From contig NZ_CP083663.1 of the NCBI RefSeq assembly GCF_020097815.1, forward strand, positions 124,001 to 188,000: a DNA stretch of 64,000 nucleotides. The letters run 5' to 3'. Both the position numbers and the translations under genes were made by a program. The notes beneath the pieces were generated by a model, which was given only the letters and a program-made list of their open reading frames with translations, did no database searches and was not told the DNA's origin. Positions 1-64,000 of the stretch are shown here, in pieces (the stretch's first letter is position 1; the number at the start of each line of letters is the position of its first letter). The DNA is from Haloprofundus salinisoli. GTDB taxonomy: Archaea > Halobacteriota > Halobacteria > Halobacteriales > Haloferacaceae.

Positions 1-1
1 A

Positions 2-202
2 CAGAACGTCTCCATCGCGGCCGAAAACGAGAGCTTCCGTCTCGTCGTGGGCACGGAGAACGACACCGTCTCCGCGCCCGTCCCTCGGGTGAACGAGTCG
101 GTGACGCTCAGAGAGATTCAGTTCACGAACCGCGAAGGGAACCTGTACGCCGAGACGAACGGGACGCGGGTGCGAGTCGCGTCGAGAGAACGGTATCGGT
201 AA
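2..202 (+). CDS. C-terminal fragment of an unidentified protein
   Basis: The open frame enters from the left edge of the window and ends at TAA, giving about 66 residues without a start codon here. The residues are rich in Asn, Thr, Val and Glu with several N-X-S/T sites (NVS, NDT, NES, NGT), as is common in secreted or cell-surface haloarchaeal proteins. The fragment is too short to assign a family. It converges on the METTL5-like gene; a nested inverted-repeat structure lies between the two stop codons. Confidence 0.7.
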   Translation, partial: QNVSIAAENESFRLVVGTENDTVSAPVPRVNESVTLREIQFTNREGNLYAETNGTRVRVASRERYR

Positions 203-227
203 CCGAACTCTACAGAAGTCAAGGCAG

Positions 228-310
228 AGTGCCTCGGGGTCGAGTGGTTCGAGACGCGAAGCGTCTCGCCATCACGGAAATTTCCGATTTTCGTACGACG
301 CCGAGGCACT
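228..310. repeat. Nested inverted-repeat element between two convergent genes
   Basis: An outer pair of perfect 10-base arms (AGTGCCTCGG and CCGAGGCACT) encloses an 8-base stem with a GAA loop (CGAGACGC/GCGTCTCG) and a 12-base palindrome CGGAAATTTCCG followed by ATTTT. The right arm abuts the stop codon of the METTL5-like gene. It could be a bidirectional terminator or RNA stabiliser, or a very short MITE-like element with 10-base terminal repeats. No target-site duplication is visible. Confidence 0.6.
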
Positions 311-943
311 TCACGACCACCGAATCCGGAACACCTCTGTGTCGAGGTCTCTCGTCGCCTCGTCGTGGAAGTCGAACTGTCGCTCCAGCGTCAGCGTCGC
401 GCCGAAGGCGTGGGTGACCTCGCCGCCCTCGTCGGCGGCGAACGACTCGACGAACTCCCGACTCCCCTGGTTGTGAATCGAGTACGAGACGTCGGCGAGT
501 TCGGCCGCGGTGGAGAGAAACGCCCGGTCGGCCCCGCGGTTCCCGTTCTGGGCCCCGAACGGCGGGTTCATCAGCACCGTCGTCTTCGAGTCGCCGCCGG
601 AGCCGCACAGCGGGGCGCGCGTCGCGTCGGCGCGAACCCAGTGAATCGGCGTCGTGGTTCCGACGCGGCGTTCGTTGTCGCGGGCGGTGGCGAGCGCTTC
701 GGCGTCGACTTCGACGCCGACGACGCGGGCGGGGCCGCGAAGCGCCGCGCCGAGCGCCAACATCCCCGTGCCGGTGCCGAGGTCCACGACCGTCCGGCCG
801 TCGATGTCGCCCTGCAAATCCGCCAGATGGACGACGTGGGCGGCGATATCCGGCGGCGTCGGATACTGTTCGAGGCGGACCTGCGGGTTCTCGAACCCGA
901 CGACGACGGCCAGTTGCGTCTCCAGCGCGCGCCTGTCTCCCAT
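311..943 (-). CDS. METTL5-family RNA adenine-N6 methyltransferase (COG2263-like)
   Basis: The 210-residue protein is a class I SAM-dependent methylase. It has EQYPTP near residue 25, the SAM-binding loop DLGTGTG at residues 54-60 and the N6-adenine catalytic motif NPPFG at residues 126-130, followed by QNGNRGADR. This is the order and spacing of METTL5/COG2263 proteins, whose eukaryotic members modify small-subunit rRNA. The rRNA target here is inferred. The chosen ATG gives MGDRRALE and overlaps the stop of the upstream gene by one base (TGATG), so the two are probably co-transcribed and translationally coupled. An in-frame extension upstream is Arg-rich and lies inside the neighbour. Confidence 0.85.
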   Translation of the reverse strand: MGDRRALETQLAVVVGFENPQVRLEQYPTPPDIAAHVVHLADLQGDIDGRTVVDLGTGTGMLALGAALRGPARVVGVEVDAEALATARDNERRVGTTTPIHWVRADATRAPLCGSGGDSKTTVLMNPPFGAQNGNRGADRAFLSTAAELADVSYSIHNQGSREFVESFAADEGGEVTHAFGATLTLERQFDFHDEATRDLDTEVFRIRWS

Positions 944-1341
944 CAGGCGAGAGTAGCGTCTCCCGAGAGCGTAAGCGTGACACCCTCGTGCTCGGCGCGT
1001 TCGCGGAGCGCCGCGAGTGCGGGTTCGACTTTCTCGGCCGTACACACCTCGTCGACGACGACGTCGAGACGACCTGCGCCGAGGAACGCCGCCGCGCGGA
1101 GGTGGTCTCGGAGACGGTCGGCTTCCTGTTGGGTCGCAAGCGAGCAGTCCTCGTCGAACCGCGCCTCGACGACGAGCGTCGCCGGCTGGTAGCTTTTCTC
1201 GCCGAGTTCCGCTTTCAGGTCGCGGAGGTACGACGGCGCGGTCGAGTCGAGCGCCGTCGCGTCGAGACGGACTGGAGTGACGTCCGCCGGCCGACATCCG
1301 TCGAGCGCCTGTTGAAGGTTGTGGGAGCGAGTGGTACTCAT
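943..1341 (-). CDS. Conserved-looking protein of unknown function, coupled to METTL5-like gene
   Basis: This 132-residue acidic, soluble protein starts MSTTRSHNLQQ. It has no cysteine motif beyond single Cys residues and no membrane segment; an alternation of Val-rich strands and Glu/Arg-rich helices suggests a small alpha/beta fold. I do not recognise the family. Upstream of the ATG (in gene orientation) lies an A/T-rich stretch with TTTTTGTATAACC, a plausible TATA region about 30 bases away. A longer start giving MSTVHSQRF is possible but would cover that promoter. It is the first gene of a two-gene operon with the METTL5-like methylase, so a role in RNA modification is a guess only. Confidence 0.7.
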   Translation of the reverse strand: MSTTRSHNLQQALDGCRPADVTPVRLDATALDSTAPSYLRDLKAELGEKSYQPATLVVEARFDEDCSLATQQEADRLRDHLRAAAFLGAGRLDVVVDEVCTAEKVEPALAALRERAEHEGVTLTLSGDATLA

Positions 1342-1650
1342 GCTACTACGCCATACCTTTTGGTTATACAAAAATCTTTGTGAATGCACAGTGCTCATAC
1401 TCCCGTCCGTCAAGCGTCGCCGAGGTCGAGACGAGCGGTCGGGTCGAACGGGCGTCACGAACACTAATGCCCGATGCTGACATAACGAACCACGGGGGTC
1501 ACACGCTCCAACCCCCACTCCCCTCGAAACCGGTGTCTACCGACCACGTAGCTCGCGTCGTGTCGGGGACGCCGGAACTCCCTGTCGTATGGTTCGGAAC
1601 TGGAATGTTAAATTCGGTAACACAACTACGGACGAGCAACAAATTTATCC
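1342..1650. other. Intergenic region, left part of the tfb upstream gap
   Basis: No credible gene is seen between the divergent hypothetical gene and the TFB gene. The left end carries the promoter of the leftward gene. The remainder is mixed composition with only short open frames lacking haloarchaeal codon preference, and the right part becomes A/T-rich where the TFB regulatory dyads begin. Confidence 0.5.
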
Positions 1651-1739
1651 GCAAATATACATAATTTGCCAAACATGGCAGCAGGCGTCTCCTTGTGACA
1701 AATTGTCAGTCAGAGTTCTGTTACAAAGGTTTAAACCTT
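1651..1739 (+). promoter_or_regulatory. tfb promoter with three stacked dyad symmetries
   Basis: Three inverted repeats follow one another: GCAAAT-N7-ATTTGC at 1651-1669, TGACAA-A-TTGTCA at 1696-1708, and a perfect 14-base palindrome AAGGTTTAAACCTT at 1726-1739. The last contains TTTAAA, positioned about 25-30 bases before the ATG as expected for a haloarchaeal TATA box, so transcription probably starts at or next to the start codon (leaderless). The dyads are candidate sites for a dimeric regulator or for autoregulation; this is inference. Confidence 0.6.
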
Positions 1740-1759
1740 CCGTTGCCCACAAGCTTTTT

Positions 1760-2713
1760 ATGGAACGTCCGAGTCGGCAGCGTCAGCGAGAGCAGGAAGC
1801 GGAACAGACGTCGGACGAGACCCTGCAGTGTCCGGAATGTAGTTCTACTGATGTTATCACGGATGCGGACCAGGGTGAACTCGTCTGCGACGACTGTGGC
1901 CTCGTCATCGACGAGCGCTCTATCGACCGGGGACCGGAGTGGCGGGCGTTCAACCACTCCGAGCGTCAGTCGAAATCCCGCGTCGGCGCGCCTATCACCG
2001 AGACGATGCACGACCGCGGACTGACGACGACAATCGACTGGAAGGACAAAGACGCCTACGGACGCTCGCTCTCGTCCGAAAAGCGCAGCCAGATGCACCG
2101 CCTGCGCAAGTGGCAGGAGCGCATCCGAACCAAGGACGCCGGCGAGCGTAACCTGCAGTTCGCGCTCAGTGAAATCGACCGGATGGCCTCCGCGCTGGGC
2201 GTCCCGCGCTCGGTCCGCGAAGTCGCGTCGGTCATCTATCGTCGCGCGCTCAACGAGGACCTCATCCGCGGGCGCTCCATCGAGGGTGTCGCCACGAGCG
2301 CCCTCTACGCCGCCTGCCGACAGGAAGGCATCCCGCGAAGCCTCGACGAAGTCGCCGAAGTCTCCCGCGTCCCGCAGAAGGAAATCGGACGGACGTACCG
2401 CTACATCTCTCAGGAACTCGGTCTCGAACTGAAACCCGTCGACCCCAAGCAGTTCGTTCCGCGCTTCGCCTCTGCGCTCGACCTCTCCGAGGAGGTACAG
2501 GCGAAGGCGACCGAAATCATCGACGTCTCCGCCGAGCAGGGCCTGCTCTCGGGCAAGTCGCCGACCGGATTCGCCGCCGCCGCCATCTACGCGGCGTCGC
2601 TTCTGTGCAACGAGAAGAAGACCCAGCGCGAGGTCGCCGACGTCGCGCAGGTGACCGAAGTCACCATCCGTAATCGGTATCAGGAACAGATCGAAGCGAT
2701 GGGCTTCCGCTGA
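1760..2713 (+). CDS. tfb: Transcription initiation factor IIB (TFB)
   Basis: The 317-residue protein bridges TBP at the TATA box and RNA polymerase. A zinc ribbon is formed by C24, C27, C43 and C46 (CPEC and CDDC). It is followed by the B-reader/linker region with DRGPEWRAF, then two cyclin-like repeats, roughly residues 120-205 and 215-305, the second ending [13 protein letters not shown]. Length is normal for archaeal TFB. The start [11 protein letters not shown] is chosen because it lies one helical-turn-correct distance after the TTTAAA box; an upstream in-frame extension would run through the promoter. Haloarchaea have many TFB paralogues and I cannot tell which one this is. Confidence 0.95.
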
Positions 2714-2763
2714 CCTGTTCACCGACCTGAAAGGACTTACCACCCCTTCTCGACGGCGGTAGT

Positions 2764-2862
2764 TTGAACCGCCGCCCAATCCTCCACGCGCCCGGTAGCG
2801 GTGCGACCGTCGGCCTCGCCGGGTGTGCGCGCATCCGGACGGTCCGCGCTATCTGCGAGTGA
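2764..2862 (+). pseudogene. Possible remnant of a Tat-lipoprotein signal peptide
   Basis: A TTG-initiated 32-codon frame reads LNRRPILHAPGSGATVGL then AGCAR. This closely resembles the haloarchaeal Tat lipoprotein leader pattern (NRR, a hydrophobic GxGA stretch, LAGC lipobox) but terminates a few residues after the lipobox cysteine. It sits between the convergent TFB and Agl23 genes and abuts the latter's stop. It is best read as a decayed gene start; chance similarity is possible. Confidence 0.35.
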
Positions 2863-4503
2863 CTACTGCCTGACGAAGACGAACACTTCACGATTCCACA
2901 GGCCGAGTTCGTAGCGCGTCGACTCGTACCCCTCCAGTCGTCGGGCGACCTGACTTCGCGTCTCGCTGTCCGTGACGACGACCGCCGGTTCGCCGGCGGC
3001 CATCACCAACTCGTTCGGCGCCTCGACGCTCGTCTGTCGCGCGTCGATGCGCTCGAAGTACCACGGCAGCGGCAGTCGGTTCCCCCACGCGTCCGACACC
3101 GGCGGTCGGCGGTCGCTGTCGGCGTTCAGCGTGTAGAACGCCTCGCCGACGTAGACGACGTCGGGGCCGTCCGTGCGCTCCATCGCCGCCGAGGCGTTCT
3201 CGAGCATCGGCTCCAGCGGTTGCGAAGGCTGGGCGTACTGCGCGAGGTCGTCGTCGGGACCCGGTTGGCCGTAGACGTTCGTGGCGACGACGCCGCCGAC
3301 GTGCGCCAGAAGGACGAGCGAGACGAGCGCGACGGCACCGACGCGCGCCGCCCGGTCGCGTTCGAGTCCGGTTCGCCCCAGTCGGGCGAGCGCCGCCACG
3401 CCGAGCGCCGCCGGGAGCGTCAGCGCGACGACGGTGTGGACGGCGAGCCACGGCGCGAACTGCTCGGCGAGCATCGGGACCAAAAGCAGCGAGACGCCGG
3501 CCCAGAAGCCGAAGAAATGCAGCAGCGGTCGTCGGCCGCCGGTCAGGTAGCGTTCGTAGAAGAACGCGCCGACGGCGAGGCCGAGCACCGGCAGCGACGC
3601 CACGACGAGCAGTTCGGCGTAGTCGGCGACGTACGGGAGCAGTTCGTGGCCGCCCGTCCGACGGTAGTCGACGCGGACCGCCCAGAACTTCCGGAACGAG
3701 CCGAGAAACGCCGATTCGGCGGTTGTGGGGAGCGTCCTCAGGTTCCAGAGACCGACGTCGTCGGCGTCGCCGGCACGTGGCGCGTAGAAGACGAAAAGCA
3801 CCGCGAGCAGGAGAAACAGCGACCGCGCCAGCGGCGTCGCCCACGAGACGAGCGCCCTCCAGACGCGTTCGGCGGCCGCGACGGGGTTCGCGTCGCCGCG
3901 GACGCGGAGGTGGTCGAACGCCAGAAACGCCGCCAGCGTCCAGCAGATGAGCGTCACGAGCGCGAAGCCCGAGGTCGAAAGCAGCAGGCCCACCGCGGCG
4001 ACGCCGGCGTACAGCGACCGACGGCTCCCGGCGTCGACTGCGCGGAGGAAACACCCGACCGCGAGCAGCGAGAAGGCCGCCAGAAGCAGCTCACCGCGAG
4101 CGAACCGCGAGTAGTAGAGCAACACCGGTTCGACGGCGAGGACGAGCGCGAACGCGACGGTCTCGTCGTCGCGGAGTCGGCTCCGGTAGAGGAGCGCGAC
4201 CAGCGGGAGCAACCCGCCCGCGAGGGCGACGACGAGGCGGCCGGTGAAGTCGTTCGCGCCGAGTAGCGCGAACACGTGGCGATTGACGAGCGGGAGGAAC
4301 GTCCCGCCGGCGACGGGCCGGTACTCGAACGCACCGGAGTCGAGATACCGGAGGGTCCAGTAGCCGACGCGCGCTTCGTCCCAGTGAAACGCCCTCGCGC
4401 CGAGTCCGACGAGACGGGCGACGAGACCGACGACCGCGAGCGCGACGACGGCGAGCGTCGTGCGGTCGAACCGGGAGCGGGCGGCGTCCCCGCGAGGTGT
4501 CAT
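2863..4503 (-). CDS. Agl23-type multi-spanning membrane protein (flippase-associated, TIGR03663-like)
   Basis: The 546-residue protein has about twelve hydrophobic segments after a short basic N-terminus (MTPRGDAARSRFDRTT). After the first segment comes HWDEARVGYW, the acidic loop typical of GT-C glycosyltransferase-like and ArnT/Agl23 proteins, in which the DE pair binds metal or lipid-linked donor. The C-terminus is a soluble alpha/beta tail ending FVFVRQ. Length fits the Agl23 family, reported to act with lipid-linked sugar flipping in haloarchaeal N-glycosylation; that role is by family only. The start is the ATG immediately before the first membrane segment, and an upstream extension is low-quality. 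Confidence 0.75.
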   Translation of the reverse strand: MTPRGDAARSRFDRTTLAVVALAVVGLVARLVGLGARAFHWDEARVGYWTLRYLDSGAFEYRPVAGGTFLPLVNRHVFALLGANDFTGRLVVALAGGLLPLVALLYRSRLRDDETVAFALVLAVEPVLLYYSRFARGELLLAAFSLLAVGCFLRAVDAGSRRSLYAGVAAVGLLLSTSGFALVTLICWTLAAFLAFDHLRVRGDANPVAAAERVWRALVSWATPLARSLFLLLAVLFVFYAPRAGDADDVGLWNLRTLPTTAESAFLGSFRKFWAVRVDYRRTGGHELLPYVADYAELLVVASLPVLGLAVGAFFYERYLTGGRRPLLHFFGFWAGVSLLLVPMLAEQFAPWLAVHTVVALTLPAALGVAALARLGRTGLERDRAARVGAVALVSLVLLAHVGGVVATNVYGQPGPDDDLAQYAQPSQPLEPMLENASAAMERTDGPDVVYVGEAFYTLNADSDRRPPVSDAWGNRLPLPWYFERIDARQTSVEAPNELVMAAGEPAVVVTDSETRSQVARRLEGYESTRYELGLWNREVFVFVRQ

Positions 4504-4624
4504 GTCCCTTCCTGCCGCACCCTGAGGTAGAAGCCTTTCGGGTTCCGTCGCCCGGTGTCGGCGGTACCGATCCGCGACGACTCGGTTCGCAACCGTCAAC
4601 AGGCGCACCGACGTACCGCGTCGT

Positions 4625-4891
4625 ATGTCGATACTCGATTCGCTGCCGAGTCGTCCGCTCTCGGACGCCGAACTCGCCGCGTTGAACCGCGCCGATGCCG
4701 TGGGGTTGGCCATCGCCGTCGACGACGACGGGCCGACGGAGGCGCTCCTGCTGGCGACGGAATCATGGGTGAAGGCGCTCGTGTTCGACGGCGACGGGTG
4801 GCGAACCGCCGACACGGCGTCGCTCGACGAGCGGGAGCGCTACGAAGCGCTAAAGCAGTGCGAGGAGAGCGTCCGGTCGCTTCGCGGCTGA
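4625..4891 (+). CDS. Small acidic haloarchaeal protein of unknown function
   Basis: This 88-residue soluble protein begins MSILDSLPSRPLSDAEL and ends EESVRSLRG. It is very acidic with strong GC3 codon preference, so it is probably translated. A central beta-rich stretch (ALLLATESWVKALVFDGDGW) is flanked by helices. I recognise no catalytic motif. It is divergent from the Agl23-type gene, 121 bases away, and precedes the UspA gene on the same strand by 117 bases. Confidence 0.65.
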   Translation: MSILDSLPSRPLSDAELAALNRADAVGLAIAVDDDGPTEALLLATESWVKALVFDGDGWRTADTASLDERERYEALKQCEESVRSLRG

Positions 4892-5008
4892 CCGTCGTCA
4901 GGAATCAAGAGCGACGTCGCAACCGACGTGGCCGGGTCACTGCTCTCGGCGTGACTCTCACGACGTTTCGGGCGAGAGTTCTAATCAATCGTTCGCGTAC
5001 GCTCTCGT

Positions 5009-5446
5009 ATGTACGACCGAATCCTCCTGCCGACGGACGGAAGCGAGGCGGCGGAGGCGGCCGTTCCCGACGCGTTCGAACTCGCCGAGACGTACGACGC
5101 GGAGATACACGTTCTCTACGTCGTCGATACGCGGACGCTCGCCACCGTCGACTTGGGTGCCGAGACGGTGCTCTCGACGCTCGAAGAGGAGGGCGACGCC
5201 GCCGTCGGGCGGATTCGCGCTCGCGCCGTCGACGCCGGCATCGATGTCGTCACCGCCGTCGAGGCGGGGTCGCCGGCGGACATCATCGTCGACTACAGCG
5301 CAGACCACGACGTCGACCTGGTCGTCATGGCGACGCACGGCCGCCGCGGACTCGACCGGTATCTGCTCGGCAGCGTCGCCGAGCGAGTCGTCCGAAGCGC
5401 CGACGTGCCGGTGCTCACAGTGAGGCGCGCCACACACGTCGAATAA
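5009..5446 (+). CDS. Universal stress protein, UspA family
   Basis: The 145-residue single-domain protein has the UspA hallmarks: MYDRILLPTDGSE at the N-terminus, a central VDLVVMATHGRRGLDRYLLGS loop of the ATP-binding type, and the VAERVVRSADVPVLTVR C-terminal strand-helix-strand. Family members bind ATP or act as small-nucleotide sensors under stress; the particular signal here is unknown. It stands alone, with a short A/T-rich stretch (TTCTAATCAATCG) upstream as the only visible promoter-like sequence, and a long gene-poor gap downstream. Confidence 0.9.
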   Translation: MYDRILLPTDGSEAAEAAVPDAFELAETYDAEIHVLYVVDTRTLATVDLGAETVLSTLEEEGDAAVGRIRARAVDAGIDVVTAVEAGSPADIIVDYSADHDVDLVVMATHGRRGLDRYLLGSVAERVVRSADVPVLTVRRATHVE

Positions 5447-6599
5447 CGTCGGCATACGCGGAGTAAGTCGTCGATACCGCCGGCGTTCGGGGGACGGTGC
5501 GTCCGCTCGACGTCGGTGGAAGGAACCCGGTCCGGTGTGGACCGGTTCCGAAATCAGAGGCATGGTCGCCGCGCAGGCGACGGCCGTAGACTCCGTCGCG
5601 GTCGGTGGAACGTCCGGACACGGGAGCGTCCGGCCACCTCGGCAACCGATATCGAACACACGCGTTCTCCCTATAACTGTTTCCCAGATGGGATGACAAA
5701 CCGTCGGACCCGACGGCCACGCGATTCGGAAAACGGCGGTCGGATTCCCCGTCGTAGACACTTTGTCATCTCGAACGTTCCGTCGAGCCGAACGGACACG
5801 AGGTGCCTACGGGCGTACAATCTCGGCGTAATCGGCGGTGAAATCGATTACGACGGCCATGATACTGTCGAATCGACGGGAAATACCGGCTTGCCCGTCA
5901 TTTGGCTGCACGTTACTTTGGGGGTGTAGCCCCTCGGTTAGGTTGCATCCCGACATAGACGTCGCCGTACGGTTGCACAGTCCCCCTGGTGTGGCGACGG
6001 CGGCGTCCGAGAGCTTGCATGGTTCGCGTCCGGATGCGTTTCCCGGTTCAGTGCACTCCCCCTGAATCGGACTTTTCATGGCTGGAGTCGCGGCCACCAC
6101 CGGGTCTCCACGCGGTCGATCGCCTCCGCCGAAACCTATACGATAGACAGACTATCCATTGTGAGATACATTTAGAAACTTTTATCATAACTGTGTTTGA
6201 TAACCAGTTGTTGCTACAGAAGCCCCGGACAGCAATCGTGCAGAGTGGGCATCTGCTGGCACACCTGACACACCACCTTCTCCGAACCCGACCGACGAGC
6301 GAACAGCGACGCGACAGTGAGCCGACGCCCGCGTCCGCGATTCGGTAGTAACAAGCAAATCGGCTATACGTCAATCCGAAGAATTCGAGCGTGATTGTCG
6401 GACGCGCGGGCGGGTACGCCACAGGCCCGTCGACGCACGAAGCACCGACAATCACACGGCCACTTTCCGATTCGACCGTTACACCGCGACCGGTGGGTCT
6501 CTCGCCGCCGCGCTCTCGGGCGTTCCCCGAATTCAGTCGTTTCCGAGACGACAGTATTTACCATAAAGAGTTTTCTCCGGGCTTTTCGTACCGGCGGGT
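5447..6599. other. Gene-poor 1.15-kb region with hairpins and dyads
   Basis: No frame in this stretch looks like a protein of this organism: codons lose GC3 bias and the local A+T rises, especially from about 6130 to 6220. Visible structures are a strong hairpin at 5522-5549, the dyad GATAG-N5-CTATC at 6142-6156, and TTATCA-N10-TGATAA at 6182-6203. The right end carries the ferredoxin promoter (TATTTACCATAAAG about 45 bases before its ATG). The region could hold an RNA gene or a decayed element. Confidence 0.5.
5522..5549. other. Strong GC-rich hairpin downstream of uspA
   Basis: GGAACCCGGTCC pairs with GGACCGGTTCC across a GGTGT loop, an 11-base-pair stem with one bulged C. It lies about 75 bases after the uspA stop codon with no following T-run, so it is a possible RNA 3' end structure or part of an unannotated RNA. 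Confidence 0.5.
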
Positions 6600-6932
6600 A
6601 TGCCCGAATACACTGTCGAGTTCGTCGGCACCGGCGAGAGCATCGAAGTCTCCGACACGCAGACCATCCTCAAAGCCTGTATCGACGAAGGAATCGCACA
6701 GGAGTACTCCTGCCGCGTCGGCATGTGCCTGGCGTGTTCGGCCGAGATCGTCGAGGGTGAAGTCACGCAACCGGCCGCGCGCGGACTCACCGAGGAGGAA
6801 GCCGAGAAGTACGCGCTCACCTGCATGGCTCGCCCCCAGAGCGACCTGAAACTCGACCGGGGCAAGTACCCGCCGAGCATCGAGAGCGACGCACAGGCGA
6901 CGGGCGACGCCGCCGCGGCCGACGACGACTAA
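6600..6932 (+). CDS. Plant-type 2Fe-2S ferredoxin
   Basis: The 110-residue protein carries the plant-type ferredoxin cluster motif: C38, C43, C46 (CRVGMCLAC) and C75 (LTCMARP). These bind one 2Fe-2S cluster for low-potential electron transfer. The body matches the beta-grasp ferredoxin fold (YTVEFVGTGESIEV at the start). The acidic tail SDAQATGDAAAADDD is a halophilic adaptation. It lacks the roughly 25-30 residue acidic insertion near the N-terminus seen in the main halophilic ferredoxin, so it is probably a secondary ferredoxin. The gene is monocistronic, with a TATTTACC-type TATA region and a short leader. Confidence 0.92.
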   Translation: MPEYTVEFVGTGESIEVSDTQTILKACIDEGIAQEYSCRVGMCLACSAEIVEGEVTQPAARGLTEEEAEKYALTCMARPQSDLKLDRGKYPPSIESDAQATGDAAAADDD

Positions 6933-7009
6933 CTGCCCTCACTCTCGCGTTCTCCCCTCCCGCCAGTGCCGATGGCGTCAGCACGACGCCGGCAACGCCA
7001 ACGCCGATA

Positions 7010-8167
7010 TCAGTCCGCCGTCGCCGCGCAGTTGTTCGGACCCAGTTCCAACTCGAACGCCGCCTCGTCGTCGACCGAGCCGCGGCCGAGGTTCGTCTCG
7101 ACTATCTCCTCGAAGTTGTTCGGCCGCGGCGGCATCCTCGACAGCGCGTAGTCGACGAACTCGCCTTCCTCCATCGAGAGCGCCGCTAATCGGGCTTTGA
7201 GTTCGCCGAGCGTCGCGGTGTAGGTATCGTCCTCGGCGGGTTCGGCGCTGTCGCCGTAGTGGCCGGGTGCGACCACCGTCTCGTCGGGCAACGAAAGCAC
7301 CCGGTCGCTGAGCGTCCGGTGGAGCTGTCGTGCCATCTCCTCGGCTCCCTCGTCGCCGCGTTCCAGGTCGGGACGGGCGACGCTCTCGGTGAAAAGCAGG
7401 TCGCCGCCGACCAGGAGGTTCCCGACTCGGTAGACGGTCATCTCGGTAGTGTGTCCCGGCGCGTGCATCGCTTCGAGCGTCACGTCGCCGACGCGGAGTT
7501 CGTCGCCGTCGCCGACCAGTTCGGCGTCGAACGCGAGTCCGCGGTCGGTCGCTCCCTCGGGGACCACGACAGCCGCGTCGCTCCGCTCGGCCACGTCGCG
7601 CACGCCGCTGACGTGGTCGGCGTGGACGTGGGTGTCCATCGCATACCGGAGCTCCGCGCCGCGATTGCGGGCGTCCTCGACGTAGCGGTCGGCGAAGAGC
7701 CGAAGCGGGTCGACGACGGCCGCCTCGTCGCCGGAGACGACGAGATACGCGAGACAGCCGCTCGCGGGCCGCTGGTACTGAATCACCGTCGCGCCCCCGG
7801 TGTCGGCGTCGAGTTCTTGGGTGTGGTACACCCGCGCCCATCCACGCATTCCCTCTTCGAGGTTCACCGCGTCGACGCCGTGGTCGCGGAGCGCCCCGGC
7901 TACCGTCGCGCTCGACTCGCCGCGGCCGCAGATGACGACCACTCGCTCGTCGTCGTCGAAGTCAGCCGCGAGGTCACTGATTTCGTCCTTCGCCTGCGCC
8001 TGGACGAACTGCATGTACGGCAGGTGCGTCGTCTCCACGTCGCCGCCGCCGAGCGGCCACTGTTCTGCTTCGTCGCGGTTTCGTACGTCCAACACCCGCA
8101 CTCGCTCGCCGGCGCGGAGCGTCTCGGCCAGCGCCGCCGGGGAGACCGTGACTCCGTCGGAGGTCAT
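7010..8167 (-). CDS. Rhodanese / metallo-beta-lactamase fusion (persulfide dioxygenase-like)
   Basis: The 385-residue protein joins an N-terminal rhodanese domain (about residues 8-110, active-site Cys80 in ICGRGESS) to a C-terminal metallo-beta-lactamase domain with THVHADHVSG, a later MHAPGHTT and VVAPGHYG histidines. The metal site resembles ETHE1-type persulfide dioxygenases, which oxidise glutathione or other low-molecular persulfides, while the rhodanese moves sulfane sulfur. Known bacterial fusions usually carry rhodanese at the C-terminus; here it is first. The ATG giving MTSDGVTVSPAAL fits the domain boundary. It is divergent from a ferritin-like gene, and GC-rich repeats lie between the two. 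Confidence 0.85.
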   Translation of the reverse strand: MTSDGVTVSPAALAETLRAGERVRVLDVRNRDEAEQWPLGGGDVETTHLPYMQFVQAQAKDEISDLAADFDDDERVVVICGRGESSATVAGALRDHGVDAVNLEEGMRGWARVYHTQELDADTGGATVIQYQRPASGCLAYLVVSGDEAAVVDPLRLFADRYVEDARNRGAELRYAMDTHVHADHVSGVRDVAERSDAAVVVPEGATDRGLAFDAELVGDGDELRVGDVTLEAMHAPGHTTEMTVYRVGNLLVGGDLLFTESVARPDLERGDEGAEEMARQLHRTLSDRVLSLPDETVVAPGHYGDSAEPAEDDTYTATLGELKARLAALSMEEGEFVDYALSRMPPRPNNFEEIVETNLGRGSVDDEAAFELELGPNNCAATAD

Positions 8168-8195
8168 GGTTCGGAGTACGTCCTCGGACGCCAAA

Positions 8196-8239
8196 AGCCC
8201 GCGCCGGGCGGGACCCGCGAACAGCCCGCGGCGGGCGGG
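8196..8239. promoter_or_regulatory. Tandem GC-rich dyads between divergent genes
   Basis: A 17-base sequence AGCCCGCGCCGGGCGGG recurs 27 bases downstream as AGCCCGCGGCGGGCGGG, with one difference. Each copy contains a palindrome (GCCCG-N3-CGGGC or GCCCGCGGCGGGC). The repeats lie in the 112-base gap between the rhodanese fusion and the ferritin-like gene, so they could be a shared operator. They could equally be a GC-rich accident. Confidence 0.4.
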
Positions 8240-8279
8240 CAGAACAACGTTGAACTCGCGGGCACCCGTCACGATAGCT

Positions 8280-8942
8280 ATGGACATCACGGAGTTCCGC
8301 GAGACGGTCGAAGCGTCGAAGCGAACCGAACTCGATAGATTGGGGTCGAGTCAACTGCTCGTCGCGCTGACCGACGCGGAGTTGGACGCCGAGTCGGTGC
8401 TCGGCGTCGCCGCCAGGAGCGAGGCGGCCGCCTACGGGACGTTCTCGTCGTGGGCCGAGGACGAGGCGGACGGCGCGGCCCGAGAGGCGTTCGAGTCGGT
8501 CGCCGAGCAGGAGGCCGACCACTACGAACGCGTCGTCGCCGCGATGGACGACGCAGGCGACGCCGCGGGCGAGAGCGTCGAGGAGGCCGCCGACGCCGAC
8601 AGCGGCCCGATGCACGGCTACCTCCGCGGGCGCGACGACACCGTCTCGCGCGTCGCCGGCGGGATGGTCGGCCGGTCGCTGCTCTCGCTGCGGACGCACA
8701 CCCAGATTACCAGTTTCTTCGTCAACGAAGCCGACGAGAAGCGAGCGAACCTCTTTCGGGAGCTGAAAAGCGAGACGCGGGACACCCTCGAACGCGGGCT
8801 AGAACTTCTCGCGGACGACTGCGAATCAGACGAGGAGTGGGAGCGCGCGCGGGCGACGGCGGAGTACACGATTCAGTTGGCGTACGACGACTACGCCGAC
8901 GCGCTGGAGGAACTGGGTTTAAATCCGAAATCGGTGTGTTAG
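8280..8942 (+). CDS. Ferritin-like / rubrerythrin-family protein
   Basis: The 220-residue, all-helical acidic protein begins MDITEFRETVEASK. It has Glu/His pairs spaced as in four-helix ferritin-like proteins: EAAAYGTFSSWAED, EAFESVAEQEADHYERV, and a later EYTIQLAYDDYADAL. The ExxH-type element EADHYERV suggests a di-iron site, but the other ligands are not certain. There is no C-terminal rubredoxin domain. The ATG lies right after a short leader in the shared intergenic region with the rhodanese/MBL gene, which suggests joint control in sulfur or peroxide stress; that link is inference. Confidence 0.65.
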   Translation: MDITEFRETVEASKRTELDRLGSSQLLVALTDAELDAESVLGVAARSEAAAYGTFSSWAEDEADGAAREAFESVAEQEADHYERVVAAMDDAGDAAGESVEEAADADSGPMHGYLRGRDDTVSRVAGGMVGRSLLSLRTHTQITSFFVNEADEKRANLFRELKSETRDTLERGLELLADDCESDEEWERARATAEYTIQLAYDDYADALEELGLNPKSVC

Positions 8943-9015
8943 CGCTTCCACGGTCGTCAGCGGTAGCGAGGCGGTTCGAAGGCGTTCGCAGTCTCGCTCT
9001 CCGCCGGTTCGTGGT

Positions 9016-10515
9016 TCAGTGGCCCTTTTCGGTTGTCACGACGTCGCGCTGACGACTGCGGCGTGCGCTCGTCCACCGGAGGTTCCGTCGACGGAGAACG
9101 TCGAAGAGACTCCGTATCAACACCGCATCGAGAAACTGTTTGTACCCGACTATCGAGAACGGGGCGTACCACACCAACGAGAGGTCGTCGTCGTCGACTC
9201 TCACCGCCAGAATCGACAGCAGTACTTGGAGCACGACGAAGAACATCAACATGCCGAACACATGCAGATAGCTGCCGCTGATCAGAGACCAGACGACGAG
9301 CGAGACGATGGCGACGCCGAGAGCCGGCAACACCGACATCGAGAACAGCACGTAGGGGAACGCGATTCGGTGGAGGAGACCGAACTGCCCGTCGAGAAAC
9401 ACGTGGCGGTGCTTCCAGACGGTCTGTACGTTCCCTCGGAACCAGCGGAGTCGCTGGTTGTACAGGTCCGTCCAGGTGTCGGGTGCCTCCGTGTAGACGA
9501 CGGCATCGCTGTGGTGTATCGGAACTCCCTGTTTGAGCACCGCTATCGTCGCGTCGAAGTCCTCGGTCAGCGTGTCGGCGCTGTAACCGTGTATCCGTTC
9601 GAGCGTCTCGCGCCGGAACGCCCCCAGACAACCCGGAACGACCGTCACGATGCCGAGAAGGTCGAACGCTCGCCGAAACGTATTGATTCCGATCACGTAT
9701 TCGAGCGCCTGGACGTTCGTGACGAACGACTCTCGGTTCGAGATTTTGACGTTACCGGCGACGGCACCGGCGTCGGGGTGGTGCTGGAAGCTGCGGACGA
9801 GTTCGCAGAGCGCGTCCTCGGCGACGAGAGAGTCGGCGTCGATAGTGACGATGAGGTCCGCCGACGCGTGGGTGAGACCGTCGTTCAACGCGGAGTGTTT
9901 TCCGCCGTTCTCCTTGCGAATCACCGTGACCACGTCGCCGACGCGTCGCTGGGCCTCCTCGAACGTGTCGTCGGTGCTTCCGTCGTCGACGACGAGTATC
10001 TCCAGTTTCTCTCGCGGGTAGTCGGCGCGGAGGAGCGCGTCGAGACACGGGCCGATGTAGTTCGCTTCGTTGTACGCCGGGACGAGAACGCTCAGTTGCG
10101 GCCACTCGTCGACCGACCGGGACCGACCCTGCTCTGCGAACTTCTGGTAGAGGGCCAACGGAATCACGAACCAGTAGTAGAAGAAGACCGCCAGGAGAGC
10201 GACGACGAGGAGCAGGAGTGTCAGCGTGACGGACGCCCAGTAGCGGGCGACGACGACCGTCGTGATGGTCAGCGGCGCTAAGAAGGTGAGCCATATCGGC
10301 ACAGTTCCGACCCACCCCGGCAGTCGATCGCTGTGGTGGGCGATGAGAAGTGTCGTCGAGTAGTACACCGTCGCCATGCTCCCGACCGCGAGAAGGACGA
10401 CGAGTAGTTCTTGCGGGAGAAGCACGGCGAGCACGGCGAACAGACACGAGAGAATCCCGAGTATTCCGAGTAACTCCCACCGACCGACGTTTTGGTCAGA
10501 AAAGATGAAATTCAT
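9016..10515 (-). CDS. Membrane GT2 processive polysaccharide synthase
   Basis: The 499-residue protein has three to four N-terminal membrane segments, a cytosolic GT-A domain and three or more C-terminal segments, the layout of hyaluronan/PgaC/cellulose-type synthases. The GT-A domain shows LSVLVPAYNEANYI, VVDDGSTDDTF, DxD as TIDADS, the catalytic TEDFD, and QRLRW (Q-x-x-R-W), the acceptor-binding mark of processive family-2 enzymes. It likely polymerises a UDP-sugar into an exported polysaccharide; the sugar cannot be read from sequence. It is monocistronic with an A/T-rich, dyad-containing promoter directly upstream. The C-terminal tail is basic (RRRNLRWTSARRSRQRD). Confidence 0.88.
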   Translation of the reverse strand: MNFIFSDQNVGRWELLGILGILSCLFAVLAVLLPQELLVVLLAVGSMATVYYSTTLLIAHHSDRLPGWVGTVPIWLTFLAPLTITTVVVARYWASVTLTLLLLVVALLAVFFYYWFVIPLALYQKFAEQGRSRSVDEWPQLSVLVPAYNEANYIGPCLDALLRADYPREKLEILVVDDGSTDDTFEEAQRRVGDVVTVIRKENGGKHSALNDGLTHASADLIVTIDADSLVAEDALCELVRSFQHHPDAGAVAGNVKISNRESFVTNVQALEYVIGINTFRRAFDLLGIVTVVPGCLGAFRRETLERIHGYSADTLTEDFDATIAVLKQGVPIHHSDAVVYTEAPDTWTDLYNQRLRWFRGNVQTVWKHRHVFLDGQFGLLHRIAFPYVLFSMSVLPALGVAIVSLVVWSLISGSYLHVFGMLMFFVVLQVLLSILAVRVDDDDLSLVWYAPFSIVGYKQFLDAVLIRSLFDVLRRRNLRWTSARRSRQRDVVTTEKGH

Positions 10516-10529
10516 TGAAGATTGATGTT

Positions 10530-10552
10530 CTCTATAAGATATAAATATAGAG
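10530..10552 (-). promoter_or_regulatory. GT2 promoter with dyad over the TATA box
   Basis: CTCTATA-N9-TATAGAG forms an inverted repeat that covers the TATA-like TATATTTATATC read on the minus strand. It lies 15-37 bases before the GT2 start codon, so the transcript has almost no leader. A repressor bound here would block TBP; this is inference. Confidence 0.5.
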
Positions 10553-10667
10553 GCTCAGAAGGCCGACCGAGGCGGAAGCACGCTCGGAAAACAAACTCGG
10601 GACGCAGCGGGAAGCAGACGCGTACGAGAAACCCCGCTTCGCTCGCTTCGAGCGGATTCGAGAGGGC

Positions 10668-12350
10668 CTACACCGCGCTGCTGGGGTGGTACTCCTCGAA
10701 CTCGTCGCGGAGCACGTTGCAGATCTCGCCGACAGTCGCGTACGCCTTCACCGCGTCGACGATGAGCGGCAGGAGGTTCGCGTCGCCGTGGGCGGCGTCC
10801 CGAATCGCTTCCAACGCGTCTTCGACGGCTTCCGTGTCGCGGTCGTCTCTCAGCTCCTGCAGCGACTCGACCTGCCGGCGCTCGTCTTCCTCCGACACCT
10901 CCTCGATGTCGACGTGCGCCTCCTCGTCGACCTTGAACTCGTTGACGCCGACGATGACGCGCTCGCCCTGCTCGATCTCGCGCTGGCGCTCGTAGGCGAC
11001 CTCCTGAATCTGGCGCTGGACCCACTGCTCTTTCACCGCGTCGAGCATCCCGCCGCGCTCGTCCACCTCGTCGATGATGTCGAAGGCGTCCGACTCGACT
11101 TCGTCGGTGAGCGCCTCGACGTAGTAGCTCCCGGCGAGTGGGTCGATGGTGTCGGCCGCCCCCGACTCGTGGGCGAGAATCTGCTGTGTGCGGAGGGCGG
11201 TGCGGACGCTCTGTTCGGTCGGGAGCGACAGCGCCTCGTCCTTCCCGTTGGTGTGGAGGCTCTGCGTCCCGCCGAGGACGGCCGCGAGCGCCTGGTACGA
11301 GACGCGGACGATGTTGTTCTCGACCTGCTGGGCGGTCAGCGTCGACCCGCCGGTCTGGGTGTGGAACTTCAGTTGTTTGGATTTGGGGTTCTCCGCGCCG
11401 AAGCGCTCCTCCATGATTTTCGCCCACATGCGGCGGGCGGCGCGGAACTTGGCGACCTCCTCCAGCACGTTGTTGTGCGCGTTGAAGAAAAACGAGAGCT
11501 GGGGCGCGAACTCGTCGACGTCGAGTCCGGCGTCGATGGCCGCTTGGACGTACTCGATGCCGTTACCGAGCGTGAACGCCACTTCTTGGGCCGCCGTCGA
11601 CCCCGCTTCGCGGATGTGGTAGCCCGAGATGGAGATGGTGTTGAACTTCGGCGTCTCAGAGGCGCAAAAGTCGAAGATGTCGGTGATGAGCCGCATCGAC
11701 TGCTCCGGCGGGTAGATGTAGAGGTTGCGCGCGACGTACTCCTTCATGATGTCGTTCTGGATCGTTCCGCGAAGCTGGTCGCGGTCGACGCCCTGCTGGT
11801 CGCCGACGGCGACGTACATGGCCAAGAGCACCGCCGCGGGCGCGTTGATGGTCATGCTGGTCGAGACTTCGTCCAGCGGAATACCCTCGAACAGCGTCTC
11901 CATGTCGCGCAGCGAGTCGATGGCGACGCCCGATTTGCCGACTTCGCCCGCGGCCATGTCGGCGTCGGAGTCGTAGCCCATCTGCGTCGGGAGGTCGAAC
12001 GCCACCGAGAGACCGGTCTGGCCGTTGTCGATGAGGTACTGATAGCGCTCGTTCGTCTCGGCGGCGGTGCCGAAGCCGGCGTACTGCCGCATCGTCCACA
12101 GTCGCCCGCGGTGCATCGTCGGGTAGACGCCGCGGGTGTACGGCTCCTCGCCGGGGAAGCCGACGTCGTCGACGTAGTCGGTGTCGGCGATGTCGTCGGG
12201 CGTGTAGAGCCGGCCCACTTCGTTACCCTCGGTGTCGGTCATAAAGGTCTCCTCGCGCTCCCCAAACCGCTCCAGCGTCGGCCCGAGCGTCTCCTCCTCC
12301 CACTCCGCCTTCGCGGAGCGAATCCGCTCCAAATCGTCGGGGTCGAACAT
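10668..12350 (-). CDS. mcmA: Methylmalonyl-CoA mutase, large (substrate-binding) subunit
   Basis: The 560-residue protein is the TIM-barrel part of adenosylcobalamin-dependent methylmalonyl-CoA mutase, which interconverts methylmalonyl-CoA and succinyl-CoA. Family landmarks include [26 protein letters not shown] near residue 70, [29 protein letters not shown], and [23 protein letters not shown]. It ends before any cobalamin-binding domain, as in the two-subunit archaeal enzyme, so a separate B12-binding protein is needed; it is not in this window. The [17 protein letters not shown] is chosen because the upstream extension has aberrant composition. It is divergent from the DsrE-like lipoprotein. 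Confidence 0.95.
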
Positions 12351-12485
12351 AGTCGAATATGAAGATAGGTGGTACCTTAAGCGTTCGAGAGACGCCGTCG
12401 GTTGCCACCGCGCTGTCACGACCCCCGTCGACGCCCGCTTAGCACGTCGATAATAAAGGCCTCGCCGCCGCTTCGCTCGACCGAG

Positions 12486-13019
12486 ATGGATTCGGAGCAC
12501 ACTCGGAGACGGGTTCTCGAACTCGCCGGCGTCGGCACCGGCCTCGCGCTCGCCGGGTGCGTCGGCGGCGGCACCGACGCGCCTGCGTCGGAGGGCGACG
12601 ACGCGTCGCCGACGCCCAACCCGGCCGACTCGCCGACGGAAACCGAGACCGAAACCGAGACTCCCGACCCCACCATGAGCACCGTCTTTCACTTCACCGA
12701 CGACGAATCGCACCAGGAACACGCGCTCGGCAACGTCAGCAACCTCCTCGCGGACGAGACTATCGACCTCGACGACGTCGTCCTCCTCGTCAACGGATCG
12801 GGGTTCAAGCTCGTCCTCGAAGCGCAGACCGAACACGCCGAGAAACTGCAGGAACTCCAGGAGCAGGGCGTGTCGATTCGCGCCTGCGAGAACACGATGG
12901 AGCGGTTCAGCGCGTCGCAAGACGATCTCGTCGACGGCGTCGAGACGGTCCCCTCCGGCGTCGGTGAACTGACGAAACTGCAGGCCGGCGATGGCTACGC
13001 GTACATCAAGACGCCGTAG
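12486..13019 (+). CDS. Tat-exported lipoprotein with DsrE-like domain
   Basis: The 177-residue protein begins [17 protein letters not shown] and has a lipobox LAGC with Cys25, so export and lipid anchoring are expected. A Thr/Glu-rich linker with TETETETET follows (residues 50-62). Then comes a domain starting [23 protein letters not shown] and containing [10 protein letters not shown] and [10 protein letters not shown], which matches the DsrE/DsrF-like fold used in sulfur trafficking. Cys in IRACENT is at the place where many DsrE-like proteins have one. A DsrE domain outside the cell is unusual; the function may be unrelated to sulfur transfer. It is divergent from mcmA. Confidence 0.75.
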
Positions 13020-13140
13020 GAGCCGGAGTATCGGGGATTAACCACACCCTCGTAGCGCCGAGACGCTTCGCGTCCGAAACGACTCTCTTCCTCTCGCCGG
13101 CGACAGCGGTCGGTGAGAGGGTCACCTATTTTGTGGGCGC

Positions 13141-13776
13141 TCACTCCTGCTGTATTACCTCGTGTCTGACGTAAATTGGTACGTCGAGCGTGTACTCGTG
13201 CTCGTCGAGGAGGTACGTCGCACTGACCGTCGCGGGCGTCGCCGCGACGAGCGTCTCGAAGTCAGTCTCCGGACTGGTGAGAACATCCCCGTCTCGGTCG
13301 AGTAACGTGGTCAGCAAGACGTACGCGGCACGGTCCTCACCATCGACAGCGGACGTGATACCGCCACTGACCTCGTCGGTGTCGAGTTCGGTTTCGACGT
13401 GCGATGCGGCGGCGCTTGCGGCCGCCGAGAGACACTGCGTCTCGCCCCATCGCTCGAACGGCGTCGTCTCGAAGACGGGTTCGCGCTCCGGGGGTTCTCC
13501 TTCTTCGGCTTCGTGGCTGTTCGAGCGCCACGCAGCGACGTACCGGACCGCGTCCTCCGCAACGACGTACTCGACGTTCTCGTCGTCTTCGACGGCTCTC
13601 GCGTCGACAGGTGCGTCGCTCTCCCCGCGGACCGGACCTTGCGACTCCGGCCCATCTTCGCCGCCGCTCGCGGGGTTCGTCTGTGTCGGCGGGTCGGCGT
13701 CGCTGGCGATACAACCGCCCAGTAGGAGGGTCGACACCGCAGTTGCGGTCGCGTTCAGGGCGTTTCTGCGCTTCAC
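13141..13776 (-). CDS. Putative lipoprotein of unknown function
   Basis: The 211-residue protein uses a GTG start, chosen because KRRNALNATATAVSTLLLGGC then gives a normal lipoprotein leader with Cys22, and AAAACTTATCA lies about 30 bases upstream. The mature part starts with a Pro/Gly/Asp-rich linker and a domain with repeated acidic strands. EYVVAEDAVRYVAAWRSNSH and ETQCLSAAASAAASHVETEL are the most regular segments. I recognise no family. It converges with the DsrE lipoprotein gene across 121 bases and is followed upstream by another lipoprotein gene on the same strand. Confidence 0.7.
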   Translation of the reverse strand: MKRRNALNATATAVSTLLLGGCIASDADPPTQTNPASGGEDGPESQGPVRGESDAPVDARAVEDDENVEYVVAEDAVRYVAAWRSNSHEAEEGEPPEREPVFETTPFERWGETQCLSAAASAAASHVETELDTDEVSGGITSAVDGEDRAAYVLLTTLLDRDGDVLTSPETDFETLVAATPATVSATYLLDEHEYTLDVPIYVRHEVIQQE

Positions 13777-13879
13777 ACGGCATCGACTCGTACTGTGAGT
13801 GATAAGTTTTCTGTGAGAACCGCGCTGAATCGTCCGGGGAGTCCGCGCTCTCCGCTCGTCTCCGCCACACTGACGCCGC

Positions 13880-14674
13880 TCAGTCGCCGTCTTCGGCGAG
13901 CGCGACCTCGAACGGCGCGTTCGTCGGCGCGTCACCCGGTGTGAGATACCCCATTCCGAAAGCGGTGTAGACGCCGCGGTCGTCGAGCGTCACCTCGGTC
14001 GTGGTCACCGTCTCGCCGCCGTCGGCCCGTTGGACGTCCAGGTGGTGAGTTCCGGCCGGGAGCGTGGCGGTCGCCGTCTGGGCGTAGTCGACGCCGTCGA
14101 ACAGCGTCTCCTCGCCGTCGTCGCGGACGACTCGCAGCGAGTTGCTGTCGGGCGCGGCGTTGACGAACTGCACACGGGCGCTCCCCTGTTCCGGCAGCGA
14201 GAGATCTTCCTCGAAGAGGCGGAATTCGATCGGTCTGTCGGTGTCAGCCCCGACTTCGCCGTGGATAATACCGGTGTAGCTTCCGACCTCGAAGTCGATG
14301 GTGTCCTCGAAGAAGACGCGGTTGGGGTTCCCGGTCGCTACGAGACTGAAATCGGTCTGTTCGGCACCGAGGTAGAGGTACTGACTGATCTGGCGGAACG
14401 TCTCGTCTTTCAGCGCCGGGTCGCCGAAGATGACGATGTCGATGTTCGGCGCGTTCGGGACGGCGTGGACGACGCGGAGGTTCGCCCCACCGTCGGTCGA
14501 CTGCGGCCCCTGCGTCGAGACGCCGGTGCCGGGCGGTGTCTCGGTGCCCGGCGCGGGTTCTGCGGTAGACGGCGGCATCTCGTCTTCGAGGAGCGTTCCG
14601 CCGCAACCGGCGAGCGCCGAGAGGAGGGCGACGCCGCTGGCGTGCAGGAACCGTCGGCGACATGAGTCGGGCAT
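13880..14674 (-). CDS. Tat lipoprotein with DUF4397 domain
   Basis: The 264-residue protein has a twin-arginine leader (SCRRRFLHASGVALL) and lipobox LAGC with Cys24, then a Pro/Thr-rich linker. The body starts ANLRVVHAVPNAPNIDIVIFGDP, the characteristic DUF4397 opening, and holds a second related half with ARVQFVNAAPDSNSLRVV. DUF4397 proteins are surface beta-sandwich proteins of unknown role. It lies 103 bases upstream of the neighbouring lipoprotein start on the same strand, so co-transcription is possible. Confidence 0.85.
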   Translation of the reverse strand: MPDSCRRRFLHASGVALLSALAGCGGTLLEDEMPPSTAEPAPGTETPPGTGVSTQGPQSTDGGANLRVVHAVPNAPNIDIVIFGDPALKDETFRQISQYLYLGAEQTDFSLVATGNPNRVFFEDTIDFEVGSYTGIIHGEVGADTDRPIEFRLFEEDLSLPEQGSARVQFVNAAPDSNSLRVVRDDGEETLFDGVDYAQTATATLPAGTHHLDVQRADGGETVTTTEVTLDDRGVYTAFGMGYLTPGDAPTNAPFEVALAEDGD

Positions 14675-14757
14675 CGTCCACTCAGTGGTTCTCCGAATAT
14701 CTCAACGTTTCCCCCAGTATCATGTCGTGAAAGGAGATAGTGTACTTCAAAAGAAAT

Positions 14758-15552
14758 TCAACGTCGACTCCCCGGTTGCGGGTCGACGTGCGGTTTCGCC
14801 AGCAGCGATTCGAACGGCCGGGCGTCGAGCCACTCCAACAGGCGGACGAGTTGGTCTGTCGCCGCCTCGAAGATCTCCGCTCCTTTCTCGGGCGTTGCGT
14901 CCGTCTGGTCGCCGAGCACGCCGTTTTCGGTGTTATCGGCCGCGTCGTAGAACGTCCGCGCGCCGAACTTCCGCGGGTCGGCGTCGGCCAGACTCCGCAC
15001 GCCGCCGTCGCGCGCGGATTCGAGTTCGCCTTCGCGGACCAACTCGCGGGCGATGTGCATGATCATCGCCGTCTCCTTCGGGCCGCCGTGAGGACCGTTG
15101 TGTTCGAAGAGGTCGGTCACGAGCTCCGGGATCGACTCGTCCCACATCCACTCGATGGCGTAGGCGTCGCCGTCGTCGCGGAGGCGACGGCCGACCTCGC
15201 GCAGGTGGACGGTGTTGCCGCCGTGGGCGTTGACGTAGACGACGCGGTCGATGCCGTGGTACGTCAGGTTTCGGGTGAGGCTCTCCATATAATCGCGGAA
15301 GGCGGGCGGGTCGACCCACATCGTCCCGTGGAACTGCCGGTGGTGGGGGCTGACGCCGACGTTCACCGTCGGCGTGCAGAGGTGGCCCGTCCGTTCAGTC
15401 GCGGCGCGCGCCAGCGACTCGGCGATGAGGTGGTCGGTCGAAAGCGGGAGGTGCGGCCCGTGCTGTTCGGTCGAACCCAGCGGGACGACCGCGAGCGACT
15501 GTTCGGCGACGTACTCTCCGAGTTCCGGCCACGTCCGGTCGGCGACGTACAT
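14758..15552 (-). CDS. Creatininase-family amidohydrolase
   Basis: The 264-residue protein carries the creatininase signature near its N-terminus, PLGSTEQHGPHLPLSTDH, with metal ligands expected at E29, H31 and D40. Further family motifs are VVYVNAHGGN and HGGPKETA (Glu ligand). The family includes creatinine amidohydrolase, mycofactocin MftE and archaeal ArfB, the formamide hydrolase of riboflavin and F420 precursor synthesis. ArfB is a fair candidate in an archaeon, but substrate cannot be fixed from these residues. A longer start ([14 protein letters not shown]) exists 15 codons upstream. Confidence 0.85.
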   Translation of the reverse strand: MYVADRTWPELGEYVAEQSLAVVPLGSTEQHGPHLPLSTDHLIAESLARAATERTGHLCTPTVNVGVSPHHRQFHGTMWVDPPAFRDYMESLTRNLTYHGIDRVVYVNAHGGNTVHLREVGRRLRDDGDAYAIEWMWDESIPELVTDLFEHNGPHGGPKETAMIMHIARELVREGELESARDGGVRSLADADPRKFGARTFYDAADNTENGVLGDQTDATPEKGAEIFEAATDQLVRLLEWLDARPFESLLAKPHVDPQPGSRR

Positions 15553-15735
15553 GGTCGGACGTAGAGAGGAGAGTGCAAGAAGATGCGTGTCATCCACGCC
15601 TCTGATACGGTGACGTCTCGGCGTCGGGCGTCACCGACCCGTGCCGTCGAGGTCGCCGATGCCGACCGCCGCGCAGTCCCCGCGTTCTCGCCGGCGTTCG
15701 CCACGTTTTTGCCCGCCCGCCACGACGCTCCGGGT

Positions 15736-16128
15736 ATGTTTGGTGGCGGCGGTATGAACCCGCGGAAGATGAAGCAGATGATGAAGCAGATGGGCATCGA
15801 CGTCTCCGAGCTCGATGCCGAGGAGGTCGTCATCCGAACGGCCGACGAGGAGCTCGTCTTCAGCGACGCGCAGGTGACGCAGATGGACGCGCAGGGGCAG
15901 AAAACCTACCAGATCGTCGGCGAACCCGAGTCCCGAGCGCTCGGCGCGGGCGACGCCGGAACTGACGAGACGGTGGACGTCGAGGCGAGCGATGCCGGTG
16001 GCGACGAGATTCCCGACTCGGACGTCGAAATCGTCGCGACGCGCGCCGGCGCGAGCAAAGAGGAGGCCCGCGAGGCGCTCGAAGCCGAGAACGGCGACCT
16101 CGCCGCGGCGATCTCGCGTCTGGAGTGA
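15736..16128 (+). CDS. nac: Nascent polypeptide-associated complex protein (archaeal NAC)
   Basis: The 130-residue protein starts [22 protein letters not shown], the ribosome-binding N-terminus of archaeal NAC. A NAC beta-barrel domain with [18 protein letters not shown] follows. An acidic linker leads to a C-terminal UBA domain ([31 protein letters not shown]). It binds emerging nascent chains at the ribosome exit as a homodimer. The stop overlaps the GTG start of trmI (GTGA), a pairing that indicates translational coupling. The ATG is preceded by ACGTTTTTGCCC, a plausible promoter element about 30 bases upstream. Confidence 0.95.
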
Positions 16129-16844
16129 TACTCCTCGTCCACGGCGACCGCGAGTATCTGCGCGGCCCCGGCGACGAACTGCAGACCGACCTCGGCGTAC
16201 TCACCGTCCCCGAGGACGTCTCGCCGGGCGACGTGCTGGAGACGCATCTCGGCGAGGAGTTCATCGTCCGCGCCCCGCGCGGCCCGGACCTGTTCAACCA
16301 CTTCGAGCGCACCGGCGCACCGATGATGCCCCGCGACGTCGGCCTCATCGTCGGCCACACCGGGGCGGCCGCGGGCGACCGAGTCCTCGACGCCGGCACC
16401 GGGACCGGCGTGCTCTCGGCGTACCTCGCGCGTCTCGGCGCGGAGGTGACGACGTTCGAGCGCGACCCCGACTTCGCCGACGTCGCCCGCGAGAACATGG
16501 AGCTCGCCGGCGTCGCCGAGCGCGTCGACGTGCGGACCGGCGACCTGACGGAGGAACTCGACTCCCTGTCGGGGTTCGACCTCCTGACGCTCGACACCGG
16601 CGACGCCCCCGAGGTGGTCGCTCACGCGCCCGACCTCCTCGTCTCCGGCGGCTTCGTCGCCGTCTACTCGCCGTTCGTCGAGAACTCCCACGAGACGGTC
16701 CGGACGGCCCGCGAAGTCGGTCTCTCCGGGGTCGAGACGCTCGAAACTATCCAACGGGAGATGGACTTCAGCGACCGGGGGTCGCGCCCGTCGACGGCGG
16801 GCGTCGGCCACACGGGGTATCTGACGTTCGCGCGCAACGAGTAG
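16125..16844 (+). CDS. trmI: tRNA (adenine-N1)-methyltransferase, TrmI type
   Basis: The 239-residue protein matches archaeal TrmI, which makes m1A in the T-loop or at positions 57/58 of tRNA using SAM. It has the short N-terminal beta-barrel ([22 protein letters not shown]), then the class I methyltransferase domain with [34 protein letters not shown] and [16 protein letters not shown] is used as start and overlaps the nac stop by four bases. The pairing of nac with a tRNA modification gene places both in translation. Confidence 0.92.
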
Positions 16845-16945
16845 CGGCGGCCGCGCGCGGTCGCGTCGGCACGACGACGCCGCGTGCAGTTCTTTTCTCG
16901 GCCGCAGAAGCACTAAGTCCACAGCACGCTTACACGAGATGTAAT

Positions 16946-17164
16946 ATGAGCACGGACGAGATGGCTGAAATCGACGAGACGCGAACGTGGCCCGAACTCG
17001 CACTCGGTCTCTACGAGCGGTTGACCGGACGCGGTGCCGAGATCACCTACGAGTTCGAGGATATGGAAGTCGACGTGCCGAGCAAGACGGGGGAGGACGC
17101 CGACCACGCGCACTGGCGACTCGACGGAACGCTGCGCATCAGTACCCGCGAACCGGACGAGTGA
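16946..17164 (+). CDS. Small acidic protein of unknown function
   Basis: This 72-residue acidic protein begins MSTDEMAEIDETRTWPELALGLYERLTGRG. It contains a helix followed by a beta-rich tail (ITYEFEDMEVDVPS and WRLDGTLRIST). I do not recognise the family, but its last codons overlap the GTG start of the next gene (GTGA), a sign that both are real and translated together. The upstream sequence has no strong TATA box. Confidence 0.65.
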   Translation: MSTDEMAEIDETRTWPELALGLYERLTGRGAEITYEFEDMEVDVPSKTGEDADHAHWRLDGTLRISTREPDE

Positions 17165-17499
17165 CCGACACGCGCCGCCCCCTGGACGTCACGGCCGAAC
17201 TGACGCTGACAGTCGAGGGTGAGGAAGTTCGCGTCGTCGGTTTCGGCGAGTTGGTCGTCGTCGACGCCCCCTCGCTCGGCGGGGCGTTCGCCCTTCTCCG
17301 CGGGGCGGGACAACTACCGACCGAACAGTTCGGCGAGAACGTCCGCGCCGCCGACGTCACCGTCGACGTCCGAGTCGACGGCGTGAGCGTCGCCCGTCTC
17401 GGACCGGACCTCCGGCCGGGGTATCTCTCCCGAGCGCTCGGCGTCGCCCCCGCCCGCCTCTCGCTCGGTGGAGTCGCGCTGGCGCTGCTCCGCGGCTAA
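17161..17499 (+). CDS. Unknown protein coupled to the preceding small gene
   Basis: The 112-residue protein starts with GTG (MTDTRRPLDVTAELTLTVEGEEVRV). Its sequence suggests a mostly beta fold, with two similar strand pairs (ELTLTVEGEEVRVVGFGELVVV and DVTVDVRVDGVSVARLG), and it ends in a hydrophobic helix-like LSLGGVALALLRG. No cysteine or membrane segment of clear type is present. The four-base overlap with the upstream gene implies a two-gene operon. Function is unknown. Confidence 0.65.
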   Translation: MTDTRRPLDVTAELTLTVEGEEVRVVGFGELVVVDAPSLGGAFALLRGAGQLPTEQFGENVRAADVTVDVRVDGVSVARLGPDLRPGYLSRALGVAPARLSLGGVALALLRG

Positions 17500-17513
17500 C
17501 CCCGCCAGCGAAC

Positions 17514-18158
17514 TCAGCGGGTCGTCCGAATCAACTCGAACAACTCTTCTCTGAAGCGCTCCGGGTCGAACGTCTCCGAGAGCGCCGCCGCCTCGTCGCT
17601 CTCGTTGCCTTCCGCCCCGTCGCTTCCGTGAAACGACGAGTCGTCGCTTCCGTCCGTCGGTGGCTCGTCGACGCCCGTCGGATACGCGCCGCCGGCCAGC
17701 AGAAACTCGCCGCGCGCGTCCGTCGGCCAGACGGCGAGCCACCCCTGCACGGTGACGACTCGTGCTACCGCCCGCGAGCGGGCGTCGTACCGTGCGAGGC
17801 GAGCGTCGTGTCCCCGAACGTCGAACTGTCGCACTTCGGCTCTCTCGACGGAGCGGAGCCCGCGCTCGCGGAGTTCGTCTTCGAATCCGGCCATCGACCG
17901 GTCGGCGACGAGACGAAGCAGCGTCCGCGACGCCGGCGGACGAGGCGTGAGCAGAACTCGACTCGCGAAGAAAAACCGTCGTATCCGTCTCTCGCGCGTC
18001 CGTTCCGCGATTCGGTCGCGGCGTTCTTCGTCCTCGTAGACGAGCGTGTGAGCGGTCGCGCGAACGATTCCGGCGTCGAACGGCCGCTCGACGCTCGATT
18101 CGACCCGCTGCCACCCGTCGAGTCGGTCCTCGGGGACCGCCGGGGGCGGCACGCGCAT
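17514..18158 (-). CDS. Unknown haloarchaeal protein downstream of tfs
   Basis: The 214-residue protein begins MRVPPPAVPEDRLDGWQRVESSVERPFDAGIV and is Arg-rich in its first two thirds, with a Ser/Asp/Glu-rich low-complexity patch at about residues 168-190. The start lies three bases after the tfs stop, so it is co-transcribed with that gene. Segments such as VRATAHTLVYEDEERR and ARVVTVQGWLAVWPTD suggest a mixed alpha/beta domain. I do not recognise a family, and a transcription-linked role is only a guess from context. Confidence 0.7.
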   Translation of the reverse strand: MRVPPPAVPEDRLDGWQRVESSVERPFDAGIVRATAHTLVYEDEERRDRIAERTRERRIRRFFFASRVLLTPRPPASRTLLRLVADRSMAGFEDELRERGLRSVERAEVRQFDVRGHDARLARYDARSRAVARVVTVQGWLAVWPTDARGEFLLAGGAYPTGVDEPPTDGSDDSSFHGSDGAEGNESDEAAALSETFDPERFREELFELIRTTR

Positions 18159-18161
18159 CGC

Positions 18162-18479
18162 TCAGTGGTCGTCTTCGCGCCACTTGCGTTCGCACTCGGT
18201 GCAGACGAAGAATCGCGTCTCGGACTCGTCGGCCGAACGAATCTGCTGCATGTACCAGTAGGCGGTGTCGTTGCCGCACTCGGGACAGTGCGCCGTCGTC
18301 GTCGGCAGGCCGCTCGTGCCGCCTTCGGACTCGATGACCTCGGACTCCTCTTGGGCCTGGGTCGTCACCATCGCCTGTTCTTTGGCCTGGTCGCGCAGTT
18401 TCTCGTGGCCGCACTTCGTACAGACCCAGTTGTCGCCTTGCGTCTGCATCATCGAACCGCATTCGTCGCAGAACTCCAT
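18162..18479 (-). CDS. tfs: Transcription factor S (TFS, TFIIS/RpoM-like)
   Basis: The 105-residue protein has two zinc ribbons. The N-terminal one is formed by CDEC and CTKC (residues 4-23), and the C-terminal TFIIS-type one by CPEC and CTEC, with the acidic hairpin RSADE (residues 81-85). In TFIIS and TFS the Asp-Glu pair stimulates RNA cleavage by backtracked RNA polymerase. Length and layout match archaeal TFS. It leads a two-gene operon. The start is the ATG at MEFCDECGSMM, 20 bases after an A/T-rich stretch. Confidence 0.95.
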   Translation of the reverse strand: MEFCDECGSMMQTQGDNWVCTKCGHEKLRDQAKEQAMVTTQAQEESEVIESEGGTSGLPTTTAHCPECGNDTAYWYMQQIRSADESETRFFVCTECERKWREDDH

Positions 18480-18606
18480 AGGAATGATATCAGCGTACTC
18501 GGCTACTTAAACGTCGGGATTCGGTGTCGGAACCGCCCGACAGCGTCACCGCGCGTCACCGTCACGGTGCTCGCTCGTCCGGACGCTCGCGTCTCGAGTT
18601 GAGCTC

Positions 18607-18864
18607 TCAGGCGTCACCCTCGGACTGCCCCGGTTCACCCAGCGCTTCGACGGGCAGGACGTTGTAGAACTCCTCGGACAGTTCCTCGGAACTGCGGAGC
18701 GTCTCGCTGTGCGTCTCGGAGATCAACTCGCCGAGGTTCGCCTCCCCGTCGGCGAACGTCACGGTCGTCTCGGCGTACTCTGCAGCGGCATCATCGCGGG
18801 CGATAGGGTACGAGAGTTGCTCGAACGCGGTATCGACTCGACTCAGTTTTATCGTCTCACTCAT
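18607..18864 (-). CDS. DUF5789-like small protein
   Basis: The 85-residue protein opens MSETIKLSRVDTAFEQLSYPIARDDAAAEYAETTVTFADGEANLGELI. This is the pattern of the haloarchaeal DUF5789 family (KLSRVD, SYPI.RDDA, ADGE.NLG.LI). Function is unknown in the family. A longer start nine codons upstream (MCSEVDIEL) is possible but unlike other members. The gene is apparently monocistronic. Confidence 0.8.
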   Translation of the reverse strand: MSETIKLSRVDTAFEQLSYPIARDDAAAEYAETTVTFADGEANLGELISETHSETLRSSEELSEEFYNVLPVEALGEPGQSEGDA

Positions 18865-19091
18865 GAGTTCGATATCGACCTCGGAACACATAGCTTCGGT
18901 GTCAACGCCGTGGAGAGTGTTCCGCCGAACGCAGTATGTAGAGCGGTGATACGATTCTCGGCGTTCACGTCCGGACGGACACGCGAACGATTACGACGTC
19001 GCTAAGCAGGGCCCGTGTCGCCGACGGCGGCCCCTCGGCGTTCCCGAGAACGGCCGGATACTCTCTCTAACCGCGTTCGCAACCGCGTCTG

Positions 19092-19280
19092 TCAGCCGGT
19101 CGAGTCGTCGTGGAACCCGGCGACCGGTTCGTAGTCGCTCTCGACGGAGTAGCCGCCACAGGTCGGGCAGACGTGATATTCGACCGGATACGTCTCGCCG
19201 CAGCCTCGACACTCGTACGGTCCACCGGTCGCCTCACCGTTCTCGGAGAAGCGGTCGATGATGGCCGCGAACGGATTCAT
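19092..19280 (-). CDS. Small zinc-ribbon protein
   Basis: The 62-residue protein begins MNPFAAIIDRFSENGEATGG and carries C-x2-C twice (YECRGCGETYPVEYHVCPTCGG), a rubredoxin-like single zinc site. Haloarchaea encode many such short zinc-ribbon proteins, often with regulatory or adaptor roles. Nothing here names a partner. The chosen ATG sits close to an A/T-rich upstream stretch (TTATATTCG read on the minus strand), consistent with a leaderless or short-leader transcript. Confidence 0.75.
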   Translation of the reverse strand: MNPFAAIIDRFSENGEATGGPYECRGCGETYPVEYHVCPTCGGYSVESDYEPVAGFHDDSTG

Positions 19281-19369
19281 AACTCTGCGGAAGGACGAAT
19301 ATAACATTGTTATGAACGGACTAAAAACGGTGGTTTCAGCGGTTAGTCACCATCTAATTCGGCGGCCGT

Positions 19370-20143
19370 TCACTCGAAGTCGGGGTCACGCTTGTCGAGG
19401 AACGCTTCCATCCCCTCGCGCTGGTCGTGCGTGCCGAACAGGCCGCTCCACGCCCGGCGCTCGTAGACGAGGCCCGCCCCCTGTGGTTCCTCGTGGACGG
19501 CGTTGATCGTCTCCTTGGCCGTCTGGAGGGCGAACTTCGGCTTCGAGGCGAGTTCGGCGGCCTGGGTGGAGACGACGTCGTCGAGTTCGTTGTGAGCGAC
19601 GACGTCGCCGACCAGTCCGTGGTCGTAGGCGTCGGTGGCGTCGACGCGGTCGCCGAAGTATATCATCCGCCGGGCGAGTTCGTCGCCGACGAGACGCGGC
19701 AGGCGCTGGCTGCCACCCCAGCCGGGCGTGATGCCGAGGTCGATTTCGGTCTGGCCGACGACCGCCCGTTCGGACGCGATACGGAGGTCACAGGCCAGCG
19801 CGAGTTCGCACCCGCCGCCGAAGGCGTAGCCGTTGATGGCGGCGATGACCGGCGCGGGGAACGTTTCGAGGCGCTCGGCGACGCGGTGGCCGAGTTCGGC
19901 GTACGCCTGCGCCTCCGGCACCGAGAGCGACTGCATGTAAGAGATGTCCGCGCCGGCGATGAACGCCTTCTCGCCGGCGCCGGTGAGCACGACGACGCGC
20001 GCGTCGGCCGCCTCGGCCTCGTCGAGGACGTCGAGCAGCGCTTCGAGCGTCTCGACGTTGAGTGCGTTGAGTCGGTCCGGTCGGTTGACGGTGACGGTCG
20101 CCACGTCGTCGGCGTCGATGTCGAGGAGTACGGTATCCGACAT
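19370..20143 (-). CDS. Enoyl-CoA hydratase/isomerase (crotonase) family protein
   Basis: The 257-residue protein has the crotonase oxyanion-hole segments EKAFIAGADISYM and INGYAFGGGCELALACDLR and the trimer-forming C-terminal helix region (RAWSGLFGTHDQREGMEAFLDKRDP). By hand alignment with rat enoyl-CoA hydratase, the first catalytic Glu (E144) is kept in QTEIDLGITPGWGG, but the second (E164) aligns with Arg in ELARRMIYFG. It may therefore not be a classical hydratase; isomerase or another crotonase activity is possible. It stands alone on its strand. Confidence 0.88.
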   Translation of the reverse strand: MSDTVLLDIDADDVATVTVNRPDRLNALNVETLEALLDVLDEAEAADARVVVLTGAGEKAFIAGADISYMQSLSVPEAQAYAELGHRVAERLETFPAPVIAAINGYAFGGGCELALACDLRIASERAVVGQTEIDLGITPGWGGSQRLPRLVGDELARRMIYFGDRVDATDAYDHGLVGDVVAHNELDDVVSTQAAELASKPKFALQTAKETINAVHEEPQGAGLVYERRAWSGLFGTHDQREGMEAFLDKRDPDFE

Positions 20144-20378
20144 ACTCGTGGGTCACGCCGACTCGGGATAATCGTTCGCCCCGCGGTCGATACGGGAGCA
20201 CGCTTTCGCCGTCGACGGCGGGTCGCAGTCGAGTGCCGATCGACGAAGACGACGGCGTACATCGACCGTTGCCGGAGCTCTCCGCCGCGAGTTCTTCGAG
20301 GCTACGGTACGCCATCTCAGCCCACGGCAGTAGCCACACTCCAGAACACCGATATCCTCCCTCCTCGAACACCCGACA

Positions 20379-20873
20379 ATGACCCTCTCGGACGAGGACA
20401 AGGAGCGGTTGGCGGACGTGGTCAAACTCCAACCGACGAAGAACAAGGAACTGCAGAACCGCTGGGATCTCGACAGCGGCAGCGAGGTCCACCGCTACCT
20501 CGAAGGGACGCTCAAGGAGTACTACTACCGCGACGAGAACAGCCTCATCCGGGCGACGACGGAGGCCGCAGAGCTGCTCGGCATCGAACCGCCTATGGAC
20601 GACAGCGACGATGGCGCGCCGAGCGTCCTCCGCGTCCCCGAACTCGAATCGCAGGTGTTCCAGGTCGTCGCCGGACCCGACGAGCGCTCCGAGAGCGTCG
20701 TCAGCGTGTTGAACAAACTGCGCGAGCGGTTCGGCGTCGACCCGGAAGCCGCCGACGTCCGCCGAGCGCTGCAGAGTCTCAAACGGAAAGGCGTCGTCGA
20801 AGTCACCTACCGGACGGTGCCGACGTTCAAACTCGCCGTCGAACGCGACGACGTCGACGTCGAGGTCGTCTGA
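20379..20873 (+). CDS. DUF5797-like protein with winged-helix features
   Basis: The 164-residue protein opens MTLSDEDKERLADVVKLQPTKNKELQNRW and continues SGSEVHRYLEGTLKEYYYRDENSLIRAT, a pattern I associate with haloarchaeal DUF5797. The first 70 residues look like a helix-turn-helix unit, and the C-terminal part (VSVLNKLRERFGVDPEAADVRRALQSLKRKGVVEV) looks like a second one. DNA or RNA binding is plausible but unproven. It is followed by the beta-helix gene 84 bases downstream. Confidence 0.8.
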   Translation: MTLSDEDKERLADVVKLQPTKNKELQNRWDLDSGSEVHRYLEGTLKEYYYRDENSLIRATTEAAELLGIEPPMDDSDDGAPSVLRVPELESQVFQVVAGPDERSESVVSVLNKLRERFGVDPEAADVRRALQSLKRKGVVEVTYRTVPTFKLAVERDDVDVEVV

Positions 20874-20957
20874 GTCGACGCGAGCGAGCCCCGAATCGCT
20901 CCACTTCCGTCCGACCCGCCGAAACGTTCTCCGATCGGCCGGCCGTTACTCGACACC

Positions 20958-22832
20958 ATGAGAGACGACGGCGACTCCGGACGGTCGAACGCCGAGACGG
21001 AGACACCCGAAGACGACCGTCTCAGGGACCCACTCGACGTCACGACGTTCGGCGCGGCCGGCGACGGCGACGCCGACGACGGGCCCGCCCTGCAGGCCGC
21101 GCTCGACGCGGCGGCAGATCGCGGCGGCGGCAGAGTGACGATACCGCCCGGTACGTACCGCCACACCCGCTCGCTGCTCTACGGGTCGAACCTCGTCGTC
21201 GACGGCCACGGCGCGACCCTCCTGTTCGACCCGCCCGACCCCGACGCGACGGCGCTCGTCCCCCGAAGCTACGGCGGCGGCGAGCGAGTGAGACAGGTCG
21301 TCGTTGACGGACTGACGCTCACGACGGCCGACCCCGCGAAGGCGAACGGTATCGGCGTCGCCCACGCCGAAGACGTCACCGTCCGCGGCTGTCGCGGCGA
21401 GAACCTCCGCTGGCACCTCGTCGACGTCGCGGGCGGGAAAGACGTGCTCGTACGAAACTGTTACGCGGTCGGTCTCCGGTCGGCCGCCTACCAGGCCGAC
21501 AACCTCACCGAACACGGCGGCCTCGTCGTCGCTCCGCCGGACGGCCCGGTCGAGAACGCCGTCGTCGACGGCTCCGCTAACGAGAACGTCGCCATCGTCC
21601 ACAACGTCGCCGAGGACTGCGCGCGCGGCGTCCACCTCCACCGCAGCGGCGGCCACGACCTCTCGGTCGACCAGAACAAGATTCGACGCTGCACCGACGT
21701 GGGCATCCTCGGCGACGAGGGCACCGACTGGCACGACGTGCGCATCACCGGCAACATCGTCGAAGGAACCGAAACCTCGACCGGCATCCGCCTCGACGGA
21801 CGCTACCGCAACATCTCCGTCGAGAACAACACGGTTCGAAACCACGGCGGCGACGGCATCACCGTCTACCCCGGCGGCCACAGTGCGGGCAAGGCGACCG
21901 GCGAGTTCGAGGAAGCCGTCGCCGAGGGCGTCAGCGTCTCCGACAACACCATCGAGCGCGTCGGCGGGGCCGGCATCGCGCTCCGTCGGGCCTCGGGGGA
22001 AGTAGCCGATAACTACGTGTACGACGTCGGACTCGACGCGAGTGAGCGCGACGAAGGCGGCGACAGCGAGAACGAGGGCCGCGAGGACGCGCTACTGCGA
22101 GGCCTCCCGGTCCACGAACCGGCGGCCGTCGTCGTCGAGCGCGGCGACGGCGTCACCGTCACCGACAACGTCTGCCGGAACGTCGCGGGCGCAGGCTTCG
22201 TCGTCCGCGGCGGCCGCAACGTCGCCGTCGCGGCGAACGAACTGTTCGGCTTCGAGGTGGGCGTCCTCGCCGTCTCCGACCCGACGCCGACGGCGCGGGT
22301 GCGCATCGCGGGCAACACGCTCGAAGGGACACGAAGGTCGCGCTGCGGCATCCGCCTCCGTGGCGGGTTCGACCACCGACTCGACGGTAATGACTGCCGG
22401 CGGGTCGCCCGCGGCGTCGAACTGCTCGGCGTCCGACGGGTGTTCTTCCGCGACACCGACGTCGTCGGCGGCGGCGACGAACCTGACGGAGGGAGCGAAA
22501 ACGGCGACATCGGCTACCACCTCGACGGCTGCGAGGAGCTACGCTTCCGTGACAACGACGCCCAGGGGTTCGAGCGGTCGACGCTCCTGTCGGATTCGGT
22601 CGACGTCGAGGGGCAACTGCCCCACGCCGACGTCCGCGTCGGCTCCGACTGCGCGGACGTGACGCTGACGTTCCCGGGGTCCGCGCCACCGGCCGACGGA
22701 CGGTTCGACGTCGGAAGCCGCGTGCGCAACACCGACCCCTCGCCCGGTAGTCCGATAGGTTGGGTCTGCGTCGACGGCGGAGACCCGGGTACGTGGCACG
22801 CGTTCGGCCGTATCGACGACGACCCGGCGTGA
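20958..22832 (+). CDS. Right-handed parallel beta-helix repeat protein (pectate-lyase-like)
   Basis: The 624-residue protein begins with an acidic leader and then TTFGAAGDGDADDGPALQAALDAAAD, the typical opening of tail-spike and GH28/pectate-lyase-superfamily beta-helices. Many short repeats follow, of the form V-x-N-N-x-x-x (for instance ISVENNTVRNHGGDGI, VSVSDNTIERVGGAGIAL, VTVTDNVCRNVAGAGF). The C-terminal 60 residues (GSRVRNTDPSPGSPIGWVCVDGGDPG) resemble the terminal domain of such proteins. No Sec or Tat signal peptide is visible, which is odd for a polysaccharide-degrading or surface protein. Catalytic residues cannot be identified by eye. Confidence 0.85.
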   Translation: MRDDGDSGRSNAETETPEDDRLRDPLDVTTFGAAGDGDADDGPALQAALDAAADRGGGRVTIPPGTYRHTRSLLYGSNLVVDGHGATLLFDPPDPDATALVPRSYGGGERVRQVVVDGLTLTTADPAKANGIGVAHAEDVTVRGCRGENLRWHLVDVAGGKDVLVRNCYAVGLRSAAYQADNLTEHGGLVVAPPDGPVENAVVDGSANENVAIVHNVAEDCARGVHLHRSGGHDLSVDQNKIRRCTDVGILGDEGTDWHDVRITGNIVEGTETSTGIRLDGRYRNISVENNTVRNHGGDGITVYPGGHSAGKATGEFEEAVAEGVSVSDNTIERVGGAGIALRRASGEVADNYVYDVGLDASERDEGGDSENEGREDALLRGLPVHEPAAVVVERGDGVTVTDNVCRNVAGAGFVVRGGRNVAVAANELFGFEVGVLAVSDPTPTARVRIAGNTLEGTRRSRCGIRLRGGFDHRLDGNDCRRVARGVELLGVRRVFFRDTDVVGGGDEPDGGSENGDIGYHLDGCEELRFRDNDAQGFERSTLLSDSVDVEGQLPHADVRVGSDCADVTLTFPGSAPPADGRFDVGSRVRNTDPSPGSPIGWVCVDGGDPGTWHAFGRIDDDPA

Positions 22833-22838
22833 GACGTC

Positions 22839-23858
22839 TCAGGAGTCGGGGGCGGAGCGCTCGCGGACGCGCGCTCGCCGCCGTTCGAGCAGGCGCTTGA
22901 TTCCCTTACCCGGGCCGCCCTCGATGGGCCACCCCTTCGTTCGCCACTGCGGGGGTTCCGGCTGAAACGAATCGCACGACCCCGCGCATTCGGCGGCGGT
23001 CTGGTGGCGTTCTTTCGCCGCACACCACGGGAGCAACGCGTCGCCCGCGCGCCGAAGCTCGAAATACCGACAGTCCGGGCGCATCGTCCCGTGGTACGAC
23101 CGCCAGCCGCGGCCGTAGGCGCGCTCTGCGAGTTGAAGACGCGTCTCCGCTCGGTCGTCCTCTCCGCCGTCTCCGTTCCTTTCTTCGCCCGCGACCGGCG
23201 ACAGCGAACTCGGATACCACGCCACCTCGCCCGCCTCGGCGTCGACTCCGTCGGCGAAATCGAGCGCGAGGATGCCCACGTCGACGGGGATGTTTTCGAG
23301 CAGCGCGGGTTCGACGGCCGCGCCCGTCGCCGCCGTCGCCAGCCACACCTCGTCGGCCAGCGCGGTTCCCACGTCGTGCTCTAACTGCCCCGAGAGCGCG
23401 CGGGCGGCGCTGGCGTCCAGATCGGGTTTGTTCTCGATGGCGACGATGCGACGGACCCAGTCGGGGTACGGCGCGACGCAGCGAATCTCGATTCGTCTGC
23501 CCTTTCGGCGCTTTTCGACGACGCCGCGGGCGGCGGCGCGGTGAACGGCCGCGAGCACGTAGCGCCACGGGTAGCCCGGATGCGGCAGTGCGTCGCGGTA
23601 CCACGCCCACTCGGCGGGCGCGTGGCGGACGACGTGGAGGAGGTCCGAGTCGAGTTCGTCGTCGCCGAACGCCGCGCGCGCGGCCAGCGCGTCGGGGTCG
23701 GCTTCGACCACGACGGTGTCCCAGCGCCGCCGCTTCGTGCCGAGTTGGCGCGCGACGACGAGCGCCGAGTCCCTGTCGCCGTCGGGCGGCCACGCTCGCT
23801 CGGCCCACCGACAGGTCAGAAGTTCGAAGACGAACTCCGAGTCGGCCGGATAGCTCAC
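22839..23858 (-). CDS. DUF5787-like protein
   Basis: The 339-residue protein uses a GTG start giving MSYPADSEFVFELLTCRWAERAWPP, the usual opening of haloarchaeal DUF5787 proteins. Mid-region motifs are IVAIENKPDLDASAARALSGQLEHDVG and DEVWLATAATG, which recall a PD-(D/E)xK nuclease core (E-x-K in IENKPDL preceded by acidic residues). The C-terminal part has cysteines (CRYFELRR, CAAKERHQTAAECAGSC) that could bind metal. A nuclease role is inference from the IENKPD strand only. The gene follows the Nudix gene on the same strand with a 70-base gap. Confidence 0.75.
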   Translation of the reverse strand: MSYPADSEFVFELLTCRWAERAWPPDGDRDSALVVARQLGTKRRRWDTVVVEADPDALAARAAFGDDELDSDLLHVVRHAPAEWAWYRDALPHPGYPWRYVLAAVHRAAARGVVEKRRKGRRIEIRCVAPYPDWVRRIVAIENKPDLDASAARALSGQLEHDVGTALADEVWLATAATGAAVEPALLENIPVDVGILALDFADGVDAEAGEVAWYPSSLSPVAGEERNGDGGEDDRAETRLQLAERAYGRGWRSYHGTMRPDCRYFELRRAGDALLPWCAAKERHQTAAECAGSCDSFQPEPPQWRTKGWPIEGGPGKGIKRLLERRRARVRERSAPDS

Positions 23859-23928
23859 ACAGAGGGTGCGAGCGCGGCCGCTATTCGTGTTACGGTACCG
23901 TCTTCGAAGAGGCGGTGTCTCGGCCGAC

Positions 23929-24393
23929 TCAGGCGAGGTACCTCCGTTCGGATTCCTCTTCGCCGTTTTCCGCGGCGAGCTCGTTGAGATACTCGTGGGC
24001 CTCCTCGAGAATCTCGCGCGGGCCGTCCTGCGTGATGGTGTTGACGGCCTGTTCGTAGTCGCGCCACTGCAGGTCGCGGTGTTCGCTCGACAGCTCGGCG
24101 CTGGCCTCGAACGAGCGCGCGATGAACAGGTGGACCGTCTTGTGGATGGTTTTGCCACCGGCCTCGAACACGTAGTCGTACTCTCTGCGGAATCCGTCGA
24201 CGAGGCGGAAGTCGTCGATTCCCGCCTCCTCTCCGATCTCTCTAATCGCCGTCTGCTGCAGTTCCTCATCGCCTTCGACCCCGCCTTTCGGGAACTCCCA
24301 GTCCCCGGGTCGGCTCTTCAGGAGCAGATACTCCCGTCGGCCGCGGGTGTCGCGGAAGAGAATGGCTCCAGCACTGACCGCTTCGACCGTCAT
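23929..24393 (-). CDS. Nudix hydrolase, Ap4A-hydrolase-like
   Basis: The 154-residue protein has the Nudix box GGVEGDEELQQTAIREIGEEAG at about residues 36-57, with the catalytic REIGEE core. The flanks SAGAILFRDTRGRREYLLLKSRPGDWEFPKG and WRDYEQAVNTI match bis(5'-nucleosyl)-tetraphosphatase-like members, which cleave dinucleotide polyphosphates or capped nucleotides. Substrate is not certain. The ATG giving MTVEAVSAG is preferred over MVYVGAM six codons upstream because family members start there. Confidence 0.88.
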   Translation of the reverse strand: MTVEAVSAGAILFRDTRGRREYLLLKSRPGDWEFPKGGVEGDEELQQTAIREIGEEAGIDDFRLVDGFRREYDYVFEAGGKTIHKTVHLFIARSFEASAELSSEHRDLQWRDYEQAVNTITQDGPREILEEAHEYLNELAAENGEEESERRYLA

Positions 24394-24639
24394 TGCACCC
24401 ACGTAGACCATCCCATGTTAAGAGAATATCGGAGGCGTCGGCAAAGTCTCGCACAGTCGACGCTCGGCGGCGCGATTTCTACGGAAACGTACCCTACTTT
24501 ATCAGTGACCCGGCGTCGACCGGTTCGCTCGCCGCGATACCGCCGAGACGCGAGTCCCCGTGCGGGACTGTCACGTGCCGCGTACGCTGTAGATGTGTTT
24601 TTACCGCTCCGCGTCTGAAACAGAGAGTAACCCCAACTC

Positions 24640-24972
24640 ATGACTTTTGTAACCAAACTCACGTTCGAAAGTGGCGACCGCGCCGTCCTCGACGACGTAG
24701 TGACGGATCTCAAGCGGATGCTCGAACGGAAAGGCGCGGAGTGCAAGGGCCCGCACTCCTCGCCGCCGGACCGACTGAGCGTCCCGCAGTACCGGAATCT
24801 CACGCGCGGCCGGGAGTTCTCGCCGTGGTCGTACACGGTGTACACGCGCCGCCTCGAAATCCACGGCGCGGACCAGGTCGCCCGACGCGTCGCCGAGCGG
24901 CAGTTCCCCGACAGCGTCCACGTCGAAATCGAGATCGAACAGAAGAAACCGCTCGGCCACCGACAGAACTGA
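24640..24972 (+). CDS. uS10-like ribosomal protein paralogue
   Basis: The 110-residue protein has the uS10 fold signature. It opens MTFVTKLTFESGDRAVLDDVV, has GPHSSPPDRLSVPQYRNL in the middle (where uS10 carries GPxPLPT), and YTVYTRRLEIHGADQVARRV near the end (uS10: the R-x-H region). It is a divergent paralogue found in haloarchaea beside the main uS10 of the str operon. Whether it replaces uS10 in some ribosomes or works elsewhere is unknown. TGTTTTTACC lies about 45 bases before the ATG as a possible TATA element. Confidence 0.85.
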   Translation: MTFVTKLTFESGDRAVLDDVVTDLKRMLERKGAECKGPHSSPPDRLSVPQYRNLTRGREFSPWSYTVYTRRLEIHGADQVARRVAERQFPDSVHVEIEIEQKKPLGHRQN

Positions 24973-25042
24973 CTCGCTTTACCGCGAACGAGCCCGCTTT
25001 AGCGCGAACTGAACCCTTCTCTGCGAACCCCCGCCGCCCGCC

Positions 25043-25381
25043 TCAGAACGTCGCTCCCGACTCGTCGGACACCGCGAGCAACTCGGCGGTCCCCTGGTGG
25101 GCGGCGTCGTCGAAGGAGTCGACGCGGAGTCGCACTTTTCGGTCGAGGAGGTCGCCGTCGGGAGCGAGACCGACGTCGTCTGCGGTCTTCGTGAGCCGCA
25201 ACACCGTGTCGCCGACGCGGACGACCGGGGCGTCGCCGTCGACGCCGGTGACGTACGCCACCAGTTCGTCGCCGACGTCGTACGAGGGCGTGCTCGTCCG
25301 GAACGTCCATCCGGCGAGGAGCTTTCGGAGGGCCCCTCCGCCGTCGGCCCGCGCGTCGCGTTGCGACCGTCGGTCGCTCAT
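25043..25381 (-). CDS. Small soluble protein coupled to the NhaC-type antiporter
   Basis: The 112-residue protein has a short basic N-terminus (MSDRRSQRDARADGGG) and then a beta-rich domain (YDVGDELVAYVTGVDGDAPVVRVGDTVLRL) that looks like an OB-fold or TRAM-like barrel. Its ATG overlaps the antiporter stop by four bases (ATGA), so it is translated with it. I do not recognise a named family. A regulatory or nucleic-acid-binding role is only a guess. Confidence 0.65.
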   Translation of the reverse strand: MSDRRSQRDARADGGGALRKLLAGWTFRTSTPSYDVGDELVAYVTGVDGDAPVVRVGDTVLRLTKTADDVGLAPDGDLLDRKVRLRVDSFDDAAHQGTAELLAVSDESGATF

Positions 25382-26922
25382 ACGCGACTCACCTCCTCGG
25401 AGACGCGGTCGGGAACGTACTCGCGGCCGTAGCCGGTTATCGCCGCGAGGACGAACACGCCGACGAGGAACCAGCCGTGGAACACGTACGGCCAGACGGA
25501 GGCCGGGTTGACGAGCATCGACTGGGTGAACCACTCGTACTGGTCGGGCAGGCCGAGCATCACCGAGTAGCCCGCGAGCACGCCGCCGCCCCACGGGAAG
25601 ATGTAGCCGAGCGCCGAGGTGTTGGCGTCCAGGATGTTGGCTCGGCGGTAGCCGTTGATGTTGAACCGGCGACCGAGCGTCGAGACGTACGGCGCGATGG
25701 CGATCTCGGCGGCGGTGTTGATCGTGATCATCGCGTTGACGAGCGCCGTGCCGAGCACCATCGTCAGTTCGGAGCGGCGGACGCTGGTGGCGACGCGGTT
25801 CAACAGCACGTCCTGAATCGCCTCGAAGCCGCCGCCGCGCTGGAGCACTTTCGCGCCCGCGACGATGAGCAACACGAGCACGATGAGCGGGAAGAAGCCC
25901 GCCGCACCGTCGTAGATGCTGCCGCCGACCGACGGGTCGGCGTCGGCGCCCACCGGAACCGTCTCGACGACGGCACCGACGACGGGCGCGTCCGCGAGCG
26001 CGGTGGCGATGCCCGACGACGCCGGGGCGTTGAACACGAGCATCTCGCTGGCGGGCGCGAGTCCGAGCGTGAGGTTGAGGACGATGGCGAGGATGATACC
26101 CCACGAGATGGCCTCGACGATGTGCCGGCCCGAGACGGCCGTCACGATGACGACGGCGATAGAGAGCAGGTGAACGAGGCCGAGCGCCGTCGCGCCCTCG
26201 ATGACGGACGCACCGACCGACATCGGTTCACCGGCCATCTCGCTTCCCGCGACGAGGTAGGCCGCGAACGCGAGAACGGCCGCGATGACGGCGTACTTGA
26301 ATCGAGAGGCGACGACGCCGCCGATGTCGGCGTCCTGCGTGACGGCGCTGACGATGGTCGTGTCGCTGACGGGCGCGAGGTTGTCGCCGAACACCGACCC
26401 CGAGAGGATCGCGCCGAACAGCAGCACGGGGTTCGCGCCGAGGAGCACGCCCGCCGGGAAGACGAGGCCGGTGAAGGCGATAGCGGTACCGTAGCCCGTC
26501 CCGATACCCGTCGCCAGCACCGCCGCGAGCAGGAACGTCAGCGCGGGGAACAGCGCCGCGCCGACGCTGAGCGCGTCCGCCGCCCAGACGAGACCGGAGA
26601 CGAACTCGCCGACCTGAATCGTCTCGGCGAACATCCCGGCCCACAGCCACGCGACGATGGCGGTGACGGCGACGCGCTGGGTCATCCCCTCGAACAGCGC
26701 GTTGGCGTAGTGTTTCCAGTCTCCCTTCACGAACAGCATCCCGAGGATGAGGCCGAGAAGCATCCCGGCGACCAGCCCCGTCGTGTCGCCGATGCCGAAG
26801 AGACCGCTCTGTACGATGGCCCATACGATGAAGAACGCAATCGGGACGATGCTCGCGAGCGGACCGCCGCGGAAACGCAGCGGCGGGCCCTCGGAGTCGT
26901 CGCCGAGTTCCGCACGACTCAT
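25378..26922 (-). CDS. NhaC-type Na+/H+ (or organic-ion) antiporter
   Basis: The 514-residue protein has twelve or more membrane segments. It contains the NhaC-family stretch SGSVFGDNLAPVSDTTIVSA (residues about 165-184), in which the acidic residues take part in ion exchange, plus GTGIGTGYGTAIAF and the second-half TALVNAMITINTAAEIAIAPYVS. Related families exchange Na+/H+ or malate/lactate, so the substrate is uncertain; salt balance fits a halophile. It heads a two-gene unit with the small OB-like gene and is divergent from the M20 amidohydrolase. Confidence 0.85.
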   Translation of the reverse strand: MSRAELGDDSEGPPLRFRGGPLASIVPIAFFIVWAIVQSGLFGIGDTTGLVAGMLLGLILGMLFVKGDWKHYANALFEGMTQRVAVTAIVAWLWAGMFAETIQVGEFVSGLVWAADALSVGAALFPALTFLLAAVLATGIGTGYGTAIAFTGLVFPAGVLLGANPVLLFGAILSGSVFGDNLAPVSDTTIVSAVTQDADIGGVVASRFKYAVIAAVLAFAAYLVAGSEMAGEPMSVGASVIEGATALGLVHLLSIAVVIVTAVSGRHIVEAISWGIILAIVLNLTLGLAPASEMLVFNAPASSGIATALADAPVVGAVVETVPVGADADPSVGGSIYDGAAGFFPLIVLVLLIVAGAKVLQRGGGFEAIQDVLLNRVATSVRRSELTMVLGTALVNAMITINTAAEIAIAPYVSTLGRRFNINGYRRANILDANTSALGYIFPWGGGVLAGYSVMLGLPDQYEWFTQSMLVNPASVWPYVFHGWFLVGVFVLAAITGYGREYVPDRVSEEVSRV

Positions 26923-27054
26923 ATCAGTTCTGTCGACTCCCGCCGGGCAAATAAGCGATGCGTCTCGGAACCTGAAAGCGCGGAAACGTGTCCGCGGCGC
27001 GCTCCGATTGCCCTTTTCTCCGGCTTTATGTGAACGCCTCCCAATCTCCGCGAC

Positions 27055-28329
27055 ATGAGCCAAAGCGAGTTCGACTACGTCGATTTCCGCCGCGACCTGC
27101 ACCGGCACCCCGAACCGGCGTGGCGGGAGTTCTACACCACCGCCCGTATCGTCGACGAACTGGAGAAACGCGACCTCGACGCGCTCTACGTCGGCCGAGA
27201 GGTGCTCGCCGACGACCGCCCCGGCGTCCCCGACGACGCGGAACTCGACGAGTGGTTCGAGCGAGCCCGCGAGGCCGGCGCGCGCGAGGACGTCCTCGAA
27301 CGGTTGGAGGGCGGCTACACCGGCGCGGTCGCCGTCGTCGAGAAGGGTGAGGGACCGACCGTCGCGCTCCGCGTCGACATCGACGCGCTTCCCATCACCG
27401 AGGCCGACGAAGACGGGCACGCGCCGGTACCGGGCGGTTTCCGCTCGGAGAACGAGGGGTTCATGCACGCCTGCGGCCACGACGCCCACGCGACCATCGG
27501 CCTCGGCGTGCTGGACGCGGTCGTCGACAGCGACTTCGAGGGCACGTTCAAGGTGCTCTTCCAGCCGAGCGAGGAGATCGTCTCCGGCGGCGGGCCGATG
27601 GCCGAGAGCGGCCACGTAGACGACGTGGACTACCTCCTGGCCGTCCACATCGGCCTCGACCACCCCTCCGGCGAGATCGTCGCGGGCGTCGACGGGTTCC
27701 TCGCGGTCCACCACTTCCGCGCGGAGTTCACCGGGCACCCCGCCCACGCCGGCGCGCGTCCCGAGGAGGGCGACAACGCGGTGCAGGCGATGGCGGCGGC
27801 GATTCAGAACCTCTACGCGATTCCGCGCCACGCCGACGGCGCGACCCGCATCAACGCGGGCCTCGTCGGCGGCGGCACCGCGACGAACATCGTCCCCGAG
27901 GAGGCGTTCATCGACGGCGAGGTCCGCGGCGAGACGACCGAACTGATGGAGTACATGCGGGAGAAGGCGTACCGCGTGATGGAGGCCGCAGCGGAGATGC
28001 ACGGCTGTGAGGTCTCCTTGTCGACGGAGGGCGAAGCGCCGAGCGCCCGGAGCGACGACGCCCTCGTGAACGTCGTCTCGGCGGTCGCGGGCGGCAACGA
28101 CGGCGTCACGTCGCTCGTCGAACGCGACGTGCTCGGCGGCAGCGAGGACGCGACGTTCCTCATGCAGAAAGTACAGGACAACGGCGGGAAAGCCGCCTAC
28201 GTCGGCGTCGGCACCGACCACCCCGGTGGCCACCACACCCGGACGTTCGACGTGAACGAGGACGACCTCGACCTGGGCGTCGAGGTGCTCGCCGACTCGA
28301 TTCTCGAAATCGCGGCGACGCGGCCGTAG
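27055..28329 (+). CDS. M20-family amidohydrolase (AbgA/HipO-like)
   Basis: The 424-residue protein begins DFRRDLHRHPEPAWREFYT and has the M20D metal-site motifs HACGHDAHATIGLG and FQPSEEIVSGGGPM, then HFRAEFTGHPAHAGARPEEG at the dimerisation lid. The last ligand His lies in GTDHPGGHHTRTFDVNE. The family removes acyl or aromatic groups from amino acids (hippurate, indole-acetyl and p-aminobenzoyl-glutamate hydrolases). An insert around residues 55-85 (DDAELDEWFERAREAGAR) matches AbgA-type members better than HipO. It is divergent from the antiporter gene, which might import or export a related compound. Confidence 0.88.
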   Translation: MSQSEFDYVDFRRDLHRHPEPAWREFYTTARIVDELEKRDLDALYVGREVLADDRPGVPDDAELDEWFERAREAGAREDVLERLEGGYTGAVAVVEKGEGPTVALRVDIDALPITEADEDGHAPVPGGFRSENEGFMHACGHDAHATIGLGVLDAVVDSDFEGTFKVLFQPSEEIVSGGGPMAESGHVDDVDYLLAVHIGLDHPSGEIVAGVDGFLAVHHFRAEFTGHPAHAGARPEEGDNAVQAMAAAIQNLYAIPRHADGATRINAGLVGGGTATNIVPEEAFIDGEVRGETTELMEYMREKAYRVMEAAAEMHGCEVSLSTEGEAPSARSDDALVNVVSAVAGGNDGVTSLVERDVLGGSEDATFLMQKVQDNGGKAAYVGVGTDHPGGHHTRTFDVNEDDLDLGVEVLADSILEIAATRP

Positions 28330-28355
28330 GCCGCCGCTCGTTCGCTCGCCTCCGC

Positions 28356-28499
28356 TTATCGCCTGACGGCGAGGACGACGCCGCCGAGGACGAGCAGCGC
28401 GATTCCGTACCAGAACGAGTCGCCGGGCAGGAACGCGAGCAGCAGCGTGACGAGGCCGGAGGTGAAAAGCGACCAGCCGATGGTTGTTCGGTACGTCAT
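28356..28499 (-). CDS. Two-segment small membrane protein
   Basis: This 47-residue frame starts MTYRTTIGWSLFTSGLVTLL and ends GGVVLAVRR. It has two hydrophobic stretches (about residues 8-25 and 30-45) separated by a PGDSFWYG turn. Codons follow the haloarchaeal GC3 preference. It lies just after the M20 gene, on the opposite strand and converging with it. Haloarchaea have many such tiny membrane proteins; the function is unknown. Confidence 0.6.
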   Translation of the reverse strand: MTYRTTIGWSLFTSGLVTLLLAFLPGDSFWYGIALLVLGGVVLAVRR

Positions 28500-28651
28500 A
28501 GGGTAGTGACGACGCCCAGATAGATAGTGCTGGGGGCGACAGGAGTCGGAAGTCAGATAGTCCGGTATCGGTATCTCGTCGGTCGATTGAACTGTCGGGG
28601 CGGCCGAAGTCCGAGACGAATTCTTTTCCCCGTCCCCGTGGCCCGCACCCT

Positions 28652-29122
28652 ATGACGAGACACGTCAGTGCCGACCAGGTCCGCTCTTGGCTGGACGAAC
28701 AGGTCGTCCGCGACGTCCAGCGCGTCTCCGGCGACGAGACCGAGTTCAACTTCCAGCTCGAACTCTCGCGGCTTCCCCTACACGTCATCAAAGAGGAGAC
28801 GTGGGGGCCGATTCGACTGGTCGGTAACAACGCCTTCGACACCGACGAGGTAGTGGAACTCGTCGAGGACGACGCCCGACGCGAGGAGTTGCTCACGAGG
28901 TTCGGACCGGTGCTGGCGGCGACGCCGGGTTTTTACACCTTTCTCGACGAGGAGGGCGTCTCCTGTCCGCTCGCCGAAGCGCACTCCATCCAACTCGAAC
29001 ACCGCATCTACCCCGACGGCGCGAGCCAGCAGGCGCTCATGAGCGGACTGATGTCCATCGCCACTGCGATGCGGTATCTCCAGAACACGGCGGCCGAGAT
29101 GCCGCGCGGCGGCGAAGGGTAA
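28652..29122 (+). CDS. DUF2299-like soluble protein
   Basis: The 156-residue acidic protein opens MTRHVSADQVRSWLDEQVVRDVQRV and continues with FNFQLELSRLPLHVIKEETWGPIRLV, then a helical C-terminal half (ALMSGLMSIATAMRYLQNTAAEM). The opening and alpha/beta/alpha layout recall DUF2299 and type-III-chaperone-like folds, though I hold this loosely. TTCTTTTCCCC about 35 bases upstream is a weak promoter candidate. No catalytic residues are apparent. Confidence 0.65.
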   Translation: MTRHVSADQVRSWLDEQVVRDVQRVSGDETEFNFQLELSRLPLHVIKEETWGPIRLVGNNAFDTDEVVELVEDDARREELLTRFGPVLAATPGFYTFLDEEGVSCPLAEAHSIQLEHRIYPDGASQQALMSGLMSIATAMRYLQNTAAEMPRGGEG

Positions 29123-29158
29123 ACGAGACGTCATCGCCCGGAACGCTGCCCTCGGTCG

Positions 29159-30037
29159 CTACCCGCTCCGCCGGTTCCGCCACCACCGGAGGGTGCGTAT
29201 CGCCGGGTCGCTCGAGAGCACGCGTAGTCCAAATCGAGACGCGGCGTCACGAACCCGACCGCGGACGAGCGCGCCGACGAGCGTCCCGAGTTTGGCGCTC
29301 GGGCCGACCCGATACACTGGCTTCGGGTTCTCGACGGTCGCCACGTCGTAGAGCCGTTCTGCGACCCGCTCGGGTGAGTTGACGCCCGGTGGCTTCGTCT
29401 CGACCACCGAAATCTCGTCGAGCACGCGGTAGAGGTCGGCGTACGCCGAGGAGCGGTCCGCCTCCGCGACCTCCGTCAGCACGCGGTCGTAGAAGTCGGT
29501 CGCGACGATGCCGGGTTCGACGGTCACCACGTCGACGCCGAACCGCCCGGTCTCCTGGCGCAGCGCGTCGGTCACCGATTCGAGGCCGTACTTCGAGCCC
29601 GTGTAGATACCGAGCCCCGGAACCGTGAGGCCGCCGACGCCGGCGGTGACGTTGACGACGGTGCCGCGTCCGCGCTCGCGCATCCGCGGGACCACCGCGC
29701 GAATCAGCCGCAGCGGGCCGAACGTGTTGACGTCGAACTGCTCGACGACGCCCGCCATCGGCACGTCTTCGACCGGGCCGAACTGCCCGTAGCCCGCGTT
29801 GTTGACGAGACAGTCGAGGTGCCCCTGCTCGTCGAACACGCGGTCGACCGCGCGCTCGACTTCCTCGTCGTCTGTGACGTCGAGTTCGAGGGTGCGACAG
29901 CCGCGAGCGTCGAGGTCGGAGACGTCGTCGACGTCGCGCGCGGTCGCGTACACGGTCCAGCCGCCGTCGAGAAACCGCTCGGCGGTCGCGCGTCCGATAC
30001 CCGAGGAACAGCCCGTGACGAGAACCGTCTGGCTCAT
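29159..30037 (-). CDS. Short-chain dehydrogenase/reductase without the usual catalytic Ser
   Basis: The 292-residue classical SDR has the NAD(P) loop VTGCSSGIGRATAE, NNAGYGQFGP, the active-site YTGSK (Tyr and Lys present) and a C-terminal extension typical of retinol/steroid-type SDRs. The residue 13 positions before the active Tyr, normally Ser, is Ala (VNVTAGVGGL), with Thr one position further upstream. The enzyme may use that Thr, have altered activity, or be non-catalytic. An ATG giving MSQTVLVTG is chosen; a longer frame upstream is poor. It is divergent from a short putative gene and the first FAD oxidase. Confidence 0.88.
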   Translation of the reverse strand: MSQTVLVTGCSSGIGRATAERFLDGGWTVYATARDVDDVSDLDARGCRTLELDVTDDEEVERAVDRVFDEQGHLDCLVNNAGYGQFGPVEDVPMAGVVEQFDVNTFGPLRLIRAVVPRMRERGRGTVVNVTAGVGGLTVPGLGIYTGSKYGLESVTDALRQETGRFGVDVVTVEPGIVATDFYDRVLTEVAEADRSSAYADLYRVLDEISVVETKPPGVNSPERVAERLYDVATVENPKPVYRVGPSAKLGTLVGALVRGRVRDAASRFGLRVLSSDPAIRTLRWWRNRRSG

Positions 30038-30068
30038 GGGGTCGTGGCAACGCCCAGACGGGTAACGG

Positions 30069-30281
30069 TTGAGGCGTGCCCGTGGCGGCGGGGTCGACGC
30101 GGGACGGGTCGACGTCGAAAGCGCAGACGCGGTACGCGACGCCCTCAGATCGCCGCTCGAAACGGAGCTCGCGTCCGTCACCCTCGGTTTAGAAGAACTG
30201 ACGTTCGCCGCCGAGGACCTCGTGAGCGCGAATCGTTCCGTGTTTCGGTCAAAACCGTCCGATGATAGTATCAATTCGTGA
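30069..30281 (+). CDS. Doubtful short gene upstream of the FAD oxidase
   Basis: A TTG-started 70-codon frame has haloarchaeal-looking codon use and a plausible acidic helix-forming segment (VESADAVRDALRSPLETELASVTLGLEELTFAAEDL). It begins 31 bases from the divergent SDR start and has no visible TATA box or known family. It may be a small gene, a remnant of a longer gene, or chance. The following 50 bases to the oxidase start are A/T-rich. Confidence 0.25.
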   Translation: MRRARGGGVDAGRVDVESADAVRDALRSPLETELASVTLGLEELTFAAEDLVSANRSVFRSKPSDDSINS

Positions 30282-30334
30282 GCTATGCTAGTTTATTCTG
30301 ACAAGTGTCGTAGCAGTATGCGATGTGAGTGACA

Positions 30335-31807
30335 ATGTCAGACGCACGAGAATCGGCTAGGAAAGAGGGGCTAACGGCCCAGTACATCGTCGCCACCAGC
30401 GACGGATCGGCCGTCACGTTGCCCGAGGAGACCGTCGAAGCGTTCCGACGACAACTGCGCGGGTCTCTGTTGACCCCGGAAGACGAGGCGTTCGAGAGCG
30501 CGACGCGTCTCTGGAACGGGATGGTCGAGAAATCGCCCGCACTGGTGGTCCAGCCGACGGGCACCGTCGACGTCGTGACCGCGGTGAACTTCGCCCGCGA
30601 GCACGACCTCTCGCTCTCGGTGAAAGGCGGCGGCCACAACATCGCCGGCACGGCGCTGACCGACGGTGGTCTGACTCTCGATATGTCCGGACTCTGCGGG
30701 GTTTTCGTCGACCCGACGGCGCGAACCGCGACGGTCCAGCCGGGCTGTCTCCTCGGCGACGTGGACCGAGAGACCCAGCTGTACGGGCTGGCCACGGCGC
30801 TGGGCTTCGTCTCCGAGACCGGCGTGGCCGGACTGACGTTAGGCGGGGGGTTCGGCTACCTCTCGCGCCGGTTCGGGTGGACCGTCGACAACCTGCTCGA
30901 AGCGGAGGTCGTCACCGCCGACGGGAGGGTCCGCCGCGTTAACCGCGAGGAGAACGCGGACCTCTTCTGGGCCGTCCGCGGTGCCGGTGCCAATCTCGGC
31001 GTCGTCACGTCGTTCACCTATCGGCTCCACGAGGTCGGACCGACCGTCTACGGCGGGCTCATCGCCTGGCCGGCCGACCGCGCCGACGAAGTTCTGTCGG
31101 CCTACCGGGAGATTACCGCCGGTGCGCCACGGGAGCTGACGCTGTTTCTGGTCCTTCGCCGGGCACCGCCCGCCCCCTTTGCCCCCGAGGAGTGGCACGG
31201 AAAGCGAATCTGCGCCATGGCCGTCTGCTACAGCGGCGACTTAGACGACGTCGACGAGATGTTCGCCCCGATTCGTGCGCTTGGTACTCCCGTGATAGAT
31301 CAGCTCCGAGCGCGACCCTACGCCGAGCTCCAGTCCTCGCTCGACGCGACGCAACCGAAGGGGAACCACTACTACTGGAAGACCGAGTTCGCCGCCGAAC
31401 TGAGCGACGAGTTCCTCTCGACGCTGCGGGAGCTGGCCGCCGAGTGCCCCATCCCGGGAGCGCAGCTCGTAGTTGCCCACATCGGCGGATCCCTCAACGA
31501 CCGCGACGCCGACGACGGAGCGGTCGGGAACCGCGACGCCCGCTTCGTCTACGGTGCGGCGGGGATGTGGCCCCCGGACGAACCGAACGAGGAGCAGTTC
31601 AAACGGTGGGTCCGTGGCGCGTGGCAGCGGCTTCGTCCGTTTTCCACGGGCGGAAACTACGTCAACTTCCAGACCGCAGACGACGGCGACGAGCGAATCC
31701 GAGCGACGTACGGCGACAACTTCGACCGCCTCGTCGAGGTCAAGACGACGTACGACCCCGAAAACGTGTTCCGCTCGAATCGGAACGTCCGGCCGCGGGG
31801 GCGGTGA
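30335..31807 (+). CDS. BBE-type FAD-linked oxidase (PCMH fold), copy 1
   Basis: The 490-residue protein is of the berberine-bridge/vanillyl-oxidase type. The FAD-binding PCMH domain has SVKGGGHNIAGTAL, whose His101 can hold FAD covalently, followed by VSETGVAGLTLGGGFGYLSRRFGWTVDNL and DLFWAVRGAGANLGVVTSF. The C-terminal BBE region ends TYGDNFDRLVEVKTTYDPENVFRSNRNVRP. There is no Cys in the GGGFG loop, so only the His link is expected. Substrate is unknown; these enzymes oxidise sugars, alkaloid-like or phenolic compounds. The ATG is six bases after an in-frame GTG. A paralogue lies 1.7 kb downstream. Confidence 0.9.
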   Translation: MSDARESARKEGLTAQYIVATSDGSAVTLPEETVEAFRRQLRGSLLTPEDEAFESATRLWNGMVEKSPALVVQPTGTVDVVTAVNFAREHDLSLSVKGGGHNIAGTALTDGGLTLDMSGLCGVFVDPTARTATVQPGCLLGDVDRETQLYGLATALGFVSETGVAGLTLGGGFGYLSRRFGWTVDNLLEAEVVTADGRVRRVNREENADLFWAVRGAGANLGVVTSFTYRLHEVGPTVYGGLIAWPADRADEVLSAYREITAGAPRELTLFLVLRRAPPAPFAPEEWHGKRICAMAVCYSGDLDDVDEMFAPIRALGTPVIDQLRARPYAELQSSLDATQPKGNHYYWKTEFAAELSDEFLSTLRELAAECPIPGAQLVVAHIGGSLNDRDADDGAVGNRDARFVYGAAGMWPPDEPNEEQFKRWVRGAWQRLRPFSTGGNYVNFQTADDGDERIRATYGDNFDRLVEVKTTYDPENVFRSNRNVRPRGR

Positions 31808-31984
31808 TCGTCCCCCTACCGCGGACGCGCTTTTCTTTCGTCCGTTCGGCGGACGCACGCCCGTGCGGGTAGTCGGTATCTCGTCACACCACGAGCGAGT
31901 GAAACGAGCGAGCGCCTTTTTGGTGCAGATTTTTGCAAGCGGGAGTGCGCTCCGCGCACCCCCTCGCAGCAAAGAGGTGCGAGT
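31808..31984. repeat. Intergenic stretch with ACGAGCGAG repeats and a hairpin
   Basis: Two ACGAGCGAG copies lie 13 bases apart (31891 and 31904). They are followed by T-rich runs CTTTTTGG and GATTTTTGC and the hairpin GTGCGC-TCC-GCGCAC at 31945-31959. From memory, similar GAGCGAG / TTTTTGGTnCAGATTTTTGC strings recur between genes in haloarchaeal genomes, so this may be a copy of a dispersed intergenic element. It lies between convergent genes and may also end their transcripts. Confidence 0.4.
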
Positions 31985-33355
31985 TCAGTACTTCGCTTCC
32001 GCGCCAGTCGTCTCGTAGATCTGGTCCATCAGGTCGTCGCGGTGGGTCTGCCACCCCGAAAGCGCGCTCGGGCGCGTCGGGTAGCGGTCGTAGTGGGTCA
32101 TCAGTCTCTCGGCGAGCCGCTTCGTCTGGTAGAACATCTTTATCTCCCGCCAGTAGCTGAGGCTCTTGAAGCCGGTCTGCGCCATCAGGAGCGGACTCAT
32201 CGAGGTCTTACCGGAGTACAGCGCCTCGGCGAGTTTCTCGCCGGGGAGCGCCGCGAGCAGCCCCATCAGGTCGTCGACGTCGACGGCCGTCGAGAGGACG
32301 TTGTAGACGTCGAGGCCGGCGTAGCGACCGCCGAAGTGGTCCATCACGCGCTCGTTGTAGCGCCAGAGGGCGTCCTCGCTCACGTCGCCTTCCTCGATGG
32401 CGCGGACGGCTTGCTCGGCGGCGTACTTGCCCGCGTAGGCGGCCCCGGCGATGCCGCCGCCGGTCGTCGGGTTGACGTGGCCCGCGGCGTCGCCCGCGGC
32501 GATGAACCCCGGCGCGGTGGCGGAGTCGTACGGTCGGCGAGTCGGCAGCGCCGCGCCGAGTTTGTCGGTGACCGTCGCACCCTCGAACTCAGGGCGCGCA
32601 CGGAGGTCCTGCTTGAGGTCCTCGACGAGTTTCATCGGCTGTTCGTTCATCTGGAAGCCGAGGCCGGCGTTGATGGTCGTCGAGGTGCGCGGGAAGTACC
32701 AGAGGTAACCCGCCGCGCGCTTCGTCGGTTTGAACACGAGCGCGTCGTCCCACTCGACGGGTTCCTTCACCTCGACGATTTCGCGGTACGCCGAGCAGAA
32801 CTGCGAGTAGCGGACGTTCGTGTCGAACGTCGAACCCGAGAAGTCGACCTTGTCCTGCAGCAGCGAGAGCGACCCCGCGCCGTCGATGGTGACCGCAGCC
32901 TCGTACTCGACGACGTCGCCCTTGTGCCTACCGCGGACGCCCGTCACGGTGCCGTCGTCGGCCTGCGTCACGTCCTGAACCACGGTGTCGTAGTGGAACT
33001 CGACACCGGCGTTCTCCGCTCCCTCGATGAGCAGTCGGCCGTACTCCCAGCGGTCGATGACCGCCAGTTCGCCGGGGACAGGAATTTCCAGCACTGTGTC
33101 GTGGCTCGGAATCTCGAAGCGGCCGTGGTCGACGCCCGTGTTGGTGAACGCGGGCTGAATCTGCTCTTTCGGAATCGACTCGGGGAACGCGTCCGCGCCC
33201 TTCAGCGCGTCGCCACAGGCGATGTGGCCCGCTTCCTCTGCGTCCTTCCGCTCGACGACGACGGTGTCGAGACCCGCGTTCGACGCCGTCGCGGCGGCGT
33301 AGCAACCGGCGGTTCCCGCGCCGACGACGACGACGTCGTACTCGTGCGTAGTCAT
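31985..33355 (-). CDS. Geranylgeranyl reductase family flavoprotein
   Basis: The 456-residue protein opens with the Rossmann FAD motif VVVVGAGTAGCYAAATASNAG, followed by ERKDAEEAGHIACGDAL and the family hallmark GFIAAGDAAGHVNPTTGGGIAGAAYAGKYAAEQA. It carries the long C-terminal substrate domain with LWRYNERVMDHFGGRYAG. Members reduce geranylgeranyl chains of archaeal lipids or chlorophyll/menaquinone tails, and several paralogues occur per haloarchaeon, so the exact lipid is open. It is flanked by two FAD oxidase genes and convergent with the first. Its start is directly followed upstream by AAAACTCTTTATTCCC-type A/T-rich promoter sequence. Confidence 0.9.
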   Translation of the reverse strand: MTTHEYDVVVVGAGTAGCYAAATASNAGLDTVVVERKDAEEAGHIACGDALKGADAFPESIPKEQIQPAFTNTGVDHGRFEIPSHDTVLEIPVPGELAVIDRWEYGRLLIEGAENAGVEFHYDTVVQDVTQADDGTVTGVRGRHKGDVVEYEAAVTIDGAGSLSLLQDKVDFSGSTFDTNVRYSQFCSAYREIVEVKEPVEWDDALVFKPTKRAAGYLWYFPRTSTTINAGLGFQMNEQPMKLVEDLKQDLRARPEFEGATVTDKLGAALPTRRPYDSATAPGFIAAGDAAGHVNPTTGGGIAGAAYAGKYAAEQAVRAIEEGDVSEDALWRYNERVMDHFGGRYAGLDVYNVLSTAVDVDDLMGLLAALPGEKLAEALYSGKTSMSPLLMAQTGFKSLSYWREIKMFYQTKRLAERLMTHYDRYPTRPSALSGWQTHRDDLMDQIYETTGAEAKY

Positions 33356-33551
33356 TGGTCGTGACTCTCGCAGGCGGAAGCAAAACTCTTTATTCCCGAA
33401 CTTGTCCCGTCGACGACGACAGTATTCCTTCTCGCCAACTTCTGCGAAGCGCGAGTCTCAGCCGTACACGGAGTTTTGTTCGCCGACGAAACGACTTACA
33501 CGACGACCCCAAATACGCCGTTAATTCCTCCGGAGACGTACTTATCTTGTC

Positions 33552-34994
33552 ATGGCTTCGCAAGGACGAACTCCCGCGGACGACCGGCGTTCGACGCTCG
33601 TTCCGGAGGCGGTCGACGATTTCGTCGACGCCTTCGGCGGCGATGTACTGCTCCCGTCGGACGAGGGCTACGAGGAGGCACGGAGAGTCTGGAACGGGAT
33701 GATAGACAGGCGGCCGGCGCTCATCGCCCGCTGCTCGGGGACCGCCGACGTCGTCGAGACGGTGCGGTTCGCCCGCGAGCACGAACTGCCGCTCGCGGTC
33801 CGCGGCGGCGGCCACAACGTCGCGGGCACCGCCGTCTGTGACGACGGCGTCGTCGTCGACCTCTCGGCGATGAACGGCGTGTTCGTCGACCCCGACGCGC
33901 GACGGGTCCGCGCGCAGGGCGGCGCGACGCTGGGCGACGTGGACCGCGAGACCCAACTGTTCGGCCTCGCGACAGCACTCGGCGTCGTCTCCGAGACCGG
34001 TATCGCCGGGCTCACGCTCAACGGCGGGGTCGGCCACCTCCGCCGGAGGTACGGCCTCGCGCTGGACAACCTCGTCTCGGTCGAGCTCGTCACCGCCGAC
34101 GGGACGGTTCGAACCGCGAGCGAGACGGTGAACCCCGACCTCTTCTGGGCGGTCCGCGGCGGCGGCGGTAACTTCGGCGTCGTCACCGCCTTCGAGTACG
34201 AACTTCACGAGGTCGGTCCGGAGGTGTTCGGCCTCTTCGTCTGGTACCGCGGCGACGACGCGAGTACGGCGCTCCGGACCTTCCGTGACTACGCCGCCGA
34301 CGCCTCCCGCGACGGGAGCGTGCTACCCTTCTACGCGACAGTGCCCGAACTCGACGAGTTCCCCGAGGACGCGTGGGGCGAGTCGACGGTCGTATTCCTC
34401 GGCTGTTACGACGGAGCCATCGGAGACGCCGAAGCCGAGTTCGAGGCGCTGCGAACCGTCGCCGACCCGCTGGTCGATTTCAGCGGCGTGATGGAGTACA
34501 CGGAACTTCAGTCGATGCTCGACGAGGACTTTCCCGACGGCCTCCAGTACTACTGGAAGGCCAGTTACGTGAGGGAACTCACCGACGACGTCGTCGACCT
34601 CGTAGTTCGATACGGACGCGAGAGTCCGTCGCCGCTGTCGACGGTCGACATCTGGCATCTTGGCGGCGCTATCTCGGACGTCGCCCCCGACGAGACGGCC
34701 TTTTGGCACCGCGGCGCGCCGTTCATGGTCACGTTCGAGGCGAACTGGGAGGACCCAGAGACCGACGATGCGAACGTCGCGTGGGCTCGAAACGGCCTCG
34801 CCGAGCTCCGGGAGATGCCCGTCGCCGCCGGCGCGTACGGTAACTTCCCCGGGTTCGGCGAGGACCCCGCTCGGACGCTGTTCGGCGAGAACTACGCCCG
34901 GTTGGTCGACGTAAAGCGCGAGTACGACCCGGAGAACCTGTTCAGACTTAACCAGAACGTCGTGCCGGACGGGGCGACCGGAGCCGCTCGATGA
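33552..34994 (+). CDS. BBE-type FAD-linked oxidase (PCMH fold), copy 2
   Basis: The 480-residue protein is a paralogue of the oxidase at 30335. Both share the same block order, here VRGGGHNVAGTAV with His88 for FAD linkage, VSETGIAGLTLNGGVGHLRRRYGLALDNL, and DLFWAVRGGGGNFGVVTAFEYELHEVGPEV. The C-terminal FGENYARLVDVKREYDPENLFRLNQNV closes the FAD fold. The glycine run differs from copy 1 (NGGVG against GGGFG), suggesting different active sites. Its TGA overlaps the ATG of the alpha/beta hydrolase (ATGA), so the two act together. Confidence 0.9.
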   Translation: MASQGRTPADDRRSTLVPEAVDDFVDAFGGDVLLPSDEGYEEARRVWNGMIDRRPALIARCSGTADVVETVRFAREHELPLAVRGGGHNVAGTAVCDDGVVVDLSAMNGVFVDPDARRVRAQGGATLGDVDRETQLFGLATALGVVSETGIAGLTLNGGVGHLRRRYGLALDNLVSVELVTADGTVRTASETVNPDLFWAVRGGGGNFGVVTAFEYELHEVGPEVFGLFVWYRGDDASTALRTFRDYAADASRDGSVLPFYATVPELDEFPEDAWGESTVVFLGCYDGAIGDAEAEFEALRTVADPLVDFSGVMEYTELQSMLDEDFPDGLQYYWKASYVRELTDDVVDLVVRYGRESPSPLSTVDIWHLGGAISDVAPDETAFWHRGAPFMVTFEANWEDPETDDANVAWARNGLAELREMPVAAGAYGNFPGFGEDPARTLFGENYARLVDVKREYDPENLFRLNQNVVPDGATGAAR

Positions 34995-35800
34995 GCTCCG
35001 GAAACGCGGTGACCCGCGTCGCGTCGAGAGACGGGACCGAAATCGCGTACGAACGAACCGGTGAGGGACCGCCGCTCGTGTTAGTCCACGGGACCGCGGG
35101 CGACCGCACCGACTGGCGATTGGTGCTCCCCGGCTTGGCCGAGCAGTTCACCGTGTACGCGCTGGACCGTCGCGGACGCGGCGAGAGCGGCGACTCCGAC
35201 GAGTACGCGCTCGAACGGGAGTTCGAGGACGTCGCCGCCGTCGTCGACGTGGTCGACGACCCGGTCGTCCTGCTCGGCCACTCCGCCGGAGCGCTCTACT
35301 CGCTGGAAGCCGCGCTCCTGACCGACAACCTCGAACGACTGGTGCTCTACGAACCGCCGATTACGGAGGCGGGCGAGAGCCTCGTCCCCGAGGAGACCGT
35401 GGCCCGTATCGAGACGCTGCTCTCGGAGGGGGACCGGGAAGCGGCGCTCACGGTGTTTCTGCGCGAGGTCGCCGGCGAGTCGCAAGCGGAGATTGAAACG
35501 TTGAAAGCCGGCCCCGCTTGGGATGTGGGCATCGAGGTGGCGCACACCGTCCCGAGAGAGGTTCGCGCCCTTGACGGCTACCGCGTCGATCCCGACCGGT
35601 TCGCGGCGTTTACGGTCCCGACGCTGCTTCTGTCCGGCGGCGAGAGCCCGCTGTTCATGGAGCAAGCGACCGCGCTCGTCGACAAAGCGCTGCCCGACAC
35701 CCGAATCGTCACGCTCCCGGGTCAGGGCCACGAGGCGACGAACACCGCCCCCGAACTGTTCGTCGAGACGGTGGTCGGGTCCCTACGCGCTCCGGAGTGA
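34991..35800 (+). CDS. Alpha/beta hydrolase coupled to the FAD oxidase
   Basis: The 269-residue protein has the hydrolase-fold elements LVLVHGTAGDRTDW (oxyanion loop), ALDRRGRGESGDSD, the nucleophile elbow GHSAGA and a C-terminal His in PGQGHEATN. A member of the broad esterase/lactonase/haloperoxidase group is expected. Its ATG lies inside the oxidase stop region with a four-base overlap. A lactone made by a sugar-type oxidase could be opened by such a hydrolase, which would explain the pairing; this is inference. Confidence 0.88.
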   Translation: MSSGNAVTRVASRDGTEIAYERTGEGPPLVLVHGTAGDRTDWRLVLPGLAEQFTVYALDRRGRGESGDSDEYALEREFEDVAAVVDVVDDPVVLLGHSAGALYSLEAALLTDNLERLVLYEPPITEAGESLVPEETVARIETLLSEGDREAALTVFLREVAGESQAEIETLKAGPAWDVGIEVAHTVPREVRALDGYRVDPDRFAAFTVPTLLLSGGESPLFMEQATALVDKALPDTRIVTLPGQGHEATNTAPELFVETVVGSLRAPE

Positions 35801-35840
35801 GCACTCCGCGGAAGCAGAGCCGGAAAGACGGCGACGTCGA

Positions 35841-36905
35841 CTACCGGTTCTCGCCGGACTCGTAGTGCTCGCCCGCCGCCTCCGGCAGTCGGGTCTTCCC
35901 GAACAGCGCGAGCACGACGATGACCGCGACGTACGGAATCGTCCGGACGAGCGACTGCGGGACGGCGATGATAGCCGCCGCCTGTAGACGCAGCTGCAGC
36001 GCGTCCAGTCCGGCGAAGAGGAACGTCGACAGCAGCGCCCCGACGGGGTTGTAGTTGCCGAACAGGTAGGCGACGATGGCGATGAACCCTTTTCCGTTGA
36101 CCATCGTCTGGCCGTTGCCGACGAACTGGCCGAGACTGAGCGACAGCGCCGCGCCGCCGAGACCCGCGAGCAGTCCCGAGATGAGCACCGCCGCGTAGCG
36201 GACGCGGTTCACGTCGACGCCCGCGGTGTCGAGCGCCTTCGGGTTCTCGCCGCTGGCGATGACCCACCGACCGAACGACGTTCTATTCAGCGTGTACCAC
36301 GACGCCGCGGTGGCGACAAACATCAAGTAGACCATCGGCGTCGCGTCGAACAGCGCACCGAAGAACGGGACGGCAGCGAGGCCGGGCACCGTGATGGTGC
36401 CGAACGTCTGGACGCTGGCGGTGTTCGGCCCGCCGTAGATGACCTGCGAGGCGAACGGCGCGAGACCGAGCGCGATGAGCCACACCGCGAGACCGGCGAT
36501 GATCTGGTCGGCGCGGAACTCGATGCAGACGACGGCGAACAGCGCCGCCAGGAGGATGCTGGCGACGACGCCGACGAACAGGCCGAGCCAGATGTCGCCC
36601 GTCACGTCCGTCGCGTAGACGCCGACGAACGCCGAGATGATGAGCAGCCCTTCCAGGCCGATGTTGATGACGCCGCTCTTCTCGGCGAAGATGCCGCCCA
36701 GCGCCGCGAAGGCGATGGGCACCGAGAGCCGAAGCGTCGCCGACAACGCGCTCTTGGTGAACATCACGCGGAGGATGCGACCCGGCGTCGAACCGGGCGC
36801 GACGAGTCCCCACAGCACGAAGACGGCGGCGGCGACGAGCGCGACGATGCCCGCGAGTCGGCGCGTCGAGAGCTCCGAACCGCGACTGAACGTCGCGTTA
36901 CTCAT
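35841..36905 (-). CDS. ABC transporter permease, nucleoside/BMP type (second permease)
   Basis: The 354-residue membrane protein has about nine or ten hydrophobic segments and the branched-chain/monosaccharide-type permease motif GIFAEKSGVINIGLEGLLIISAF near residue 75. Downstream landmarks are GENPKALDTAGVDVNRVRYAAVLISGLLAGLGGA and NGKGFIAIVAYLFGNYNPVGAL. It is the last gene of the four-gene importer. Its start overlaps the preceding permease stop by eight bases. The family imports purine nucleosides or related compounds. Confidence 0.9.
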   Translation of the reverse strand: MSNATFSRGSELSTRRLAGIVALVAAAVFVLWGLVAPGSTPGRILRVMFTKSALSATLRLSVPIAFAALGGIFAEKSGVINIGLEGLLIISAFVGVYATDVTGDIWLGLFVGVVASILLAALFAVVCIEFRADQIIAGLAVWLIALGLAPFASQVIYGGPNTASVQTFGTITVPGLAAVPFFGALFDATPMVYLMFVATAASWYTLNRTSFGRWVIASGENPKALDTAGVDVNRVRYAAVLISGLLAGLGGAALSLSLGQFVGNGQTMVNGKGFIAIVAYLFGNYNPVGALLSTFLFAGLDALQLRLQAAAIIAVPQSLVRTIPYVAVIVVLALFGKTRLPEAAGEHYESGENR

Positions 36906-38220
36906 CGGTCTCACCTCCGAGCGCCGCGGCCGAGTCGTCGGCGTCCATCTCGGTTCCCCCATCCGTCGCCACGGCCTTCTCGTCGCTCGTGTCGACGACG
37001 AACTTCTGTCCGACGAGTCGGAAGAACTCCGGCATCGCCACGAAGAGGATGATGAGCCCCCGGAGCACGCCGACGAGCTGCGGCGGCACGTCAGTGCTCA
37101 CGTCGACGATGATAGAGCCGCTCTTCAGGATGCCGAACAGGAGAGCGGCGAAGCCGACGCCGAGCGGGTTGTTACCCGCCAGAATCGAGACGGTGATGCC
37201 GTCGAAGCCGTACGCCGGAACGCCGGTCTGGTAGTTGCCGAGAATCATGAGCACGTACATCGCGCCGCCGACGCCGCCGATAGCGCCCGACAGCGTCATG
37301 CTGGAGACGATGGTTCGCGCGGCGTCGACGCCGCCGTACTCGGCGGCTTCGGGCTGAATCCCGCTCGTTCGAATGTCGTATCCGAACGACGTGTGTTCGA
37401 GCAGGTAGTACGCCGCGCCGACGAGCGCGAGCGCGACGCCGAGCGCGACGAGCGAGAAGTCGTCGCGCGGTTCGTACAGAATCGGCGGGATGGTGGCGTA
37501 GTCGGGCAGACCGACCGTCTCGTTGGCCGGGCTCTCGGGGTCTTTGAACGGGTTCGCTACCAAGAAGAGCGCGACGCTCGTCGCCACGAAGTTCAGCATG
37601 ATGGTCGTGATGACCTCGTTGGCGTCGGCGTACGCCTTCAACGCCCCCGGAATCGCGGCGAAGAGGCCGCCCGCGAGCGCGCCGACGACGAGCCCGAACG
37701 GGACGAGCACGAGCGTGCCGAGAAAGCCCGAGACCAGCGGGGATGCCCACAGCACGGTGAGCGCCGTCGCCAGCGCGCCGACGACTAGCTGGCCCTGCAT
37801 CCCGATGTTGAAGATGCCCGCGCGGAACGCGAGCGCGACGCCGAGGCCGGTGAAGATGAGAATCGTCGTCTCCCGGAGCGTGACCGCCATCTGCCCGTTC
37901 AGCGGCGTCCACCCTCTGCGGAACGGAGGCGCGAGTTGCCCCTGCAGCGGTTGGAACAGCGGGTTGATGGGGTTGCCGAGCGCGCCCAGAAAGAGGCTGT
38001 CGTAGACGGCGAAGGGGTCGTAACAGAAGCCGACGCCGAAGAACGTCGTCGCCGCCGTCGCGCACGTCGTCATCCGGCCGGCGGCGAGGATGATGAGCAC
38101 GCCGACGAACATCGAGAGCACGAGCGCGGCGGTGCTGATGAGCACCCGCTCGAACGCCGAGGCGCGGACGAGCCGTTCGAGCGCGCTCCGACCGCGCGCG
38201 CGCCAGTCGCCGGCGCTCAC
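36898..38220 (-). CDS. ABC transporter permease, nucleoside/BMP type (first permease)
   Basis: The 440-residue protein starts with GTG overlapping the ATPase stop (GTGA). It has about nine or ten membrane segments, the paired permease motif GLGVALAFRAGIFNIGMQGQLVVGALA, and SGIQPEAAEYGGVDAARTIVSSMTLSGAIGGVGGAMY. A short acidic C-terminal tail (DEKAVATDGGTEMDADDSAAALGGETDE) is cytoplasmic. It forms the heteromeric channel with the next permease. An unusual roughly 60-residue loop with several Pro and Cys (TTCATAATTFFGVGFCYDP) follows the first segment. Confidence 0.9.
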   Translation of the reverse strand: MSAGDWRARGRSALERLVRASAFERVLISTAALVLSMFVGVLIILAAGRMTTCATAATTFFGVGFCYDPFAVYDSLFLGALGNPINPLFQPLQGQLAPPFRRGWTPLNGQMAVTLRETTILIFTGLGVALAFRAGIFNIGMQGQLVVGALATALTVLWASPLVSGFLGTLVLVPFGLVVGALAGGLFAAIPGALKAYADANEVITTIMLNFVATSVALFLVANPFKDPESPANETVGLPDYATIPPILYEPRDDFSLVALGVALALVGAAYYLLEHTSFGYDIRTSGIQPEAAEYGGVDAARTIVSSMTLSGAIGGVGGAMYVLMILGNYQTGVPAYGFDGITVSILAGNNPLGVGFAALLFGILKSGSIIVDVSTDVPPQLVGVLRGLIILFVAMPEFFRLVGQKFVVDTSDEKAVATDGGTEMDADDSAAALGGETDE

Positions 38221-39869
38221 TGGCTCTCACCTCCCGCGGTGACGCCCGTGTCGTCGGCGGGGGTCCGCCCACCGGCGTCGTCGCGGAGACTCGTCGCCGT
38301 CGACTCCTCGGGTAGCTGTTCGCCCGCCATCAGCAGGCCGATCTCCTCCTCCGTCACCGTCCCGGGGTCGACGACGTCCATGAGTTCGCCGTCGTGCATC
38401 ACCGCGAGGCGGTCGGAGAGCCCCTGTACCTCTTCGAGTTTCGAGGAGACCAGCAGGATTGCCTTCCCGTCCGAGCGCAGGTCGAGCAGTCGGTCGTGGA
38501 TGAACTCCGTCGACCCGATGTCGACGCCGCGGGTCGGGTGGGTGGCGACGACGAGCGAGGGGTCGCGCTCGAACTCGCGGCCGACGATGAACTTCTGCTG
38601 GTTGCCGCCCGAGAACGAGGCCGCTCTCGCGTCGCGGTTCGGCGGGCGGACGTCGTACTCCTCGATGATGTCCTGAGCGTGGGTCCGCGCGCGGTCCCAC
38701 TCGATGCGGCCGTTCTCGGCGAACGGCGGCGTGTGTTGGCTCCCGAGGAGGCCGTTCTCGGTGAGGTCGAACTCCATCACGAGACCGCGCTCGTGGCGGT
38801 CCTCGGGGATGTAGGCCATCCCCTCGTCGATGCGGCGCTGGCGCGGCCACGCCGTGATGTCGTCGCGCCCGAAGGAGACGGTGCCCGCGGTCGGCGTTCG
38901 GAGGCCGGTGACGGCCTCGATGAGCTCCGACTGTCCGTTCCCGTCGACGCCCGCGATGCCGAACACTTCTCCCTCGTGGACCGAGAAGGAGACGTCCGAA
39001 ACCGCTTCGACGCCGCGTTCGTCCTCGGCGGAGAGGTCGTCGACGGCGAGCACCGGTTCCCCGCGTTCGACGTGCGGCTTCTCGACCGTCTCCAGCACCT
39101 CGCGGCCGACCATCATCTCCGCGAGCCGCTCGCGGGTCACGCTCTCGGCGGCGACGGTGCCGACGTTCTTGCCGTCGCGGAGGACGGTGATGGCGTCGGC
39201 GGCGTGCATCGCCTCGCCCAGCTTGTGGGTGATGAAGACGATTGTCTTGCCCTGGGCGGTGAGCTCCTCGAGGACGGCGAAGAGGTCCTCGACCTCCTGC
39301 GGCGTGAGCACGGCCGTCGGTTCGTCGAGGATGAGGACGTCCGCGCCGCGGTAGAGCGCTTTCAGGATCTCGACGCGCTGTTGGACGCCGACGCTGACCT
39401 CGGCGATGGTCGCGTCGGGGTCGACGTCGAAGCCGTAGCGGTCGCAGAGGTCGACCACCTCGCTTCGGGCGCGGGTGCTGTCGACGGCCAACCCGCCCCA
39501 CTTTCGCGGTTCGTTGCCGAGGGTGATGTTCTCAGTGACCGTCATCGGATCGACCAGCATGAAGTGCTGGTGAATCATCCCGACGCCGGCGTCGATGGCG
39601 TCGCCCGGCGAGTCGAAGCGTCTGGGTGGCTGTACGTAGCGGTGAGTCGTCTCGTCTCCGGTTTCGAGTCCGTCGCCGTCGACGTAGACGTCGCCCTCGG
39701 TCGGTTCGTACAGTCCGTAGAGGACGTTCATCAACGTCGTCTTCCCCGCGCCGTTCTCGCCGAGGAGCGCGTGCACCGACCCCCGCTCGACGCGTAAGTC
39801 GACGTCGTCGTTGGCGACGACGCCGGGGAAACGTTTGGTGATTCCGTCGAGATGGACGGCCGGTTCCAT
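38217..39869 (-). CDS. ABC transporter ATP-binding protein with two nucleotide-binding domains
   Basis: The 550-residue protein has two ABC domains. The first has Walker A ALLGENGAGKTTLMN, Q-loop MIHQHFMLVD, signature VSVGVQQRVEILKALY and Walker B VLILDEPTAVLTP. The second has degenerate Walker A AGVDGNGQSELIE, signature FSGGNQQKFIV and VATHPTRGVDIGS. This asymmetric pattern is typical of sugar and BMP-type nucleoside importers. It powers the two permeases encoded next. The ATG at MEPAVHLDGITKRFPGV is chosen over an upstream extension because it starts the domain. Confidence 0.93.
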   Translation of the reverse strand: MEPAVHLDGITKRFPGVVANDDVDLRVERGSVHALLGENGAGKTTLMNVLYGLYEPTEGDVYVDGDGLETGDETTHRYVQPPRRFDSPGDAIDAGVGMIHQHFMLVDPMTVTENITLGNEPRKWGGLAVDSTRARSEVVDLCDRYGFDVDPDATIAEVSVGVQQRVEILKALYRGADVLILDEPTAVLTPQEVEDLFAVLEELTAQGKTIVFITHKLGEAMHAADAITVLRDGKNVGTVAAESVTRERLAEMMVGREVLETVEKPHVERGEPVLAVDDLSAEDERGVEAVSDVSFSVHEGEVFGIAGVDGNGQSELIEAVTGLRTPTAGTVSFGRDDITAWPRQRRIDEGMAYIPEDRHERGLVMEFDLTENGLLGSQHTPPFAENGRIEWDRARTHAQDIIEEYDVRPPNRDARAASFSGGNQQKFIVGREFERDPSLVVATHPTRGVDIGSTEFIHDRLLDLRSDGKAILLVSSKLEEVQGLSDRLAVMHDGELMDVVDPGTVTEEEIGLLMAGEQLPEESTATSLRDDAGGRTPADDTGVTAGGESQ

Positions 39870-39957
39870 TGGTTGTGGCTTGTTGAGTGTGTGCTTAAGA
39901 GCGTGGTTTCGCGGATGGTTCAACTGACGGACCGTTCTCGGTCCCCGGCGGACCGAG

Positions 39958-41103
39958 TTACAGGTTCAGTTCCGAGGGGTCGACCGGCACCGAGATGTCG
40001 CCGTCGATGATGGACTGTCGCGTCTCGTCGACGGTTGATTTGACGTCGTCGGGGATGTCGCCGCCGAGTTGGTCGCCGTAGACGGCTGCGACGCCCTCCT
40101 GTTCGAGGCCGAGCGTGGTGACGTTGCCACCTTCGAACTCGGCGTTGACGACGCTCTCGATGGAGGTGTACACGGCCGTGTCGACGCGCTTGACCATGCT
40201 CGCGAGGATGACATCCGCGTAGCCGGATTTCGTGAGCGACTGGTCCTGGTCGACGCCGATGGCGAACTTGCCGGCCTCCTGTGCGGCCTGGAAGACGCCC
40301 GTTCCGGCGTTGCCGGCGGCGTGGTAGACGATGTCGACGCCGTCGTTGTACATCGCCGTCGCCGCCTCGTTACCCGCCTGGGTGTCGTTGAAGTTGCCGA
40401 CGTAGCTGACCTGAACGTCGATGTCCTGGCTGACCTCGGCGACGCCCGCGCGGTATCCCGCCTCGAACTTGCCGATGAGGTCGCCCTCGACGCCGCCGAC
40501 GAAACCGACCGACGTCTGGTCGGGGTTCGTCTCGCCGCCGCCGGCGCTGAACTCCTGCTGGGTGAGGAGGCCGGCCATCTGACCGACGAGGAACGACCCC
40601 TCCTCTTCGCCGAACACGTAGCTTGCGACGTTCGGCTCTTCGACGACGCTGTCGACGATCATGAAGTTCTGCTCGGGGTAGTCGGGGGCGTTCTCCGCGA
40701 GCGCCTCCGCCTGCAGGTAGCCGATACAGCAGATGAGGTCGTGTTCGCCGCTCTGGGCGAACTGCTGCTGATACGTCTTGAACTCCGTCACTTCGCTCGG
40801 CTGGACGTTGTCGTGAGTGGCGCCGAACTCGTCGGCCGCCTGCTGGACGCCCGTCTGCGCCTGGTCGTTGAACGACCCGTCGCCGAGGCCGCCCGTCGCG
40901 TACACCATCCCGACGCTCACGTCGGCGCTGCCGGAGGCCTCCGCGCCGCCGTCGGTCGACTCGTTACCCGAGCCGCCGTCGCCGCCGCTGCTCTGGTTGT
41001 CGGTGTCGCCGCCGTCGTCGGTCGGACCGCCGGTACAGCCGGCCAGTCCCGCGATACCCGCCGCGCCTGTCGCTTTCAGGAGTGTCCGCCTATCCACATT
41101 CAT
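39958..41103 (-). CDS. BMP-family substrate-binding lipoprotein
   Basis: The 381-residue protein has a Tat leader with NVDRRTLLKATGAAGI, lipobox LAGC with Cys23, and a Gly/Ser/Asp linker. The periplasmic-type binding domain then starts SVGMVYATGGLGDGSFNDQAQTGVQQAADEFG, the BmpA/PnrA opening. Further family motifs are HDLICCIGYLQAEALAENAPDYPEQNFMIVD, IVYHAAGNAGTGVFQAAQEAGKFAIGVDQDQS and ILASMVKRVDTAVY. PnrA-type proteins bind purine nucleosides. It is the first gene of the importer operon. A CCTTTATGCC stretch about 40 bases upstream is a candidate TATA region. Confidence 0.93.
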   Translation of the reverse strand: MNVDRRTLLKATGAAGIAGLAGCTGGPTDDGGDTDNQSSGGDGGSGNESTDGGAEASGSADVSVGMVYATGGLGDGSFNDQAQTGVQQAADEFGATHDNVQPSEVTEFKTYQQQFAQSGEHDLICCIGYLQAEALAENAPDYPEQNFMIVDSVVEEPNVASYVFGEEEGSFLVGQMAGLLTQQEFSAGGGETNPDQTSVGFVGGVEGDLIGKFEAGYRAGVAEVSQDIDVQVSYVGNFNDTQAGNEAATAMYNDGVDIVYHAAGNAGTGVFQAAQEAGKFAIGVDQDQSLTKSGYADVILASMVKRVDTAVYTSIESVVNAEFEGGNVTTLGLEQEGVAAVYGDQLGGDIPDDVKSTVDETRQSIIDGDISVPVDPSELNL

Positions 41104-41196
41104 GGTTACGTCTGGGCGAAGGTGGCAGCGAAATAGGCATAAAGGCGTCGTTTGCGCCGGACGGCGCCCAAGAGCGTCTAATCGCCCGTCGGAGGG

Positions 41197-42561
41197 TCAG
41201 TTCTTCGATGTCTCCACGGCGTTTTCGACGACGGCACCGGCGTCGGCGACGAGCGAGTCCACGTCGTCGCTCTCGACGTAGAGGCGGACGTACGGTTCGG
41301 TGCCGCTCGGCCGGACGAGCAGCCACGAGCTGTCGGGGAACTCCAGTCTGACCCCGTACTCGGTCTCGACGCTCGCCTCCGGGAAGGCGTCGGGAAGCGT
41401 CCGTTCGAGCGTGGCCATCGCCTCGCGTTTGGCCACGTCGGGGCAGTCGACGCTCACCTTCCGGTAGGGGCGTTCGGTGACGGGGTCGCACAGGGCGTCG
41501 AGGCCGACGTCGGCGACGAGACGGCTGACGACCGCGGCGGAGGCGATGCCGTCTATCCACCCGCCGAACTGAGTGTGGATGTGTTTCCACGGTTCGGCGG
41601 CGAAGACGACGGTTCCGCCCGCGTTCTCTGCGGCCGCGATGCCCTCGTGCAGCGCCCCGAGACGGACGCGCTCGACGCGGCCACCGGCCTCGCGGACGCG
41701 TTCGTCGATGCGCGCGGAGGCGTTGGGCGTCGTGACGACGACGGGGTCGTCGGTGTCGACGCTGCGGACGTAGTGTTCGGCGAGAATCGCCACGACGGTG
41801 TCTTCGTGAATCACCTCGCCGTCGGGGGTGACGAGGACGACTCGGTCGGCGTCGCCGTCGTGACCGATGCCGAAGGCGAACGGCTCTCCGTCGTCGCCGG
41901 CGTCGGCGACGAACCTCCGAAGGTCCCGAAGCGACTCGGCCGTCGGCTTGCTCTCGCGGCCGGGGAAGTGCCCGTCGACGTTCCCGTTGAGCGTGATGAC
42001 CTCCGCGCCGAGCGAGCGAAGCACCTGCGGGGTGGCGAGACCGGCCATCCCGTTCCCGCAGTCGACGGCGACGCGGAGGCCGGAGAGCGGCGCGCCGCGG
42101 CCGCGGGCGTAGTCGGTGACTGCGCGGCGATACGCGGAGAGCACCGTCTCGTCTCCGCTGTCGCCCCAGTCGTCCCACGCGGCCGATGGCTCGTCGGCGG
42201 CGACACGCTCTTCGACCGCCTGCTCGGCCGCCCGGTCGTACTCGACGCCGCTGTCGAACACCTTGATGCCGTTGTCGGTCGGCGGGTTGTGCGAGGCGGT
42301 GAGAATCACGCCGCGTCGGCCCCGCGAGGCGAACGCGAGCGCGGGTGTCGGCAGCATTCCGGCGCGACGAACGTCAGCGCCGGCGGAGAGCAGTCCCGCC
42401 TCGACGGCGGCAGCGAGCCCCGGTCCGGTCACCCGGCCGTCGCGGGCGACAACGACCTCCGCGCCGTCGCGACCGACCGCACGGCCGACGGCGAGAGCGA
42501 GTTCGGGCGTCACGCGTTCGGTCGCGCTCCCCCTGATTCCGGCAGTTCCGAACAGTTCCAT
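41197..42561 (-). CDS. Phosphohexomutase-family enzyme (phosphomannomutase/phosphopentomutase-like)
   Basis: The 454-residue protein has the alpha-D-phosphohexomutase landmarks: FGTAGIRGSATERVTPELAL at the start, the phosphoserine loop ILTASHNPPTDNGIK, the metal loop GIGHDGDADRV and the phosphate-binding RPSGTEPYVRLYVE near the end. The sugar-specificity loop, GE(x)SGH in most members, is replaced by FAAEPWKHIHTQFGGWIDG, so the sugar is uncertain. It lies 93 bases upstream of the nucleoside importer on the same strand. A phosphopentomutase working on imported nucleosides is therefore possible. Confidence 0.88.
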   Translation of the reverse strand: MELFGTAGIRGSATERVTPELALAVGRAVGRDGAEVVVARDGRVTGPGLAAAVEAGLLSAGADVRRAGMLPTPALAFASRGRRGVILTASHNPPTDNGIKVFDSGVEYDRAAEQAVEERVAADEPSAAWDDWGDSGDETVLSAYRRAVTDYARGRGAPLSGLRVAVDCGNGMAGLATPQVLRSLGAEVITLNGNVDGHFPGRESKPTAESLRDLRRFVADAGDDGEPFAFGIGHDGDADRVVLVTPDGEVIHEDTVVAILAEHYVRSVDTDDPVVVTTPNASARIDERVREAGGRVERVRLGALHEGIAAAENAGGTVVFAAEPWKHIHTQFGGWIDGIASAAVVSRLVADVGLDALCDPVTERPYRKVSVDCPDVAKREAMATLERTLPDAFPEASVETEYGVRLEFPDSSWLLVRPSGTEPYVRLYVESDDVDSLVADAGAVVENAVETSKN

Positions 42562-42653
42562 ACGCGGAAATCTCGCGCGGTGTACTTAGATGGTCCCGAT
42601 TCGACCGCGCTTGTGGCCCGACCTATTTTGCCGGTCGACTTCGAACGTCCCCC

Positions 42654-42950
42654 ATGAGCGAGACACCGTCCGAATCCGACCGAGTCCGTGCTCACGTCTT
42701 CGTCACCGGCCGCGTCCAGGGCGTCTTCTACCGGGCGAACACCCGAGATACGGCGCGCGAACAGGGCGTCGACGGCTGGGTTCGCAACCTCGACGACGGC
42801 CGCGTCGAAGCCGTCTTCGAGGGGGTGCCCGACGCCGTCGAGTCGATGGTCGAGTGGTGCGAGACCGGCAGTCCCGACGCGGAGGTCGACGACGTGGAGG
42901 TGGAGTACGAAGACCCGGAGGATCTCGACGGCTTCGAAGTCCGACGCTAA
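42654..42950 (+). CDS. acyP: Acylphosphatase
   Basis: The 98-residue protein has the acylphosphatase core VRAHVFVTGRVQGVFYRANTRDTAREQGVDGWVRNLDDGRVEAVFEG. The catalytic Arg is in VQGVFYR (substrate phosphate) and the catalytic Asn is in WVRNLDDG. It hydrolyses acyl phosphates such as carbamoyl phosphate or acetyl phosphate. The acidic C-terminus is halophilic. CCTATTTTGCC lies about 30 bases before the ATG, so a nearly leaderless transcript is likely. Confidence 0.95.
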   Translation: MSETPSESDRVRAHVFVTGRVQGVFYRANTRDTAREQGVDGWVRNLDDGRVEAVFEGVPDAVESMVEWCETGSPDAEVDDVEVEYEDPEDLDGFEVRR

Positions 42951-43040
42951 CGGTCGCCGTGTTCCGTCGCCTCCGGCGGTCAGGGTCGGCGATTCGCTGT
43001 CACGCGAAGGCTATCTCCTCGGCCGCCCATCCAGTATCTC

Positions 43041-43535
43041 GTGAACGACATCTCCACGTCCATCGACATCGACGCGCCCGCCGAAACCGTCTGGCGCGTC
43101 CTCACCGACTTCGAAGCGTACCCCGAGTGGAACCCCTACACCGTCGTCTCCGGCCGTGCCGAGGAAGGGACGCGTCTCCGCGTCTCGCCCGGCCCGGAAA
43201 CCGGGCGCGCGCCGACGTTCCGCCCGCGCGTGCTCCGCGCCGACCCGAACCGCGAACTCTGGTGGCTCGGACACCTCTACGTCCGCGGTCTCTTCGACGG
43301 CGAACACCGGTTCGCGGTCGAACCCCTCGACGAGAAGCGCTCTCGCCTCGTCCAGTCGGAGTCCTTCTCGGGTCTTCTCGCGGGACCGGTTCTGCGGCGC
43401 ATCGGCACCGACACCGAGGCGAACTTCCGCGGCGTGAACGAGGCGCTCAAAACCCGTGCGGAGTCGATTTGGGCCGAGAGCGTGGCCGCGAACGACGGCC
43501 GTACTGGCGGCGCTGCGTCGACCGCGGCGGCGTGA
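43041..43535 (+). CDS. SRPBCC (START/Bet v1-like) family protein
   Basis: The 164-residue protein (GTG start) opens NDISTSIDIDAPAETVWRVLTDFEAYPEWNPYTV, the signature of SRPBCC ligand-binding proteins. It continues with REEGTRLRV-like strands and ends in a long helix (AGPVLRRIGTDTEANFRGVNEALKTRAESIW). Members bind hydrophobic ligands or act in polyketide/stress functions; none can be chosen here. The C-terminal Ala/Gly-rich tail GRTGGAASTAAA is disordered. It follows acyP with a 90-base gap. Confidence 0.88.
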   Translation: MNDISTSIDIDAPAETVWRVLTDFEAYPEWNPYTVVSGRAEEGTRLRVSPGPETGRAPTFRPRVLRADPNRELWWLGHLYVRGLFDGEHRFAVEPLDEKRSRLVQSESFSGLLAGPVLRRIGTDTEANFRGVNEALKTRAESIWAESVAANDGRTGGAASTAAA

Positions 43536-43655
43536 CCCTGACCGAGGGCAACATTCTTATTTCATCCGTGTGAGTCCCGTGCTAATGTACTCTGCACGGT
43601 CGTCGGTGACGCACCGACGCGCACACCTCCGTCCGCAACTCGTCGGAGGTCGCTC

Positions 43656-43865
43656 GTGAGAGTCGCCGCGATTCCGTGGACGGTTCTGACCGTCGTCGGG
43701 CTCGTCGCTACCCTCTCGACCGGCTTTCTCATCGTCCGGGGGCCGTTCTTCGGCGGGCCGACGCTTGAACCGCTCTCGCTTCTCGTCGCCACCGGCGGGT
43801 TCATCGCCGCCATCATCGTCCTCGCGTTCGGCGGGTCGAAACTGGCGCGCACCGTCCTGTTCTGA
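43656..43865 (+). CDS. Small two-segment membrane protein
   Basis: The 69-residue protein uses a GTG start (MRVAAIPWTVLTVVGLVATLSTGFL). It has two hydrophobic segments, about residues 5-27 and 41-60, joined by a short GPFFGGPTLEP loop, and ends FGGSKLARTVLF. There is no recognisable family. It ends 106 bases before the convergent EamA gene. A cytoplasm-facing C-terminus is suggested by the Lys/Arg near the end. Confidence 0.65.
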   Translation: MRVAAIPWTVLTVVGLVATLSTGFLIVRGPFFGGPTLEPLSLLVATGGFIAAIIVLAFGGSKLARTVLF

Positions 43866-43971
43866 GTCGCGTCTGGGTTGCTTTCGCCACCGGCGACGCA
43901 CAGAAAATCCCGAACTCGTCGTCGAGGAGCGTTCTTCCGGTCGAGCATTCGAAAACCGGGGTCCGGTCGGC

Positions 43972-44877
43972 TCAGGCGCGGGCCGTGCTCACGGCGACGA
44001 CGCCGGCGGCCATCACGAGACCGCCGACGAGAAACGTCGGGCCGACCGGTTCGCCCAGCAGCGCCGCTCCGAGCGCCGCGCCGACGACCGGTTGCGCGAA
44101 GAAGAAGACGGCGACGGTGCCGGCACCGACGTACTCCAGACCCTTGTACCACAGGTACCACGCCGCCGCCGTCGCCGCGACGCCGAGGTACACCACCGCC
44201 GCGAGCGTCGGGAGCGACGGCACACTGACCGCCGCGGGAACGCCGGCGGTGGCGAGCTCCGCCAGCGAGAGCACGGCCAGCATCGGCGTCGCGGCGATCG
44301 TCGCGTACGTCGCCGCCGTCAGCGCCGAGTAGCGACGGACGACCGGCACGCCCCAGACGGTGTAGCCCGCCCACGCGACGCTCGCGGCGACGAGCGCGGC
44401 CAGTCCCGCGAGGTTCCCGGCGGCGAGGCCCGCGAGGCGGTACTGTCCGGCGACGACCAGAAGCGTCCCGGCGACGGCCAGCGCCATGCCGCCGATTTTC
44501 TTCGCCGTCAATCGTTCGTCCAGCACGGCGACGCCGAGGACGACGGTGAAAACCGGGGTGAGGACGGTGAGAAGCGACCCCTGGCTCGCGTTCGTCAGTT
44601 CGGTGCCGACGAACTGCGTGACGATAGTGAGCGCCACCCAGCCGCCGAGGACGACGAATCTCCCGTAATCGCCGCGCTGGACGTGGACGCCTCGGCTCTT
44701 CGTGACGGCGAGCAGCACGAGCGCGCCGAGGGCGACGCGCAGAAAGCCGAGCGTTATCGGCGGTATCGCCGCGAACGTCCACTTCGAGACGACGTACATG
44801 CCGCCCCAGAGCGCCGCCGCCGACAGCGGTGCGAGCGCGAAGGCGTACCCCCGTGCGCCGGAGCGGGTTCGGAACAC
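43972..44877 (-). CDS. EamA/DMT-family transporter
   Basis: The 301-residue membrane protein has ten hydrophobic segments in two repeats of five, typical of EamA/RhaT-type exporters. The first repeat opens LSAAALWGGMYVVSKWTFAAIPPITLGFLRVALG and the second contains VAASVAWAGYTVWGVPVV and YLGVAATAAAWYLWYKGLEYVGAGTVAVFFFAQPVVGAALGAALLGE. Likely substrates are amino acids, metabolites or small drugs; no specificity can be given. It uses GTG as start, which leaves a 235-base upstream gap without a recognised gene. Confidence 0.88.
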   Translation of the reverse strand: MFRTRSGARGYAFALAPLSAAALWGGMYVVSKWTFAAIPPITLGFLRVALGALVLLAVTKSRGVHVQRGDYGRFVVLGGWVALTIVTQFVGTELTNASQGSLLTVLTPVFTVVLGVAVLDERLTAKKIGGMALAVAGTLLVVAGQYRLAGLAAGNLAGLAALVAASVAWAGYTVWGVPVVRRYSALTAATYATIAATPMLAVLSLAELATAGVPAAVSVPSLPTLAAVVYLGVAATAAAWYLWYKGLEYVGAGTVAVFFFAQPVVGAALGAALLGEPVGPTFLVGGLVMAAGVVAVSTARA

Positions 44878-45113
44878 CTCAGGCGAGGGCGGCTCCGCGG
44901 AGCTGGTGGCGCGCGTCAGCGCGGTGGCTACCCTCTCCCCGTTCGCGCGTCTCCGTCACGGGAGCTCGTTCTCGGCCGAAGTCGGTACTCGCATCGTCGT
45001 CGTCCATCACGGCCGGTACGTCGTCGCCGACGACCAGAAACGTTTGGTTTTCGGACAGAATGACGAGCGAACACGTCTCGAACGAGGCGGCGGCGGAGGG
45101 GCCGTTTCGGGAC

Positions 45114-45902
45114 CTACGGCCCGTTTCTGCCGATGAGCGCGTCGATACCGTTTCCGGCCGCACGGGTCAGCACCGCCGCCATCGCGGTTCCGGCGCTCCA
45201 GATGGCCGTCTCCTCGGGCGGGGTCGAGCCGTCGCCCTCGTAGAGGACCGAGAGCAGGAAGATGTCGTCGTCGGCCAAGACGACTCTGCCGGTGAAGTCG
45301 CCGGGCGCGTCCGCCGGCGGGGCGGCGACGTCGACGCCCTCGTCGCCGTCGAACCGCTCGCGGACGGCGGCGCTGGCGCTGACGACGTGTACGTCCACGC
45401 CGGCGGCGACGCGTTCTCGAAGCGCGGCCACGACGGCGTCGCCGAGCAAGTCGACGGAGTCCGCACCGAAGACGACCCGACTTTCAGCGCGACGGATCAG
45501 GTCGACAGTCCGGTCGTCGATGGGTTTGCGGCCGCGGACGGTCCAGACGTCGTCGCGGGTCTCCTCGCCGTGCTCCTCGCTTCGGAGTTCCGCGAGCGCG
45601 TCGAAGGCGCGGTCCCGTTCGCGTTCGAGGCGAGCGGTCAACAGTTCCTTCGCCGCCTCCAAGCCGACCGGGCGATACCGCTTCGGCGTCGACTGCTGGA
45701 GCTCGACGAGCCCCCGTTCTTCGAGGTCCTCTGCCGCGCCGTACACCTGCGAGCGCGGGACGCCCGCGAGGTCGTGGATATCTTTGGCCGTGCCGGTGCC
45801 GAGTCGGTGCAGCGCGACGAAGACCCGTGCCTCGTAGTTCGAGAGGCCGAGGCGTTCGAGCGCCTCTTCGATGTCGCGTTCGTCGGGCCTGTCGTCGGTC
45901 AT
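45114..45902 (-). CDS. TrmB-type transcriptional regulator, coupled to the RND exporter
   Basis: The 262-residue protein starts MTDDRPDERDIEEALERLGLSNYEARVFVALHRLGTGTAKDIHDLAGVPRSQVYGAAEDLEERGLVEL, the classic TrmB winged-helix (SxYExxVYxAL). A short coiled helix follows (KELLTARLERERDRAFDALAELR). A C-terminal domain starts RVVFGADSVDLLGDAVVAALRERVAAGVDVHVVSAS, the PLD-like region of several TrmB relatives. Its ATG overlaps the RND exporter stop (ATGA), so it is made with its likely targets. It could bind the TTGTA-N6-TACAA dyad upstream of the operon; this is inference. Confidence 0.88.
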   Translation of the reverse strand: MTDDRPDERDIEEALERLGLSNYEARVFVALHRLGTGTAKDIHDLAGVPRSQVYGAAEDLEERGLVELQQSTPKRYRPVGLEAAKELLTARLERERDRAFDALAELRSEEHGEETRDDVWTVRGRKPIDDRTVDLIRRAESRVVFGADSVDLLGDAVVAALRERVAAGVDVHVVSASAAVRERFDGDEGVDVAAPPADAPGDFTGRVVLADDDIFLLSVLYEGDGSTPPEETAIWSAGTAMAAVLTRAAGNGIDALIGRNGP

Positions 45903-48439
45903 CGTTCCACCCTCGTCGCTCGCCCTTTCGGCTGTTTCGTTTTTGGCCGATCCGGACGACTCGCTCCGCGGCCGATGGGGACTGCGGGGTCGTGGCCCTG
46001 ATACCGGTCCCAGAGCACGAGCACCGACGGGAGCACGAGCAGCGAGACGAAGAAGGAGTACGCGATGCTGAGCGCGGTCAGCACGCCGAACTGTCCGAGC
46101 ACGTTCAGCACCGAGAGCACGAGCACGCCGATGCCGAACGTCGTCGTGAGCATGCTCCCCGCGAGCGCACCGCCCGTCCCGCGGACGGTCCGGTCGAGCG
46201 CCGTGAAGAGCGAGTGCGTCCGACGCTCGTCGACGAACCGGTGGACGACGTGGACCGAGTAGTCGATGCCGAGGCCGATGGTGATGGCGAGAATCGTCGC
46301 CGTGAACGCGTTGAACGAGATACCGAGGAGGCGCATCGTCCCCGCGATAAGCGCGACGGCGACGCCGATGGGGACGGTGTTGACGACCCCCAGCGACGGG
46401 TAGCCCTCGACGACCCAGTAGACGAAGACGAGAAACACCACCGTCGAACCGAGCGCGAAGGCGAGACTCGAGATCGCCGACTGGAGGATGAGGTCCGACA
46501 CCGCCTTGAACACGACCGTGTTGCCGGTGGCGACGGCGCTGTCGCCGCGGAACCTCTCGGCGACGGCCCGGGCGTCTTCGGTGACCGCGGTCTGACTGGC
46601 GCTGGCCTCCGTCGAGTAGGTGACGCGGGTGCTCCGACGGTCGTCCGAGAGGTACTCCTGGGCCTCGGCGCTCGCCGGCGTGTTCAGCAGCGCGTCGTAC
46701 ACGTCGTCGAGGTTCCGGTCGGGAACGCCGTTGCCGTCGGCGTCGTTGCGGTCGACCACGGCCCGAAACTCGGGGTCGCGGTCGGCTTGCGACCGGACGA
46801 CCGTCACGAGACTCTCGGCGTCGGCGCGGCCGCCCGACCGTACGAACGAGTCCGGCGGGTCGTCGCCGGCGCGGTGAATCTCTTCGAGCGCCGTGTCCCG
46901 CTCCATGTTCGTCTCCCAGTAAACGGTCGCGCTGCCGCCCTGCGTCGTCTCGAACTTCTCTTCGAGGAAGTTCAGCGTCGCCACGACGGAGTACTCCGAC
47001 GGCGCGAACGGTTCGGGAAGCGCGTCGAGGTAGTCGGGCGTCTCCTCCGGCGGGAGGAAGTCCTCCTGCGAGAAACTCGTGTCGACGCCTGTCGCGTACG
47101 CGCCCGCGCCGGCGCTCAAGAGCACGACGGCGAGCAGGAACAGCGCGGGGGCGTTCCCGGCGACGACGACGCCACCGCGGAGCGCCTCGCCGAAGCGCGA
47201 CCCCTCCGCGCCCAGCGGCGTCTCGCTGAACGTCGGAATCGGCCAGTCCTCGCGGCGGCGGTCGATCCACACCTTCGCCGCCGGGAGAAAGACGCCGAAG
47301 ATGAGAAACGTGAACACGATGCCGACGGCGGCGACGACGCCGAAGTCCCGTATCGGCGCGAGATCCGACACGAGGTTCGAGAGGAAGCCGATGACCGTCG
47401 TTCCGGTGACGATGAAAAAGGCGACGAGCAGTTGGTCGGTCGCCAGTCGCATCGCGCCGTCGATGTCGTGACCGTCGGCTCTGTCCTCGCGGTAGCGGTT
47501 GATGGCGTGGATACCGAAGTCGATGCCGACCGCGAGCAGCAGCGGCGGCACCGCGATCATCATCTGGCTGAACGGGATGCCGGCGAGGCCGAGGAAGCCG
47601 AACGTCCAGACGATGGCCATGAGAAGCGACAACCCCCCTAAGAGCAGGTCGACGAGGTCGCGGTAGGCGACGACGAGGAAGAACACGATGAAGATGACCG
47701 CCGCGGGCGTGACGATGAGAAGCGAGTCGGAGATGACCGAGCTGAACTCGTCGGCGGTGACGCCGCTGCCGAAGACGGTGATGTCGTCGCTCGTCGTCTG
47801 GACGACGCGCTGCGCCTGCTTTTGAATCGGGGTGAGCGGACTCGTCCCGCCCTGGCCGGCCGACGACGACTCGTAGCCGGGGACGTCGTGTTGGACGACG
47901 CCGATGGTCGCCGACGCGGACGCCGACCGGCGGTTGAAGTCGTTGCTCAGCGTCCCGGTGAAGCCGGGGTTGTTCGCGTTCTCTCTGACCGCCGCCCCGA
48001 TTTCGCTCGGTGACGCCCGCTCGACGGCGGTTATCTGCGCGTCGAGCGTCCTCGCCTCGGGGTCGAGCGTCTGCGCGACGACGCTCGCGGCGCTGCTCGT
48101 CGACGACACGCGGAGGTCGGTCCGGTCTTCGAGCGCCTCCTGCGTGCGCAACATCTCCAACAGCGCCGGCTTCGCCAGCACGTTCTGGCCGCGCTGAATC
48201 AACTGCGTCGAGCCCGGTTCGCTCTCGAACGACGCGCCGAACTCGCGGTTGATGTCTTCGAGCGCCTGATTCGCGGGGATGTCTTCTGCGAACTGCTCGG
48301 TGCCCGACTCCGTCGAGACGTTGCCGAGACCGGCGGTGAAGACGAGCGTCAAGACGAGAAACAGCACGACGACCCGCCCCGACCGCTCGACGATGCGCTC
48401 GTCCACCCAGTCGATGGCGCGCTGGTGGTCCAGCGCCAT
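45899..48439 (-). CDS. RND/MMPL-family exporter (HAE3-like)
   Basis: The 846-residue protein has twelve predicted segments in two homologous halves. Each half has one segment, a large external domain, then five segments. The first external domain runs from GNVSTESGTEQFAEDIPANQALEDINREFG to about residue 205. The membrane core contains GIDFGIHAINRYREDRADGHDIDGAMRLA and GLGIDYSVHVVHRFVDERRTHSLFTALDRTVRGTGGAL, the GxxxDYxxH motif of MMPL/HAE3 and Patched-like proteins. Such proteins move lipids or hydrophobic compounds using ion flow. It ends overlapping the TrmB gene and begins two bases after the COG1361-like gene. Confidence 0.92.
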   Translation of the reverse strand: MALDHQRAIDWVDERIVERSGRVVVLFLVLTLVFTAGLGNVSTESGTEQFAEDIPANQALEDINREFGASFESEPGSTQLIQRGQNVLAKPALLEMLRTQEALEDRTDLRVSSTSSAASVVAQTLDPEARTLDAQITAVERASPSEIGAAVRENANNPGFTGTLSNDFNRRSASASATIGVVQHDVPGYESSSAGQGGTSPLTPIQKQAQRVVQTTSDDITVFGSGVTADEFSSVISDSLLIVTPAAVIFIVFFLVVAYRDLVDLLLGGLSLLMAIVWTFGFLGLAGIPFSQMMIAVPPLLLAVGIDFGIHAINRYREDRADGHDIDGAMRLATDQLLVAFFIVTGTTVIGFLSNLVSDLAPIRDFGVVAAVGIVFTFLIFGVFLPAAKVWIDRRREDWPIPTFSETPLGAEGSRFGEALRGGVVVAGNAPALFLLAVVLLSAGAGAYATGVDTSFSQEDFLPPEETPDYLDALPEPFAPSEYSVVATLNFLEEKFETTQGGSATVYWETNMERDTALEEIHRAGDDPPDSFVRSGGRADAESLVTVVRSQADRDPEFRAVVDRNDADGNGVPDRNLDDVYDALLNTPASAEAQEYLSDDRRSTRVTYSTEASASQTAVTEDARAVAERFRGDSAVATGNTVVFKAVSDLILQSAISSLAFALGSTVVFLVFVYWVVEGYPSLGVVNTVPIGVAVALIAGTMRLLGISFNAFTATILAITIGLGIDYSVHVVHRFVDERRTHSLFTALDRTVRGTGGALAGSMLTTTFGIGVLVLSVLNVLGQFGVLTALSIAYSFFVSLLVLPSVLVLWDRYQGHDPAVPIGRGASRPDRPKTKQPKGRATRVER

Positions 48440-48441
48440 GC

Positions 48442-49974
48442 TCAGAGGCCGCCGGTGCGTCGGCGGTACAGTACCGCGCCGACGCCGACGAGGGCGATGG
48501 CTCCGACGCCGACGAGCGTCAGCGAGACGGTACCGCCCTCGTCGTTCGTCACCCCGACGGGCAGTCGGTAGGTGTCCGAAATCCGTTCGTTGCCGGAGGC
48601 GTCCTCGTACCGGAAGTCCATCTGCACCGGGTACGTCTTCGCCAGCGCGTCGCCGCCGACGCTGACGCCGAAGACGAGCTCGGCGCTCTCGCCCGGCGCG
48701 AGCTCGTCGACGTACGCCTCGCTGCTGTCGGTGCTGATGGGCGACTCGGGGAATATCTTCGCCGACACCTGACGGAGCGGTTCGTCGCGGTTGTTCGTCA
48801 GTTCGACGACGAGTTCACCGCTCTCGCCCGCCGCGAAGGTCGCGTTGACGCCTCGGAGGTCGAACTCGTCGCGCCGTTCGCCGATGTCGACCTGCACGTC
48901 GAGCGGGTCGCTCGTGCGCTGGGTGCCGTCGGCGGTTCGGTACTTCGCCTCCAGCGAGAACTGCCGCGGACCGGCGGCGGCGTTGTCGGTCACCTCCGTC
49001 GAGAAGTCGAACGCCGCGCGTTCGCCCGGTTCGAGCGTGCCGAGGGCGTACTCCGTCTCGACGGGGTTCACGTTCGCGTTCTGACTCTCGAAGACGAGGA
49101 CGACGTTGCGAGCGGCCGTCTCGCCGGTGTTGACGAGTTCGCCCGACAGCGAGCCCTCCTTGCCGACGTACAGCGACCCCTCGACGTTCTCCAACTCGAA
49201 CGTCTGTTCGGCGAGCGGGGTCACACCGAAGGAGACGGGGGCGGTCTCGGCTCTCTCGCCGTTTCCGTTCTCGTAGGAGGTGGTCGCACGCATCGTGTAC
49301 GCCCCCGGGTTCGCGTTTCCGGCGACGGTTACGTCGTACTGCAGCGTCCGGGTCTCGCCGGGCTCCCACCGCTGGACGAACCGACTCGCCGACTCGCTCT
49401 CGCCGAAGCGAACGTCGGCGTTCGTCGTCTGGACGGCGACGGAGGCGTTGCGGGCGACGCTCTCGCCGACGTTCCGCATCGTGACGTTCATCGTCCCGCT
49501 GCCGCCGGCGGGCGCGTCCGTCTCGACGTCGGTGACGACGAAGCGCGCGCGGTCGTCGACGCGGACCGTCACGTCGACGGTCTCGGTCGTTCGCTCGTCG
49601 CTGTCGTACTCGTAGGTCAGGTCAAGCGCCAGGTCGTACGTCCCCGACTCGATGTCGTTAGGGACGCCGATCTGGAACTCCAGATTCGCCGGCTGTCCGT
49701 CCTGCATCGTGCCGACGAGGCGCGCGCCGGACCGAACCGTAATCGGAGTTCCGCCGGACCGGAGCGTCGCCTGGACGTTACGGGCGTTTCGGACCTGTTC
49801 GTCGACGTCTTCGGCGTCGTTGACGAGTTGGACTCCGAGCGTCGACTGTTCGCCGGGTGTGAGCGTCGGTTCGGGGACGTACACCTCGAACCGCGGGTCT
49901 TCGATGGCCGACACCGTCGACGGCGTCGTGAGCAGTGCGAGGACGAGAAGTACGCTGAGTGCCTTTCTTCGCAT
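48442..49974 (-). CDS. COG1361-like secreted protein with NEW3/CARDB-type repeats and C-terminal anchor
   Basis: The 510-residue protein has a Sec signal (MRRKALSVLLVLALLTTPSTVSA). Four repeated beta-sandwich units of the alpha-galactosidase NEW3/CARDB type follow, each with an N-x-G/T-E-x-A or similar turn (FELENVEGSLYVGKEGSLSGELVNTGETAARNVV is one). A C-terminal membrane helix (GTVSLTLVGVGAIALVGVGAVLYRRRTGGL) with a basic tail completes it. It is exposed outside and anchored in the membrane, ahead of the RND exporter by two bases. A periplasmic-like adaptor or substrate chaperone role for the exporter is inferred. Confidence 0.88.
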   Translation of the reverse strand: MRRKALSVLLVLALLTTPSTVSAIEDPRFEVYVPEPTLTPGEQSTLGVQLVNDAEDVDEQVRNARNVQATLRSGGTPITVRSGARLVGTMQDGQPANLEFQIGVPNDIESGTYDLALDLTYEYDSDERTTETVDVTVRVDDRARFVVTDVETDAPAGGSGTMNVTMRNVGESVARNASVAVQTTNADVRFGESESASRFVQRWEPGETRTLQYDVTVAGNANPGAYTMRATTSYENGNGERAETAPVSFGVTPLAEQTFELENVEGSLYVGKEGSLSGELVNTGETAARNVVLVFESQNANVNPVETEYALGTLEPGERAAFDFSTEVTDNAAAGPRQFSLEAKYRTADGTQRTSDPLDVQVDIGERRDEFDLRGVNATFAAGESGELVVELTNNRDEPLRQVSAKIFPESPISTDSSEAYVDELAPGESAELVFGVSVGGDALAKTYPVQMDFRYEDASGNERISDTYRLPVGVTNDEGGTVSLTLVGVGAIALVGVGAVLYRRRTGGL

Positions 49975-50080
49975 GTGTAGAGGGGTGCCCGGACGGCGAT
50001 GGTCGACCGGTGCCGGGCGGGTCGGTCGGTGTCGACACGGAACGGTCGACTGGCATCACTCCGACGGTACACATCGGGAA

Positions 50081-50107
50081 TACATAAGTTGTTGTAAATT
50101 TCTACAA
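50081..50107 (-). promoter_or_regulatory. Promoter and dyad of the COG1361-RND-TrmB operon
   Basis: Read on the minus strand, the inverted repeat TTGTA-N6-TACAA lies just upstream of a TATA-like AACTTATGTA. Distances place the transcription start roughly 80 bases before the ATG of the COG1361-like gene, so the mRNA has a leader, unlike many others here. The dyad is a candidate site for the TrmB-type regulator encoded last in the operon. Confidence 0.45.
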
Positions 50108-50230
50108 ACTACTCTCGGGTTCGCGCCGCGGTCGGTTTCGACCTCGCCGCCGTCGGAGAGTTTCGGGACTCCACGATTTGGTTCGACAGAGTGACAAGAA
50201 ATATATCCTCTGAGCGTAACGTCACGGTAG

Positions 50231-51193
50231 ATGACAGTGCCGCTCGCACAGACCGGGGCCGACCGACGTCGGGTCGTCGTCCTCGGCCACGGCGAGTTCG
50301 CCGACGGGTTCGTGGAGACGCTCCGCGACGCCGCCATCACGGCCACGCACGTCACCGAGGCGCCGTCGGCGCTTTCGGCGCTCGACGACGGACCCGTCGA
50401 CTGTTTCGTCGTCGTCGCCGGCGACTCGTTTCTGACGCCGCCGGCGGAGTTATTCTCGCTCGCGCGCAGGCGAACGACCGCCCCCGGCCTGTACGTGAGC
50501 GACGAGACGGCCGCGCTTCCGCCGGCGGTCGAACAGGTTCCGGCGGACGCGACGCACGCGACGACGCGGGTCCGCCGGGCGTTGCTCGACTCGGCCGCAG
50601 ACGACGTTCCCGCGTCGACGACCCCCGACTCCGTCGGCGCGTACGGGTCGACGCTCGGCCACGAACTCGGAAACCAGTTGATGAAACTCGACTTCGCGGC
50701 GGAGTCGGTGACCGACGACGACCAGGCGGTACGGCTCGACCGGGTGCTCTCGCGCCTCCGACGGCTGGCCGACGAAGCCGAAGCGGTCGGCCGCGGGACC
50801 GCCGCGCCGGAGACGGTCGAACTCGACGCCGTCGCGGCCGACGCCTGGGAGCGCGTCGAGGCGTCCGACGCGGACCTCGCCGTCGAGGCCGACCGCCCGC
50901 TGGAGGCGGACCCGCTCCTCCTGGTGCTATTCTTCGAGAACGTGTTCAGAAACGCCGTCCGCCACGGCGGCCGGGACGTAGTGGTCCGCGTCGAGACGAC
51001 GCCGCGGGGGTTCACCGTCGGCGACGACGGCCCCGGCTTCCCCGAGGACGCCCGGCTGTTCGAGTGGGGTCACACCACCGGCAACGGTTCGGGCGCGGGT
51101 CTGGGTATCGTCGCCCGCATCGCCGACGCCCACGGCTGGACCGTCACCGCCTACAACGACGGCGGGGCGACGCTCGACGTACGGACCGAGTGA
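50231..51193 (+). CDS. Sensor histidine kinase with REC-like N-terminus
   Basis: The 320-residue protein has an N-terminal alpha/beta region (RRVVVLGHGEFADGFVETLRD to about residue 120) resembling a receiver or sensor fold but without an obvious phospho-Asp. It is followed by the H-box LGHELGNQLMKL (H144), N-box ENVFRNAVRHGG and G-boxes VGDDGPGFP and GSGAGLGIVARIA. The kinase core is complete and short. No membrane segment is present, so the sensor is cytoplasmic. It lies divergent from the COG1361-like operon and convergent with a HalX regulator 98 bases away, the most likely partner in this window. Confidence 0.88.
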   Translation: MTVPLAQTGADRRRVVVLGHGEFADGFVETLRDAAITATHVTEAPSALSALDDGPVDCFVVVAGDSFLTPPAELFSLARRRTTAPGLYVSDETAALPPAVEQVPADATHATTRVRRALLDSAADDVPASTTPDSVGAYGSTLGHELGNQLMKLDFAAESVTDDDQAVRLDRVLSRLRRLADEAEAVGRGTAAPETVELDAVAADAWERVEASDADLAVEADRPLEADPLLLVLFFENVFRNAVRHGGRDVVVRVETTPRGFTVGDDGPGFPEDARLFEWGHTTGNGSGAGLGIVARIADAHGWTVTAYNDGGATLDVRTE

Positions 51194-51290
51194 CGAGAGC
51201 AGAAAGGTTCGAAGAGAAGGAACGCCGAGCGAACGCGGCGAGCGGCGAGAACGAACGGAGGCGAGGAGGAAACGACGACTCCTGTTACGA

Positions 51291-51848
51291 CTACGAGGCG
51301 TCGCCCGGACCGATGGCGACGGCGTAACTTTCGGAGCCCAGTTCCTCTAGCTGGTCGGTCGTCTGCCGGCGGAGCGTGTCGAGGCGACGCTTCAGCAGTC
51401 GGTAGTTCGAGTCGGATTCGAGCCGCCGGGCGTCGTGTTCGGTCTCCAACAGCGCGACTTTCGAGGCGACGGCGAAGAACTCCTGCAACTGCGAGTCGTA
51501 CGTCGCGCGGGCCAGCAGGCTCTCGACGACCGCGAAGAGGTCGTCGCGGCGGACGGGTTTGGTGAGGTACTCGTCGAACGGCATCTCCGCGACGTCGGTG
51601 GTGGGGTCGACGGCGGTGACCATCGCCACCTGCGGCGGGTTCTCCCGCTCGTACAGCGCGGCGAGCACCTCGTCGCCCGACATCCCCGGCATCCGGCGGT
51701 CGAGCAACACGGCGTCGGCGTCGAAGGCGAGTTCGAGCGCCTCCGCGCCGCTAGTAGCGGTCAGCACGCGATATCGGTCTCGCAGGCGCGCGGCGTGGCC
51801 GTGCGCGATGTCCGGGTCATCGTCGACGACGAGTACGGTGTGGTCCAT
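51291..51848 (-). CDS. HalX-type response regulator
   Basis: The 185-residue protein has a receiver domain with DDD at residues 9-11, phospho-acceptor Asp50 (VLLDRRMPGMSG), and Lys in LTKPVRRDDL. The HalX domain follows as a helical C-terminal half (ATYDSQLQEFFAVASKVALLETEHDARRLESDSNYRLLKRRLDTLRRQT). HalX proteins are haloarchaeal output-like regulators whose targets are not well known. The ATG giving MDHTVLVVDDDPDI is chosen; MHKERCT seven codons upstream is possible. It converges on the neighbouring histidine kinase. Confidence 0.88.
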   Translation of the reverse strand: MDHTVLVVDDDPDIAHGHAARLRDRYRVLTATSGAEALELAFDADAVLLDRRMPGMSGDEVLAALYERENPPQVAMVTAVDPTTDVAEMPFDEYLTKPVRRDDLFAVVESLLARATYDSQLQEFFAVASKVALLETEHDARRLESDSNYRLLKRRLDTLRRQTTDQLEELGSESYAVAIGPGDAS

Positions 51849-51849
51849 G

Positions 51850-51898
51850 GTGCACCTCTCTTTGTGCACTATTTTCTTTCCAGGCTGTTAATATTTCG
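51850..51898 (-). promoter_or_regulatory. HalX promoter with two GTGCAC palindromes
   Basis: GTGCAC occurs twice, starting 14 bases apart (51850 and 51864), immediately before the HalX start codon. A TATA-like AAATATTAAC lies about 40-50 bases upstream of the ATG. The two palindromes overlap the expected transcription start, so they could be a repressor or autoregulation site. Confidence 0.4.
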
Positions 51899-51976
51899 GT
51901 AATGAATCACAGTCGTCGGTACTGACAATATCGTCAGACGCCGAGCGGACACCCGCGCCGAGAGACGGACCGGGCG

Positions 51977-52408
51977 TCAGGAGGGAGCGACACCGAGGTC
52001 TTCGAGCGCCCAGCGAACGACTTTCGCCTCGACGACCGCCCGACTCTCGGCGTCGTCGTCGGTCAGCACGCGGTCACTCTTTGCGAGGAGCCGTCGTTCG
52101 GTCTCGGTCTGGTCGGGTTCGTCGCGAGTCGCGCTCAGCAACGCCTCGAAATCCTCGCGGAGGTCGAACGACGCGTAGGCGACGTTGCAGCGCGAGAGGG
52201 GGCTCATCCCGAGATTCGACACGAGGTCGGTGACCGTCTCCCAATCGGAGGCGCAGAAGTGAATCGACACCTCGCCGACGATGTCGCGCCACGCGATGGG
52301 GCCGCTGTTGCGCATCAGCGTCACCGCTCGCGGCGGCAGGTCGAGTCGGGCGACGGTCGCTCTTTCACCGCAGAGACAACACGGTTTCTCGGTCTTGCCC
52401 GTGTACAT
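51977..52408 (-). CDS. Unknown protein with N-terminal Cys motifs
   Basis: The 143-residue protein begins MYTGKTEKPCCLCGERATVARLDLPPRAVTLMRNSG and has later Cys at HFCASDWE and SRCNVAY. The CCLCG pair together with FC could bind a zinc ion. The C-terminal half is helical and acidic. I recognise no family. Its upstream region carries a perfect 10-base hairpin. It is separated from the HalX gene by 78 bases after the shared direction and seems to be its own transcription unit. Confidence 0.65.
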   Translation of the reverse strand: MYTGKTEKPCCLCGERATVARLDLPPRAVTLMRNSGPIAWRDIVGEVSIHFCASDWETVTDLVSNLGMSPLSRCNVAYASFDLREDFEALLSATRDEPDQTETERRLLAKSDRVLTDDDAESRAVVEAKVVRWALEDLGVAPS

Positions 52409-52859
52409 ACCTCCGGTTAGGACCGAGTGAGTTTGGACGTGTCGAGAAAACGGGACGGGGGCGCGAGAGGCCGCGTCGGCGTTTGCGCCGACGCGATAGC
52501 ACTGGTCGATGACTCACACGGTTGGCACAGGACTTTCGCGCCGTTTCGGTGAACTCACCGACGCGTTAATAATCTTTTGCCCAATCGTGATTTCAGTATC
52601 CGTATGTGGTTATATTCTCTAATGTAGTTGCTGTTCTACACTCATATCCACAATAGCGATACATTCACCCAATTAGGATCTCGGAGCTGTCGACCAGAAT
52701 CCGCGTTGCCTCGCTGGCCGTCGCGTCGACGACCGAACGAAACTCCTCATGAACGACGACGACGGTCTCACCGTCGCGCTCGGCGACCGACCCAACGGAA
52801 CGGCCTCGACGCCGACGACGGTCATCGCCGTCCGGTTTTTCTGCGGCTGTGCCGAACCG
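52409..52859. other. Intergenic region with no convincing gene
   Basis: Only short frames of low quality are present. The central part (about 52560-52690) is A/T-rich with TTAATAATCTTTTGCC and TGGTTATATTCTC elements that look like promoters without a gene behind them. A hairpin lies at 52472-52495. A 68-codon frame in its right part would run into the HxlR gene on the other strand and is not accepted. Confidence 0.45.
52472..52495. other. Perfect 10-bp hairpin upstream of the Cys-motif gene
   Basis: CGCGTCGGCG pairs perfectly with CGCCGACGCG across a TTTG tetraloop, about 64-87 bases upstream of the leftward gene's start codon. It may be an RNA structure in a long leader or an isolated terminator from the right. 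No T-run follows on either side. Confidence 0.5.
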
Positions 52860-53225
52860 TCACCGCTGCAGCGGCGACTCGACCGGCGATTCGGCGTCGG
52901 CGGCCAGCCACTCGTCAGCCCACGACTCGATCTCCTCGAACACGGGGCAGAGTGACTGTCCCTTCGGCGTGAGGCTGTAGTACGTCGCCACCGGCGCGTC
53001 CTCCTCCAGTCGCCGGTCGACGAACCCCATCTCGCGGAGGTCGTCGAGCACGCGCGAGAGCGTGCGCGAACTCGCGTCCGTCGAGCGCTTCAGTTCGTTG
53101 AACCGCTTTTCGCCGTCCTGGAGGTCGTGCAGCACGATGAGTCGCCACTGTGAACCGATCTGTTCGAGCGAGTCGATGACCGGACAGACCGCCAGCGGCT
53201 TCTCGGTGTCGGGTTTGGATGACAT
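52860..53225 (-). CDS. HxlR/DUF24-type redox-responsive repressor
   Basis: The 121-residue winged-helix protein has the HxlR pattern: CPVIDSLEQIGSQWRLIVLHDLQDGEKRFNELKRSTDASSRTLSRVLDDLREMGFVDRR and a helix ending YYSLTPKGQSLCPVFEEIESWADEW. Cys14 stands just before the first helix, where Bacillus YodB and CatR have the thiol that senses quinones and diamide. It is divergent from the DoxX/VOC/flavin-reductase genes with a paired operator between them, so it is their likely repressor. TATA-like CCTATTTATCC and the operator at the start codon suggest a leaderless, self-repressed transcript. Confidence 0.9.
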   Translation of the reverse strand: MSSKPDTEKPLAVCPVIDSLEQIGSQWRLIVLHDLQDGEKRFNELKRSTDASSRTLSRVLDDLREMGFVDRRLEEDAPVATYYSLTPKGQSLCPVFEEIESWADEWLAADAESPVESPLQR

Positions 53226-53229
53226 CGGT

Positions 53230-53291
53230 GTTACCTGGTCACGTCTATGTCCGCGAACGGATAAATAGGTTCGTATCGAATACCAGGTAAC
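53230..53291. promoter_or_regulatory. Paired inverted operators between the HxlR and DoxX genes
   Basis: GTTACCTGGT at 53230-53239 and its exact reverse complement ACCAGGTAAC at 53282-53291 flank the leftward TATA box (CCTATTTATCC on the minus strand) with 42 bases between them. One copy overlaps the transcription start of the HxlR gene and the other lies upstream of the DoxX promoter. A dimeric repressor bound to both would control both genes. A smaller TTCG-N3-CGAA dyad lies between. Confidence 0.6.
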
Positions 53292-53368
53292 GTGACGATA
53301 CTACGTTTCACGACGATAGCAGAACCGACGACTGACTTCCGACGCGACGGACACGCAGGGGTAACGCG

Positions 53369-53797
53369 ATGACGCTGCTGCAGAGCGCCGTCGCCTTCGA
53401 CGGCCCCGCGGCGGGGTTCGCGTTCCTCGTCGGTCGCGTGCTCTTCGGGGGCGTGCTCGCGTTCAACGGTCTGAATCACTTCCTCGACAGCGACCAGATG
53501 GTCGGCTACGCACAGGCAAAAGGCGTCCCGGCACCGGGACTCGCCGTGCCGTTAACCGGTGGGATGCTGTTGTTCGGCGGCATCGGCATCGCGCTCGGAG
53601 TGCTCCCGACGCTTTCGGCGGGCGCGCTCGTCGTGTTTCTGTTGGTGACGACGCCGCTGATGCACGACTTCTGGGACGCCCCCGAAGGCCAGCAGCAGAG
53701 TGAGATGATAAACTTCCTGAAGAACGTCGCCATGCTCGGCGGCGCGCTCGCGTTCCTCGCGCTCGGCGCGGCCGGAGCGTGGCCGTACGCGCTCTGA
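53369..53797 (+). CDS. DoxX-family membrane protein (CatD-like)
   Basis: The 142-residue protein has four hydrophobic segments and the DoxX opening AGFAFLVGRVLFGGVLAFNGLNHFLDSDQMVGYAQAKGVPAPGLAVPLTGGMLLFGG. The end has TTPLMHDFWDAPEGQQQSEMINFLKNVAMLGGALAF, the usual DoxX second half. In Bacillus, CatD is a DoxX protein made with the catechol dioxygenase CatE. Here it is followed by a VOC gene and a flavin reductase and is divergent from the HxlR regulator, so quinone or electrophile detoxification is the likely role. Confidence 0.88.
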   Translation: MTLLQSAVAFDGPAAGFAFLVGRVLFGGVLAFNGLNHFLDSDQMVGYAQAKGVPAPGLAVPLTGGMLLFGGIGIALGVLPTLSAGALVVFLLVTTPLMHDFWDAPEGQQQSEMINFLKNVAMLGGALAFLALGAAGAWPYAL

Positions 53798-53861
53798 GAC
53801 GACCGCGAACGACCGCGAGCTGCCAACACGATTAACCGATCTTCGCACTAACGATTCATCC

Positions 53862-54347
53862 ATGACCGACGCACCACCGACCACTGGACTGCACCACGTG
53901 ACGAACATCTGCACCGACATAGAGGAGACCAAGGCGTTCTACGAGGACGTCCTCGGCTGGCACACGGTGAAGATGACCCAGAACTACGACGACCCGGGGA
54001 CGCCGCACTACTACTTCTCCTCGACGCCCGAGGGCGAACCGGGAACGAACGTCACCTACTTCGAGTATCCCGACTCCCGCGGGGTGCCCGGTCCGGGAGC
54101 GAGCCACCACTTCGCCTTCGGCGTCGAGGACAGAGAGACCATAGAACAGTGGCGCGAACATCTCATCGACCACGGGGTACGCGTCTCGCAGGTGAAAAAC
54201 CGGACGTACTTCGAGAGCATCTACTTCACCGACCCCGACGGTCTCGTCTTCGAGCTCGCCACGATGGGTCCGGGCTTCGCCTACGACGAGGAAGAGCCGG
54301 GTAGCGGCGAAATCGACCCGTTCGAGAAGGGCTACGGGGACAACTGA
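53862..54347 (+). CDS. VOC-family protein, small extradiol-dioxygenase-like
   Basis: The 161-residue protein opens TTGLHHVTNICTDIEETKAFYEDVLGW. A candidate 2-His-1-Glu metal site is formed by H12 (LHHVT), one of H82/H83 (ASHHFAFGV) and E131 (VFELAT). It covers one pair of VOC modules, about half the length of CatE or MhqO, so it may dimerise to make full sites, or be a glyoxalase-like enzyme. It follows doxX by 64 bases and its TGA touches the ATG of the flavin reductase, forming one operon. Confidence 0.88.
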   Translation: MTDAPPTTGLHHVTNICTDIEETKAFYEDVLGWHTVKMTQNYDDPGTPHYYFSSTPEGEPGTNVTYFEYPDSRGVPGPGASHHFAFGVEDRETIEQWREHLIDHGVRVSQVKNRTYFESIYFTDPDGLVFELATMGPGFAYDEEEPGSGEIDPFEKGYGDN

Positions 54348-54932
54348 ATGGAGGGCGCTCCCGACGCCTTCGGCTCTCCGTATCGACTGCTCGCGGGGTC
54401 GGTCGTCCCGCGCCCCATCGCGTGGGTGAGCAGTCGCAACGAGGAGGGTGTCGACAACCTCGCGCCGTACAGTTTCTTCAACGTCGTCACGCCCGACCCG
54501 CCGGTCGTGATGTTCTCGCCGGTCGGCGTCGGCGACGACAGGAAAGACACGACGAAGAACGTCCTCGCCACCGAGGAGTTCGTCGTCCACGTCGTCACCC
54601 GCGACCTCGCGGAAGCGATGAACGCGACGAGTGCGACGCTCGAACACGGCGAGAGCGAGTTCGATCACGCGAAGTTGGAGACGGTGGAGGCGACGACTAT
54701 CGACGCCGCCCGCGTCGCCGACGCGAAAGTGGCCTTCGAGTGCCGCCTCTACGACGCCCACGAGGTCGGGCGGTCGACGATGGTTCTCGGCGAAGTCGTC
54801 CACGCCCACGTCGCCGACGAGCTGCTCACCGACGGGAAGATGGACGTGACGAAACTCGACGCCGTGGGACGTCTCTCGGGCAGTCAGTACGCGACGACCG
54901 ACGAGCGGTTCTCGCTCGAACGGCCGCCGTGA
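54348..54932 (+). CDS. Flavin reductase family protein (FMN-binding split barrel)
   Basis: The 194-residue protein begins SPYRLLAGSVVPRPIAWVSSRNEEGVDNLAPYSFFNVVTPDPPVVMFSPV, the flavin-reductase-like/FMN-binding opening. It continues RKDTTKNVLATEEFVVHVVTRDLAEAMNATS and AHVADELLTDGKMDVTKLDAVGRLSGSQYATTDERFSLERP. Members reduce FMN with NAD(P)H for partner oxygenases or act as flavoproteins. Its ATG follows the VOC stop directly. The electron donor for a quinone- or ring-modifying enzyme in the same unit is a reasonable guess. Confidence 0.88.
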   Translation: MEGAPDAFGSPYRLLAGSVVPRPIAWVSSRNEEGVDNLAPYSFFNVVTPDPPVVMFSPVGVGDDRKDTTKNVLATEEFVVHVVTRDLAEAMNATSATLEHGESEFDHAKLETVEATTIDAARVADAKVAFECRLYDAHEVGRSTMVLGEVVHAHVADELLTDGKMDVTKLDAVGRLSGSQYATTDERFSLERPP

Positions 54933-55189
54933 GCCGCGTACCCCCCGCGTGAGACGCCACTCGACGACGAGACGCTCAGTTCCCTCTCTGACCAGTATCG
55001 GCTCTCGACCAGCACGTCCCACGTTCGGTCGGCCGGAGCGTCGGCGATGCGACTGGCGACGAGTCGTCGACCGAGAGGCGACGAGTAGAGCCGGGCCGAC
55101 GTTCGATATAAGGATGTAAGTGTGGTATTGAGTGTTATTACTCCCTCCCTGAAAGTGTTAAGAAGGGCCGCTGGGTAGCGTGGTCCAAG

Positions 55190-55330
55190 ATGTCACGGAG
55201 CACCAACGCACGAGACGGAGAGAAACGAACGATGAAAGACGTGAGCCACACCGCGCCGAACGGCGTCTCTGCGGACAACGTCTGGCGACGCGGCGGTACG
55301 CGAGACGACTCGGACCGCGACGACGAGTAA
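55190..55330 (+). CDS. Very short conserved-looking haloarchaeal protein
   Basis: A 46-residue hydrophilic protein reads MSRSTNARDGEKRTMKDVSH then TAPNGVSADNVWRRGG. From memory, an MKDVxHTxP...VWxRG pattern recurs in short haloarchaeal proteins of unknown role, so it may be a genuine family. GTTAAGAAGG lies about 30 bases before the ATG, suggesting leaderless transcription. The C-terminus is a string of Asp, Arg and Glu. There is no cysteine or membrane segment. Confidence 0.6.
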   Translation: MSRSTNARDGEKRTMKDVSHTAPNGVSADNVWRRGGTRDDSDRDDE

Positions 55331-55350
55331 CCGCGTTCGGCCGATCGTTC

Positions 55351-55563
55351 TCACTCCTCGAACACGACGAGATACACCGCACCAGCGACGCCGCCGACGA
55401 AGATCGCGACGCCGAGCACGACGAACACGCCGACGAGCGCCGTCGTCCCGAGTAACCCCGGCCCGAGAAACGTGAGCAGCGCCGCCGACACGAAACAGAC
55501 GAACGCTATCGCTCCCGTAATCAGAAGCGTCGAACGCGGTGCCAGTTCGTCACCGTATGCCAC
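55351..55563 (-). CDS. Small two-segment membrane protein
   Basis: The 70-residue protein (GTG start) reads MAYGDELAPRSTLLITGAIA at the start. It has two hydrophobic segments, about residues 11-33 and 38-66, with a GPGLLGT turn, and ends YLVVFEE. TTTACTACGTGG about 25 bases upstream on the minus strand may hold the promoter. No family is recognised. A longer frame upstream is Cys/Arg-rich and unlikely. Confidence 0.65.
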   Translation of the reverse strand: MAYGDELAPRSTLLITGAIAFVCFVSAALLTFLGPGLLGTTALVGVFVVLGVAIFVGGVAGAVYLVVFEE

Positions 55564-55728
55564 ACCGAGTACCAACGACGCTCCACGTAGTAAAGGGTCG
55601 CACGAGTGACTGAGTCGACATATTCGAGCGGCGTTCCTCGAATAATATCTTATCTGCAACTATTTTCACGATAGAAGTCTCGGCGAACACTCCATAATTT
55701 TATCAGGTGGTTCTACTTCGACTCGCCC

Positions 55729-56643
55729 GTGATAACAGTCGAGGACCTCAGAAAGGAGTACGGCGGATTCGTCGCCGTGGAGGGGAGTTCGTTTCAGGTC
55801 GACGAGGGGGAGATATTCGGCGTCGTCGGGCCGAACGGCGCGGGGAAGACGACGACGCTGAAGATGCTCTCGGGGCTCATCGAACCGACCGCCGGAAAGG
55901 CGACGGTGGCGGGATACGACGCCGCCGACCCGGAGATGCGGGCGTCGCTCGGCTTTCTGCCCGAGGAGTCGCCGCTGTACGAGGACATGACGCCGCGGTC
56001 GTATCTCCGTTTTTTCGCCGACCTTTACGACGTGCCGCGAACGGACGGAGTTCGCCGGAGCGAGGAGACGCTCGACCGATTGGAACTCGACCACCGCGAC
56101 CGCCGCCTCGGCGACATGTCGAAGGGGATGAAGCGAAAGGTCGCCATCGCGCGCTCGCTCGTCAACGACCCCGACGTGTTGATTTACGACGAACCGGCCA
56201 GCGGTCTCGACCCGCTGACGACGAACTACGTCCTGGAGTTCACGAGGGAACTCGCCGCGGCGGGCAAGACGGTGCTGTTCAGCGCGCACAACCTCTACCA
56301 CGTCGAGAGCGTCTGCGACCGCGTCATCATCATGAACCGCGGCGAAATCGTCGCCCGCGGCACCGTCGCCGAGATCCGCGAACGCCACGGCGAGACGACC
56401 TACCACGTGTTCACGACGGTCCCTGTCGACGGTGCCGAGCCGGTCGAAACGTCGCCCGTAAACGGGACACCGGCGCGGTATCGCCGCGTGGTCGGTGAGA
56501 TGGCGGCCGTGGAAGCCGTCCGGAGCGAGGCCGAGGCGAACGGCGGCGAGGTGGCCGACATCCGCACAGAGGAACCGAGCCTCGAAGACCTCTTTCTCGA
56601 CATCGCCGGCGGGGAGACACCGACTGCCCGGGGTGAGTCGTGA
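55729..56643 (+). CDS. ABC transporter ATP-binding protein (ABC-2/NatA type)
   Basis: The 304-residue protein (GTG start) has Walker A GVVGPNGAGKTTTLKML, Q-loop LGFLPEESPLY, signature MSKGMKRKVAIARSLV (K-for-G variant), Walker B VLIYDEPASGLDP and the switch His in LFSAHNLYHVE. This is the exporter-type ATPase used with ABC-2 permeases. The C-terminal 60 residues (TYHVFTTVPVDGAEPVE to the end) form a small extra domain. CATAATTTTATCAGG about 30 bases before the start gives a leaderless transcript. Its stop overlaps the fused permease (GTGA). Confidence 0.92.
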   Translation: MITVEDLRKEYGGFVAVEGSSFQVDEGEIFGVVGPNGAGKTTTLKMLSGLIEPTAGKATVAGYDAADPEMRASLGFLPEESPLYEDMTPRSYLRFFADLYDVPRTDGVRRSEETLDRLELDHRDRRLGDMSKGMKRKVAIARSLVNDPDVLIYDEPASGLDPLTTNYVLEFTRELAAAGKTVLFSAHNLYHVESVCDRVIIMNRGEIVARGTVAEIRERHGETTYHVFTTVPVDGAEPVETSPVNGTPARYRRVVGEMAAVEAVRSEAEANGGEVADIRTEEPSLEDLFLDIAGGETPTARGES

Positions 56644-58532
56644 GCGATTCGTCGAGGAGCCTCGCTGTCCGGCTCTCGGACGGACTCGGGAACGCGGTCA
56701 GTCGACTCGTCGACTGGTTCCGGAAGACGCTCAGAGTCGCCCGCTGGGAGACCTCCAGAACGGCGGGCGTCTTCGATCGTAAGACCGCCGGTGCGGCGTT
56801 CGTCGCCGCGCTCCTCGTGGGCGCGTTCAGCGCCGCCGCGCTCTCGGCGGGCGGCGCGGGCGTCGCCCTCGACGAGAACATCTACCGCGTCGGCATCGCG
56901 CCCGACAGCCCCTACTACGAAGCGGTGGTCGAGAGTCCCCCGCTCGCGGTGCATCCGCCCGACGAGGCGGCGCTGAAAGACGGCGAGATAGATGCGTTGG
57001 TCCGAGGCAACACAGTCGACCCCGCCGACTCCGAGCGCGGCCGCGCGGCCGCCGCCGCCTACCGCTCGGCGGTGCAGTCGTACAACGACCGCCGGATGCT
57101 CGCCGAGGAGAACCAGTCGGCGGCGTACCCCGTCGTCGTCGAGGTACGCTACGACGACCGCGGGGAGGCGTCGGGCGGGTCGGCGGCGACGGACGTCGAC
57201 GGCGGTGTCGACTCGTCAAGTGGTGACGGTTCGTCGTCGGCCACCGGCAGTGAGTCGGGTGCTTCGGGCGCGGCGAACGAACCTGACGGAGCCGACGATC
57301 CGAGGGACGCCGAGGAGGAGGGGGGCCTCGCAGTTCCCGACGTCGGCGGCGGCGGTGCCCTCTTCGGCGGCCAGAGCTCCGGGTCGCCCGCGGACATCGC
57401 GCCGCCGTTTCCGTTCGGGTCGCTCGTGCTCGCGTTCGCCTTCCTCGTCCCGGTGAACTTCGTCATCCAGTCGTACGGCAGTACGATGCTGAACGAGCGC
57501 ATCAACCGCCGCGGCGAACTCCTACTCGTCGCGCCGCTGTCGCCGACGAGCATCGTCGCCGGGAAGACGCTCCCGTACGCGCTGGCGATTCTCGGCGTGA
57601 CGACGGTCATCGCGTTTCTCGTCGGCGGGGGGCTCCTCTCGGTCGCCGCGGTGTTCCCGCTGGCGCTGGCGTACCTGGCGGCGACGTTCGTCGGCGCGAT
57701 GTTCGCGCGGTCTTTCAAGGAGCTCACGTTCGTCACCGTCGCCGTCTCGGTGTTCATCACGACGTACGCGTTCGTCCCGGCCATCTTCACCGACGTGACG
57801 CCTATCGCGCTCATCTCGCCGCTGACGCTCGTCGTCCGCGACCTGCAGGGCGCGGCGGTGTCGGCGGGCGAGTACGCCTTCGCCACCGGCTCCTTCTACT
57901 TCGGGTCGGGCGTGCTGTTCCTGCTCGGCGTCGGCGTCTACCGCGAGGAGGACCTGTTCACCCAGCGACCGGTGCCGCTGAAGTTCCTCGACGCGCTCGA
58001 CAGTCGCCTCTCGGGGAAGCGCTCGGTCGCGGTTCTGAGCGCGCTGTTCATCCCGTTCGTCTTCGTCGCCGAGCTGCTCACCGTCGCGGTGCTGTTCGCG
58101 CTGCCGATTCAGCTCTCGATGCCGCTTCTCCTGGCATCGATCGCCGCCGTCGAGGAGCTCGCCAAGAGCGTCCACGTCTACGCCGGGTTCGAGAAGAACC
58201 GCTTCGAGCGGTCGGTGCCGACGGCGGTCGCGTTGGGTTCGCTCTCGGCCGTCGGCTTCTTCGTCGGCGAGAAGGTGACCGCCGTCGTGCAACTCGTCGG
58301 CCTGCCGGAGCTGGCCCTCGGCCAGGCCGCGTTCGCCCCGTCGGGTATCCCCGGAATCGGCGGCGCGGGTGCGCTCGCGCTCTTGTTGGCTCCGCTGCTC
58401 CTCCACGTCGTCACGGCGAGTCTCACTGCCGTCGGCGCGAGCAAGAATCGACTCCACTACGCCGCGGCGCTGGTGGTCGCCGTCGCGGTTCACACCTTCT
58501 ACAACCTCGCGGTGGTGGTCGCCCTTGCGTGA
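56640..58532 (+). CDS. ABC-2 permease fused to a PrsW-like intramembrane protease
   Basis: The 630-residue protein (GTG start) has an ABC-2 permease N-terminus: one segment, a 150-residue external domain with a Gly/Ser/Glu-rich low-complexity run at residues 178-240, then six segments with INRRGELLLVAPLSPTSIVAGKTLPYAL. From about residue 450 a PrsW-like domain follows, with EELAK (505-509), GFFVGE (E544), LLLHVV (H589) and HTFYN (H618). These match the PrsW pattern of EExxK, GFxxxE, H and HxxYN. Cleavage of a membrane protein or lipoprotein linked to the exporter is inferred. Confidence 0.85.
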   Translation: MSDSSRSLAVRLSDGLGNAVSRLVDWFRKTLRVARWETSRTAGVFDRKTAGAAFVAALLVGAFSAAALSAGGAGVALDENIYRVGIAPDSPYYEAVVESPPLAVHPPDEAALKDGEIDALVRGNTVDPADSERGRAAAAAYRSAVQSYNDRRMLAEENQSAAYPVVVEVRYDDRGEASGGSAATDVDGGVDSSSGDGSSSATGSESGASGAANEPDGADDPRDAEEEGGLAVPDVGGGGALFGGQSSGSPADIAPPFPFGSLVLAFAFLVPVNFVIQSYGSTMLNERINRRGELLLVAPLSPTSIVAGKTLPYALAILGVTTVIAFLVGGGLLSVAAVFPLALAYLAATFVGAMFARSFKELTFVTVAVSVFITTYAFVPAIFTDVTPIALISPLTLVVRDLQGAAVSAGEYAFATGSFYFGSGVLFLLGVGVYREEDLFTQRPVPLKFLDALDSRLSGKRSVAVLSALFIPFVFVAELLTVAVLFALPIQLSMPLLLASIAAVEELAKSVHVYAGFEKNRFERSVPTAVALGSLSAVGFFVGEKVTAVVQLVGLPELALGQAAFAPSGIPGIGGAGALALLLAPLLLHVVTASLTAVGASKNRLHYAAALVVAVAVHTFYNLAVVVALA

Positions 58533-59574
58533 CCGCCGACTCACGATCGCGCGCCGCGAGCTCTCGGTGCTGCGCTCGGAGAAGACTATCGTGCTGGCGC
58601 TTCTCATCCAGCTGTTTATCGCGGCGTTCTCGTCGTTTCTCGTCGTCGGCCTCGTCTCGCTGTACGACCCAGCCAGCGCGGACGGCTACGAAGTCGACGT
58701 CGGCGTCTCTGGCGACGCGCGCTACGACCTCGTCTACGCGGCCCACAGCGTGTCGGGGACGCAGCCGATTCTCTTCGACACGGAGGCGGCCGCACGGCAG
58801 GCGTTCGACCGTCGGCAGGTCGACGCGGTGCTCCACGCGGACCGCCGCGGCGGGCGGATACACGTCACGGCGACGGTCCCCGACGACAACGTCCGGACGA
58901 CGGTGACCGTCACGCAGGTGCGCGACGCGCTCCGGGAACTCGAACGCCGCGAGCGGTTCGAGCGCTCGGGGTCGCTGTCGACGACGCCGCTGGAACTGCC
59001 GGACGCGCCGGCGTCGAGTCCGTACCACGGCTTCACTTACACGGCGCTGATTCCGCTGTTGCTCTTTCTGCCGGTGTTCATCAGCGGGTCGCTCGTCGTC
59101 GACTCGGTGACCGAGGAGTTCGAACGCGGCACGCTCGAACTGCTCCGCGTCGCGCCGCTGTCGCTTTCGGACATCGTCGACGGCAAACTGCTGGCGGCGG
59201 CGGGTCTCGCGCCCGCGCAGGCGGCGCTGTGGCTGGCGGTGCTCTCGTTCAACGGCACCGCCGTCTTCGGTGCGGGGCGACTCCTCGCGCTCGTCGCCGC
59301 GCTGGCGGTGCTCGCCGCCGGACTGGGCGTCGTCGTCTCGCTCGTCGCCGCCGAGCGCCGGACCGCCCAGTTGCTCTACTCGCTGGGCGTCCTCCTCGCG
59401 TTCGCCGGCGCGACGCTCTCTCCCGCCAGTCCCACGAACGTCGTCGCCCGCCTCGCCATCGGCAGCGCGGACGCGACGGTGACGCTCGTCGTCGCGGGCT
59501 ACGTCACCCTCGCGCTCGTCGCCTACGGCGGCGTTCGGGCGGCCGTCGGTCGGTTCGACGCGACGGGCGTCTGA
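58525..59574 (+). CDS. ABC-2 type permease, second subunit
   Basis: The 349-residue protein starts with TTG, overlapping the fused permease stop by eight bases. It begins LRDRRLTIARRELSVLRSEKTIVLALLIQLFIAAFSSF. One N-terminal segment precedes an external domain of about 170 residues, then five or six segments with DSVTEEFERGTLELLRVAPLSLSDIVDGKLLAA, the ABC-2 signature loop. A later GTG (15 codons in) is an alternative start but would cut off the amphipathic leader. With the ATPase and the fused permease it forms a complete exporter. Confidence 0.85.
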   Translation: MRDRRLTIARRELSVLRSEKTIVLALLIQLFIAAFSSFLVVGLVSLYDPASADGYEVDVGVSGDARYDLVYAAHSVSGTQPILFDTEAAARQAFDRRQVDAVLHADRRGGRIHVTATVPDDNVRTTVTVTQVRDALRELERRERFERSGSLSTTPLELPDAPASSPYHGFTYTALIPLLLFLPVFISGSLVVDSVTEEFERGTLELLRVAPLSLSDIVDGKLLAAAGLAPAQAALWLAVLSFNGTAVFGAGRLLALVAALAVLAAGLGVVVSLVAAERRTAQLLYSLGVLLAFAGATLSPASPTNVVARLAIGSADATVTLVVAGYVTLALVAYGGVRAAVGRFDATGV

Positions 59575-59633
59575 GAAGCGCAGACCGCTTCGACGGGACC
59601 GACTTTTTGCACCTGCGGCCCGTCTTCTCATCC

Positions 59634-60266
59634 GTGCGAATACTCATCGCTGGCTCCCACGGCGGCGTCGGAAAGCGCGCCACCGACCTCCTGAGCGGCA
59701 GTGACCACGAGGTCAGAGCGATGGTCAGAGACGAGAAACAGGTCCCCGAGATGGAGTCGTACGGCGTCGAGACGGTCGTCGCCGACCTCCGGAGCGACGA
59801 CGACGTAGAGCGCGCAGTCCGCGACTGCGACGGAATACTGTTCGCCGCGGGCTCCAGCGGCGAGGACGTCGAGGGCGTCGACCGCGACGGGGCGATTCGG
59901 ACGATAGACGCCGCAGAGACGTTCGGCGCGTCGCGCTACGTCATGCTCAGCGCGATGAACGCCGACGAACCGGAGTCCAGTCCCGACGCGCTCGGCGACT
60001 ATCTGGAGGCGAAGGCCGCGGCCGACGAGTATCTCCGCGAGAGCGACCTCGAACACAGTGTCGTCCGGCCGGGAGCGCTCACCGACGAGGAGGGTACGGG
60101 CAGAATCGCCGCACGCGAGAAACTCGACGAACGCGGCGAGATCACCAGAGACGACGTCGCGGAGACGCTCGTCACGGCGTTCGAAGCCGACAACACCGTC
60201 GGCAGGACGTTCGAGATTCTCGCCGGCGACGACCCCATCGAGACGGCGCTGGAGAACCTGGACTGA
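59634..60266 (+). CDS. NAD(P)-binding protein of the NmrA/SDR-a type
   Basis: The 210-residue protein (GTG start) has the Rossmann motif ILIAGSHGGVGKRATDLL, then VETVVADLRSDDDVERAV, SRYVMLSAMNADEPES and a C-terminal RPGALTDEEGTG. This matches atypical SDR/NmrA proteins such as YwnB-like NAD(P)H-binding proteins. The usual Tyr-x-x-x-Lys is represented by GDYLEAKAAADEYL. Function may be redox sensing or reductase. It follows the ABC exporter by 60 bases on the same strand but probably has its own promoter (GACTTTTTGC). Confidence 0.85.
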   Translation: MRILIAGSHGGVGKRATDLLSGSDHEVRAMVRDEKQVPEMESYGVETVVADLRSDDDVERAVRDCDGILFAAGSSGEDVEGVDRDGAIRTIDAAETFGASRYVMLSAMNADEPESSPDALGDYLEAKAAADEYLRESDLEHSVVRPGALTDEEGTGRIAAREKLDERGEITRDDVAETLVTAFEADNTVGRTFEILAGDDPIETALENLD

Positions 60267-60315
60267 GCGGCAGGTGGAACGTCACTCCGCCGACGGTGCT
60301 CGGCCGACTCCCCGT

Positions 60316-61722
60316 CTACGGCGCGACGAGTTCCACGACCGTCTCCGCGTCGACGACGAGGTTGTACGCCCCCTCGTCGTCGTTCCACAGACAGAGCACG
60401 TTCTCGAAGCCGAGTATCGCGCCGTACTCGGTCTCGGTGAGCTCGCGGTTCAGCGCCGACTCTCTCGTGAGCACCGCGTAGTGGTCGACCGACTGACTGC
60501 CGTCGCCGATTTTGAACACCGGGTTTCTCCCCTCGTCGTCGGCGAGGTCGTGGCTGAGTTTCACCGCCAGCAGGTCGATGCGGTCGGTGACGTGGGCTTC
60601 CATCTCGGCCATCCGCGCGTGGCGACTCCGGTCTGCGCGCAGGTCGACGCGCCGTCTGTCGTCTTTTCGGAGGATGCTGTAGGAGAACTGCACCGACGTC
60701 TTGGTGAAGGTGCCGTCGCCTGCGCCGCCCTCGTCGAGGCGGCGTTGGAACGCCGGCAGTTCCACGTCCAGACGCACGTCGAACGACCACCCGCGGTCGG
60801 TGGGCGTCATCCCCGGCCACAGTCGGAGTTCGGGCGAGTACACCGTCGCTCCCGCCTCTGACTCGACCGCGCGTTCGACTTCCCGAAGCCCGATGCTCGT
60901 GTTGCGGTCGGCGGGTGCGAGCGCGACGATAGCGCCGTCGTCGGCCAGCGCGTCGAGATACCGCCGCACCACGGAGACGGGGTCGTCGATTTCGCTCAGC
61001 ACGTTGCCGAACAGCACGAGGTCCACGTCCCCGAGCGCGTCGAGGTCGAACGCCTCGGCCGTCTCGCGGTGAACCGTCGTCCGGAAGTTCTCGTTCGTCT
61101 CGTCCAACAGCCGTTCGAGCACGTCGGCGGCGGGACTCGGTTCGACCGCGTGGTAATCGACCAGACTGCCCTCGCCCAGATAATCGTGCAGGCCGAGCGC
61201 AGGGCCGCCGACGCCCGCGCCCACGTCGACGACGCGGAGTGTTCTCGGGAGCAGGCCGTTCCCGGCGAGGTCGTTCAACACGTACCCCACCTCGGCGTAG
61301 TAGTCCGCGAGGTGGTAGACGGCGTAGCCGAGCGCGGCCGTCTCGTCGTACTCCACGTCGTTCTGGTAGTAGTAGTCCTCCTTCAGCCGACGGACGGCCT
61401 CGCGGAGTTCGTCGCCCGACGCTCCGCGGTGCCAGTTCGCCCCGTACCGCTCGACGAGCAAGTCTTCGACCGCGAACGAGTACGTTTCGGGGAGCGCCTT
61501 AGGTCGCCAGTCGCGGACCGGAGCGGGCGCGTCGTCGACCGGGACGAACGTGCCGTCCTCCCGTTCGACCAGTCCGAGGTCGAACGCCTCCTCGCGCAGG
61601 GTCTGTCGGACGACGGCCGGGTGCGGGTAGCCCTCGATATACTCGGCTATCTCCTCGGGGTCGATGGGGCGGACGTTCCTGAGATACTTCGCGTTCGAGA
61701 CGACGGCCTCGCGGTCGGTCAT
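60316..61722 (-). CDS. SAM methyltransferase, Rsm22-like
   Basis: The 468-residue protein has an N-terminal helical region with LREAVRRLKEDYYYQNDVEYDETAALGYAVYHLADYYAEVGYVLNDLA, a methyltransferase fold with VVDVGAGVGGPALGLHDYLG, HAVEPSPAADVLERLL and DLVLFGNVLSEID. A C-terminal beta-rich tail with VFKIGDGSQSVDHYAVLTR follows. The layout recalls small-ribosomal-subunit Rsm22-type proteins, but Cys residues for the Rsm22 iron-sulfur or zinc site are not evident. The target (rRNA or other) is not known. Its start overlaps the TyrA stop (ATGA). Confidence 0.75.
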   Translation of the reverse strand: MTDREAVVSNAKYLRNVRPIDPEEIAEYIEGYPHPAVVRQTLREEAFDLGLVEREDGTFVPVDDAPAPVRDWRPKALPETYSFAVEDLLVERYGANWHRGASGDELREAVRRLKEDYYYQNDVEYDETAALGYAVYHLADYYAEVGYVLNDLAGNGLLPRTLRVVDVGAGVGGPALGLHDYLGEGSLVDYHAVEPSPAADVLERLLDETNENFRTTVHRETAEAFDLDALGDVDLVLFGNVLSEIDDPVSVVRRYLDALADDGAIVALAPADRNTSIGLREVERAVESEAGATVYSPELRLWPGMTPTDRGWSFDVRLDVELPAFQRRLDEGGAGDGTFTKTSVQFSYSILRKDDRRRVDLRADRSRHARMAEMEAHVTDRIDLLAVKLSHDLADDEGRNPVFKIGDGSQSVDHYAVLTRESALNRELTETEYGAILGFENVLCLWNDDEGAYNLVVDAETVVELVAP

Positions 61723-62507
61723 CGGTCCCCGCCTCCGTCGTTGCCGGCGTTGCGCCCGAGGTCTTCGGGGTCTGCGGTCTCGTGGCGGCCCGCCTCCCGG
61801 TACAGTCGCTCGAACGCTTCGCCGTCGGCGTCGGCAATTCGGGCGGCCGCGTCCGCGACGGCCGACGCGCCGTCGAACGTCTCCTGAATCTCCGCGTACA
61901 CGCGCGGGGTGCCGCCGGTGACGGTGTCGACGACGTCGTCCAGCGCGGCGGAGACGGGGGTTGCGAACTCCTCGCGCACGTCTTCGGCCGCGAGCGCGTA
62001 GGCGAGCACCGCGGCGTGTGCGCCCGACTGGACCGTCTTCATCGCGCCGTCGTGCTCGCCGGCGGTCGTCTCGAAGACGGTGTTTCCGGCGGCCGCGAAC
62101 GCCTCGTCGACGGCGTCGAGCGTCGGTCCGCCCTCGTCGACGACGGCGGCGACGTTGCCCGGCGCGTTCTCGGGGGCGAAGAGCGGGTGATAGCTCGCGC
62201 GTTCGCGGTCGGCGGCGTGTTCGCGCAGCGTCGACAGCGGTCCGGCCATCACGCCCGTTACGTCGAAGACGGCGCTGTCGGCGTTCGGCGCGTACGCGGC
62301 GACGGCCGACTCGACGGCCGAGATGGGGACGGCGAGACAGACGGCGTCGAAGCGTTCGTCAGTGTCCGTCGAGACGACGCGGCCGCCGTGGGCCGTCGCC
62401 GCCGCCTCGGCGGCCTCCGACTCCGTATCGACGAACGCCACCTCCGCCGAGAGCGTGTCGGCGACCCATCGACCCATCGACCCGGCGCCGACGATGAGCA
62501 GTTTCAT
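61719..62507 (-). CDS. tyrA: Prephenate dehydrogenase
   Basis: The 262-residue protein has the NAD-binding opening KLLIVGAGSMGRWVADTL, the TyrA block AVFDVTGVMAGPLSTLREHA, and SYHPLFAPENAPG, in which the His takes part in decarboxylation. A helical C-terminal domain follows. It converts prephenate to 4-hydroxyphenylpyruvate in tyrosine synthesis. Length is typical for the archaeal single-domain enzyme. It precedes the Rsm22-like gene with a four-base overlap, and the ATG MKLLIVGAG is chosen because the longer upstream frame runs through promoter-like sequence. Confidence 0.92.
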   Translation of the reverse strand: MKLLIVGAGSMGRWVADTLSAEVAFVDTESEAAEAAATAHGGRVVSTDTDERFDAVCLAVPISAVESAVAAYAPNADSAVFDVTGVMAGPLSTLREHAADRERASYHPLFAPENAPGNVAAVVDEGGPTLDAVDEAFAAAGNTVFETTAGEHDGAMKTVQSGAHAAVLAYALAAEDVREEFATPVSAALDDVVDTVTGGTPRVYAEIQETFDGASAVADAAARIADADGEAFERLYREAGRHETADPEDLGRNAGNDGGGDR

Positions 62508-62615
62508 TGCGCCTTCGTAGCCAACGCCGTCGCAAAAGGCGTTCGATGCCGCCCGTATCGCATTCGAACCTGTTAGACGTCCAACTTTATTACGGCCGTG
62601 CGAGACGGTGACGGT

Positions 62616-62834
62616 ATGAGAGATACGAGAGCCGAGGACGCCAGACGGCGAACGCTCGGGGCGGCCGCGTTCGCCCTGTTGGCCGTCGCCGCGGTCGTCA
62701 GCCCGTTTCTCGCGGGTGCACACGCCCTCTGGATAGCGTTCGGGGTCGGGGCCGGCGTCGTCCTACTGGTCGTCTCGCTCACTATCGCGACGGGCTCTGA
62801 CCTGAACGGGCCACCGCCGCAGCGAATCGGCTGA
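62616..62834 (+). CDS. Small two-segment membrane protein
   Basis: The 72-residue protein begins MRDTRAEDARRRTLGAAAFALLAVAAVVSPFLAGAHALWIAFGVGAGVVLLVVSLTIATG. It has a basic N-terminal tail and two hydrophobic segments joined by a short turn. CAACTTTATTACGG about 30 bases upstream is a good TATA box for a leaderless transcript; a GTG 18 bases upstream is the alternative start. The function is unknown. It is divergent from tyrA and convergent with the MFS transporter. Confidence 0.7.
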   Translation: MRDTRAEDARRRTLGAAAFALLAVAAVVSPFLAGAHALWIAFGVGAGVVLLVVSLTIATGSDLNGPPPQRIG

Positions 62835-62860
62835 CCGCTCTTTTTCCGCGTAACCCGCCC

Positions 62861-64000
62861 TCACAGCCCCAACTTCAACGCCCGATTCACCGCGAGCACC
62901 GAAAACCCGACGCCCATCACGGCGACGAGCAGACCGAGGGCGACGTCCCACCCCGCCGCGTCCGAGAGCGCGCCGACGACGAAACTCCCCGTCGCGCCCA
63001 GAAGCATGTACACCGTCCGGACGAGGCCGAACCCCACACCGCGCTCGTCGGCGGAGAGTTTGTCGATGAAGCGCGACTGAATCGGCGCGCCCCAACTCAT
63101 CGCCACGCCGACCATGCACGCACCGACGACGAAGACGGGGAGCGTTGAGCCCTCGATGAGCGTCGCGTAGCCGACCACGCCGAGGCCCATCGACAGCGAG
63201 GCGGCGGCGTCTCGGTCGAAACGGTCCGACAGGTAGCCCATGACGGGCTGGGTCGCGCCGTGGACGACGAAGTACAGCGAGAAGAGCGCGCTCGCCGTCG
63301 CCACGGAGAGGTCGTGGTAGACGACGAAAAACGTCGGCAGGAAGGAAGCCGTCGCCTGCCAGGTGAACGCGCCGGCGACGGCCAGAACCGTGGTGTAGAC
63401 GATTTCGGGCCGCGAGAGCAACTCGACGAGCGGCGCGAACGCGAACCGCTCGCGCATCGGCTGGTCGGGACGCTCGGGCGTCGTGGGCTCGATACGCCGC
63501 TGGAACAGGAGGAACACCGGAACCGCGGCGATAGCGCCGAGCAGCATCGAGGTGCGCCAGTCGTAGCGGGTGGCGACGAGCGCCGCGATCACCGGCACTG
63601 AGAGCCCCGCGAGCGGCCCGCCGGCGACGTGGACGCCGATGGCGCGTCCGATGTTGGAGAACTGCTTGGAGATGAACGTCGTGGCGACGGTGTAGTGGAG
63701 TCCCGCGCCCGCACCGAGCGCGAGGGTAAACAGCGCGAACGTCGGAAACGACGGCGAGACGGCCAGAAGGAGGCTGCCGACCGCGGTGAGTCCGACGGCG
63801 GTGAGGATGACGCGACGCTCGCCGAACCTGTCGCCGAGGACGCCGCTGGGAAACTGCATCGTCGCGTAGGCGGCCCACATTCCCGCGAGGGCGAGACCGA
63901 CCGCGCCGTTCGAAACGTCGAACTGCGCTGTGATGTCGGGGACGACCGGACTGATAGCGAGGCGCGCGACCATCGTCGCGAAGAACGCGAGCGTACAGAG
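62861..64000 (-). CDS. MFS transporter, 5' end outside the window
   Basis: The frame continues to the right edge (LCTLAFFATMVARLAISPVVPDI), so the first segment is incomplete here. About eleven segments are visible, with the MFS loop 2-3 motif GVLGDRFGERRVIL after the second and GYLSDRFDRDAAASLSMG after the seventh or eighth. The sequence resembles the nitrate/oxalate and bicyclomycin-type DHA groups, but the substrate cannot be chosen. The N-terminal portion must be read in the neighbouring sequence. Confidence 0.88.
   Translation of the reverse strand, partial: LCTLAFFATMVARLAISPVVPDITAQFDVSNGAVGLALAGMWAAYATMQFPSGVLGDRFGERRVILTAVGLTAVGSLLLAVSPSFPTFALFTLALGAGAGLHYTVATTFISKQFSNIGRAIGVHVAGGPLAGLSVPVIAALVATRYDWRTSMLLGAIAAVPVFLLFQRRIEPTTPERPDQPMRERFAFAPLVELLSRPEIVYTTVLAVAGAFTWQATASFLPTFFVVYHDLSVATASALFSLYFVVHGATQPVMGYLSDRFDRDAAASLSMGLGVVGYATLIEGSTLPVFVVGACMVGVAMSWGAPIQSRFIDKLSADERGVGFGLVRTVYMLLGATGSFVVGALSDAAGWDVALGLLVAVMGVGFSVLAVNRALKLGL

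Follow-up and report, generated by a model that had tools for sequence, protein, structure and literature searches.

A haloarchaeal HxlR/DUF24 regulator beside DoxX, one-domain VOC and flavin reductase genes: a candidate quinone defence locus

The locus and its conservation

The window, a stretch of 64,000 nucleotides from the 3.42 Mb genome of Haloprofundus salinisoli, carries an HxlR/DUF24 winged-helix regulator gene that lies divergently to genes for a DoxX membrane protein, a one-domain VOC enzyme and a flavin reductase domain protein:

52860..53225, minus strand: HxlR/DUF24 winged-helix regulator gene (121 aa; PF01638)
53369..53797, plus strand: DoxX membrane protein gene (142 aa; PF07681)
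53862..54347, plus strand: one-domain VOC enzyme gene (161 aa; PF00903)
54348..54932, plus strand: FMN-type flavin reductase domain protein gene (194 aa; PF01613)

The four genes lie where a sequence-only reading of this DNA had placed them, and all four products pass the Pfam cut-offs of their families, namely HxlR (75.4 bits, cut-off 20.8), DoxX (51.4 bits, cut-off 23.6), Glyoxalase/VOC (73.2 bits, cut-off 20.6) and Flavin_Reduct (94.4 bits, cut-off 27). The DoxX and VOC genes are separated by 64 bp, and the VOC stop abuts the flavin reductase start (54347/54348). The solved structures most similar to the flavin reductase are 3bpk (7.5e-37) and the 2-nitrobenzoate nitroreductase 4z85 (5.2e-31); besides that nitroreductase, nitrilotriacetate monooxygenase component B is among its closest relatives.

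VOC orthologues with 75-96% identity are found in Haloprofundus, Halorubrum, Halogranum, Halobellus, Halalkalicoccus, Natronocalculus, Halalkalirubrum, Salinigranum, Halostagnicola and other genera, the closest named relative in the scan being Haloprofundus marisrubri, whose VOC protein is 93% identical. In a non-redundant set of 49 such VOC loci, two of which come from one genome, an HxlR orthologue is adjacent in 44 and usually divergent from DoxX-VOC, so that the order and divergence seen in the window recur across haloarchaeal genera far beyond chance. DoxX lies between HxlR and VOC in most loci. A few loci lack it (H. marisrubri, L050, L082), VOC there directly following the HxlR promoter, and L046 and L057 have it on the other side. 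The flavin reductase, read earlier as an added member of the unit, is present in the window but optional elsewhere, following VOC in about 20 of the 49 loci and being absent from most Halorubrum. Because DoxX is missing in some loci and the flavin reductase is present in only about 20, HxlR-VOC forms the core of the unit, with DoxX and the reductase as frequent, optional additions. Genes inserted between DoxX and VOC were rejected as unit members, both in L038 and L040, where the insert lies on the opposite strand and encodes a carotenoid oxygenase-like protein, and in L042, where it encodes another protein.

The regulator and its cysteine

The best PDB relative of the regulator is YodB of B. 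subtilis (5hs7, 1.1e-15), with HypR/YybR, HxlR and QsrR among those ranking next, and orthologues are present in 217 of 243 Halobacteriales genomes. Cys14, directly before the first helix region (MSSKPDTEKPLAVCPVIDSLEQIG) as had been noted from the sequence, aligns on YodB Cys6 (VCP on MCP) and is kept in every one of 84 translated orthologues. The bacterial regulators YodB and CatR sense through Cys6/Cys7, and QsrR through alkylation of Cys5 (PMC6798810). Conservation of Cys14 was nonetheless rejected as proof of sensing: a cysteine before helix 1 is present as well in 9 of 15 HxlR paralogues outside the orthologue group, and the position is therefore a family habit that proves no function alone.

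A C-terminal resolving cysteine, which belongs to the YodB two-Cys type only, is not a general feature of this regulator. Its second cysteine, Cys93, is not conserved, orthologues having one at 93, 101 or 110 or, in 8 of the 84, none, and a YodB-like disulfide is therefore not supported as a general mechanism. Sensing by a single cysteine through QsrR-type alkylation is possible. Homology and the placement of Cys14 together support a regulator of the YodB/CatR type (DUF24) with a cysteine at the sensor position.

A one-domain relative of MhqO and PcpA

The VOC protein is half-length, as had been read, with a single domain in its 161 aa. Its best solved relatives are MhqO (3oaj, 1.5e-33), 1zsw and PcpA (4huz, 5.4e-16), and it aligns twice, the first half with the N-terminal and the second half with the C-terminal domain of MhqO/PcpA. 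The 2-His-1-Glu site that had been suggested from the sequence is present as H11/H12, H82/H83 and E131; counted along the alignments, H12, H83 and E131 fall on His11, His227 and Glu276 of PcpA, its metal ligands. H11, H82, R114, Y116 and Y121 are also common to MhqO/PcpA, and all eight residues are invariant in 27 relatives, with T14 nearly so. The 2-His-1-Glu site and second-shell residues of the MhqO/PcpA family are thus both there, but not the two-domain, four-module architecture of about 310-335 aa, and the protein is filed as a one-domain relative rather than a family member because it has 161 aa and one domain. Judged by alignment, it resembles modules 1 and 4 of MhqO/PcpA with the degenerate modules 2 and 3 left out, and is a one-domain relative of these hydroquinone dioxygenases with retained metal ligands and a putative activity of that kind.

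The sequence-only reading had likened the enzyme to CatE, an assignment that fails, as the catechol 2,3-dioxygenase model TIGR03211 gives 27.6 bits against a cut-off of 320.2 and the nearest relatives are MhqO and PcpA. PcpA itself has an iron site of two histidines and one acidic residue and no apparent affinity for catechol (review, PMC3727088).

An AlphaFold2 model of the protein shows a single VOC domain (pLDDT 82). Its top fold match is 9u42, a one-domain VOC homogentisate 1,2-dioxygenase (Z 14.6, 28% identity; 8e-11 by sequence), and one-domain para-diphenol ring cleavage therefore has at least one deposited precedent. Many glyoxalase and Fos proteins follow close behind, with MhqO also among the fold matches. 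As the fold is common to glyoxalases and Fos enzymes, the catalysis of the VOC protein could differ, and the fold alone leaves the reaction unsettled.

Bacterial relatives from Anaerolineae and Gemmatimonadetes (45-50% identity; L084-L091) are tandem fusions that carry the full residue set in both halves, which suggests that two-site fusions of this kind may have been an intermediate in the evolution of MhqO/PcpA.

Partner genes beside orthologous regulators

Forty HxlR loci from further genomes, sampled across genera and mostly lacking the one-domain VOC gene, were inspected for their neighbours. A divergent neighbour from one small set of quinone-regulon-type genes is present in 21 of them: a two-domain MhqO-type gene in 7, DoxX in 10, a flavin reductase in 4, the one-domain VOC in 1, another VOC type in 2 and a hydrolase alone in 1, some of these occurring together. 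The remaining 19 have none of these partners divergently adjacent. Among 15 HxlR paralogues, no such partner was found within 1.5 kb. Different genomes therefore set different parts of the bacterial quinone kit next to one and the same regulator.

For L132, the MhqO-type protein gave 1.3e-90 against B. subtilis MhqO, and the gene after the MhqO-type gene encodes a phospholipase/carboxylesterase-type hydrolase in all loci read (L132, L134, L135, L143, L147 and L148), the one tested, from L132, belonging to PF02230. In S. aureus, the quinone operon mhqRED, with its regulator MhqR, pairs MhqE with the phospholipase/carboxylesterase MhqD (PMC6798810), and it is this MhqE-MhqD pairing that recurs beside the haloarchaeal regulator.

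Two further observations concern these neighbourhoods. A second, different one-domain VOC protein of about 200-230 aa, with a GxDHxT...DRGAFHSIYTRDHNGL motif, lies beside DoxX or the one-domain VOC gene in the vicinity of this regulator, in Halalkalicoccus among others (L046:5421-5984, L057:5415-5978, also L133, L140 and L142), and in L147 and L151 the MhqO-type gene that accompanies the orthologous regulator has a methionine sulfoxide reductase-like gene downstream of it.

An operator-like site between the divergent genes

The intergenic stretch between HxlR and DoxX (53225-53369) contains a perfect 10-bp inverted repeat and, inside it, a tighter palindrome, TTCG-TAT-CGAA, directly after a TATA-like element:

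53230..53239, plus strand: left arm GTTACCTGGT of the inverted repeat, lying immediately 5' of the HxlR start and kept in relatives
53260..53269, no strand assigned: TATA-like element GATAAATAGG between the divergent starts, a putative promoter element
53265..53300, plus strand: operator-like footprint, with the core GGTTCG-TAT-CGAAtACC (53268-53284) and the right arm ACCAGGTAAC of the inverted repeat (53282-53291)

Relatives carry the TATA-like element as TATATAGG or ATAAATAGG, and the palindrome, which overlaps the shared TATA region, is kept in them while its flanks are not. When a weight matrix built from the VOC loci alone (effective number 6.5) was applied to the 40 held-out HxlR upstream regions, 35 exceeded the highest score reached by 240 random windows drawn from those same loci. 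Among the 15 paralogue promoters, L100 alone gave a clearly high score, and another two lay slightly above the random maximum. The simplest reading of the site is a bidirectional operator over the promoter/start region, which would provide both autoregulation and control of the operon.

The matrix scan found no such element at the DoxX-VOC loci without an adjacent HxlR gene (L037, L063, L079), and retention of the operator where DoxX-VOC lies apart from HxlR was accordingly rejected. In the H. salinisoli genome, searched with strict patterns, the full match is unique and lies at the window locus; as regards a wider regulon, the same search returned, besides the locus, only one match with two mismatches and one with three, and a reversed-pattern control for the two-mismatch search also gave one match.

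L100 is the locus of an HxlR paralogue of G009, a genome without the orthologue, and the region upstream of that paralogue, at a score of 21.3, perhaps contains a related site.

Comparison with known systems

The haloarchaeal regulator shares the HxlR fold and the cysteine at the sensing position with the MarR/DUF24 quinone-sensing repressors YodB/CatR of B. subtilis and QsrR of S. aureus, whose regulons likewise include dioxygenase, DoxX-type and reductase genes and whose operators overlap the promoter, as the haloarchaeal site would. In contrast to these systems, the haloarchaeal locus has a TATA-like archaeal promoter, no general C-terminal resolving cysteine and, by the strict pattern search, a single local target in its own genome. 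OxsR of Haloferax volcanii, a TrmB-family thiol regulator, is also haloarchaeal and cysteine-based but belongs to a different protein family.

The sequence-only reading had proposed the logic of CatR/CatDE, in which a DUF24 regulator controls DoxX and an adjacent VOC enzyme. Of the outcomes that it named as refuting, those open to sequence analysis, loss of the gene order in related genomes and loss of the cysteine in orthologues, did not occur. The regulator type, its conserved cysteine, the conserved divergent DoxX-VOC order and a conserved operator-like element agree with this proposal, whereas the identity of the enzyme with CatE and a fixed place for the flavin reductase do not hold: the haloarchaeal VOC protein is one-domain and MhqO/PcpA-like, not catechol 2,3-dioxygenase-like. 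The mhqNOP operon of B. subtilis encodes a nitroreductase, MhqO and the DoxX-like MhqP. In composition, mhqNOP/mhqED come nearest, combining a reductase, an MhqO-type enzyme and DoxX, and the MhqO-MhqD pair is itself found beside orthologous haloarchaeal regulators; the differences are that the regulator is DUF24/HxlR instead of MhqR, the reductase PF01613 instead of a nitroreductase, and the VOC protein half-length. The closest bacterial parallel is the combined YodB/QsrR and MhqR (mhqED/mhqNOP) gene set, not CatR/CatDE.

Compared with MhqO and with PcpA, a 2,6-dichlorohydroquinone 1,2-dioxygenase, the VOC protein retains all metal ligands of the first and last modules and their neighbouring residues but lacks the two middle modules (161 aa versus about 320-335). 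The homogentisate dioxygenase 9u42, para-diphenol ring-cleaving by its title, is of the same size class and the best fold match, but at 28% identity only and with a lower sequence score than MhqO/PcpA.

Proposed function and alternatives

We consider the locus probably to be a haloarchaeal defence against electrophiles, most likely quinones, in which a thiol-switch repressor of the YodB/QsrR type is combined with a one-domain VOC enzyme, DoxX and a flavin reductase. A dimer of the HxlR regulator would bind the palindrome over the TATA/start region, repressing its own gene and the divergent operon, and would be released when a quinone or oxidant modifies Cys14. The flavin reductase may then reduce quinones to hydroquinones, while ring cleavage of the hydroquinone, or of a hydroquinone-thiol adduct, would fall to the VOC enzyme with a metal held by H12, H83 and E131, and DoxX could act as a membrane helper.

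The same thiol switch might instead answer to another signal or substrate, such as hypochlorite, methylglyoxal or aldehydes, with the VOC protein being a glyoxalase or thiol transferase in an arrangement like HypR/glyoxalase. We regard this as unlikely, though the most serious of the alternatives. In its favour, the solved structures closest to the regulator include HypR (4a5m/4a5n, YybR), glyoxalase I and FosX/FosB also appear among the fold matches of the VOC protein, and both the use of gamma-glutamylcysteine and glyoxalase activity are on record for haloarchaea (PMC7278568). Against it, the VOC sequence lies much nearer to MhqO/PcpA than to any model of a glyoxalase or Fos protein, and MhqO with MhqD occupies the same place beside the orthologous regulator. 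It is improbable that the genes form a catabolic ring-cleavage locus for homogentisate-like or other hydroquinones under a metabolite-binding HxlR protein; the top fold match to 9u42, which is also matched by sequence (E 8e-11), fits such a role, but no catabolic pathway genes adjoin the locus, the gene set is small and, like stress regulons, includes DoxX and a flavin reductase, and MhqO/PcpA are closer in sequence to the VOC protein. That the neighbourhood is mere inherited synteny without a common regulatory role is very improbable, for although nearby unrelated genes (an ABC transporter and a 143-aa protein) also keep their position, the regulator is divergent to the same functional set with varied members in varied genomic surroundings, and the conserved operator-like site disappears along with the regulator.

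Beyond the quinone-defence reading, we tentatively entertain the wider possibility, itself rather doubtful as a whole, that HxlR serves the Halobacteriales at large as a YodB-type thiol switch, found with a conserved operator in about nine of ten genomes, and that the VOC protein represents a minimal and perhaps ancestral form of hydroquinone dioxygenase. In that case the first and last MhqO/PcpA modules would make up a complete active site, and the bacterial two-site tandems would be an intermediate towards MhqO/PcpA.

Significance

A 2022 paper counted YodB, QsrR and HypR among the regulators not readily identified in archaea (PMC9426492), and within the literature searched we found no paper on a haloarchaeal HxlR/DUF24 quinone regulator. 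Systems of this kind are already known in Firmicutes; what is new is the archaeal setting, a near-universal regulator with its own conserved site, and a half-size enzyme. With its conserved cysteine, conserved DNA site and matching detoxification gene set, the locus is a specific and widespread candidate through which archaeal quinone/electrophile sensing becomes directly testable, in organisms that are culturable and partly genetically tractable, and the half-size VOC protein provides a means to probe the minimal needs of MhqO/PcpA ring-cleavage chemistry.

Neighbouring genes

Near the regulator gene, at 51977-52408 of the window, lies the gene of the 143-aa protein, which gave no Pfam match, has a CCLC motif and further cysteines, stays close to HxlR across many genera and, in L150, is its direct divergent neighbour. 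At 50231-51869, a histidine-kinase-like ATPase gene converges with a HalX response regulator gene, and this pair adjoins the locus in genomes of the same genus.
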